Shown: one piece after another, positions 1 through 37,674 of the stretch
Layout: every line of letters begins with the position of its first letter
Numbering within the stretch: the first letter of the stretch is position 1
Made by a program: the position numbers and the translations under genes
Source of the DNA: Candidatus Woesearchaeota archaeon
GTDB lineage: Archaea; Nanobdellota; Nanobdellia; Woesearchaeales; 21-14-0-10-32-9
Length of the DNA: 37,674 nucleotides
Direction: 5' to 3'
Assembly (NCBI GenBank): GCA_021735165.1
Contig: JAIPHP010000013.1
Coordinates: forward strand, 1 to 37,674
Notes under the pieces: generated by a model
Databases searched by the model: none
The model's input: the letters and a program-made list of their open reading frames with translations, nothing else
What the model was told of the DNA's origin: nothing

Positions 1-56
1 ATAGCTAAACTAATTACAATCATAAAAACAATCAAACAAAATCTTCCTCTTTTCAT
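1..56 (-). CDS. Start of an exported or membrane protein, cut by the window edge
   Basis: Reading leftwards from an ATG at 54-56, the frame is open for 18 codons to the window edge: MKRGRFCLIVFMIVISLA. Basic residues followed by a hydrophobic run look like a signal peptide or first membrane helix. A TTTTTAAA box lies about 30 nt upstream of the ATG, the spacing seen at leaderless promoters elsewhere in the window. Only the N-terminus is visible, so no function can be assigned. It could be a chance frame, but promoter and hydrophobic start together make a real gene more likely than not. Confidence 0.45.
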   Translation of the reverse strand, partial: MKRGRFCLIVFMIVISLA

Positions 57-134
57 ATTAAAAAGATTAAGCACAACTCCTTTAAAAACATTTCGCAAAT
101 TTGGGGGGGAAGAAAAATCAATTTTTATTTACTT

Positions 135-149
135 TAATCCTTGTTAGTT
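135..149 (+). repeat. Left copy of the direct repeat flanking the lipoprotein cassette
   Basis: TAATCCTTGTTAGTT occurs here and, in the same orientation, at 1269-1283. The two copies bracket the inverted-repeat-bounded lipoprotein cassette. Between this copy and the left inverted repeat are two small hairpins: an 8-bp stem GTTTCCAG/CTGGAAAC at about 151-177, and CTGCG/CGCAG at about 178-189. The distance to the inverted repeat is 43 bp here but 8 bp on the right, so this is not a simple target-site duplication. Confidence 0.5.
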
Positions 150-192
150 TCGTTTCCAGTTACGAAGTTCTGGAAACCTGCGTCCGCAGAGT

Positions 193-261
193 CGGGAGAA
201 AGGGCGTTCTATCAAATGAGCGAATGCGATACATCAAGAACAAGAATAAAGGGGCAGTTTT
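193..261. repeat. Left nested inverted-repeat module
   Basis: Two arms lie here: CGGGAGAAAGGGC at 193-205 and GGGGCAGTTTT at 251-261. Exact reverse complements occur in mirror order at 1248-1260 and 1224-1234. The arms are 45 bp apart on this side and 13 bp apart on the right. G/C-rich exact 13-mers and 11-mers in mirrored order are unlikely by chance in DNA this A/T-rich. Confidence 0.6.
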
Positions 262-268
262 ACATAAT

Positions 269-613
269 CTATCGTGTAAATGATGCTTTTCCTTCATCAG
301 TTTCAACAAGTATAGAATAAATGTATTTATGGTTAATGGCAAATTGATCGCAAGTTAACGCTTGAACTTCAATGATTCCTTCAGGATTTAAATTATCTTG
401 TTCCCAGCAAGAATAATAATCATTAACAGTTATGCTTACATTATGCCATGTATAATTATTTCTATTAATAACTCTTAATTGTGTATCTGACAATTCTGCA
501 ATTTCCGGTTCAAGGGGAGGAATAAATTGATACGAAGAACATCCAGTTAAAATAATTAAGAATAAAAGAGTTATTATTTTATGGTATTGTTTTTGAATAT
601 TCAATTTCTTCAT
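269..613 (-). CDS. Small predicted lipoprotein
   Basis: The product is about 114 residues, starting MKKLNIQKQYHK. It has a basic N-terminus, a hydrophobic run and a lipobox (ILTGC followed by SS), so it is predicted to be exported and lipid-anchored at the Cys. The rest is hydrophilic with no recognised domain. The start at 613 is chosen over an in-frame ATG at 655 because AAGGAGGT lies 8 nt upstream and because the lipobox then follows directly. The gene starts inside the end of the upstream lipoprotein gene (35-bp overlap), so the two are probably translationally coupled. Both sit inside the inverted-repeat cassette. Function unknown; a surface or binding role is only a guess. Confidence 0.7.
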   Translation of the reverse strand: MKKLNIQKQYHKIITLLFLIILTGCSSYQFIPPLEPEIAELSDTQLRVINRNNYTWHNVSITVNDYYSCWEQDNLNPEGIIEVQALTCDQFAINHKYIYSILVETDEGKASFTR

Positions 614-1178
614 AATTACAGACCTCCTTATCGCATAATACAATACCAAAACCATAAATATTTAATGATTCATATTTTGAAATCCAATCACTAACATTTT
701 TGGAATATTTATTACCCATTCCATCCAATCCTATTTGAATTAATTGAGAATCATCGTATAAATTTTTATTTGTAGGATTTGGTGGGTGAGTAAACATATT
801 CAATGGACTATTAGGTGTTAGTTCTGAAGTTATTTCTATCTCTATAATATTATTTGAAGTTATTACGAAACTACTTATAGAAAATGTTTCATCTTTAATC
901 TCTTGAGTTTCTATATCTTCTTCTACATAAGAACATTCTGAAATTTTATCTTTAATGTCGCCATTATAACATTGGTATTTAATAACTTCTTTAGTTTCTG
1001 TTTCAGTTTGTTTTGGACACTCAGAACAATCTAATTCTGGACAAGTTATGGAAGAACATAAATCCAAAGAATCAACTACTTCTCCATTTGCACATTGATA
1101 CTTTGTTTCAGTCTGAACTTGACAACCTGCCAAAAACACCAATCCTACAAAAACCATAATTGGAATTAAATATTTCAT
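579..1178 (-). CDS. Cys-rich predicted lipoprotein with two KYQC/NG repeats
   Basis: The product is 199 residues. The signal region MKYLIPIMVFVGLVFLAGC ends in a lipobox, so the Cys near position 19 is the predicted lipid anchor. Two short repeats follow, KYQCANGEVVDSLDLCS and KYQCYNGDIKDKISECS, with a CPELDCSECP stretch between them. This suggests small disulfide-stabilised repeats on the cell surface. The C-terminal half is hydrophilic, possibly beta-rich, and not recognised. A TATA-like box (CATTTATTAAAG, about 1203-1214) is about 30 bp upstream of the ATG, consistent with leaderless transcription. The second lipoprotein gene overlaps its 3' end. The repeat style resembles DPANN surface proteins (from memory, not searched). 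Confidence 0.75.
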   Translation of the reverse strand: MKYLIPIMVFVGLVFLAGCQVQTETKYQCANGEVVDSLDLCSSITCPELDCSECPKQTETETKEVIKYQCYNGDIKDKISECSYVEEDIETQEIKDETFSISSFVITSNNIIEIEITSELTPNSPLNMFTHPPNPTNKNLYDDSQLIQIGLDGMGNKYSKNVSDWISKYESLNIYGFGIVLCDKEVCNYEEIEYSKTIP

Positions 1179-1223
1179 AATAATATGAGATTATGAATAC
1201 ACTTTAATAAATGTTACGAAAAG

Positions 1224-1260
1224 AAAACTGCCCCCTTCCATTTTTTAGCCCTTTCTCCCG
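1224..1260. repeat. Right nested inverted-repeat module
   Basis: AAAACTGCCCC (1224-1234) and GCCCTTTCTCCCG (1248-1260) are exact reverse complements of the left arms at 251-261 and 193-205. The module lies just upstream of the promoter of the first lipoprotein gene. Confidence 0.6.
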
Positions 1261-1268
1261 ATTGAAAC

Positions 1269-1283
1269 TAATCCTTGTTAGTT
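1269..1283 (+). repeat. Right copy of the flanking direct repeat
   Basis: TAATCCTTGTTAGTT is identical to 135-149. The segment TTGTTAGTTG (1275-1284) also occurs inverted as CAACTAACAA at 1405-1414, between this site and the recombinase gene. Such arms could be recombinase sites, but the short core is also a common by-product of Leu-Thr codons in this genome. Confidence 0.5.
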
Positions 1284-1577
1284 GTTTTTTCTGCAAGAAA
1301 AAATGGTGACTGAAAGGAGGCACAGTATGACGCAAGCACAAAATAAAAACTGCAAAGCAGACAAAAACTATTTTTTAACACAAAAAAAGTGCTGAGTAAT
1401 ATTGCAACTAACAATATATATACGAAAAGCTTTGAATTTGACGATTTTAGAGCGTATAATGCCAAAATTCTATAGATTGACTTAGAAAAAATGTTTTCTT
1501 TTTATTGTAGTGAAAATAAGCAAAATCAATTTTTAAACCGGCAAATCTCCGTTTTTTATCCAATTAAGCATTTTAAG
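1284..1577. other. Non-coding spacer upstream of the recombinase
   Basis: No convincing long gene is present. The stretch holds the inverted CAACTAACAA copy (1405-1414), a TATA-like run AACAATATATATAC at about 1411-1424, and one small SD-preceded ORF listed separately. AATCTCCG at about 1549-1556 is mirrored by CGGAGATT just right of the recombinase gene (about 2570-2577). Confidence 0.5.
1327..1395 (+). CDS. Possible 22-residue small protein with a strong SD
   Basis: The ORF reads MTQAQNKNCKADKNYFLTQK plus KC and stops at TGA. It is preceded by AAAGGAGG with six bases to the ATG, one of the best Shine-Dalgarno matches in the window. The peptide is basic with two Cys and no membrane helix. 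It sits in the loop between inverted TTGTTAGTTG/CAACTAACAA arms beside the recombinase gene. An SD-ATG pair can arise by chance, so this is a candidate only. Confidence 0.25.
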   Translation: MTQAQNKNCKADKNYFLTQKKC

Positions 1578-1592
1578 AAGTAATATTTACTT
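1578..1592. promoter_or_regulatory. Palindrome just upstream of the recombinase start
   Basis: AAGTAATATTTACTT is a perfect inverted repeat (AAGTAA/TTACTT around TAT), ending six bases before the ATG at 1599. A protein bound here would cover the 5' end of the transcript or initiation region, so it could be an autoregulatory operator. In A/T-rich DNA a 6-bp-arm palindrome can also be chance. Confidence 0.35.
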
Positions 1593-1598
1593 TTTTGA

Positions 1599-2411
1599 AT
1601 GACTTTAGATGTTCTTTATAATATGAAACGAGAAATGCTTCGCCGTAAACTATCTCCTAGAACGGTCAAGACTTATTTACAATATGTAAAGATGTTTTTG
1701 CTTGAAAATAAAGACAAAAACCCAAAGGAATTTTCTAAAAAAGATGTTAGAAAGTTTCTTTATGATCTAGAAGATAAAGATGTTTCTGGAAGCACCTTGA
1801 ACGTAGCACATAACGCGTTGAGATTCATGATGATTGATGTGTTGCATAAAGCTTGCTATTTGAAGATTAAATATTCTAAAGTTCCTGTTAGAAAACCTAA
1901 ATATTTAACTAAAAAAGAAGTTCAGGAAATTTTGAGAGTTATTGAAAATCCAAAGCATAAACTTCTTGTGTCCTTAATGTATGGAGCGGGTCTTAGAGTG
2001 TGTGAGGTCACAAGGCTAAAAATTATTGATTTTAGTTTCGAAGAAAATATTGGTTGGGTGAGGGGAGGTAAAGGAAATAAAGACAGGCCATTTATCATTC
2101 CTCAAAAGATAAAACAAGAATTACAAGAAAGATGTAATTATGAAAATTATTGGTTATTTTCAGGTAGAAATGGAGCTCTAAGTGTTAAGTCCGTTCAAAT
2201 AATTGTAGAAAAAGCAGGGAAAAAAGCCAAAATAAAAAAGCACATTCATCCGCATATATTCAGACATTCATTTACAACTCATTTACTCGAATCTGGAATT
2301 GATATTGTATCTGTACAAACTCTTCTTGGACATGTACGGCCAGAAACAACTCTTAGTTATTCTCACACAATTAGACCACAGATGATTGCTATAAAGAGTC
2401 CACTTGATTAA
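1599..2411 (+). CDS. xerA: XerA-type tyrosine recombinase/integrase
   Basis: The product is 270 residues, the usual size of archaeal Xer recombinases. An N-terminal SAM-like core-binding domain (about 1-85, LSPRTVKTYLQYVKMFL) precedes a catalytic domain. All catalytic residues are visible: R133 (GAGLRVCEVTRL), K158 (GGKGNKDR), H219 and R222 (HPHIFRHSFTTHLL), H245 (LLGH) and nucleophile Y254 (TLSYSH). It should cut and join DNA at paired inverted sites, either as the chromosome dimer recombinase at dif or as an integrase of a mobile cassette. It lies beside an inverted-repeat-bounded lipoprotein cassette, which favours a local role, but archaeal XerA is also a housekeeping enzyme. An in-frame ATG at 1623 is a less likely start. 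Confidence 0.92.
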   Translation: MTLDVLYNMKREMLRRKLSPRTVKTYLQYVKMFLLENKDKNPKEFSKKDVRKFLYDLEDKDVSGSTLNVAHNALRFMMIDVLHKACYLKIKYSKVPVRKPKYLTKKEVQEILRVIENPKHKLLVSLMYGAGLRVCEVTRLKIIDFSFEENIGWVRGGKGNKDRPFIIPQKIKQELQERCNYENYWLFSGRNGALSVKSVQIIVEKAGKKAKIKKHIHPHIFRHSFTTHLLESGIDIVSVQTLLGHVRPETTLSYSHTIRPQMIAIKSPLD

Positions 2412-2686
2412 TTTGGTCACCTTAAAAGTAAAGTTCTCTAAAATCAAGGTGGGATGGCGTTTTATTGCGCGCTAGCTGAAGAGGTTTAATACATTGGCCT
2501 GCACAAAAATGTTCGTTCATTTTTGTTGTGCCAGAAACTTATGTTTTTGTGCATTTAGGGCGGAGATTCGCGAAGAAATCATTTTTTTTTCTGTGCGCAT
2601 CTTAATTGAGCTCTAGGACAATACAGATATTTGGGACCTGCCCAAAAATATTAAAAAAATTATTAAAAAACCAAAAGTGGTAAATA
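2412..2686. other. Structured non-coding spacer downstream of the recombinase
   Basis: No gene is supported. Directly after the stop, CACCTT (2418-2423) and AAGGTG (2446-2451) can pair as a 6-bp stem with a 22-nt loop, a possible terminator. AAGGTGGGATGG (2446-2457) recurs inverted at 7703-7714. A 34+13-bp repeat shared with 12652-12752 follows (listed separately), with a hairpin CAAAAATG/CATTTTTG (2504-2525). Confidence 0.5.
2460..2510 (+). repeat. Intergenic repeat, copy A
   Basis: Positions 2460-2493 (TTTTATTGCGC, CTAGC, GAAG and GGTTTAATACA in order) match 12652-12685 over 34 nt with three mismatches. CCTGCACAAAAAT (2498-2510) matches 12740-12752 exactly. Copy A has 4 bp between the modules; copy B has 54 bp with two hairpins. 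One frame of both copies reads FYCALAE-x-V-stop, two of the three differences being synonymous. It may therefore be a decayed 3' end of a coding element. Confidence 0.65.
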
Positions 2687-2702
2687 GTTACTGCTCAGTA
2701 AC
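2687..2702. promoter_or_regulatory. 16-bp palindromic candidate operator
   Basis: GTTACTGCTCAGTAAC is a perfect palindrome with 7-bp arms. It lies a few bases upstream of a TATA box (TTTATATATT, about 2709-2718) and 77 bp before the metallophosphoesterase ATG. A close relative (13 of 16 identical) lies 70 bp upstream of the metG ATG, also before an A/T-rich TATA-like region, so it may bind a transcription factor common to both promoters. Confidence 0.5.
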
Positions 2703-2778
2703 GAAACATTTATATATTGGGGAAATAACATTAACAAAAATAAGAGAAATCTTAATAATTAAAGTTTAAAAAACCAAA

Positions 2779-3852
2779 ATGAAACATATAATAATCTCAG
2801 ATACGCATTCCCCGCAATGCATTTACAAAGCGCTAAACTATGCTCAAGACCTCATTGAAGAACAAGAAGATATAGACTCCATCGTAATCAACGGAGACTT
2901 ACTAGGAATATTTTCAATGACAAGCAGCAACCTATACAAAGGAGAGTGGATACCTAAAGAAACTATGAATGACTTCTTAAAAAAAGCAGCGCCAAAATTC
3001 TACGAACACTACAAAAAAACAGGAAAACTAACAAAAAAACTAGCATATGAATACATAGGAGAAAGATATGCTTGGACCTACAAAATACTCAGAGCATCAA
3101 GTAAAATAAAAAAAACAATATTCAACCTAGGAAACCACGAGTCAAAATTACATTTCTTGGTATTGCATGAACTAACGTTTTTAACAAATTGTGAAAAAAC
3201 CTTAATAAAAGAACTAGATTTTAAAATTTTAGAAAAAATATACGAACTATTCGAAAAAAAACTAGAATTATTAGAAAAAGAATCAGATTTTATATACATA
3301 AGAAATAAACACCACACACAAGATAAAACACTAATAATAGGAATACCGGGAGAAAGCCACGACACAGAAAATTACACGCCCACATCAATGAAACAGGAAC
3401 AAAAAACAAAACAAATACTAGAAAACATAAAAGAAAACCTTGAAAACTACGAAAATATCATAATATATAACCACACCCAAGGAACATATGATAAAGAAAC
3501 AGGAACATTTCAACCAGCAAGCTCTTCACTAAAAAAATTTATAAAAAATCTAAAAAAAGACAAACATATAATTTTTATTCAATCACACAACCATTGGAGC
3601 TACACGCAATTCATAAAACAAGACAACGTACATTACATAATGAATAATGCGGGTCTTCACGATGGAATATTCAACTTAGTAGAAACAAATAAAAATGAAG
3701 TAATTTGCTACGACATAGACCCAAATACTCAAAAAATAACAAAACTAAAGGTTTCAGAAAATGAAAAAACCTTTGAATCAGAAGAAAACCTAATAGCAAG
3801 ATATTACCCAGACCCAAAACCAATAATTAATAGAATCCAAAAAATAAAATAA
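2779..3852 (+). CDS. Calcineurin-like metallophosphoesterase
   Basis: The product is 357 residues. The metal-binding motifs of the superfamily are in order: D8-x-H10 (ISDTH), G39-D40 (VINGDLLG), G118-N119-H120-E121 (LGNHES), H232 (IIYNHTQG) and H270-x-H272 (IQSHNHWS). It should hydrolyse a phosphomonoester or phosphodiester with two metal ions; the substrate cannot be read from sequence. An insertion rich in Lys and Glu between about 130 and 230 is longer than in minimal family members. There is no signal peptide, so it is cytoplasmic. The likely promoter has a TATA box at about 2709-2718 with the 16-bp palindrome directly upstream. Confidence 0.85.
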   Translation: MKHIIISDTHSPQCIYKALNYAQDLIEEQEDIDSIVINGDLLGIFSMTSSNLYKGEWIPKETMNDFLKKAAPKFYEHYKKTGKLTKKLAYEYIGERYAWTYKILRASSKIKKTIFNLGNHESKLHFLVLHELTFLTNCEKTLIKELDFKILEKIYELFEKKLELLEKESDFIYIRNKHHTQDKTLIIGIPGESHDTENYTPTSMKQEQKTKQILENIKENLENYENIIIYNHTQGTYDKETGTFQPASSSLKKFIKNLKKDKHIIFIQSHNHWSYTQFIKQDNVHYIMNNAGLHDGIFNLVETNKNEVICYDIDPNTQKITKLKVSENEKTFESEENLIARYYPDPKPIINRIQKIK

Positions 3853-3961
3853 CACAAAAATATAATAAATTCTTAAAAAAAGCAGCTATTAATGATAGAA
3901 AGATTAAAATACTACTTCTTCACTGAACAATTAAAACAAAAAATTACTTAAAGTGAAATAA

Positions 3962-4687
3962 ATGAAAGAACAGCTCACAGAACATTCATACATAAAAACA
4001 TATACTGTAAAAATAAACTTTTTTAAATCAAAAAGTTCTAGGATGAGACATAGAGAGATTGAAAAATTCAATGAAAGCTCAAGAGACATCCTCTTATCAA
4101 AATATAAATTATTGGACGATGATTTAGAAAGCGAAAATGTATACTTTGGAGCACTCAACATCCATGGAAAATACAGCAATAACGAAGTATCAAATAATGA
4201 CCAACTTACAGTTTTAAGTTGGTTCCAACCAAACTTAAAAAGTAGCAAAGTTCTTTTAGTACAAAAAGCATTTTTAGGAAATTATGATAAAAATTCTCTT
4301 GAAACAATGCTACAAAATGCAAATGAATACTCCACAATATACTCAAGATATCAATTTTATGACATAAACACTCATCAATTCGTAAAAAGATCTGATTTAA
4401 TACAAAAATTGTTTTATGACAAAAAAAACAAAAACATAATAGACTTTAATGACTATAAAAACCACAATAAAAGCCCGCAAGAACAACAAAAAATAGAAAA
4501 AAAACAAGAAAGCAAAATAACAATTGCAAACCCAAAACTGAACTTTGACGATTGTGAACTAGAAACCCCAGACGTACAAAAAAACATCGTAAAAGAAACC
4601 TATTTCAAACAAACAGAACCAAACAAATATAAATCAACATCAATAAACATTTTAAATGCAGTTGCAAATTGGCTCACTAGAACTTGA
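3962..4687 (+). CDS. Unknown hydrophilic protein overlapping the dus gene
   Basis: The product is 241 residues and not recognised. The first 140 residues are mixed and look folded (GALNIHGKYS, LSWFQPNLKSSKVLLVQKAFLG). From about 155 on it is low-complexity and charged (NHNKSPQEQQKIEKKQESK) with a probably disordered tail. It has no signal peptide or membrane helix. Its 3' end overlaps the start of the dihydrouridine synthase gene by 32 bp in another frame, implying co-transcription and probably coupled translation. An AAAGTGA stretch lies just upstream of the ATG. Confidence 0.6.
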   Translation: MKEQLTEHSYIKTYTVKINFFKSKSSRMRHREIEKFNESSRDILLSKYKLLDDDLESENVYFGALNIHGKYSNNEVSNNDQLTVLSWFQPNLKSSKVLLVQKAFLGNYDKNSLETMLQNANEYSTIYSRYQFYDINTHQFVKRSDLIQKLFYDKKNKNIIDFNDYKNHNKSPQEQQKIEKKQESKITIANPKLNFDDCELETPDVQKNIVKETYFKQTEPNKYKSTSINILNAVANWLTRT

Positions 4688-5657
4688 AAATCCATTTTTC
4701 TTAGCACCCATGGAAGCAGTTAATTGTGCAAGCTTTAGAATATTATGCAAAAAAAGAGGTGCAGGCCTCATATTCACAGATATGATAGATGCGGACATAT
4801 TCATGGAAAAAGTTTCTGAAATAGGAGAATTAAAAACAATAAATCAACTCATAAATCCTCAAACAGAAGAAAAACCATTGGCAATCCAACTAGGAGGTTC
4901 TAATATTGAAACACTCAAAAAAACCATACAAATTATTGAGCCAATAGCGGAGTTAATAGATTACAACATAGGATGTCCCTTGCCCTATATGCTCGGAAAA
5001 AAAGGAGGGTGCTACCTAATGAAACACCCCGACCAATTATATAAAATAATAAAAGAACTCAGACCAATAATAAAAAAACCACTAACAATTAAAATGAGAA
5101 GTGGATGGGACAAAAACACAATAAATGCATTAGAAATCGCTAAAGAACTCGAAAAACTAGGAGTTAACGCAATAACAATACACCCGAGAACAAGAAAACA
5201 AAAATACATGGAACGCGCAGATTGGACGCTCATTAAAAAAATAAAAGAAAACATAAACATACCCATAATACTAAGTGGAGATGTAACAAACACATATATG
5301 GCCCACATGGCTTTTGCACACACAAAAGCAGATTTTTTAATGATAGGCAGAGGAGCAAAAAATAATCCTTCAATATTCGAAGAATTAAACAATTACTGGA
5401 AACTAAAAAAACAACCCAAAAAACCACTAACAACATACAATAAAAAAACAGAACAAGTAAGAAGAGACTTCAAATATTTCATGGAACTATATAACAAAAT
5501 AGAAAACAGAAACAATTTATCTGAACTAAAAGATCACACAATATGGTTTGCTAAAGAATGCCAAAATAATAAAGAAATAACTCAAAAAATACTACAAGCA
5601 AAAAATAAAGTCATGCTTCACAAAATCATCAACAAAGTTTATTTCAAAAAAACATAG
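4656..5657 (+). CDS. dus: tRNA-dihydrouridine synthase (Dus)
   Basis: The product is 333 residues, normal for the family, a flavin TIM barrel that reduces uridine to dihydrouridine in the tRNA D-loop. The N-terminus IGSLELENPFFLAPMEAV matches the FMN-binding start. The catalytic cysteine is C107 in NIGCP, and FMN-contacting residues are seen in K146-x-R148-SG and H176 (AITIHPRTR). The phosphate-binding end is SGDV and MIGRGAKNNP. The start at 4656 is kept because it gives the standard N-terminus, even though it lies inside the upstream gene. It is the last gene of a two-gene unit. Confidence 0.9.
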   Translation: MQLQIGSLELENPFFLAPMEAVNCASFRILCKKRGAGLIFTDMIDADIFMEKVSEIGELKTINQLINPQTEEKPLAIQLGGSNIETLKKTIQIIEPIAELIDYNIGCPLPYMLGKKGGCYLMKHPDQLYKIIKELRPIIKKPLTIKMRSGWDKNTINALEIAKELEKLGVNAITIHPRTRKQKYMERADWTLIKKIKENINIPIILSGDVTNTYMAHMAFAHTKADFLMIGRGAKNNPSIFEELNNYWKLKKQPKKPLTTYNKKTEQVRRDFKYFMELYNKIENRNNLSELKDHTIWFAKECQNNKEITQKILQAKNKVMLHKIINKVYFKKT

Positions 5658-5751
5658 CAACAACAAAATTAAAATGCACAATCAAAATACACACAACAAA
5701 ATTGATGTTAAAAAAACGAGTTCTCTAAAAGTTAAAAACACACTCTGAAAA

Positions 5752-7041
5752 CTATCTTTTAAGCTTAGAATTCAATCTAGAATCCTCGAAATGTTTAGAA
5801 AACAAATTCCAAACACCATTAAACAAGCCTTTTCCATTTAAAATAACAAGAATAGAAGTTAGCAAAATACTTAAAAAAACCACTGCCAAAACAGGAGCAG
5901 TCATCAAATCTGCTCCAGGCACCCCGCTTTGAATAGCTAACTGAACTAAAACTGCAGCTGCTAAACCCTTAGGAATTAACACTTCTAAGCTAGTCCTATC
6001 CAAATTTCCTAAGTTATGCCTTCCTAAAGAAAGTTTTACTGCCAAAGGCCTAATCAAATATATCCCAACAACAATTAAAAAAGACAACAAATAGATAGTT
6101 ACGCTTGAAAAATCCATTAAAATACCTAAATACACAAAAAAGAACACTTTAACAAAAAAACTAATCTCTTGAAAAAAATTCTGAGCGCTTTTATTCAACA
6201 CAGCAGAAATAGTTAAAGATTCCTCCTCAGATTTTTTCTTGTCATTAGAATGAAATAATCTTAGTATGGCTCTACTATTACCAAGCACAAGCCCAAAAGC
6301 CAGAGCGCCTATAGCTCCGCTAGCAGCTATCAAAGGACTCTCTATTAAGGCATATAGTCCAATAACTACTGCAACAGTCACCATATATGCTTGCTTTAAA
6401 TCATCAAATTTATCTAATAAATGAACCCAGATCAAACCAACAATTGCGCCAAATACTAGTGCAAGAGCAAACGAACTTAAAATATTATTTGCAACCCCCA
6501 CGCCTGAAACTTGACCAGTTAAAATAATATTTATTATTGTAAGAGAACCTATTATGCAAAGAACATCACTTATTGCAGATTCTAAAGTTAACAAACTTTT
6601 AATGTCTTTACCTAAAGGCAAACTTTTCACCATAGGTATTACGACCGCGCTTGAAGTACCTCCAAGAATCATTCCCAAAAGTAATGCAGTAATAAAATTC
6701 ATTTGAAAAAGCAACATGCTTAACAACATAACTATTGCAACCGTTAAAAAAAAACTAAAAATGGTAAGAACAGATGCTCCCTTAACTGATTTAAACAAAG
6801 TCTTAAAATCAATAGCTAAAGAACCTTGAAATAATAAAAATATTAAAGTAAATGTAGTAAAAAGTTGAGTGCCCTCTCCTAAAGAATCAGGATTAGCCCA
6901 ACCAACACCATATCTTAAAAAAACGCCTACTAAAATAAGTATCAAAACATCAGGGATTCTGGTTTTTTTAAATAATAACTCTGAAAAATATCCAATTATT
7001 ATTATTGCAGTCAATACAGCAAACGTACTTAATATATCCAT
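5752..7041 (-). CDS. CPA1-type Na+(K+)/H+ antiporter
   Basis: The product is 429 residues with about 12-13 membrane helices, typical of the monovalent cation:proton antiporter fold. The unwound TM4 region is seen as GGTSSAVV (127-134). The ion-binding acidic site is ESAISD (154-159), a Ser-Asp pair at the place where characterised CPA1 members usually have Asn-Asp, so D159 is the likely ion ligand. No cytoplasmic nucleotide-binding domain is present. It should exchange Na+ or K+ for protons across the cell membrane. The ATG is about 25-30 bp from an AAATTTAAAAA box, consistent with a leaderless transcript. It is divergent from the small membrane protein at 7145. Confidence 0.87.
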   Translation of the reverse strand: MDILSTFAVLTAIIIIGYFSELLFKKTRIPDVLILILVGVFLRYGVGWANPDSLGEGTQLFTTFTLIFLLFQGSLAIDFKTLFKSVKGASVLTIFSFFLTVAIVMLLSMLLFQMNFITALLLGMILGGTSSAVVIPMVKSLPLGKDIKSLLTLESAISDVLCIIGSLTIINIILTGQVSGVGVANNILSSFALALVFGAIVGLIWVHLLDKFDDLKQAYMVTVAVVIGLYALIESPLIAASGAIGALAFGLVLGNSRAILRLFHSNDKKKSEEESLTISAVLNKSAQNFFQEISFFVKVFFFVYLGILMDFSSVTIYLLSFLIVVGIYLIRPLAVKLSLGRHNLGNLDRTSLEVLIPKGLAAAVLVQLAIQSGVPGADLMTAPVLAVVFLSILLTSILVILNGKGLFNGVWNLFSKHFEDSRLNSKLKR

Positions 7042-7144
7042 AAATTTATTTCATTAAGTTTGTTTTTAAATTTATCTCTTTTCCAAATATAATCTACATT
7101 ATAGTAGTAACATTTATAAATGGCTTTTACAAACTAAGAAAAAA

Positions 7145-7666
7145 ATGACACTGATCAAACAAACAAATTCAAAAAACAAAACACTCATAGAACGAATAGA
7201 TGAAAAAATAATAGCACTACATAAACAAACAGGAATAAAAATATTAAAAAAAACAAATTTAACACCAGAACAACTAACAAAAACACTATACGCCGCAAGC
7301 ACAGCAGGATATATAAGTGGAGCATTATTCTCAAACCTACCAATAAACGAAGTAATCGCAGCAAATACAACATACAGCATATTTAATGAAGTAAATGCCA
7401 AAACGCAAAAAGAAAATGAAAATATATCTCTAAAACTAAACATTCCAAAAAACACATACAAAATAATCAACTGCATATTGTGCACTACAGGAATAATATT
7501 GACTGCGACAGGAATAGTCGCTACACTAACAGGAATAATATCAAATGATAGAGAAACAACAATACAAGGCATGTACCTTTTAAACACAGGAGCGGGAACA
7601 ACAATATATTCTTCAGGAAATTATATGAGCCAGACAAAAATAGTTCAAACTAAAAAAATAAAATGA
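7145..7666 (+). CDS. Unknown small membrane protein
   Basis: The product is 173 residues and not recognised. A charged N-terminus (about 1-50) is followed by a weakly hydrophobic stretch (50-75) and a strong pair of helices at about 112-140 (IINCILCTTGIILTATGIVATLTGII). A small-residue C-terminal stretch (GAGTTIYSSGNY) ends in a basic tail. A TATA box ATTTATAAAT (7112-7121) lies 28 bp before the ATG. It lies between two antiporter genes and might be an accessory subunit, but nothing in the sequence proves it. Confidence 0.6.
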   Translation: MTLIKQTNSKNKTLIERIDEKIIALHKQTGIKILKKTNLTPEQLTKTLYAASTAGYISGALFSNLPINEVIAANTTYSIFNEVNAKTQKENENISLKLNIPKNTYKIINCILCTTGIILTATGIVATLTGIISNDRETTIQGMYLLNTGAGTTIYSSGNYMSQTKIVQTKKIK

Positions 7667-7694
7667 ATCTATTTTTTCCAAAAAACGCTTTACT

Positions 7695-7741
7695 GAAACA
7701 ATCCATCCCACCTTAAAAAACGGAGCTTTAACGATTGTTTC
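7695..7741. terminator. Hairpin in the spacer between converging genes
   Basis: GAAACAATC (7695-7703) and GATTGTTTC (7733-7741) form a perfect 9-bp stem around a 29-nt loop. The loop starts within CCATCCCACCTT (7703-7714), the reverse complement of a 12-mer after the recombinase gene (2446-2457). The site is downstream of the gene ending at 7666 and of the converging gene ending at 7836. It may be a terminator or part of a small RNA or decayed element. Confidence 0.35.
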
Positions 7742-7835
7742 TTAATCGCAAATCTTTGAACATACGAAGCAAGACGCAATTCACATCCATCTTAAAAGAT
7801 AGATCTTTCTGGCTACCACATGTAAGTTTTATCGT

Positions 7836-9593
7836 TTATAAATCATTTCGTTTCACTTGACCAGTACTTTTTAAGAAATATTTAGAACTAACATTAATTT
7901 TCTTAAATTTATGTATTGTGTATTTATATTCCAGATTTATGTGTTTTGCATAATTGTTTGATTTTACAATCATAATCAGTCCAATTAAAACAAAGCACAC
8001 AGGTATTATTAAAACCAATTTACTTTTGTCTAATACAAACAAGAACATTGGAAAAAATAATCCTATTAACAATAATAATAAACCAAAAAAAAGATGTTTT
8101 ATGAAATTTCTTGTTTTTTTAATATTTGTTCCTCCTTGAAGGTTGCTGAATATGTTTATTGTATATTCAAATATTTTTTTGGTTGTTTTTATTATAAAAT
8201 AAACTAATGCAATCATAGATGAGCTTATTATAGTCAGTAAAAATATTTTTAAAACAATGTTTATGTTAAGTATTATTATTTCATAAAGTATCGTTGTTAG
8301 TATTATTAATCCTAATATAAACATAGAAACTAATCCTGCTCTTCTTTTAATTTTTTTTGAGTAAAAATGTTCTGTATCTAATTCATAAAGAAATGTTGAA
8401 AGTTTATTAGATATTACTTTTATTATGCTTTGTTTATTTGATTCTATGACAAATTTGTCAGTTTTTGAAATTGCTAACGATAATACTATAGACATCAATA
8501 AAATTATTATTGATGTAATGGTCACCAAATCCAAAGAAACTCCATAACTTATGCTTTCTTTTGCTACTAGCATTGAAAAAACTCCTGGAGGTAACATCGC
8601 TATTGATGCAAACATAGCTCCTTTTTTAGAAAAATCAGCAAAAAGTCTTGTAACTACTCCTATAGCTATTTGTAATGAAATTATTATTGCAATTGAAAAT
8701 AAAATTATTACAAATAAGTTATCAAATATTGCTTTTACATTAATCAAAGTGCCCATTGATATGAAAAAGAATGAAGAAAATAATATTGTGTGGGGTTTAA
8801 CTGATCTTTCAAATAATTTTGATTCTTTGAATGTTGATAATAAACTACCTGCAAGAAATGCTCCTGCACTAGGGCTCAATCCTAATAAATAGGCAATGTA
8901 TGCAAAACCCGCACATAAACTTAGACTTATTAGCGTTATTACTTCATCTCCGGTATTTTTCATTATCCATTTTATTATGTTTTCGGCAAATTTTGATATG
9001 ATGACGTAAATGATGCTCATCACTATTAAACTTATTAATAATTTTTCAATTCCAGAAACCATTCCTGATATTCCTGCATTTTTTGTTACAGAAAAAAAAG
9101 TTAATGCCACTATTCCAAATATGTCTTCTAATACAAGAACTCCTATTAATAATGGTACTTCTTGTTTTTTTATGAAAGATTTTTGTTTTAATATGTTCGT
9201 TATTATCATCGTACTGGAAAATGAAAATATCACGCCTACAAATGCTGCTGTGATAAAGTCCATACCAAATAAGGAAGTTAATAAAAACCCCAAAAAGAAC
9301 ATTATTCCGACTTTGAACAATGCTACAACTAATGACTTTCCACCTATTTTTTTTAATTGAGGTAAAGAAAATTCCATCCCTATAATAAAAAGAAACAGGA
9401 TTGCCCCGAACTCTATCATTAAATTAATTGTGTTGCTGTCTGTAACTAAGTTTGTCGCATTTGGTCCTATTATCATGCCTATTATTAGAAGTCCTACTAC
9501 TGCTGGTTGTTTAACTTTTGCAGACAAAACACTACCTATTATTGCAAAAAACATCAACAATCCAACAGTTAATAATTGATTTTCCAATAGCAT
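7836..9593 (-). CDS. CPA2/Kef-type K+(Na+)/H+ antiporter with extra C-terminal helices
   Basis: The product is 585 residues. Residues 1-380 form the CPA2 antiporter domain: AVVGLLIIGMIIGP near the start, FSFSSTMI in the TM4 region, and the acidic pair E156-D157 (VLVLEDIFGIVALTFF). Known Kef proteins carry a C-terminal RCK/TrkA-N domain; here there is none. Instead there is a linker (380-425), about four more hydrophobic helices (425-545) and a short basic tail. Regulation must therefore differ from glutathione-gated Kef. TATA TTTATATAT (9655-9663, minus strand) is followed by a leader of about 40 nt with AAAGGTG just before the ATG. Confidence 0.87.
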   Translation of the reverse strand: MLLENQLLTVGLLMFFAIIGSVLSAKVKQPAVVGLLIIGMIIGPNATNLVTDSNTINLMIEFGAILFLFIIGMEFSLPQLKKIGGKSLVVALFKVGIMFFLGFLLTSLFGMDFITAAFVGVIFSFSSTMIITNILKQKSFIKKQEVPLLIGVLVLEDIFGIVALTFFSVTKNAGISGMVSGIEKLLISLIVMSIIYVIISKFAENIIKWIMKNTGDEVITLISLSLCAGFAYIAYLLGLSPSAGAFLAGSLLSTFKESKLFERSVKPHTILFSSFFFISMGTLINVKAIFDNLFVIILFSIAIIISLQIAIGVVTRLFADFSKKGAMFASIAMLPPGVFSMLVAKESISYGVSLDLVTITSIIILLMSIVLSLAISKTDKFVIESNKQSIIKVISNKLSTFLYELDTEHFYSKKIKRRAGLVSMFILGLIILTTILYEIIILNINIVLKIFLLTIISSSMIALVYFIIKTTKKIFEYTINIFSNLQGGTNIKKTRNFIKHLFFGLLLLLIGLFFPMFLFVLDKSKLVLIIPVCFVLIGLIMIVKSNNYAKHINLEYKYTIHKFKKINVSSKYFLKSTGQVKRNDL

Positions 9594-9829
9594 ACACCTT
9601 TTTATCTAGATATACAGATAATTATACTAGAATGGACTTTGTATCCTTGTTCACATATATAAATATTTTTATTTAAAGAAAATAAGGTCAATTTAACTTC
9701 CAATCATGCTTTAAAGACTAAAAAATTATGTAGAATTGTTTGGTATTTGATATGTATAAATATTGTTGTTTAGAGCAAATAAACAATTTTTTTCTTTTTT
9801 TAATACTTTTAGTGATTAAAAAGAACAAT
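9594..9829. other. Divergent promoter region, left part
   Basis: No gene is present between the antiporter and the TctA-like permease. It contains the antiporter TATA box (9655-9663) and a second TATA-like site (GTATAAATATTG, about 9752-9763). The rest is A/T-rich with no further structure that I can see. Confidence 0.5.
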
Positions 9830-9859
9830 TCGGAAATAATCGGAAACTATTCGACTCAA
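9830..9859 (+). promoter_or_regulatory. Three decamer-spaced repeats upstream of the permease TATA box
   Basis: TCGGAAATAA, TCGGAAACTA and TTCGACTCAA follow each other at exact 10-bp spacing, so the TCG(G)A cores lie on the same DNA face. The block ends 12 bp upstream of the TATA box CATATAAAT (9871-9879), a suitable place for an activator. The third unit is degenerate. Confidence 0.35.
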
Positions 9860-9870
9860 AAGTCCTAAAG

Positions 9871-9879
9871 CATATAAAT
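9871..9879 (+). promoter_or_regulatory. TATA box of the TctA-like permease gene
   Basis: CATATAAAT is centred about 25 bp before the ATG at 9900, so transcription is predicted to begin at or next to the start codon (leaderless). Confidence 0.5.
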
Positions 9880-9899
9880 GTCCAAGAATCGCAAGTCTT

Positions 9900-11090
9900 A
9901 TGGTTCTTGAAATCCTTATCGCAATCTTGCTCGGTGTGGCTTCCGGGATTTTTACCGGATTAATTCCTGGAATACACGTAAATTTGGTAAGTGCCACACT
10001 AATCTCATTATCTGCAATATTCCTAAATATAATCTCTATTGAATGCTTAGTTGTTTTCATAATCTGTATGGCATTAACACACACATTTCTTGACACAATA
10101 CCCAGCGTTTTTCTTGGAGCTCCTGATAGCACCGCAATAAGTGTTCTTCCAGGACATAAATTGCTTTTAGAAGGAAAAGGATTTTCCGCAGTTTCCTATA
10201 CAATTATAGGCAGCTTATCAGGCTTGATTTTAGGTGCTGCAATTTTCTATTTTGTAACAGTTTTTTTAGAACAGATTTATTCAAGTATTCAAAATTACAT
10301 AGTATATATTCTTTTTTTTGTAGCATTTTTTATTATTTATTCTTCAACCCCTAAATTCAGAACTACTCTTTTGTTATTTTGTTCGGGAATTCTTGGTTTA
10401 ATTGTTTTAAATTCAAATTTAGAAAATTCTCTATTTCCTTTGTTGAGTGGTTTTTTTGGAGTTTCTACTCTTTTATTCAGTTTAAAAAATGATTCTAATG
10501 TTCTTCCAGAACAAAAAACGATTAAAACTTTAAGCATTTCTTTAAAAAAAATTATTCCAAGCGCATTACTAGGTTTTATAAGCGGGTTCATAACAAGTAT
10601 ATTGCCAGGTCTTGGAAGCAGCACTGCTGCAGCAATCAGTTCTTCAATCACTACGGAGAACGAACCAAATACATTTCTTGTAATGATAGGCTCCATAAGT
10701 ACTGCTAATTTTTTTATGTCAATTGCAGCGCTCCACATATTAGATAAAGCAAGAAACGGAGCAATCTTAGCAGTCAAAGAACTTGTTTTAAGCCCTAACG
10801 TATTTTTGCTTATTGGAGTATCTTTAATTGCAGGAGGTATTGCATGCATCATTTCATTTCCTATAACAAGATGGTTTTCAAAAACAATTACAAAAATTAA
10901 TTATAAATTAACAGTCAAATCAGTTATTTTGCTCATTTGTATTTTGACATTTGTTCTAAGTGGATTTAAAGGATTTGTAGTTTTAGTAGTAGCCACAATC
11001 ATAGGACTTTATGCAAATGAATTTGGAATTCCAAGAAGGGCTATGATGGCGTGCATTTTGTTTCCTGTAATCAGTTTTTTCTTATTTTAG
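9900..11090 (+). CDS. TctA/DUF112-family membrane permease
   Basis: The product is 396 residues with about 10-11 membrane helices. Family signatures are GLIPGIHVN (22-30), a first-half motif APDSTAISVLPGHKLLLEGKG, and the corresponding second-half motif GFITSILPGLGSSTAAAISS, so the two-fold repeat of the family is visible. Bacterial TctA is the large membrane subunit of tripartite tricarboxylate transporters and is about 100 residues longer. Archaeal members like this are often solitary and their substrate is unknown. No TctB or TctC partner is next to it. Its T-ending codons differ from the A/C-ending codons of genes at 2.8-5.7 and 21-37 kb. Confidence 0.85.
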   Translation: MVLEILIAILLGVASGIFTGLIPGIHVNLVSATLISLSAIFLNIISIECLVVFIICMALTHTFLDTIPSVFLGAPDSTAISVLPGHKLLLEGKGFSAVSYTIIGSLSGLILGAAIFYFVTVFLEQIYSSIQNYIVYILFFVAFFIIYSSTPKFRTTLLLFCSGILGLIVLNSNLENSLFPLLSGFFGVSTLLFSLKNDSNVLPEQKTIKTLSISLKKIIPSALLGFISGFITSILPGLGSSTAAAISSSITTENEPNTFLVMIGSISTANFFMSIAALHILDKARNGAILAVKELVLSPNVFLLIGVSLIAGGIACIISFPITRWFSKTITKINYKLTVKSVILLICILTFVLSGFKGFVVLVVATIIGLYANEFGIPRRAMMACILFPVISFFLF

Positions 11091-11141
11091 ATTCACAACA
11101 AATATAATGGGACTTGTTTTATTGTTTAGCAGGTGGTAATT

Positions 11142-11726
11142 ATGACATTAAATGTGGTTGTGGTTTATGGAAGTCAAAGAAATGCAAGAGAGGGCATTAA
11201 AGCAGCGAAGTTCATTATAAATGAATTGAAGAAAAGAAATCATGTTGTTGAATTAGTTGATGCAAAAGAATACAATCTTCCAATACTTGATAAGATGTAT
11301 AAAGAATATGAAAGAGGAAAAGCTCCTGAAAAATTACAAAAAATTCATGACCTTTTTGAATCAGCTGATTGTTTTGTAATAGTTACAGGAGAATATAATC
11401 ATAGCATGCCCCCTGGTTTAACAAATATTTTAGACTATTTCCAGTCAGAATATGTTTTTAAGCCAAGTGCAATATTGTCTTATTCTGCTGGAAGCTTTGG
11501 AGGTGTTAGAAGCGCAGTACATTTAAGAGCATTTCTTGCAGAGTTAGGAATGTCTAGCATACCTACAACGTTACCCGTAGGAAAAGTTCAGGAGTTTCTT
11601 GAGGATGGTTCTCCAAATGATCAAAGATATTATTCAAGAGCAGAAAATTTTATTAAGGAATTAGAATGGTACGCTGATGCTCTAAAGTCTAAAAGAAAAA
11701 ATGATTGGCTTCCAAACAAAAATTGA
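11142..11726 (+). CDS. NADPH-dependent FMN reductase-family flavoprotein
   Basis: The product is about 194 residues, starting MTLNVVVVYGSQRNAREG. The flavodoxin-like fold is indicated by the phosphate-binding loop YGSQRNAREG and by TGEYNHSMPPGLTNILDYF, the family's flavin-binding loop, then YSAGSFGGVRSAVHLRAFLAELGM. It should be a cytosolic NAD(P)H:FMN or quinone reductase; the substrate is unclear. The start at 11142 is chosen because AGGTGG lies 5 nt upstream; a GTG at 11133 would consume that motif. It follows the permease by 51 bp on the same strand, so co-transcription is possible. Confidence 0.87.
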   Translation: MTLNVVVVYGSQRNAREGIKAAKFIINELKKRNHVVELVDAKEYNLPILDKMYKEYERGKAPEKLQKIHDLFESADCFVIVTGEYNHSMPPGLTNILDYFQSEYVFKPSAILSYSAGSFGGVRSAVHLRAFLAELGMSSIPTTLPVGKVQEFLEDGSPNDQRYYSRAENFIKELEWYADALKSKRKNDWLPNKN

Positions 11727-11730
11727 GTTT

Positions 11731-12138
11731 TTATTCTTTTTTTACTATAAGAACTGTTTTAGCAGATCCTAATATTGATTTATTACTTCCTATGAGATTA
11801 ACAGTTATAAGATAATCTGTCCTTAAAGAAGATGTTTTTCCAGTCACAGGAATAACTCTTTTAATATTTTCTTCTGGTGCAAGATTAATACTTATTCTCT
11901 CATCATCAGAGTATTCTATTTGTACATTTTCTTCGTCTTCTGAATAAATTTCGAGTTCTCCATCAAGAACCACATCTCCGTTATTTGAAACTTCTATTAT
12001 TATTTGTGTGGATTCTCCTGAGATTATTGAAGAATCTTTCATGTCTGCGATGAGCAAAGTTTCATTTGTTTTTGTTTGGCATGCAACAATTAAAAAAAGC
12101 GTACAAAAAAATATAATAATGATTAGTTTATGTTTCAT
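11731..12138 (-). CDS. Predicted lipoprotein with an Ig-like/CARDB-type domain
   Basis: The product is 135 residues. The signal region MKHKLIIIIFFCTLFLIVAC ends in a lipobox with Cys near position 20. The remainder looks like a single beta-sandwich: SGESTQIIIEVSNNGDVVLDGELEIYS resembles the CARDB/Ig-like pattern of archaeal surface proteins, followed by further strands. It is probably anchored outside the membrane. A TATA box AAATATATAAAG lies about 28 bp upstream of the ATG, so it has its own leaderless promoter between it and the tRNA. It converges on the FMN reductase with a 4-bp gap. Confidence 0.72.
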   Translation of the reverse strand: MKHKLIIIIFFCTLFLIVACQTKTNETLLIADMKDSSIISGESTQIIIEVSNNGDVVLDGELEIYSEDEENVQIEYSDDERISINLAPEENIKRVIPVTGKTSSLRTDYLITVNLIGSNKSILGSAKTVLIVKKE

Positions 12139-12213
12139 AATAGATTTAACATTTCAACACTTTATATATTTTTCTCAATATGGTCTTGTTTATTGTGGTT
12201 CAAAAATAATTCT

Positions 12214-12228
12214 TAAAAATAAAGATGA
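12214..12228 (-). terminator. T-rich terminator of tRNA-Val
   Basis: On the minus strand the tRNA 3' end is followed by TCATCTTTATTTTTA, a T-rich run without a hairpin, as expected for an archaeal terminator. Confidence 0.4.
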
Positions 12229-12372
12229 TGGGCCCACCCGGATTTTCGAAACTTTACTGTGTTTGAGCACAAGTGCGAAACACACTTGCGTGTCAACTGA
12301 GCGTAACCAGTTGCTCGAACCGGGGATCCTCTCCGTGTAAGGGAGACATCATAGCCGCTAGACCATGGGCCC
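12229..12372 (-). tRNA. tRNA-Val (UAC) with an intron in the T-loop
   Basis: The acceptor stem GGGCCCA/TGGGCCC pairs perfectly, with discriminator A and no encoded CCA. The anticodon stem TCTCC/GGAGA encloses loop CTTACAC, giving anticodon UAC (Val). The T-stem CCCGG/CCGGG is interrupted by 71 extra bases after TTCGAG. Exons are 12372-12314 and 12242-12229; the spliced product is 73 nt with T-loop TTCGAGT, so the intron is at canonical position 59/60. TTCG can pair with CGAA as a 4-bp central helix between bulges AGC and AAT, the archaeal splicing-endonuclease motif. A TATA box lies about 30 bp upstream. The D-arm resembles other archaeal tRNA-Val sequences. The exact splice points are inferred. 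Confidence 0.88.
12243..12313 (-). other. 71-nt tRNA intron with two hairpins
   Basis: Inside the intron are CAACTG/CAGTTG (6 bp, 8-nt loop) and CAAGTGTG/CGCACTTG (8 bp with one G-U pair, TTT loop). An alternative inner helix AACT/AGTT would complete the bulge-helix-bulge but competes with the first hairpin. No protein or box C/D RNA is encoded. Confidence 0.7.
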
Positions 12373-12396
12373 TTAATGATTATTTGGATAAATGTT

Positions 12397-12410
12397 TTAT
12401 TTATAAAGCT
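12397..12410 (-). promoter_or_regulatory. TATA box of tRNA-Val
   Basis: On the minus strand GCTTTATAAATAAA is centred about 31 bp upstream of the first tRNA base, consistent with transcription starting just before the mature 5' end. Confidence 0.5.
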
Positions 12411-12651
12411 TTCTCCATAAGATAGGGCAAGCTTTCCTTATAAACCTAAAATGTCCTTAAAGGACATAAAAGCCTTTTGAAAAAGAACGTGCTTTCGAAC
12501 TGTTCGCAGCCCCCATAATGCCGGTTTTTCTTGCACGCAACCTTTTTTATAGACCGATATGTTGACATTACAAGTCGCACTACAAAGCAGCTAACAATAC
12601 TTTGCAATAAGAAAAAGAAAGATTTAGGGTACACCATAATCATGCGTGTTT
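12411..12651. other. Non-coding region upstream of repeat B
   Basis: No gene is supported; frames crossing it have no recognisable content. It contains a palindrome ATGTCCTT-A-AAGGACAT at 12451-12467 followed by AAAAGCCTTTT, both possible hairpins. GGGTAC at about 12628-12633 could pair with GTACCC at about 12731-12736 across the repeat B hairpins. Confidence 0.45.
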
Positions 12652-12752
12652 TTTTATTGCGCTCTAGCGGAAGGGGTTTAATACAAATAAATGCTTTGCA
12701 TTTATTGTACACAAAAGCTTTGCTTTTGTCGTACCCCGACCTGCACAAAAAT
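12652..12752 (+). repeat. Intergenic repeat, copy B, with inserted hairpins
   Basis: The modules at 12652-12685 and 12740-12752 match copy A (2460-2493 and 2498-2510). Between them are 54 bp with two hairpins: AATAAATGC-TTT-GCATTTATT (12686-12706) and ACAAAAGC-TTT-GCTTTTGT (12711-12729). A third, CAAAAATC-TTT-GATTTTTG (12746-12764), overlaps the second module. All three loops are TTT, so the element looks like a folded RNA or a target of repeated small insertions. Confidence 0.65.
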
Positions 12753-12899
12753 CTTTGATTTTTGGTTATTTTTTTAGCGAATTTTGTGATAAAATCTCTA
12801 ATTTTATGTTGTTCTTATAAAATTTTATGTGGTGATTCCTGTTGTAAACATTTGAAGTTTTCTATTTTTATCATTGTTTGGTAAATTTTTTCAATCTCG

Positions 12900-12913
12900 T
12901 TAAATATATAAAG
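12900..12913 (+). promoter_or_regulatory. TATA box of the exonuclease gene
   Basis: TTAAATATATAAAG is centred about 31 bp before the ATG at 12937. With the preceding CG it matches the divergent promoter at 31914-31928 over 15 bp. Confidence 0.55.
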
Positions 12914-12936
12914 GAAACTTTTTTTAGTTTTTATAG

Positions 12937-13536
12937 ATGCTCAAAGAATACACTGTTTTGGATATAGAAACTACAGGTCTTTCTAGATATACTCATAAAA
13001 TAACTGAAATTGCAGCGGTTCATGTTGTTGATGGAATTGTTAAAAAAGAATTTATAACTCTTGTAAATCCTGAAACTAAAATTCCAAGATTCATAACAAA
13101 ACTTACTGGCATAAATGATGAATTAGTAAAAGACGCACCCACAATAAAAGAAGTTATGCCAAAATTTCTTAATTTTATTAAGGATTCCATAATGGTGGCG
13201 CATAATGCTTCTTTTGATTATTCGTTCTTAAAACATAATGTTGAGCTGCATACTAAAAATTTTTTTGAAAATGAAAGATTGTGTACAAGAAAATTAGCAA
13301 CTAGAATTATTCCTGATCTTCCAAGTAAAAAATTATCTTGCATTTGTGATTATTACAATATAAAAAATGAGCAAGAACATCGAGCTTTAGCAGATGTAAA
13401 TGCTACTTTGCAAATCTTTCAAAAATTTCATGATGTGTTATCGGCTTCAGGATTGAATCAAAAGCAAGACATACTAAAATTTGAGTCTATGCCTACTCAT
13501 AAATGTAAGCAAATTTTGTTTAAAGATGTGTGTTGA
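12937..13536 (+). CDS. DEDDh 3'-5' exonuclease (DnaQ/PolC epsilon-like)
   Basis: The product is 199 residues, a single exonuclease domain. The four acidic residues and catalytic His are D9 and E11 (LDIETTG), D94 (HNASFDYSFL), H148 (EHRALADV) and D153. It resembles the exonuclease of bacterial DNA polymerase III (epsilon/PolC), with TGINDELVKDAPT as in that family. It should remove nucleotides from DNA (or RNA) 3' ends. It stands alone without a polymerase or UvrC-like partner domain, and converges on the helicase gene with a 28-bp gap. A short C-terminal tail (165-199) containing CKQILFKDVC is not recognised. Confidence 0.88.
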   Translation: MLKEYTVLDIETTGLSRYTHKITEIAAVHVVDGIVKKEFITLVNPETKIPRFITKLTGINDELVKDAPTIKEVMPKFLNFIKDSIMVAHNASFDYSFLKHNVELHTKNFFENERLCTRKLATRIIPDLPSKKLSCICDYYNIKNEQEHRALADVNATLQIFQKFHDVLSASGLNQKQDILKFESMPTHKCKQILFKDVC

Positions 13537-13564
13537 TTAATGAAATTGATTTGATGGTTCTAAG

Positions 13565-15667
13565 TTAATAAAGTTGATCTAGTAGTTCTTCTCCAAATTT
13601 GCTTATTTTGTTTGAAGCTAGTCCTTTTATTTCTCTTAATTCTTCTAATGTTAATGGTTTTTTTTCGGCTAATTCATATAATGTTGAATCGTGCATTATC
13701 ATAAATGCTTTTGTGCCTAATTCTTCTGCTTTAGTTTTTCTCCATTCTTTTAATCTAGTCACTATGTTTGATTGTACTTTGAATAATGCTTGTGTTTGTA
13801 TTTTTTTACTTTCTTGTTTGTTAAAATTTAATATCTCTTGGATTTCCTTTGTTAAAAAATAAGTGGGTTGTTTTCCTGTAAAACTTAAAATTAAATTTTT
13901 TTTAGCTCTGCTTATAGCTACGTAGAACAATCTTCTTTCTTCTTCCTCTTTATTATATTCATCAACTTTAATCATTTCTAAAAATGGATGTTCAGATCCC
14001 TTACATGGGAAATATAAAGAATTGCATCCTGCAACATATACAGTTTCAGCTTCCAATCCTTTTATGCTGTGCACTGTTGCAAGAACAACTTTGCCTTGAT
14101 GAGTTTCAATATCTGTTGCAGAATCATCATTTTTTAGAACAAATGGAATGTTTTTAGCTTTAAAAATTTCTGATATTTCATTTAACTGCTTATTCATTCT
14201 TGCCAAAACAAATATTTCTTCTCTTTTTGTGTTTGAAGTTATGATTGCTTGCGTTATAAATTCGTGTTCTGCTAGTTCGTTATCAAAATTAACAAGTGCT
14301 ATTTTACCGTCTGTTTCTTCATGGTCTGTGTCATTTACAGATTTTAGATCGGGAAGTTTCATTTTTTTTATAGATTTGTTCATAATTTTGACTATGCTTG
14401 GTGAGGATCTATAATTGGTTGTAAGCATTACAATTTCAGAATCAGCATATTTTTCTTCAAATTCATTAATATATTTAATATCTGAACCTCTCCAACCAAA
14501 AATGCTTTGTCTAGGATCACCAACGCAGAATAAATTATTAGTATTTAATAATTCAAGAAATTCAACTTGTAACTTATTAACATCTTGAAATTCATCGACT
14601 AATATGTGTTCATATGTAGGTATTAAATCGGTTCTTTTTCTATACAAATTAAGACAATCTACCATTTGATCCATAAAATCTCTTAATCCATTTTTTAACA
14701 TATACGCATCAATATATTTTGTAACTCCATAAACTAATTGAAAAGAGTCTTTAGATACTAAATATTTGTCATGCTTTATGTTTTCTATTTTTTCATCTTT
14801 GCTTTTTAGATAATCTCTTACAAAAAAACAATCATTCATAAATGTTTTAGCTAATTGTTCAGAAGTTTTGTTTTTTAATTGAGAATCTGAAAAATAAATA
14901 TTTATCGCAGTTTTCATATCTAACTTTAAGGAATTTAAACTTTTGTTAATTGCAATTATTTTATCTTTATAAGTGGTTACTCTTGTAGGTTTATCATAAG
15001 CTAAAGCTTCGTGTTTTTTTAATATCTTTTCGCAATACGAATTAAAGGTTTCTACGTGGCATTCATCTATTCCTAAATTGTGAAGTTTTGATATCATTTG
15101 TTTTCTTGCTTTTCTTGTAAATGTTATTGCGAGAATTTTTTTTGGATTTACTGATTTATATTTAACAAGAAATTCTATTCTTTTAGTTAACACCGTTGTT
15201 TTTCCAGAACCAGCTCCTGCGATGCATAAAATGTGTTTATTGTTGCAAATAATTGCTTTTTTTTGACCTTTATTATAGTTTTTAAGAAAAAAATCAAAAT
15301 TTTTCAGAATCAAAGTTTCTTCTTTAGAAAAACTGATTTCTTTAAGAGTTTGTTTAGGTTTAAGCATTGTAGGGTTTAATAGTTCGTCTCTTCCTTTTTT
15401 CGTTAAATTCAAGACTCTCCAAAATTTTTTACCTGAAACAAAATCATATTCTAATAATCTTTGAGCTAGAAGTTCCTCTAATAATAAATCAAGTTCATCT
15501 TTTTCGTAAGCCAATGATCCAAAAAAATCAAATTTGTAGAGTTCATTATTTGTTATGGATTTGTTTGTTTCATCACCTCTAAGAAAATCAATTAATAATT
15601 TTTTTCCGACATTAAAAGGAATTTCTTGCACTGCCTTTAAAACTAATAAATAATCAGAATCTCCCAT
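13565..15667 (-). CDS. UvrD/PcrA-like SF1 helicase with RQC-like N-terminus and HRDC C-terminus
   Basis: The product is about 700 residues. An N-terminal region (about 1-100) resembles the winged-helix RQC domain of RecQ (GKKLLIDFLRGD, FFGSLAYEKDELDLLLEELL, WRVLNLTKKGRDELL). The SF1 motor follows: Walker A AGAGSGKTT around K156, DEFQD near 358, NYRSS, ATVHSIKGLE and RLFYVAISRAKKNL. The C-terminus (about 620-700) is an HRDC domain (MHDSTLYELAEKKPLTLEELREIKGL). It should be a 3'-5' DNA helicase for repair or replication restart. ATG 15667 is preferred over TTG 15682: a TATA-like CATTTTAAAATC lies about 28 bp upstream. RQC and HRDC are RecQ accessories; here they flank a UvrD motor. Confidence 0.88.
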   Translation of the reverse strand: MGDSDYLLVLKAVQEIPFNVGKKLLIDFLRGDETNKSITNNELYKFDFFGSLAYEKDELDLLLEELLAQRLLEYDFVSGKKFWRVLNLTKKGRDELLNPTMLKPKQTLKEISFSKEETLILKNFDFFLKNYNKGQKKAIICNNKHILCIAGAGSGKTTVLTKRIEFLVKYKSVNPKKILAITFTRKARKQMISKLHNLGIDECHVETFNSYCEKILKKHEALAYDKPTRVTTYKDKIIAINKSLNSLKLDMKTAINIYFSDSQLKNKTSEQLAKTFMNDCFFVRDYLKSKDEKIENIKHDKYLVSKDSFQLVYGVTKYIDAYMLKNGLRDFMDQMVDCLNLYRKRTDLIPTYEHILVDEFQDVNKLQVEFLELLNTNNLFCVGDPRQSIFGWRGSDIKYINEFEEKYADSEIVMLTTNYRSSPSIVKIMNKSIKKMKLPDLKSVNDTDHEETDGKIALVNFDNELAEHEFITQAIITSNTKREEIFVLARMNKQLNEISEIFKAKNIPFVLKNDDSATDIETHQGKVVLATVHSIKGLEAETVYVAGCNSLYFPCKGSEHPFLEMIKVDEYNKEEEERRLFYVAISRAKKNLILSFTGKQPTYFLTKEIQEILNFNKQESKKIQTQALFKVQSNIVTRLKEWRKTKAEELGTKAFMIMHDSTLYELAEKKPLTLEELREIKGLASNKISKFGEELLDQLY

Positions 15668-15853
15668 TTTAATAAAAAACAATTGTCAGATTTTAAAATG
15701 TTTTGTTAACATGTCTAGTGAAAAAACTCATAAAAACGTTTTATGCGTGTTCATTTGAAGTTTTCTATTATTAAATTAAATTTAAGATAAATGCATACTT
15801 TAAATTCAAATCATAATATTATGGGGTGTGATGAGGAACTTTAAATATTTTAG

Positions 15854-18800
15854 TTATGAACATCCAGTTGTAGAGCCGCAATCTTCACAGACCATGCAAC
15901 TTCCATTCCTTCTTAATTTCATTGAACCGCAAGATGTGCATTGTTCTCCTGTATATCCTTTGGATTTAGCTTCGAATACTTTTGCGTCTTTATCTGTTAT
16001 TGTCAATTGTTTTTCTGGAGAACTTATTTTGCCATTATTTCCAGAGCCATTCCCATTTCCGCTTTTTACTTTGGCATCAAATGATTCCATACTTTTAACG
16101 TGTACGAAGTCTTTTCTGCCAAGGTATTCATATCCAAGAACTCTGAATACATAATCTATTATTGAAGTTGCACTTTTAATCGCAGGGTGCCCTGATACTG
16201 GGCCAGAAGGTTCAAATCTTGTAAATGTGAATGAATCTACATAGTCACTAAGAGGAACTCCATATTGCAAACCTTTGCTTATTGCAATTGCAAAACAATT
16301 CAACAGTGCTCCGTAACTAGCGCCTTCTTTGTATGTGTCTACAAATATTTCTCCTAGCGCGCCATCTTCGTATTCTCCAGTTCTTAAGAACACTTTTTGA
16401 CCACCTACAATTGCTTCTTGGATGAATCCTCCTCTTTTGCTAGGCATCTTTTTTTGTATTATCTGATGAACTGCTACTTCTTGAAGTTTTTCAGGAGTTA
16501 TTGTTTCATCGGTCATTTCTTCTTCTTTTATCATTAATAATTCTGTTTCATCAGGACTATTAGCGCTTAGCGGTTGACTTAATTTACTACCATCCCTATA
16601 TAATGCGACGGCTTTAAGCATTTTTTTCCAACTGTTAAGATAAGCATCTCCTATGTCTTTGATGCTTGCGTCTTTGTCCATATTTATTGTTTTACTTATC
16701 GCGCCAGATATGAATGGTTGAACTGAAGCCATCATGTTGATGTGACCATTATATCCTATTAGTCTTTTTCCTTTTTTTCCACATTTATTTGCGCAGTCAA
16801 AAACGGCGTAATGTTCTTCTTTTAGAAATGGCGCTCCTTCAACAGTCATCGTTCCACAAATGTGTTGTTCTGCTTCTTCAATATCTTTTTTATTAAATCC
16901 TAATGCTTCTAAAACATTCAAATTAGGATCTTTGAGTTGTTCATTAGTAAAACCTAATTCTTTTAAGAATTGTTCTCCCATCGTCCATTTCGTAAATGCA
17001 TATTTTAGTTCAAAAGCAGTTTTTAGATTTTGTTCGATTATTTTTATTTTTTCATCTGTGAATCCTTTATTTTTCAAAGATTCATAATTTATTTTTGGAG
17101 AGTCCTTAAGATTTCCAGTTCCTGTTGCATATGTTATTATTGAATTGATTTGTTCTTTAGAATACCCTAGGTTTTTTAGTGCTTTAGGAACAGACTGATT
17201 TACTATTTTAAAATATCCTCCGCCTGCAAGTTTTTTAAATTTAACAAGAGCAAAATCAGGTTCTATTCCTGTTGTATCGCAATCCATAACTAAGCCTATT
17301 GTTCCTGTTGGGGCTATTACTGTGACTTGCGCATTTCGGTATCCATGCTGTTCGCCTAATTCCAAAGCGGAATCCCACGATTTTTTTGCGGATTCTAATA
17401 AATATTTTGGGCAGAACTCTTCATTTAGACTGCTAGGTTTTATTGTTAAATTAAGATATTTTTCAGGCTCAACATTATGTGCTGCGTATCTGTGATTTTT
17501 TATAACTCTAAGCATATCTTCTTTGTTTTCTTCATATCTTTCAAACGTTCCTTGACATTTTGCAAGTTCTGCGCTTGTTTTATAAGCTTCCCCGCCCATT
17601 ATTGCAGTTATGCATCCTGCAAGAGCTCTTCCTTCATCACTATCATAGGGGAGGCCTGACATCATAAGAAGAGTTCCTATATTTGCATAGCCCAGACCTA
17701 GTGTTCTATATTTATGACTTTTTATAGCTATTTCTTTTGAAGGGAATTGCGCCATTAAAACACTTATTTCAAGTATGGTTGTCCAGATTCTTACGCTGTG
17801 TTTGAAGTTTTCAACTTCAAAATTATTAGTTTTTGAATCGTAAAATTTTATTAGGTTTAAACTTGCAAGGTTGCACGCTGTATCATCTAAAAACATGTAT
17901 TCTGAGCAAGGATTGCTTGCATTTATTCTTCCATCTTTAGGACATGTGTGCCATTCATTAATTGTAGTATCGTATTGAACTCCTGGGTCTGCGCACATCC
18001 AAGCACTATAATTTATTTTGTCCCAAAGATCTGATGCATTTAATGTTTTCATTACTGAACCGTCTGTTCTTGCAGTTAATTTCCAGGTATCATTTTTTGA
18101 TAATGCTTCAAAAAATTTATTAGGAATTCTTATAGAATTATTGCTGTTTTGACCAGAAACCGTTTGATATGCATCTGATTCGTAGTGCGTATCTAATATA
18201 ATGAAATCTAAATCTTTATATCCTTGCCTTACTAATTGTAATGTTCTTTGAATATATGTCATTGGTATTTCTTCGTGTAAAGCTTTTTTTACTGCTTTTC
18301 TTAAATCAGAATTTTCTTTTAGATTTACTGATTTATGTTCATTTGCAATTCTCATTATGTTGTTGAGGTGCTTTTTTGTTTTTATACTACCTGCAACTAA
18401 TGCGGCCACTTTTTGTTCTTCTTTTACTTTCCAATCAATAAAGGTTTCTATATCTGGGTGGTCCAAATCTAAACAAATCATTTTTGCGGCTCTTCTTGTT
18501 GTACCGCCAGATTTTATTGCTCCTGCTGCTTTATCAAATATGTACAGAAAGCTCATCAAACCAGAGCTTTTTCCTCCTCCTGAAAGTTTTTCTCCTTTAG
18601 CTCTTAAAGAAGAAAAATTTGTGCCTGTTCCCGAGCCATATTTAAAAAGTCTGGCTTCTCTTGCCAGCAAATCAAAAATTCCTCCGTCATTTACTAAGTC
18701 ATCTCTTATTTCTTGAATAAAACAGGCATGAGGTTGAGGTCTTGTATATGAATCTTCAGATTTCATGACTTCTCCTGTATGTGGATCACAATAGTAATGG

Positions 18801-19372
18801 CCTTGTGCAGATCCTCTTATATTGTAGGCTTCAGCCAGACCTGTATTGAACCATTGTGGACTATTTGGTGCGCACATTTGATTTATTAACATATATGTTG
18901 TTTCATCATAGAAAACTTTTGCATCTTTTTTACTTCTAAAATACCCGTATCGTTCTCCCCATCTTTTCCAGGTTAAGGCTAATCTGTGGGCTACTTGTTT
19001 TATGCTGTTTTCAGAACCTAATTTTTGTTTACCAGTAGTTTCATCAATTAGGGGGTTATTGTTAGAATCTACAAGAGGAACGCCTCTTTTTCTTAAATAT
19101 TTTTGTGCTAGTATATCTGTTGCTACTTGGGACCAAAATTTCGGGACTTCAACATTATTTATTTCAAATACTGTGGAACCATCTTGATTTTTAATAACTG
19201 ATTTTCTTTCATCATATTCGAACATTTCAAAAGGACTTATATCTTCTTTTGTGAATACTCTTTTAAATTCTAATCCTTTTTCTGAATAGTTTCCATCTCC
19301 TGATAAGATACTCATTGTTTTTTCAATATCGGATTTGTTTGTTTTTGTATCAATATTTTTTGTTTTTTCCAT
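15854..19372 (-). CDS. nrdJ: Class II (adenosylcobalamin-dependent) ribonucleotide reductase
   Basis: The product is about 1172 residues, a normal length for the long NrdJ type. Signatures are the first active-site Cys in PHACFIQEI, the finger loop NPCSEYMF with its N-x-C-x-E triad, PTGTIGLVMDCDTTGIEPD, and a C-terminal redox tail with TSCGS and CEDCG cysteines. A 90-residue stretch after FIDWKVKEEQKVAALVAGS is a family feature. It reduces ribonucleotides using B12 instead of an oxygen- or glycyl-based radical. No intein is seen. The start at 19372 is chosen because GAGGTAG lies 7 nt upstream. It follows nrdR by 33 bp in one operon, so NrdR probably controls it. Confidence 0.96.
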   Translation of the reverse strand: MEKTKNIDTKTNKSDIEKTMSILSGDGNYSEKGLEFKRVFTKEDISPFEMFEYDERKSVIKNQDGSTVFEINNVEVPKFWSQVATDILAQKYLRKRGVPLVDSNNNPLIDETTGKQKLGSENSIKQVAHRLALTWKRWGERYGYFRSKKDAKVFYDETTYMLINQMCAPNSPQWFNTGLAEAYNIRGSAQGHYYCDPHTGEVMKSEDSYTRPQPHACFIQEIRDDLVNDGGIFDLLAREARLFKYGSGTGTNFSSLRAKGEKLSGGGKSSGLMSFLYIFDKAAGAIKSGGTTRRAAKMICLDLDHPDIETFIDWKVKEEQKVAALVAGSIKTKKHLNNIMRIANEHKSVNLKENSDLRKAVKKALHEEIPMTYIQRTLQLVRQGYKDLDFIILDTHYESDAYQTVSGQNSNNSIRIPNKFFEALSKNDTWKLTARTDGSVMKTLNASDLWDKINYSAWMCADPGVQYDTTINEWHTCPKDGRINASNPCSEYMFLDDTACNLASLNLIKFYDSKTNNFEVENFKHSVRIWTTILEISVLMAQFPSKEIAIKSHKYRTLGLGYANIGTLLMMSGLPYDSDEGRALAGCITAIMGGEAYKTSAELAKCQGTFERYEENKEDMLRVIKNHRYAAHNVEPEKYLNLTIKPSSLNEEFCPKYLLESAKKSWDSALELGEQHGYRNAQVTVIAPTGTIGLVMDCDTTGIEPDFALVKFKKLAGGGYFKIVNQSVPKALKNLGYSKEQINSIITYATGTGNLKDSPKINYESLKNKGFTDEKIKIIEQNLKTAFELKYAFTKWTMGEQFLKELGFTNEQLKDPNLNVLEALGFNKKDIEEAEQHICGTMTVEGAPFLKEEHYAVFDCANKCGKKGKRLIGYNGHINMMASVQPFISGAISKTINMDKDASIKDIGDAYLNSWKKMLKAVALYRDGSKLSQPLSANSPDETELLMIKEEEMTDETITPEKLQEVAVHQIIQKKMPSKRGGFIQEAIVGGQKVFLRTGEYEDGALGEIFVDTYKEGASYGALLNCFAIAISKGLQYGVPLSDYVDSFTFTRFEPSGPVSGHPAIKSATSIIDYVFRVLGYEYLGRKDFVHVKSMESFDAKVKSGNGNGSGNNGKISSPEKQLTITDKDAKVFEAKSKGYTGEQCTSCGSMKLRRNGSCMVCEDCGSTTGCS

Positions 19373-19405
19373 TTTAACTACCTCATAAATGTGCTTGTTG
19401 ATCAA

Positions 19406-19849
19406 TCAGTCTAATTTTTCCAATTCTTCTTTGAAACCCTCTAAATCTTGAAAGTCTCTGTAAACTGATGCGAATCTTATATATGCGACTTGATCTAGTT
19501 TTTTTAAGTACCTTAATACTAGTTCTCCTATTTTTTTCGTTGTTATTTCTGTTTTTGCACTCGCTCTTATTTTTGATTCTATACGCTGCGCAATTTCTTC
19601 AATTTTTTCAGGATTTATAGGTCTTTTTTGACATGCAATTTGAATGCTTTTGATAATTTTTTGTTTGTCAAACAAAACTCTTTTTCCATCTCTTTTTATT
19701 ACAGGCACATTTGTTAGTTCAATTTGTTCGTAAGTTGTGAATCTTCTTTCACACTTTAAACATTCTCTTCTTCTTCTAGTATTGTCGGGATCTGATTCTC
19801 TGGTCTCGAGCACTTTTGTCTCTACATTATTGCAAAATGGACATCTCAT
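19406..19849 (-). CDS. nrdR: Transcriptional repressor NrdR
   Basis: The product is 147 residues, typical of NrdR. An N-terminal zinc ribbon has C3, C6, C30 and C33 (MRCPFC, ECLKC) with the basic stretch NTRRRRECLKCERRFTTYE that contacts DNA. An ATP-cone domain follows (VPVIKRDGKRVLFDKQKIIKSIQIA and IRFASVYRDF), which senses ATP/dATP. It represses ribonucleotide reductase genes when dATP is plentiful. NrdR is largely bacterial, so its presence with nrdJ in an archaeon suggests the pair was acquired together. GAGAGG lies just upstream of the ATG. A candidate NrdR box lies 46 bp upstream of the ATG, suggesting autoregulation of the nrdR-nrdJ operon. Confidence 0.96.
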   Translation of the reverse strand: MRCPFCNNVETKVLETRESDPDNTRRRRECLKCERRFTTYEQIELTNVPVIKRDGKRVLFDKQKIIKSIQIACQKRPINPEKIEEIAQRIESKIRASAKTEITTKKIGELVLRYLKKLDQVAYIRFASVYRDFQDLEGFKEELEKLD

Positions 19850-19894
19850 TATAACCTCTCAAAATATGTATTTAGTAGTAGTGAATCTTGTCAA

Positions 19895-19910
19895 ACACTA
19901 GGACTAGTGT
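19895..19910. promoter_or_regulatory. NrdR box
   Basis: ACACTAGGACTAGTGT is a palindrome matching the known NrdR-box pattern ACACTATATATAGTGT in 13 of 16 positions, including both outer ACACTA/TAGTGT arms. The palindrome extends by AA and TT outwards. It is 19-34 bp downstream of the TATA box, so it covers the predicted transcription start. Confidence 0.75.
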
Positions 19911-19928
19911 TTATTGATTTTTAGTAAG

Positions 19929-19937
19929 TTTATAAAG
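19929..19937 (-). promoter_or_regulatory. TATA box of the nrdR-nrdJ operon
   Basis: CTTTATAAA on the minus strand predicts a start near 19905-19910, inside the NrdR box, and a leader of about 55-60 nt with an SD before nrdR. Confidence 0.6.
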
Positions 19938-20059
19938 ATTGCTGTTCTTAATAATATATATTTTGTTAAAGCTATTGTTAAATCTATTTGAAAATATGAA
20001 ATATTTTTATTCACACAATTCGAAAACAATATAATTGAATAAATACCCTTAATAGTTAT

Positions 20060-20899
20060 ATGCAAACAAAATTAAAAAAAATATTTGGGAATAAGCAATT
20101 TATTTTTACAAAAAGATGTAATCAATCTATTAAAATAGCTTTAAACTATGCAAAGAACCAAGTTTTATCAAAAAATAAGACAAATTTGCTTTTAATTCAA
20201 CAAGAAGGTGGTTGGATAACATATAGACAAATCGCAAAAAAACTAAAACTTAACACAATACAAATAAAAACAAATTATGGATTAATTGATGCTGTAGAAT
20301 TAAAAAAATTCAAAAATTGCACTCTAATAATGCATAGCAGTCCAGGATATATACAATTAGAAAACATGAAAAAAATTTTTGAAATATGCAATCAAAACAA
20401 CATATTGTTAATAAATGATAGTTGCGGAAGTGTAGGGACAAAACAAGCAAAATATGGGCATCTTATAGTTTGCAGTTTTGGCAAATATAAACCTATAGAT
20501 ATAGGTTGCGGAGGAATAATTTTGTATGAAGAAAAATTAAAAGACATAGAAAAAGACATCAATTTAATAAAAATAAATAATCATAAATTTACAGAAGATT
20601 CCCCCAAAGAAATAATCCTTGATAAACTTCCTAAAGAACTAAACAATCTAAGAGAAAAACTTAAATTTTTCAATGAAACCAAAGAAAAACAAAAACAAAT
20701 ACTAAAAGACAAAAACATTATCTATTTGGAAAGTCAAGGAATAAATCTATTTACAGAAACAAAAAACAACGCAGAAACAGAAAAAATTATAAAACACTGC
20801 AAAGACAACAAAATATATTGGGTAGAATGCCCAAAATACATAAGACTTATGAAACAAGGCATAAGTTTAGAAATAAAAAGACTGAATTACGAGGTGTAA
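20060..20899 (+). CDS. Shortened DegT/DnrJ-like PLP-dependent aminotransferase homologue
   Basis: The product is 279 residues, shorter than the roughly 370-400 of the family. The cofactor region is recognisable: D120 in LLINDSCGSVGT is the residue that pairs with the PLP ring nitrogen, and SFGKYKPIDIGCGGIIL carries the Schiff-base lysine, probably K144. The N-terminal region that normally holds the substrate and second PLP contacts is abbreviated, and the C-terminal domain is small. It may be a minimal enzyme of nucleotide-sugar or cell-surface metabolism, or a derived non-enzymatic form. It is followed 5 bp later by a zinc-ribbon gene with a good SD, so they form one operon. Confidence 0.6.
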   Translation: MQTKLKKIFGNKQFIFTKRCNQSIKIALNYAKNQVLSKNKTNLLLIQQEGGWITYRQIAKKLKLNTIQIKTNYGLIDAVELKKFKNCTLIMHSSPGYIQLENMKKIFEICNQNNILLINDSCGSVGTKQAKYGHLIVCSFGKYKPIDIGCGGIILYEEKLKDIEKDINLIKINNHKFTEDSPKEIILDKLPKELNNLREKLKFFNETKEKQKQILKDKNIIYLESQGINLFTETKNNAETEKIIKHCKDNKIYWVECPKYIRLMKQGISLEIKRLNYEV

Positions 20900-20904
20900 A
20901 GATC

Positions 20905-21318
20905 ATGAACTGCGAAGAACCACAAAATATGGATGAATTAATATATTTTACAAGAAGAAAACTAGAACCAAAAGGCAAAATAATGGCTTGGGCAAGTAAA
21001 TTAGAATGTCCCAAATGCAAAAAAGCTCTAATGGGTAAACCAGTAGAAAAAGGAAAAATAAAAATAAGAGCAACAGAATACGAATGCCCTGAATGCAAAT
21101 ATATAGAATCAAAAGCAGAACATGAAACAAAACTAACTGTATGCGTAAAATATGAGTGCCCACACTGTGACAATGAAGACACAACTACCACGCCATACAA
21201 AAGAAAAACCTGGCAAGGAGTTCCAGCATTCATATTTCAATGTGGAAAATGTAATGAAAAAATAGGCATAACAAAAAAAATGAAAGCTCCAAAGAAGAAA
21301 AAAGAAAAGAAAACGTAA
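20905..21318 (+). CDS. Zinc-ribbon protein with four CxxC knuckles
   Basis: The product is about 137 residues. Four Cys pairs are spaced through the protein: CPKC, CPEC, CPHC and CGKC, enough for two zinc ribbons (first with second, third with fourth). A short acidic N-terminus (MNCEEPQNMDELIYFTRRKL) precedes them and a Lys-rich tail (KKMKAPKKKKEKKT) ends the protein, suggesting nucleic-acid binding. The start at 20905 is chosen because GAGGTG lies 8 nt upstream and straddles the stop of the previous gene; an upstream in-frame ATG at 20818 lies deep in that gene. The function is unknown; a role with transcription or translation machinery is a guess. Confidence 0.72.
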   Translation: MNCEEPQNMDELIYFTRRKLEPKGKIMAWASKLECPKCKKALMGKPVEKGKIKIRATEYECPECKYIESKAEHETKLTVCVKYECPHCDNEDTTTTPYKRKTWQGVPAFIFQCGKCNEKIGITKKMKAPKKKKEKKT

Positions 21319-21449
21319 AATAACAGGAGAAATCAAAATAAAAGCAAGCTAAAACAAAGGATAAAAAACACAAATAAAAGCACGACAAAAACGTAACATA
21401 AACACAAATAAAAAATAAATGCACCCAATAAAATACACAATAAATACTA

Positions 21450-21465
21450 GTTACTGCCTATTAAC
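21450..21465. promoter_or_regulatory. Second copy of the candidate operator, upstream of metG
   Basis: GTTACTGCCTATTAAC matches the palindrome GTTACTGCTCAGTAAC at 2687-2702 in 13 of 16 positions, with the same upstream AG-T context and a run of A downstream. It ends 69 bp before the metG ATG. The right half is degenerate, so only one arm is strong. Confidence 0.4.
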
Positions 21466-21534
21466 AAAAATAAATATTGTTTTTTTTTGATATTTTCAAT
21501 ACTTTTAAATAATAAACTCTCATCACTAAAAAAG

Positions 21535-23697
21535 ATGAAGAAAAAAATCTTAGTAACAAGCGCGTTACCTTATGTGAACAATGTTCCGCATTTAGGAACA
21601 ATGGTTTGTATAATAAGTGCTGATGTATACACAAGATTCTTAAGACTCAACCCAGAAATAGAAGCAATTTCCGTTCTAGGAACAGACGAACATGGTACAA
21701 CCACAGAAACAATAGCCATGAACATGGATATGACGCCTCAAGAAGCAGTAGATTACTTCTTTAAAATACATAAGGAAATATATGATTGGTTCAACTGCGA
21801 TTTTGACTGTTTTGGAAGAACAACAAGCCCAGAAAATAAAGAAATTACGCAAGACATATTTAAAAAACTAAAAGCAAACAACTACATAACAGAAAAAGAA
21901 ATGGAACAATTCTACGACAAAGAAGCACAAAAATATTTATCAGACAGATTCATAGAAGGAACATGCCCTCACTGTAAATACAAAGAAGCTAGAGGAGACC
22001 AATGCGAAAACTGCGGAAAACTTCTAAATCCCACAGACCTAATAAATCCAAAATCAAAACTATCCGGAACAAAACCAATAATAAAAAAAACAAAACACCT
22101 ATTCATAAAACTAAACGAACTACAACCCAAACTTGAAAAATTCGTAGAACAAAGACAAGAAAAATGGTCAGAAAACGCTCTCACTACAACAAACGCATGG
22201 CTAAAAGAAGGACTAAAAGAACGAGCAATCACCCGAGACTTAAAATGGGGGATACCAGTACCTGAAAAAGGATATGAAAACAAAGTTTTCTACGTATGGT
22301 TTGACGCACCAATAGGATACATAGCAATAACAAAAGCAAACAAAAAAAACTGGAAAGACTGGTGGCATAACCCAGAAAATGTACGCTTAGTACAATTCAT
22401 GGGCAAAGATAACACTCCATTTCATACAATACTATTTCCCGCATCCTTAATTGGAACACAAGATAACTACACTCTACTAGATACAATCTCAGTAAATGAA
22501 TACATGAATTACGAAAACCTAAAATTCAGCAAAAGCCGAGGAATAGGAGTTTTCGGAGACAACGCAAAAGAAACGGGAATACCAGCAGACGCATGGAGAT
22601 ACTACTTAATGATAAACAGACCCGAAACAGCAGACACAAAATTCATGTGGAAAGATTTCCAAGAAAAAATAAATCATGAACTCGTAGGAAACCTTGGAAA
22701 CCTAATAAACAGAACAACAACATTCATAAAAAAATTTTGTGATTATGAAATAAAAGAAATTAAAGATCCACTAAATTATAATGATGAAGTAGGAGAAATC
22801 ATCAAAGCATATGAAAATATAGAAATAAAAAAAGCACTAAAACAAATAATGAACCTATCAAAGAGAGGAAACCAATACTTCCAAGAAAATGAACCTTGGA
22901 AACTAATAAATGAAGACCCAAAAAAAGCACAAAACGTTTTAGCAGTACTAATAAACCTAATAAAAGACTTAAGCATACTATTACAACCAATAATACCAAA
23001 AACCGCACAAAAAATAAAAAAACAACTAAACGCAGACTACAAATTCGAACTTGATTCTTTAAACAAAAAAATTGAAAATCACAAAATAGGAGAACCAGAA
23101 ACAATATTTAACAAATTACAAGACAAAGAAACACAAAATTTCCAAGAAAAATACTCAGGAAAACAAATAAACTCGCAAAATACAGAACACAAAATACAGA
23201 ACACAAAAAATCATTCTACAGACAACAGTTCTATAATCTCAACAATAGACTTAAGAGTCGCAAAAATAACATCAGTAGAAAAACACCCAGAAGCAGACAG
23301 ACTATACATAGAAAAAATTGATTGTGGAAACGAAGAAGAAAGAACAATCGTCTCAGGACTTGTAAGTCACTACGAAGCAAAAGAACTAATAGGAAAAAAT
23401 ATAATCCTGGTCTACAACTTAAAACCCGCAAAACTAAGAGGAATAGAAAGCAAAGGAATGCTACTGGCTGTAAGCCAAGGCAAAAAAGTAGGATTGCTAG
23501 AAGTGCCAGAAGGAAAACCAGGAGATAAAGTAACATTTAAAAACATTAAAATGAATCCAAAAAAAGAAATAAACATAGAAGAATTCTTCAAAGTAAAAAT
23601 GATTGCAGAACAAAACAAAATACACGCAGAAAACTACGAATTGCAAACAAAAAAACCAATAAAAATAGACAAAAATCTACTTGGGAAAATTGGCTGA
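21535..23697 (+). CDS. metG: Methionyl-tRNA synthetase with C-terminal tRNA-binding domain
   Basis: The product is about 720 residues. The class I HIGH-type motif is PHLG (18-21) in SALPYVNNVPHLG. The zinc knuckle is CPHC/CENC (about 144-160) in the connective domain, and the KMSKS-type loop is KFSKS (330-334). An anticodon-binding helical domain is followed, after a linker, by an EMAPII/Trbp111-like OB-fold domain (about 567-675, STIDLRVAKITSVEKHPEADRLY). It charges tRNA-Met in the cytosol. ATG 21535 is chosen over an upstream ATG at 21487 because it begins the conserved MKKKILVTSALPY, and because a TATA-like CTTTTAAATAA is 25-30 bp upstream. Its 3' end overlaps the converging gene by 21 bp. 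Confidence 0.96.
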   Translation: MKKKILVTSALPYVNNVPHLGTMVCIISADVYTRFLRLNPEIEAISVLGTDEHGTTTETIAMNMDMTPQEAVDYFFKIHKEIYDWFNCDFDCFGRTTSPENKEITQDIFKKLKANNYITEKEMEQFYDKEAQKYLSDRFIEGTCPHCKYKEARGDQCENCGKLLNPTDLINPKSKLSGTKPIIKKTKHLFIKLNELQPKLEKFVEQRQEKWSENALTTTNAWLKEGLKERAITRDLKWGIPVPEKGYENKVFYVWFDAPIGYIAITKANKKNWKDWWHNPENVRLVQFMGKDNTPFHTILFPASLIGTQDNYTLLDTISVNEYMNYENLKFSKSRGIGVFGDNAKETGIPADAWRYYLMINRPETADTKFMWKDFQEKINHELVGNLGNLINRTTTFIKKFCDYEIKEIKDPLNYNDEVGEIIKAYENIEIKKALKQIMNLSKRGNQYFQENEPWKLINEDPKKAQNVLAVLINLIKDLSILLQPIIPKTAQKIKKQLNADYKFELDSLNKKIENHKIGEPETIFNKLQDKETQNFQEKYSGKQINSQNTEHKIQNTKNHSTDNSSIISTIDLRVAKITSVEKHPEADRLYIEKIDCGNEEERTIVSGLVSHYEAKELIGKNIILVYNLKPAKLRGIESKGMLLAVSQGKKVGLLEVPEGKPGDKVTFKNIKMNPKKEINIEEFFKVKMIAEQNKIHAENYELQTKKPIKIDKNLLGKIG

Positions 23698-24426
23698 CCT
23701 AACAGAATTAACAACATCATCAACATAACTATTCACCAAATGAATACTAACAACATTATCCCTATAAGAACTCTTACTAAAATACTTGATAAACTCAGAC
23801 CTATACAAATCCGCATTAAAACCATTAAATGAAAACACATAAAACGGTAAAGAACTAAAAACATCCCTAAAAAAATCACCCCTGTTTTTTCCCAAATAAG
23901 AATCAACATTCTTACAAAAAATACTATCTTCCTCATTATCAAACCAAACCATCAAATCATCCTCTAAAAGATAAGGAAACAAGCTAAAAGAATCACTTGA
24001 AAGAAAACTATCAGTTTTACTTAACATATAAGAATGCCCTTTTTCAACATTCACACGATCAAAACCAAAGTCCAAAGCTAAACGACCAATAAAATCAGGC
24101 AAATCAACAACAAACTTTTCAATGTGAAAATCAAACGCTTTCTTATACCACTCAGACTTAATTCTATTCACCTCAAAAAAAGCACTCTTAAAAAAACCAG
24201 AATCATTATTTTCCCAAAAAGACTCCACTTTCTTATTATACAAATACAAATCAAGAACATAATCTTCATCAGGCAAACCCCTCAAAACAGGCTTAAAACC
24301 ACAACTTTCAAAGACTCTCCTAGAAAAATCATCAACAACACTAGCATTCATAGCAAGCTTCCTAACATTATCTAAATAAATTAAATAATTAACATGAAAA
24401 AACCCCATAGAAAAATCATCTACCAT
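23677..24426 (-). CDS. Unknown cytosolic protein, Phe- and Asp-rich
   Basis: The product is about 249 residues, starting MVDDFSMGFFHVNYL, and is not recognised. It is rich in Phe, Asp, Ser and Tyr, with no signal peptide or membrane helix. Segments such as VVDDFSRRVFESCGFKPVLRGLPDEDYVLDLYLYN and DLPDFIGRLALDFGFDRVNVEKGH look like mixed alpha/beta. The start at 24426 is chosen because GGGAGG lies upstream. It converges on metG with a 21-bp overlap of coding ends, and is divergent from the giant surface gene. Confidence 0.55.
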   Translation of the reverse strand: MVDDFSMGFFHVNYLIYLDNVRKLAMNASVVDDFSRRVFESCGFKPVLRGLPDEDYVLDLYLYNKKVESFWENNDSGFFKSAFFEVNRIKSEWYKKAFDFHIEKFVVDLPDFIGRLALDFGFDRVNVEKGHSYMLSKTDSFLSSDSFSLFPYLLEDDLMVWFDNEEDSIFCKNVDSYLGKNRGDFFRDVFSSLPFYVFSFNGFNADLYRSEFIKYFSKSSYRDNVVSIHLVNSYVDDVVNSVRSANFPK

Positions 24427-24562
24427 AAAAAACAAACCTCCCACAAAAAAAAGACGTCATTACACTCAAAAATAACAACAAGAATAAAAAACTTTTGCAA
24501 ACACCAATAAAAAGAAACATTTAAAAACATAAAATTCTCGAACAAACAAAGAGGCGAGGGTT

Positions 24563-27500
24563 TTGAAAAATAAAACAACCAAAATAATAATTTTCATATC
24601 TATACTAATGTTGTTAATGAACACCGCTACAGCAATAGAAATATCTGAATTCAAACTAACCTGGGCTGGAGAATCAATAGAATACGTAAGCCCAGACAAT
24701 AGAATACCTGCAGACATAGAATTTGACTATAAAACAACCGAAAATGAATCAACCATAACAAAAATAACACTAGACGCAACAGACATAAATAACGATATAA
24801 GAATAAATACAGAATACAAAGAACTAGAAATAAACCTAGAAGATTGCCAAGAAAACAACGAAACTAGCACAAAACACTGCAAAATACCAAGCCTGCAAAT
24901 AAGAATAACAGACATAGAAATAATAATACCTGCAACAATAACCTACGAAAACGGAACAACTCAAACAGTAAGCATGGAAACAACACTCATAATAGACAAC
25001 ACAAAACCAACAATAACAAAATTTGCTCCAACAACCTGCGAAGAAAGCACTTGCTACGTAGTACCCGGAAAACCAAACGAAATAATAATACAAATGCAAG
25101 ATAGCATAGGAACATTCAACAGAAAAAGAATAGCATTTCAACTAGGAAAAGAACAAGGCCTAATAACAGAATGCAAAGATTCAACCTGCAAAGGATTCAT
25201 AACGCCTCAATGTGAACACGGTCAACTACAAGAACTAAAAATAATAGACTACAGAGGATCCCCAAGTCAAGACGACGCAGGAAATCCACTAAAAGGACAA
25301 CTAACAAACAATGTAATCTGCGACAACCAAATACCTCAAATACAAGGAATAAACATAAGAAGCGGAACAGGACTTGACGTGATAACTGTAAATGATAATT
25401 TTGTACTAGAAATAAACATAACAGAAACAATAACAAACACAATAAACCTAACAATAAACGCAGATTCAATAAACGCAGGCAACATAACCCAAACCTGCCC
25501 CAAAATAGGAGATATGCACCAATGCATACTAACAATAACATCACAAACAGAAACCTCCGGATTACACAACTTAAACATAACTGTGACAGACGCAGCAGGA
25601 AACAAACAAAAAACAACAACACCAATACAACTACACACACCAACAGAAACAAAAAACGTAGACTTATGGCTACTATCAAGAGTAGAACAAAGCAATAAAA
25701 AATTCTTAAGACAAAACCTAAGATTTGCAAGAACAATATACACAGAAATAACATTAACCAATGATAACAATGCAAAAATAGTACAAGCAATCGCACCAAG
25801 CCAAATCTGCACACCAAAAAGAGAAAACCGAACAGGAAACAAAGGAGACCTAAGAGGATTCACAATAATGCACACAGATCCAGAAAACAACAAAATCTAC
25901 GCACAAGCAACACTAACACAAACAGAACTAGGAGAAAACGACAAATATCAAGACTACAGAGAACTATCCTACTTATGCCCAATACAACTAAACAGCAAAC
26001 AAGGAGACAACTATTACACCCAACCAGAAAATGAAACAATAGAAATCAGAATAAGACTAGATGATGGAAACAGCATGTACGACGAATACATGCATAAAAT
26101 GGAACAATCAAAAAAAGAAGTGGAAGCAATAGACAAAAAAAACCTAGGCCTAAAAAACCTAGTAGACAGCGTACAAATGTACTGTAGAATATACTCCTTA
26201 ATACAACAAGGAAACGGAGTCATAGCATCAGTAGAAGCAGTCACAGGATCAATTCTAGGCATGCAAGGAGCAGCAGAAGGAATGAAACAAAGCAGCAACT
26301 CCCTAAATGCAATAGTAAACGAAGCACCAGGAGGAAAAATATTCGATAAAATATGCGGTCTAGCAACATGTGACGGTGAATGGAATCAATTGGCAACAGG
26401 ACCTTTTGATGACATGATGGGCTCCTTTGGAGAATCATTTGCAACATACACAGGAGGAACAGGAAGCATATCAGACGGACTAGACCCCTGGAAAAGCAGA
26501 TTCGTAGCAGTAGCAACACTGTGCTTACCTGCATGGATCTACCACAACGAAGTCGAAAAATCAATAGAATGCGAATTTTTAAACTGCCTGGATGAATCAA
26601 CACAATACTCAGGCGCGACAATAAGCCTATGCCAAAAAAACAAAGATTACGCATTATGTGTAAAACAAGGAGAAAACATCCTAAACGCAATACCCTTTGT
26701 AGCAAACCTAAAAAACATGGCAGGAATAATCTCTCAAACAATAGCAGACCCAGCATCAGCAATAGCAGGAATCGCAATGCCACTGGCATGTGAATTCTTA
26801 CCAGTGCCAGGACATGGAGTGTGCCAAGCAGAAGTAGCAATAGCACAAGCATTCCAATTCATAGAAAAAGTAAACAACATACAAATGAGATCAGCAGACA
26901 TAGATGAAGGAGAATGCACAGTAGCAAAAGCAAGATACGGAGCCAAATACCTAAACTACACAAATCCTCCTAAAAGTTCATTAAGCGAACCACTAGGAGA
27001 AGACCTAGGCAGATCTGAAGACGGAAGTTATATGCTCAAAGACTCAGACATTAAAATAATACCTCTAGATAATAACGAAGATGGAAGACCAGATGAGATG
27101 GCATATTACAAAGGAACAGAACTATTATCTGTGCATACCGTGAGTGATATAATAGGTGATAAGAACGGATTAGGCGAAGACTTTCAAATATTAAATGAAC
27201 TAAGTGGAACTTACAACCAATTACAAAATAATCCTTTATCTAAACTTTATTTACAAAATATAAAATCTAGTGGTTCATCTGGATCCACTTTGATTGATTA
27301 TACAAATTTTAAAATAAATTTAGGCGATCTTGCTGCACAACAATATGATCTTCAACCAGTGGAAGCTAATCAAATTAATTTACCTGAAATATCTGATCCA
27401 ACAACAGACCAATTAAAGGAATATGCTAATATCGTGAATCTACAATATGATGAAAATGATCCTTCTAGTGTAATTGGAATTAAAACTAAGTTTAAACATG

Positions 27501-28744
27501 ATTTACAAATACAAAGAGACGCTTTAACACAAGTAAGTCAAAATGTACAAAAGCAAATGGCGACTGTAGCCAATAAATATCCTGTTCTTGGAGAATTTGA
27601 ATTAATGAAAAAAGTTGACGGTAAACTGATGTTTACAGATCCTAAAACTTCTAAATATGGTACAATTATGAACGAAATAAGCGATCACTACGATACATTA
27701 TTCCACGACGCAGGTCCTGCACTAAAAACCCAAATAGAAGAATCAAGATTAGCATATAAAAAACTAGTCGATACTACTACGAAGTATAGAGATGATGAAC
27801 CGTATCAAAATAACAAAGAAGTTTCAACTGCGTATGACGAATTAATGTCCTTAGGATATGCCGACGAACCATACAATTCTTTGAGTGATGACCAACAAAA
27901 AAGAATTAAAGGATTGCTAGAAAAAGCATTTGGGGATAATACTGCTGACAGACTTACTATTGGTAGAAGTTTATCCAAATCTGTTGTAGATCAAATAGAA
28001 AATGATGAAACATTACAATTAAAAGTGGACGAAGCTAAAAAAGGATATGAAACTGCGCAAGAAGAAATAAATGAAGCTGCAGAAGAAGTCCAAGAATCAG
28101 TAGAAGCTGAATATTTAGCAGAAGAACACGATAAAAACTTCGGCGACATGCAAAGAACGATAAGAACAATATATGGTATTAGTGCAGGAATAAGAAGCTT
28201 TAAATCAATCATGGGAATAAATTACGATCCTGAAACAGACTGGGGTTCTTGGCAATTTATGGCTGATACTAGCAGATGGTTGAACGAAATGTCAACAATA
28301 GAAAGAAAAATGTGCATGGACGAATTAGAACTAGACACTCAAACAGGAGACGAAACAGTAATAAATGAACTAGCACCCGGTCAATTCTCCCCAGGAGCAA
28401 TAATAACCGGAACAAGAACAAAAGTAGATAGATTCAACGAAACATACTACGAATACTACGTGGGCGGAAGCATGATGCAAAAAAAACACGAGTCTGTAAG
28501 TGTTAACATAAAATTAAAAGACGGCTCAAAAATAAAAGACATAACAAGAGAAGCATCAAATGACGTCCCAATAAGACTAAGAAATGGAAAACCAATGCAA
28601 TTTGGAGGAGTATCTTCTATAATAATACAGTCAGAAGAAAAATATTCAAAAGTATGCTTAGAATTTGATAAAAGCCTAAAAACAATATTTGATTATTCAA
28701 CAAGCAGTGCACAAGCAATCTGCCAAGTATTTATAGAGGAATAA
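24563..28744 (+). CDS. Giant exported protein (1393 aa) of unknown function
   Basis: Translation probably begins at TTG 24563, because GAGGCGAGGG lies directly upstream and the next residues form a signal peptide (KNKTTKIIIFISILMLLMNTATA, cleaved near 24). Residues about 28-365 look like two or three Ig/cadherin-type beta domains (EFKLTWAGESIEYVSPDN, ITVTDAAGNKQKTTTPIQL) with paired Cys. About 530-800 is a Cys-containing, moderately hydrophobic helical region (GSILGMQGAAEGMKQ, GIAMPLACEFLPVPGHGVC). About 950-1200 is helical with coiled-coil-like stretches (EEINEAAEEVQESVEAEYL). It is followed 5 bp later by a pilin-like-start gene, so they likely form an envelope complex. The 27.0-28.3 kb part has different codon use. 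No homologue is recognised. Confidence 0.8.
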   Translation: MKNKTTKIIIFISILMLLMNTATAIEISEFKLTWAGESIEYVSPDNRIPADIEFDYKTTENESTITKITLDATDINNDIRINTEYKELEINLEDCQENNETSTKHCKIPSLQIRITDIEIIIPATITYENGTTQTVSMETTLIIDNTKPTITKFAPTTCEESTCYVVPGKPNEIIIQMQDSIGTFNRKRIAFQLGKEQGLITECKDSTCKGFITPQCEHGQLQELKIIDYRGSPSQDDAGNPLKGQLTNNVICDNQIPQIQGINIRSGTGLDVITVNDNFVLEINITETITNTINLTINADSINAGNITQTCPKIGDMHQCILTITSQTETSGLHNLNITVTDAAGNKQKTTTPIQLHTPTETKNVDLWLLSRVEQSNKKFLRQNLRFARTIYTEITLTNDNNAKIVQAIAPSQICTPKRENRTGNKGDLRGFTIMHTDPENNKIYAQATLTQTELGENDKYQDYRELSYLCPIQLNSKQGDNYYTQPENETIEIRIRLDDGNSMYDEYMHKMEQSKKEVEAIDKKNLGLKNLVDSVQMYCRIYSLIQQGNGVIASVEAVTGSILGMQGAAEGMKQSSNSLNAIVNEAPGGKIFDKICGLATCDGEWNQLATGPFDDMMGSFGESFATYTGGTGSISDGLDPWKSRFVAVATLCLPAWIYHNEVEKSIECEFLNCLDESTQYSGATISLCQKNKDYALCVKQGENILNAIPFVANLKNMAGIISQTIADPASAIAGIAMPLACEFLPVPGHGVCQAEVAIAQAFQFIEKVNNIQMRSADIDEGECTVAKARYGAKYLNYTNPPKSSLSEPLGEDLGRSEDGSYMLKDSDIKIIPLDNNEDGRPDEMAYYKGTELLSVHTVSDIIGDKNGLGEDFQILNELSGTYNQLQNNPLSKLYLQNIKSSGSSGSTLIDYTNFKINLGDLAAQQYDLQPVEANQINLPEISDPTTDQLKEYANIVNLQYDENDPSSVIGIKTKFKHDLQIQRDALTQVSQNVQKQMATVANKYPVLGEFELMKKVDGKLMFTDPKTSKYGTIMNEISDHYDTLFHDAGPALKTQIEESRLAYKKLVDTTTKYRDDEPYQNNKEVSTAYDELMSLGYADEPYNSLSDDQQKRIKGLLEKAFGDNTADRLTIGRSLSKSVVDQIENDETLQLKVDEAKKGYETAQEEINEAAEEVQESVEAEYLAEEHDKNFGDMQRTIRTIYGISAGIRSFKSIMGINYDPETDWGSWQFMADTSRWLNEMSTIERKMCMDELELDTQTGDETVINELAPGQFSPGAIITGTRTKVDRFNETYYEYYVGGSMMQKKHESVSVNIKLKDGSKIKDITREASNDVPIRLRNGKPMQFGGVSSIIIQSEEKYSKVCLEFDKSLKTIFDYSTSSAQAICQVFIEE

Positions 28745-28749
28745 AAAAT

Positions 28750-30930
28750 ATGAAACCAATCAAAAAAAGAGGACAAGCAACAATATTCATAATAATAGGA
28801 TTAATAATACTAATAGCAATATTCATACTAGCAGGAACACTTTTAATGAAAGAAGAAGTAAAACCAACATACACAGAGATAACAGATGCATCAGTACAAC
28901 CAATAAAAAATGATATAGAATTCTGTTTAAAACAAACAGCAAAAGAAACAATAAAAGAAATAGGATTAAGAGGAGGATACACTGAAAAAAGAACCCAATA
29001 TTACATAACAGACCACATGATCGAAAAAGACAATGACGCATTAGCAATGTTTCCAGGAAGCAATATAAAAATACCTTATTGGCTATCAGTAAAAGAAGCA
29101 AAAGGAAACGCGTACCTAATAGACAAAATACCTGAATTAACTTATGGAGATAACTCAATAAAAGCAATGATGGAAGAAAAAATAAACGAAGAAATGCTAA
29201 TCTGTATGAACAACTTTGAAGAATACAAAATAAATAGCAAAATAATCTATGGAGAACCAAACTCAGAAGTCATATTCACAGAAAACAACGTATTTATAGG
29301 ATTAACTTGGCCAATGAACATAACCATAGAACAAGAAGAATTCTCAATATCTAAATTCCAAGAAACCCTAAACATAAAATTCAAAGATATATACGACTTA
29401 GCAAGACTTTTAATGATACAAACAGAACAATATAATAGCACACACTTAGAAGACGTAACACTAAACCTGCTAAACATATACAGTCAAGGCAAAAACGGAC
29501 CAATACCTCCTATTGAAGGACCTAAAATGAGCAATGATGACGACTTTGTCATGTGGACAAAAGAACAAGTAACAAACGAACTAAAAGACATAATAAGCGG
29601 AAACCTAATACACGTACAAGTACCACAATCAAGAGAATCATTCTTAATGTTTTCAACAAGACCTGGAGAATATAATATGTACGAAGGAATGCAAGTCCCA
29701 TTTATACCTTTAAATGATTATTATCAAAAAACAAAAATAAGATTCGAATACATACCCTTGTGGCCCTTATACATAAACATAGATCCCGGATTTGGAGAAA
29801 TATACATGCCCGAAATAGTCTCACAAAACTTCCTGTTCCTATCATTCATAAGCGCAAACTACAACTTCAAATATGACTTAGCATACCCTGCTTTAATAAG
29901 CATAGAAGATGACGAAGCATTCAACGGAGAAGGATACAGATTTCAATACGCCTACGAAGTAAATATAAGAAGAAATAAACCACTAACAAAAAACCTCAAC
30001 TGGACAAAAGCAGTACCTAAACAAAACGAACTAGACTTAGAAAGCCAAAGAACTGCTCAACTAACACTACAAATAAAAGATGGATATACAGGAAAAGCAG
30101 TAGATGGCATAACAGCAATGTTTTCCTGTGCAAACCAAGAATTTCCTTTAGGAATATCAGAAACTGAAAATTACAGATCAACCATAAAAACGACAATAAC
30201 TCCTTGTATAGACGCAAAAATATATGTAATAAACAAGAATTACTCAGCAAATCCAATATACTTAACAAGCCAAGGCGGACAATCATATGAAGAAACAATA
30301 GAAGTATACCAACCAAAAGAAATACCTATAGAATTCAAAAGAAAAATATACATTCCAAACAGACCCATAACAGACTTAACACTAGAAGAAATGGACAGAC
30401 TCTGGCAAATAAACCCAGGAGCGCCAAGCATTTACCCCTTAGATGACGAACAAATAATGATGGTCTTAGTGCAAGAAGACGAACAAGGAACACCTACAAA
30501 AGGAATAAACATAAACTACAACAACACTATAGAAAACCCAAAAATCAACATAACTCCGGGAACATACAAACTAAATTTAGTATCAATACTACAACTAAAA
30601 GAACCAAAATACCCTAATGGAACAAAAATAACAATGCCAATTAGAATAAGTTCAGACGCAACTACAATAATACCTGGAACAACACCAGACCCCATAGACC
30701 TAAAACCAATAATGATAAACGACACACTAGTTGCTGGAATGCTAACATATGATAAAACAACAAAACTACTAACGCTAAAATCAGAAGACGTAGCAAAAGC
30801 CAAAAAAATAATTGTAACGTACCCAAGTTATAACCCAGACGACATACAAATTTCACTAGACATGCAAGTAATAGGACTAATATCAGACCAAATACCAAAC
30901 GATAACTTCAACTTCCAAATAATAAAATAA
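28750..30930 (+). CDS. Surface protein with pilin-like (class III-type) N-terminus
   Basis: The product is 726 residues. The N-terminus KKRGQATIF then a 20-residue hydrophobic helix (about 12-33) has the form of a class III signal: basic residues, Gly8, then a helix that could assemble as in archaeal pilins. Cleavage after RG is inferred; it could instead be a plain membrane anchor. The rest is extracellular-looking: residues 40-420 mixed, 440-500 beta-rich (QLTLQIKDGYTGKAVDGITAMFSC), then a further Ig-like domain (INITPGTYKLNL). GAGG in the end of the upstream gene serves as SD. It pairs with the 1393-residue protein. At 726 residues it is much longer than ordinary pilins. Confidence 0.72.
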   Translation: MKPIKKRGQATIFIIIGLIILIAIFILAGTLLMKEEVKPTYTEITDASVQPIKNDIEFCLKQTAKETIKEIGLRGGYTEKRTQYYITDHMIEKDNDALAMFPGSNIKIPYWLSVKEAKGNAYLIDKIPELTYGDNSIKAMMEEKINEEMLICMNNFEEYKINSKIIYGEPNSEVIFTENNVFIGLTWPMNITIEQEEFSISKFQETLNIKFKDIYDLARLLMIQTEQYNSTHLEDVTLNLLNIYSQGKNGPIPPIEGPKMSNDDDFVMWTKEQVTNELKDIISGNLIHVQVPQSRESFLMFSTRPGEYNMYEGMQVPFIPLNDYYQKTKIRFEYIPLWPLYINIDPGFGEIYMPEIVSQNFLFLSFISANYNFKYDLAYPALISIEDDEAFNGEGYRFQYAYEVNIRRNKPLTKNLNWTKAVPKQNELDLESQRTAQLTLQIKDGYTGKAVDGITAMFSCANQEFPLGISETENYRSTIKTTITPCIDAKIYVINKNYSANPIYLTSQGGQSYEETIEVYQPKEIPIEFKRKIYIPNRPITDLTLEEMDRLWQINPGAPSIYPLDDEQIMMVLVQEDEQGTPTKGININYNNTIENPKINITPGTYKLNLVSILQLKEPKYPNGTKITMPIRISSDATTIIPGTTPDPIDLKPIMINDTLVAGMLTYDKTTKLLTLKSEDVAKAKKIIVTYPSYNPDDIQISLDMQVIGLISDQIPNDNFNFQIIK

Positions 30931-31073
30931 GTATCGCAAACCAAAACAACCAAAGCAACCACCAACAAAATTAAGTAAACATAAAAAACTTGCAAATACT
31001 AAGCGCTTTGCAAACACAAAACACAATCTAAAAAAACTAAAAAAAACATTTTTATAAAAAAACACAGAATAAC

Positions 31074-31895
31074 TTAAGCGACTTTCTTTTTAGTAACAAG
31101 ATCTTTCTCCTTATACTGATCCGCAAGATAAGGTCCGAAAAGAGAAGACAAAGTTTCATTTTCTTTAATAGCATTCACACTCAAACCTTTCTTTTTATAA
31201 GCCGTATGAGCTAAAGAAGCCGCAGGAACAATATACTGCTGAGCTAAACCCCTATTCTTATCCAAAAAAGGCAAACCCTTAAATTCCTTACTATCATCAG
31301 TATTAAAAAACTTCAAAACATTAGAATTAGGCGCAACACTCTCATCACCCTTCAATAAAGTCTCAATATTGTCTGCGTTAAGATGATCAAACTTAGTCTG
31401 CTCAAGTCTGTTTATATGAGTAGCATAATGTTGTGCCCAAAAACTATTCTTATTTTTTGGATCATATAAACTATTAGTAAAACCATGCTTATAATTAGCA
31501 ATATGACTTGCAAACTGCCTAACATTAGAACCCATCAAAGAATCAGTCAAATAACGAGTAGTATCCTTACTTAAACCATCCAACTTAATACCAAAAACAC
31601 TCTGCAAACCCTTTTTATGTTCCTCATAAATCTCTTCAGCAGCAATCTGAGCATTCTTCTCATCAGCCAACATATGACCCACAGTAAAATTTCCAGCCTT
31701 ATCAGGAGCCATGCCTTTCTTTAGCTTTTTCAAAGCATTCTCCAGCCCCTGATGAGTACCAAGCTTATGATAATGCTCCAGATTAAAAGTTAAAGCCTCA
31801 TTCTCCTTATGCTTCTTATCAATATCCTCAACTAACTTAAGATACTCAGATTTCACCTTATTATCAGCCATAAAAACCATAACTGATTTTTTCAT
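31074..31895 (-). CDS. Unknown mostly helical protein
   Basis: The product is 273 residues and not recognised. It is helical and charged with no signal peptide or membrane segment (MADNKVKSEYLKLVEDIDKKHKENEAL, LENALKKLKKGMAPDKAGNFTVG, GLSKDTTRYLTDSLMG). His residues are frequent (HYHKLGTHQG, ASHIANYKHG, WAQHYATHIN), which could bind metal, but no known motif is seen. The start at 31895 is favoured because the shared TATA box is 27 bp upstream; MADNK at 31871 is the alternative. It is divergent from the GpsA-like gene. Confidence 0.6.
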   Translation of the reverse strand: MKKSVMVFMADNKVKSEYLKLVEDIDKKHKENEALTFNLEHYHKLGTHQGLENALKKLKKGMAPDKAGNFTVGHMLADEKNAQIAAEEIYEEHKKGLQSVFGIKLDGLSKDTTRYLTDSLMGSNVRQFASHIANYKHGFTNSLYDPKNKNSFWAQHYATHINRLEQTKFDHLNADNIETLLKGDESVAPNSNVLKFFNTDDSKEFKGLPFLDKNRGLAQQYIVPAASLAHTAYKKKGLSVNAIKENETLSSLFGPYLADQYKEKDLVTKKKVA

Positions 31896-31915
31896 ATATA
31901 AAACTTTCCATTTCG

Positions 31916-31929
31916 TTAAATATATAAAT
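31916..31929. promoter_or_regulatory. Shared TATA box of a divergent promoter
   Basis: TTAAATATATAAAT is near-palindromic and centred 27 bp from the ATG at 31895 on the minus strand and 28 bp from the ATG at 31950 on the plus strand. A single TBP site in the 54-bp gap could therefore fire leaderless transcripts in both directions. With CG before it, it matches the 15 bp at 12898-12912. Confidence 0.55.
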
Positions 31930-31949
31930 GATTAAAATTTCAAAAAAAT

Positions 31950-32954
31950 ATGGCAAAAATAGGAATAATAGGTGTGGGCGCATTTGGATTTGCTTTTCTC
32001 AAATATTTAGATACTCTAAAAAAACACGAACTAATGTGCTACGATTTAAACAAAGAAATAATGACCCACATACAAAAAAGAAACTGCCACCCACACTTTC
32101 ACAACTGCATAAAACTCTCAAAACAAACAAAAATAGCAAAAACACCAACACAAATAATACAAGAAAACGAAATAATAATCATATGCACAAATAGCAACGC
32201 ATTTCCCCAAATAACAAAAACAATAACTCAAAACAACACCAAACAAAAAATAATAATAAACATAAGCAAAGGACTTGAAAAAACAGGAAAAACACTATAC
32301 ACAACACTAAAACAAAACAAAAACTTCAAAGGAAACTACGCATACCTATCAGGCGGAACAACCGCAAACTCATTTCTAAACAACCAACCAATAGCAATGT
32401 CCATAGCAACCACAAACACAAAAACAACAAACAAAATAATAAAAGAAATATCCTCAAAAAAACTAAAAATAACAAAAGAAAACGATATCTTAGGCCAAGA
32501 ATACGCTGCAGCACTAAAAAATATAATAAGCCTATGGAAAGGCCTACTTGCAGGACTAGGATACCAAAAAAGCACACAAGCATATCTCTTAACAGAACTA
32601 TGCGAAGAAATAATAAACTACGCAACTAAAAAAGGTGCAAAAAAAACAACCTTCTCAACCACAAACCACAGCTGGATGACAGACATAATACTAAGCACAG
32701 ACGGAGAAACAAGAAACTACACTTTCGGAAAATTAGTAGGAGAACAAAAAAACATAAAAAAAACACTGAACACATATGAAAAAGAAAAAAAATTACTAGA
32801 AGGCATACAAACACTCAAAATAATATCAAAACACGAAAAAACACGAAAAAACACGATAATAAAAACACTAACAAACATATTCATAAAAGAAAAAAACCCA
32901 CATCAACAAATACTAAAATACCTAAATCAACCACCAGCACAAAAAAACACTTAA
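31950..32954 (+). CDS. gpsA: GpsA-like NAD(P)-dependent glycerol-3-phosphate dehydrogenase
   Basis: The product is 334 residues, normal for the family. The Rossmann motif is G8-V-G10-A-F-G13 (IIGVGAFGFAFL), followed by IINISKGLEKTGKTLY, the LSGGTTANSFL loop and EYAAALKNIISLWKGLLAGLGY with the catalytic Lys near 190. The C-terminal part (TDIILSTDGETRNYTFGKLVGE) resembles the GDLxxT-SRNxxxG region, somewhat degenerate. It should interconvert dihydroxyacetone phosphate and glycerol-3-phosphate, the bacterial-type stereoisomer, whereas archaeal lipids use glycerol-1-phosphate from an unrelated enzyme. It has its own leaderless promoter. A catabolic or shuttle role is as possible as lipid synthesis. 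Confidence 0.82.
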   Translation: MAKIGIIGVGAFGFAFLKYLDTLKKHELMCYDLNKEIMTHIQKRNCHPHFHNCIKLSKQTKIAKTPTQIIQENEIIIICTNSNAFPQITKTITQNNTKQKIIINISKGLEKTGKTLYTTLKQNKNFKGNYAYLSGGTTANSFLNNQPIAMSIATTNTKTTNKIIKEISSKKLKITKENDILGQEYAAALKNIISLWKGLLAGLGYQKSTQAYLLTELCEEIINYATKKGAKKTTFSTTNHSWMTDIILSTDGETRNYTFGKLVGEQKNIKKTLNTYEKEKKLLEGIQTLKIISKHEKTRKNTIIKTLTNIFIKEKNPHQQILKYLNQPPAQKNT

Positions 32955-33124
32955 AACAAACAAAATTAAGAAAAAAACAACAAATTTTCACAAATATCTG
33001 TATTTTATATTTAACCAACAAAAAACAACACAAATTACACAAATCACCGACCAATTAAGGAAAATATTTATAAAATAAACACAAGTAATAAATAAAAAGT
33101 TCTTCACTGAGGCGAACCAAAAAA

Positions 33125-34930
33125 ATGGCAAAGAAAAAACAACAAGAAAACAATCAAATAGACACAATGCAAAACATACCAGACGAAACAAAACAAAAAC
33201 TTGAACAAATCAAAAACAAACTAGAAAAATACAAAGAAAAACTACTAGAAAGATTCGAAGAATACATAATGGGAATATCCCTATTACCGCCAAGCAAAGA
33301 CGACGAAAACAAAGAAAAAATAAACGTTCTAATACTAGTAGACGACTCAGATAGCCAAAAAATGAGCAAAGAAGAACTAAGAGAAAAACTACAAACCATA
33401 ATGACCGAAACAGCCAAAAAAATAGATGAAACACTAAACCCAGAAGTACTAATTCTAACAGAACTATGGCAAAACTGCTACGATGCAAAATACGAAATAC
33501 TGCAACTAATAGCAAACAGCGCACCAATACACGACAAAGGAATGCTACAAGCAATAAAACTAACAGAAATACACAAAACAATGGTTCTAAAAAAATTCGA
33601 AAAATACATAGTCTCATACGTATTAGCAGGAAGCCTTGTACAAGGAAAAGCAACACCAGAATCAGACATAGACGTATTCATAGTAATAGATGACACAGAT
33701 GTCAAAAAAATGACAAGAGCCGAACTAAAAGACAAACTAAGAGCAATAATAATAGGTATGGGTATAGACGCAGGAAAAATGACAGGAATTGAAAACAAAA
33801 TCAACATCCAAACATACATACTAACAGACTTTTGGGAAAACATAAAAGAAGCAAACCCAGTCATATTCACATTCCTAAGAGACGGCATACCACTATATGA
33901 CAGAGGAATATTCATGCCCTGGAAACAATTACTACAAATGGGAAGAATAAAACCAAGCCCAGAAGCAATAGATATGTTCATGCACACAGGCGACCAAATG
34001 CTAGAAAGAGTAAAATACAAACTAAAAGAAATAGGAACTGAAGACTTCTTTTGGTCAACACTAACACCAAGCCAAGCCGCACTAATGATGTACGGACTAC
34101 CACCCCCAACACCAAAAGAAACCCCTCAAGTGCTAAGAGAAATATTCGTAAAAAAAGAAAAATTACTAGAAGACAAATACGTAAAAATAATGGAAAAAAT
34201 ATTAAAAGTAAGAAAAGAAATAGAACACGGAACAAAAAAAGAAATAACAGGAAAAGAACTAGATGAACTATATCAAGGATCACTAGAATACCTAGAACGA
34301 ATGAAAAAACTATTCGCAGACATAGAAAAATACAAACAAGAAGAAGAAATAACAAAAACATATGAAGAAGTAACAATAGCAACAAAAAACCTAATACAAC
34401 TAGAAACTGGAAAAAAAGACATTAACGATAAAGACATACAAACAAACTTCAAAAAATACATAGTACAAAAAGGAATACTAGGAACAGACCAACAAGAACA
34501 ACTAAAAAACATAATAAAAGCAAAAGAAGAATACGACAAAGGACAAAAAACAAAATCAGAATCACTAACCGCAGTAAAACAAGGAAACGCACTACTACGC
34601 ACAATAATAGAACAAATACAAAGAATAAGAAGTAGAGACCTAGAAAAAGCAAAAATAAGAGTAAAAATTGGAAAAACATACGGTGAACTAATAATGCTAA
34701 AAGACAAAATATTCATAATAAACGACATAGACAACCCAGAAAAAGAAATACAACAAGGAACAATAACAAATACAGGAAAAATAGAAAAAATAAAAACAAG
34801 CTCACTACAAGAATTAGAAGCAGAACTAATGAACACCAAAACACCAGAAAAAAAATATATCAAACCACAATTTTTCGACTCAATAAAAGAACTACTAGGA
34901 AAAGACATAGAATTCCTAGTAAACTACTAG
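33125..34930 (+). CDS. Tandem nucleotidyltransferase-fold protein with HEPN-like RxxxxH motif
   Basis: The product is 601 residues. Two related pol-beta-type nucleotidyltransferase units occur in tandem. The second (about 150-270) is intact: G169-S170 and, ten residues on, D181-I-D183 (LAGSLVQGKATPESDIDVFIVIDD), the metal-binding signature. The first (about 30-150) aligns (VLILVDDSDSQKM with VFIVIDDTDVKKM; LTELW with LTDFW) but has I51, K65 and N67 in place of G169, D181 and D183, so it is probably inactive. A helical segment (340-400) includes R363-KEIE-H368, matching the HEPN RNase Rx4H motif. The C-terminus (400-601) is helical, then beta. GAGGCGA precedes the ATG. First gene of an operon with the CBS gene and uppS. 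Confidence 0.78.
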   Translation: MAKKKQQENNQIDTMQNIPDETKQKLEQIKNKLEKYKEKLLERFEEYIMGISLLPPSKDDENKEKINVLILVDDSDSQKMSKEELREKLQTIMTETAKKIDETLNPEVLILTELWQNCYDAKYEILQLIANSAPIHDKGMLQAIKLTEIHKTMVLKKFEKYIVSYVLAGSLVQGKATPESDIDVFIVIDDTDVKKMTRAELKDKLRAIIIGMGIDAGKMTGIENKINIQTYILTDFWENIKEANPVIFTFLRDGIPLYDRGIFMPWKQLLQMGRIKPSPEAIDMFMHTGDQMLERVKYKLKEIGTEDFFWSTLTPSQAALMMYGLPPPTPKETPQVLREIFVKKEKLLEDKYVKIMEKILKVRKEIEHGTKKEITGKELDELYQGSLEYLERMKKLFADIEKYKQEEEITKTYEEVTIATKNLIQLETGKKDINDKDIQTNFKKYIVQKGILGTDQQEQLKNIIKAKEEYDKGQKTKSESLTAVKQGNALLRTIIEQIQRIRSRDLEKAKIRVKIGKTYGELIMLKDKIFIINDIDNPEKEIQQGTITNTGKIEKIKTSSLQELEAELMNTKTPEKKYIKPQFFDSIKELLGKDIEFLVNY

Positions 34931-34946
34931 AAAAAAGGTGAACTAA

Positions 34947-35420
34947 ATGGAAACAGGATACACCGTAATGGATATCATGACTACAAAACCAATCAAAATA
35001 GATCAAGAAAGCACAGCGCAACAAGCAGCCAAACTAATGAAAGAAAAAGATGTAAGCAGTCTGATAGTAACAAATAATGACGAACTAATAGGAATAATAA
35101 CCGAAGAAGACTTCACATACAAAATAGTTGCACAAAACGAAAAAGCAAACGAAATAAAAATAAAAGAAATAATGACAGGAAAAAAAGAACTAAAAACTAT
35201 AACTCCTGACAAAGACATACAAGAAGCAATAAAATTAATGAACGAATACGAAGTAAGAAGATTGCCAGTAGTCCACAACGGAGAACTAAAAGGCCTACTA
35301 ACAAACAAAGACATATTAAAAATAGAACCAACACTATTTGAAATAACAGTCGATAAAATAATGCTTAGAGAAGAAGAAAGAAAACTACTCAATACAACAG
35401 AAAACCCCTACGAAGAATGA
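34947..35420 (+). CDS. CBS-domain pair protein
   Basis: The product is 157 residues and consists of two CBS motifs: residues about 5-65 (VMDIMTTKPIKIDQESTAQQAA, SLIVTNNDELIGIITEEDF) and 75-130 (IMTGKKELKTITPDKDIQEAI, LPVVHNGELKGLLTNKDIL). Such pairs bind adenosine nucleotides and regulate partner proteins. No other domain is attached, so it is probably a free regulatory subunit. AAAGGTG lies 7 nt before the ATG, and 16 bp separate it from the nucleotidyltransferase upstream and from uppS downstream. The operon suggests it senses nucleotide state for one of these, but this is inference. Confidence 0.87.
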   Translation: METGYTVMDIMTTKPIKIDQESTAQQAAKLMKEKDVSSLIVTNNDELIGIITEEDFTYKIVAQNEKANEIKIKEIMTGKKELKTITPDKDIQEAIKLMNEYEVRRLPVVHNGELKGLLTNKDILKIEPTLFEITVDKIMLREEERKLLNTTENPYEE

Positions 35421-35436
35421 AAAAATAACTAAGAAA

Positions 35437-36141
35437 ATGACAGAAAAAAACTACCCAAAACACATAGGGATAATTCTTGACGGAAATCGAAGATTCGCAA
35501 AAAAATTAAATCTAGACCCCTGGAAAGGCCACGAATACGGAGAAAAAAAAGTACAAGCACTACTAGAATGGGCAAAAAAACTAGACATAAACGAAATAAC
35601 ACTATATGCATTCTCAATGCAAAACTTCAAAAGACCTAAAACAGAATTCGAATACTTAATGAAACTATTCTTACACGCAGGAAAAACACTATTAAAAAAA
35701 CACGAAGAACAAAAAGAACTACCCGAAATAAAATACATAGGAAGAACACACTTATTTTCAAAAGAAATACAAGACCTAATAAAAAAAATAGAAACCATAA
35801 CAAAAAACAAATCAAAATACAAACTAAACATAGCATTCGGATATGGAGGCAGAGAAGAAATAGAAGATACAACTAAAAAAATAGCAAAAGAAATAAAAGA
35901 AGGCAAAATAGAACCTGAAGACATAACCCAAGAACTAATACAAAAAAACTTATATTTACAATCAGAACCAGACCTAATAATAAGAACTGGTGGAGAAAAA
36001 AGAACATCAAACTTTCTGCCATGGCAATCAAACTACAGCGAATGGCTTTTTCTAAATAAAACATGGCCAGAATTCGAAGAAGAAGACCTAATAAAAGCAT
36101 GTGAAGACTACTCAAAAAGACAACGAAGATATGGAAAATAA
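35437..36141 (+). CDS. uppS: Polyprenyl (undecaprenyl-type) diphosphate synthase, cis-prenyltransferase
   Basis: The product is 234 residues, normal length. Conserved regions are HIGIILDGNRRFAKKL (9-24; catalytic D15, N17, R18-R19), YAFSMQNFKRPKTE, FGYGGREEI, and RTGGEKRTSNFLPWQSNYSEW near the C-terminus, which binds the diphosphate. It condenses isopentenyl diphosphate units in cis to make the long-chain lipid carrier used for glycosylation. In archaea the carrier is dolichol-like, made by the same family. The ATG is 16 bp after the CBS gene stop without a clear SD, so it is likely read through the same transcript. It converges on the small membrane gene with a 10-bp gap. Confidence 0.93.
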   Translation: MTEKNYPKHIGIILDGNRRFAKKLNLDPWKGHEYGEKKVQALLEWAKKLDINEITLYAFSMQNFKRPKTEFEYLMKLFLHAGKTLLKKHEEQKELPEIKYIGRTHLFSKEIQDLIKKIETITKNKSKYKLNIAFGYGGREEIEDTTKKIAKEIKEGKIEPEDITQELIQKNLYLQSEPDLIIRTGGEKRTSNFLPWQSNYSEWLFLNKTWPEFEEEDLIKACEDYSKRQRRYGK

Positions 36142-36151
36142 AACCAAAAAA

Positions 36152-36388
36152 CTAGTCTTTATCTACACCTTTAAATTTACAATACAAACATGAAACAAAC
36201 GTCCCTAAAACACTGCCAAAAACTCCGCAACAACCACCAAAATCATAAGACTCCTTACTATTAACGTCTCCACCAGAAAAATAATTAACAACATTATACG
36301 CTAAATAACCCCCAAAAAAACCAACAATTGCACCAACTCCTAAATACTCATCCACTTTTTTCTCTAAAGATAAATTTTTATCATCCAT
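36152..36388 (-). CDS. Small Gly- and Cys-rich membrane protein
   Basis: The product is about 78 residues, starting MDDKNLSLEKKVDEYL. Two hydrophobic segments, GVGAIVGFFGGYLAYNVV and CCGVFGSVLGTFVSCLYC, are rich in small residues that allow tight packing. Three Cys lie in or near the second helix. The start at 36388 is preferred to ATG 36403 because the TATA box (TTTTTTATATTT, 36408-36419 on the minus strand) is 25 bp upstream, matching leaderless promoters nearby. Function unknown. Confidence 0.55.
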   Translation of the reverse strand: MDDKNLSLEKKVDEYLGVGAIVGFFGGYLAYNVVNYFSGGDVNSKESYDFGGCCGVFGSVLGTFVSCLYCKFKGVDKD

Positions 36389-36433
36389 AAATGAAGAAAA
36401 CATTAGAAATATAAAAAAGTAACGGTAAAAACA

Positions 36434-37168
36434 CTACGTTTTCTGAATAACAAAAATGTACCAAGGTTTATTTTTAGGTTTTTTGCGACTAATGGAAAAA
36501 TCATAATAAATTTTGAACTTTAAACCTAAATTTTTTAACAAACCTTTAATTTTATCAACATCGAAAATAAAATTATCATACTCAAATTCAATAATATTCC
36601 TTTGCGTAGTTTTCTTCTTAAACACAGTCAAAACTTGTTGCACTCTTGCTTTATTAGAACTTAACAAATAAGACATATCTGCCTTAGAAATAAAATACTT
36701 TCCAACATCATATTTACGAATTCCAAAGAATTCTTTATGCCAATTATCTATTGTATGTACGCAATCAAAAATAATCAAACCACCAACATTAAGATTATCT
36801 AAGTAAGATAAGACCATCTTCTTCAAATCAGTATAACCATTTAAATGACTGATAGAATTAAACATAGTGATTATACAATCAGCATTCTTCTTCATGCAAA
36901 GATTCCGCATATCTTGCTTATATGCCTTTAAACCCTTTTTTCTAGCAATTTTTAACATTCCATCATGCAAATCCACGCCTATAACATCAAAACCCTTCTT
37001 TTTCAAAAGAATACTATGAGATCCACTACCGCACGCAACATCATATATTAATTTAGTATTTTTGTTGTGCTTTTTTAAAACATCACAAATAAAATCAACT
37101 TCTTTTTCATAATTTTTAATAGAGTAAGTCAAATCAACAAAATAAGCATACTTATCATACATATCCAT
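36434..37168 (-). CDS. Class I SAM-dependent methyltransferase
   Basis: The product is 244 residues. Motif I is YDVACGSGSHSILLKKKGFDVIGVDLHDGMLKIARKK, typical of the Rossmann-like SAM fold, with the acidic ribose-binding residue in GVDLH. The motif at IITMFNSISHLNGYTDLKKM is the usual NSISHL post-motif region, and GGLIIFDCVH follows. The substrate is unknown; the C-terminal part (about 160-244) is variable. There is a TATA box TTTTTATAATC about 25 bp upstream of the ATG (37188-37198), so the transcript is likely leaderless. It lies downstream of rpoL on the same strand but with its own promoter. Confidence 0.87.
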   Translation of the reverse strand: MDMYDKYAYFVDLTYSIKNYEKEVDFICDVLKKHNKNTKLIYDVACGSGSHSILLKKKGFDVIGVDLHDGMLKIARKKGLKAYKQDMRNLCMKKNADCIITMFNSISHLNGYTDLKKMVLSYLDNLNVGGLIIFDCVHTIDNWHKEFFGIRKYDVGKYFISKADMSYLLSSNKARVQQVLTVFKKKTTQRNIIEFEYDNFIFDVDKIKGLLKNLGLKFKIYYDFSISRKKPKNKPWYIFVIQKT

Positions 37169-37208
37169 GGAACAAGCAATTTAAACAGATTATAAAAATA
37201 TTTCTAAA

Positions 37209-37484
37209 TTATTTCATAGCCTTAAAAGCTTTCAGAAAATCATTATTGTGCTTCTTTAAAGCTTTCAAAGCATTATCAAGAACATCTCTAGGCTTAGAAG
37301 ACTTCTCTGTTTCAACAAAAAACTTGGTAACGCCACTTAAAGGATGCGTAATATTATAAGCAGCAACAGTTACAGAACTGTCATTTCTTAGTTCATCTTT
37401 TAAAGCATTACAAAAAGTATGACCTAAACCTTCGATTTCAAAAACAAACCTATTAGCCTTATCTTCAACAACCTTAATTTCCAT
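37209..37484 (-). CDS. rpoL: DNA-directed RNA polymerase subunit L (Rpo11)
   Basis: The product is 91 residues, the normal size for archaeal Rpo11, homologous to eukaryotic Rpb11 and bacterial alpha N-terminal domain. The conserved region LGHTFCNALKDEL (20-32) and the following VTVAAYNITHPL give the assignment; this dimerises with Rpo3 to nucleate the polymerase. It is the clearest archaeal marker in the window. A TATA box CTTTATAAA (37507-37515) is 27 bp upstream of the ATG, so it has its own leaderless promoter. Confidence 0.92.
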   Translation of the reverse strand: MEIKVVEDKANRFVFEIEGLGHTFCNALKDELRNDSSVTVAAYNITHPLSGVTKFFVETEKSSKPRDVLDNALKALKKHNNDFLKAFKAMK

Positions 37485-37506
37485 ACTCTAAAGGAAAAGA
37501 TAATTG

Positions 37507-37515
37507 TTTATAAAG
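37507..37515 (-). promoter_or_regulatory. TATA box of rpoL
   Basis: CTTTATAAA on the minus strand is centred 27 bp upstream of the rpoL ATG. Confidence 0.5.
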
Positions 37516-37588
37516 TTAACTATTCTTTTGAATTATGTGTTATCCTGTAAGTATTTCCCTTCGATACCTTTTTTCGTTTTATCATTTA

Positions 37589-37674
37589 TTAAACCTCCGC
37601 TTTCAACTTTCGTTGAAAGGCTTGTTCTGGTGTTTCCAGAACATTAAATCTAAGAGCCATGTGTGGCCTTATTT
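37589..37674 (-). CDS. C-terminal end of a DDE (rve-type) transposase, cut by the window edge
   Basis: Reading from the edge to the TAA at 37589-37591, the frame gives RPHMALRFNVLETPEQAF then QRKLKAEV. RPH-x-AL...TPEQAF is the usual C-terminus of IS481/IS3-type integrase-core transposases (typically RPHSAL-x5-TP). The catalytic domain lies beyond the window. The end of the frame (AGCGGAGGTTTAATA on the minus strand) resembles part of repeat B at about 12666-12683 (AGCGGAAGGGGTTTAATA). Whether the element is intact cannot be seen. Confidence 0.7.
   Translation of the reverse strand, partial: IRPHMALRFNVLETPEQAFQRKLKAEV

Follow-up and report, generated by a model that had tools for sequence, protein, structure and literature searches.

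The tRNA-Val(UAC) gene of Candidatus Woesearchaeota archaeon (GCA_021735165.1, contig JAIPHP010000013.1) that lies on the minus strand, at 12372-12229, of the window (the whole stretch of DNA analysed, positions 1-37,674 of the contig) is split after base 59, within the T-loop, by an insert of 71 nt. This gene likely encodes a functional tRNA with a T-loop intron that is spliced by the endonuclease EndA and that belongs to a dispersed, apparently mobile family of hairpin elements. Splicing, the role of EndA as the cutter and movement are inferred, as there are no RNA data and a mobilising enzyme has not been shown. In the proposed model, EndA would cut the intron at a bulge-helix-bulge (BHB) formed by the T-loop UUCG of the tRNA with CGAA near the 3' end of the intron, and a ligase would then join the exons. 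The intron itself would be a recent insertion of a structured element (hairpin P1, linker, hairpin P2) that occurs within introns of tRNAs and next to tRNA genes, both across a DPANN order and in certain Nanohaloarchaea.

The interrupted gene and its uninterrupted relatives

The 5' exon (12314-12372, minus strand, 59 nt) runs from G1 to G59, contains the anticodon UAC and matches the query at 59/59 bases, while the 3' exon (12229-12242, minus strand, 14 nt), assigned from the sequence and from relatives, comprises U60, the T-stem strand CCGGG, the acceptor strand and the discriminator A. Between them lies the intron (12243-12313, minus strand), which occupies position 59/60, a known site of archaeal BHB tRNA introns (PMC4090602), and which is missing from the same tRNA in relatives. 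Removal of 12313-12243 yields a 73-nt tRNA-Val(UAC) with an ARAGORN score of 120.9, and in a control only 2 of 300 random places allowed an excision that left a tRNA spanning the junction. The membership test for an archaeal BHB tRNA intron that excision restores a complete tRNA is met. In its interrupted state the gene escapes detection: ARAGORN calls no tRNA in the window, and the Rfam model RF00005 leaves the gene below the cut-off. Introns of this kind account for tRNA finders missing essential tRNAs in these genomes. The initial annotation had proposed a 71-nt intron at 59/60 of a tRNA-Val that standard searches may miss. Both claims held, with the strand, which had not been given, added here; the interrupted gene is real, splicing itself being inferred.

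The spliced sequence is found uninterrupted in a genome of the same family (G004) at 99% identity (72/73 bases), and at 95% in both a genome of the same genus (G001) and another of the same family (G007). In the window's own genome, only tRNA bases 1-59 match as one piece. Since a same-family tRNA without the insert agrees at 72/73 bases and the insert is likewise missing from a relative in the same genus, the gain of the intron is recent and lineage-specific. Whether another Val(UAC) gene exists had been left as a check by the initial annotation; none was found by DNA search and with a tRNA model in the 98%-complete assembly, the tRNA set of which was read from searches only. The genome also holds a Val(GAC) gene without an intron, and GTA is the commonest Val codon (138/308) in eight large reading frames of the window. 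As side observations on this tRNA set, many isoacceptors remain undetected by the tRNA model despite the 98%-complete assembly, suggesting that further oddly interrupted tRNAs may be present, and two tRNA-Tyr(GTA) genes with similar introns (L010 on C16 and L016 on C26) occur in a set that is otherwise single-copy.

The predicted splicing structure and its compensating changes

In the predicted splicing structure, UUCG of the tRNA (T54-G57; 12316-12319, minus strand) pairs with CGAA of the intron (12248-12245, minus strand) to form the central 4-bp helix, both strands of which covary across T-loop introns. The 5' bulge AG^C (12313-12315, minus strand) places the predicted 5' cut between 12314 and 12313, a position supported by the fold and inferred from the BHB rule and the intact relatives. 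The 3' bulge AA^U (12242-12244, minus strand) places the predicted 3' cut between 12243 and 12242, as indicated by the fold and by comparison with other T-loop introns, nearly all of which have AG^U here. In its free fold the pre-tRNA is more stable than 200/200 shuffles (z = -3.2), and the BHB form (T-stem, AAU bulge, UUCG/CGAA, AGC bulge and inner AACU/AGUU) reaches -55.6 kcal/mol versus -57.3 for the free minimum, i.e., it lies 1.7 kcal/mol above it. The membership test of two 3-nt bulges on opposite strands with a 4-bp helix between them is met, and the AGC and AAT bulges around TTCG/CGAA that had been read in the initial annotation held. An extra U faces the 5' bulge, and the inner helix of the window's intron is short (-1.3 kcal/mol) and weaker than that of most related introns.

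The presence of a splicing endonuclease in the genome, another membership test of an archaeal BHB intron, is also met. One EndA is recognised, a single-unit protein on contig C6 with both domains (PF01974 and PF02778), and the nearest solved chains by sequence are the EndA proteins of Nanoarchaeum equitans and Methanocaldococcus jannaschii. A single alpha-type EndA, as inferred from sequence alone, suggests an alpha4 enzyme. The alpha4 EndA has been reported to cut canonical bulge-helix-bulges only (PMC4033280), and with an enzyme of this type and the extra U opposite the 5' bulge, efficient cutting is therefore likely, but not certain.

The splicing helix is maintained by compensating changes, which meets a further membership test of archaeal BHB introns. 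T-loop introns end in YGRA-AG^U almost without exception (AA^U in the window), and the first letter of this 3' end tracks base 57 of the tRNA, G going with C in 10 introns and A with U in 27, with L105 as the sole exception; L135, with its junction corrected, obeys the rule as well. Moreover, the 5' and 3' ends pair better within their own intron than when swapped between introns (-4.77 vs -3.57 kcal/mol, 0/5000 permutations). The 5' strand of P1 is at the same time the strand that lies immediately within the 5' bulge, and it pairs better with the 3' end of its own intron than with those of other introns; P1 and the inner splicing helix are therefore alternative partners. The T-loop letters UUCRA are common to nearly all tRNAs. 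We infer that the T-loop is favoured because these letters let one intron 3' end (YGAAAG) form the splicing helix almost anywhere, and which suggests why the T-loop, hardly differing between tRNAs, could serve as a landing site in all of them.

A rival explanation is that a mobile insertion has turned the gene into a pseudogene, GUA being read by another tRNA that was missed. In its favour, the insertion is recent and lineage-specific, and a 98%-complete assembly could omit a second gene. However, the exons are intact, at 72/73 bases as in G004, the predicted bulge-helix-bulge forms, no second Val(UAC) gene was found while GTA is the commonest Val codon, and dozens of other tRNAs have introns of like design whose splice helix is preserved by compensating changes. 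This makes the pseudogene very unlikely. Removal of the intron at a bulge-helix-bulge, as first proposed, remains inferred and is supported by the intact exons, by the relatives, by the failure to find a second gene in the 98%-complete assembly and by another 36 T-loop introns that are built alike and have a covarying helix.

The conserved hairpin element and its copies

The intron of the window opens exactly at a conserved core (12286-12313, minus strand; model R1, 51 bits, E 2.4e-7), which consists of the P1 hairpin CAACUG-GUUACGCU-CAGUUG and the linker ACACGCAA. This is followed by a second hairpin, P2 (UGUGUUU/AAACACA, 12258-12284, minus strand), with which an alternative hairpin (CGCAAGUGUG/CGCACUUGUG) competes in the minimum-energy fold. 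Across copies the core consensus is a 6-bp P1, the loop GUUACGCU and then RYACGCAA. The covariation of P1 is shown by two-sided changes at 4 of 6 pairs, with 27 such cells versus 4.4 expected, a number reached by 0 of 500 shuffles, and sliding the pairing partner abolishes the signal. P2 starts about one base after the core in many copies; it is a variable second stem that keeps its place and differs in sequence in most copies (e.g., GUGGGUUU/AAGCCCAC, GUCCGGC/GCCGGAC and GGACGGUU/AACCGUCC), and it individually passes a 5% shuffle test in 43% of them. The T-loop intron of the Val(GAC) gene of G016, a genome of the same order and another family, opens with nearly identical 28 letters. The initial annotation had seen two hairpins in the insert and had called it rigid and folded. 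This view is corrected, since the insert is more than a rigid filler: an RNA element that is both conserved and dispersed forms its beginning. No Rfam family matches this element other than at chance level, whether the gathering threshold or a permissive one is applied, and no description of it was found in the literature searched.

In a second rival explanation, the insert would be a ribozyme that splices or cleaves itself, with EndA unnecessary. The conserved letters of loop and linker and the covarying hairpin do resemble structured, perhaps catalytic, RNA. However, the insert has only 71 nt, it matches no ribozyme, group I or group II model of Rfam, its ends are typical of BHB introns and the same element also occurs outside introns, which leaves this explanation very improbable. 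Group I introns occur in archaeal genes, with Woesearchaeota mentioned (PMC6125680); a group I or II intron was rejected here, as no catalytic core was recognised by the Rfam covariance models, the insert is far too short for group I and the ends are those of a BHB intron.

The dispersal of the element is shown by several searches. In a pattern search, 58 of the order's 288 genomes contain the motif, with up to 15 per genome, and a reversed control pattern gives zero among the listed genomes of the order. The covariance model finds the element in 42 of 371 genomes of the phylum, every one in this order. A scan of 85,000 prokaryote species returned 93 stretches, and 121 distinct copies were fetched, in both cases nearly all from Woesearchaeota, Nanoarchaeota and Nanohaloarchaea. 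The viral contigs and plasmids searched hold no copies. Bacterial pattern matches (in E. coli, Paraglaciecola, a betaproteobacterium and others) were rejected as chance, the 5' strand of P1 being missing, and records titled 'Methanosarcinales' were rejected as hosts because their match positions are identical to those of G140, a genome of this order, so that the title looks wrong.

The location counts refer to the 121 fetched copies and are not an unbiased census. T-loop introns account for at least 37 of them (37-38), in about 12 isotypes, and anticodon-loop introns for about 8. In another 17 cases an intact tRNA follows closely downstream of the copy, and all but one of these 17 copies come after a repeat of that tRNA's start; 5 copies lie at tRNA 3' ends or antisense; the remainder are elsewhere, including within a long multi-hairpin repeat.

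Further observations concern the window's own genome. A second copy (L064, G000:C1:75971-75998) lies within the anticodon-loop intron of tRNA-Gln(TTG), with a degenerate tRNA start carrying another hairpin upstream. A third (L063, G000:C14:12559-12586) follows a degenerate, tRNA-like start (GGGTCTGTAGC) and precedes tRNA-Arg(TCT). The tRNA-Arg(GCG) gene (L026, G000:C1:13687-13744) has an 88-nt T-loop intron with the 3' end UGAA-AG^U and no P1 core, and the genome therefore has at least two T-loop introns. Beyond this genome, a related hairpin with another loop (CAGCTT-CTTGCT-AAGCTG, then GCACGCA) occurs in or beside the same tRNAs (L076, L105, L109, L143), and a third intron-starting hairpin (AGATTTTT...AAAAATCT, then RTAAAA) is found in a T-loop intron (G040), in an anticodon intron and upstream of tRNA-Gln (L044, L028, L064). 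A few copies hint at an H-type pseudoknot between the P2 loop and a downstream strand, which is no more than a suspicion. A longer multi-hairpin repeat carries P1 and P2 midway (L170, L102, L103, L115, L168, L083), with many copies per genome and some at contig ends; in L170 its ends are the inverted repeats GTAAGTAAAAA...TTTTTACTTAC. In G179, two tandem copies precede the intact tRNA-His, and the first 20 bases of this tRNA come after each of them (L222, G179:C7:290507-290620), and three more regular copies lie 118 bases apart at C7:321570.

Possible spread and relation to known systems

Within a single genome, the introns of different tRNA genes sometimes resemble each other much more closely than the exons do. 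Those of two tRNA genes of G185 are 94% identical (exons 59%), those of Gly and Val in G016 84% (exons 69%) and those of Leu and Ser in G140 86% (exons 56%); among the closest within-genome pairs of these three genomes overall, introns are 84-94% and exons 50-69% identical. These pairs fulfil the criterion for transposed introns of the Thermoproteales type, namely that different tRNAs of a genome carry introns that are nearly identical. Outside introns, many copies are flanked by direct repeats of 12-73 nt, e.g., a 56-nt copy bordered by a 17-bp repeat (L156), a 45-bp repeat at a gene start (L155) and a 20-bp repeat at tRNA-His (L087); repeats of 12 or more were present at 5 of 300 random places. 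Around the introns themselves, direct repeats are not above chance. The non-intron copies may thus represent insertion with target duplication, the neighbouring gene having survived as its end was duplicated, and the introns, being without direct repeats, possibly do not share one mechanism with the upstream copies. A reverse transcriptase is absent from 12 and a Y1 transposase from 7 of 15 element-bearing genomes, and both were rejected as obvious mobilisers because they are missing in many multi-copy genomes, including the single-contig G020. The window's genome does contain a 620-aa reverse transcriptase reading frame (L262, G000:C20:10331-10948).

A third rival, which remains possible, is that the introns sharing the hairpin are ordinary EndA introns whose variety arose through descent and convergence, or else through recombination of DNA from one tRNA gene to another, with no transposing element involved. 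Similar introns in different tRNAs of Thermoproteales have been ascribed to a DNA-level process (PMC4090602), and T-loops are alike enough for gene conversion. However, copies occur outside tRNAs, as the 56-nt L156 with its 17-bp repeat, and at the starts of protein genes, and the window's intron is missing from its closest relatives. Within the preferred reading of a mobile element family, the data do not discriminate between autonomous spread, spread with the help of a host enzyme, and spread through recombination and reverse splicing at the RNA level. A bolder reading, slightly less likely than not, is that of an undescribed class of very small mobile RNA-structured elements (about 56-150 nt, with the P1 loop GUUACGCU, the RYACGCAA linker and a variable P2) spreading in DPANN with a preference for tRNA genes, in which T-loop and anticodon-loop copies would become EndA-removable introns and others would leave long direct repeats. 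If this were true, it is from the element that these archaea would obtain their new tRNA introns. The gain of archaeal tRNA introns is an open question, for which the element offers a concrete case of possible spread; with a recognisable 5'-end sequence on many young introns and empty sites in close relatives, gain can be traced and tested.

Short, dispersed and hairpin-forming, with some copies beside direct repeats, the element resembles MITE-, REP- or SINE-like repeats. In contrast to these, its copies double as EndA-type introns, its short copies have no terminal inverted repeats, its direct repeats vary in length and it comes without a known enzyme. With the non-canonical archaeal BHB introns at 59/60, the window's intron shares the position, the 3-4-3 bulge-helix-bulge, the presence of EndA and the length range, but it opens with a conserved covarying two-hairpin element common to many tRNAs and genomes, and its own EndA is of the single alpha rather than the alpha-beta type. 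The transposed tRNA introns of Thermoproteales (Fujishima et al., 2010, as cited in PMC4090602 and PMC4033280) are alike in that near-identical introns occur across different tRNAs of one genome, whereas the element described here belongs to a different phylum, has a conserved RNA core that covaries, prefers the T-loop and has copies outside introns beside direct repeats.
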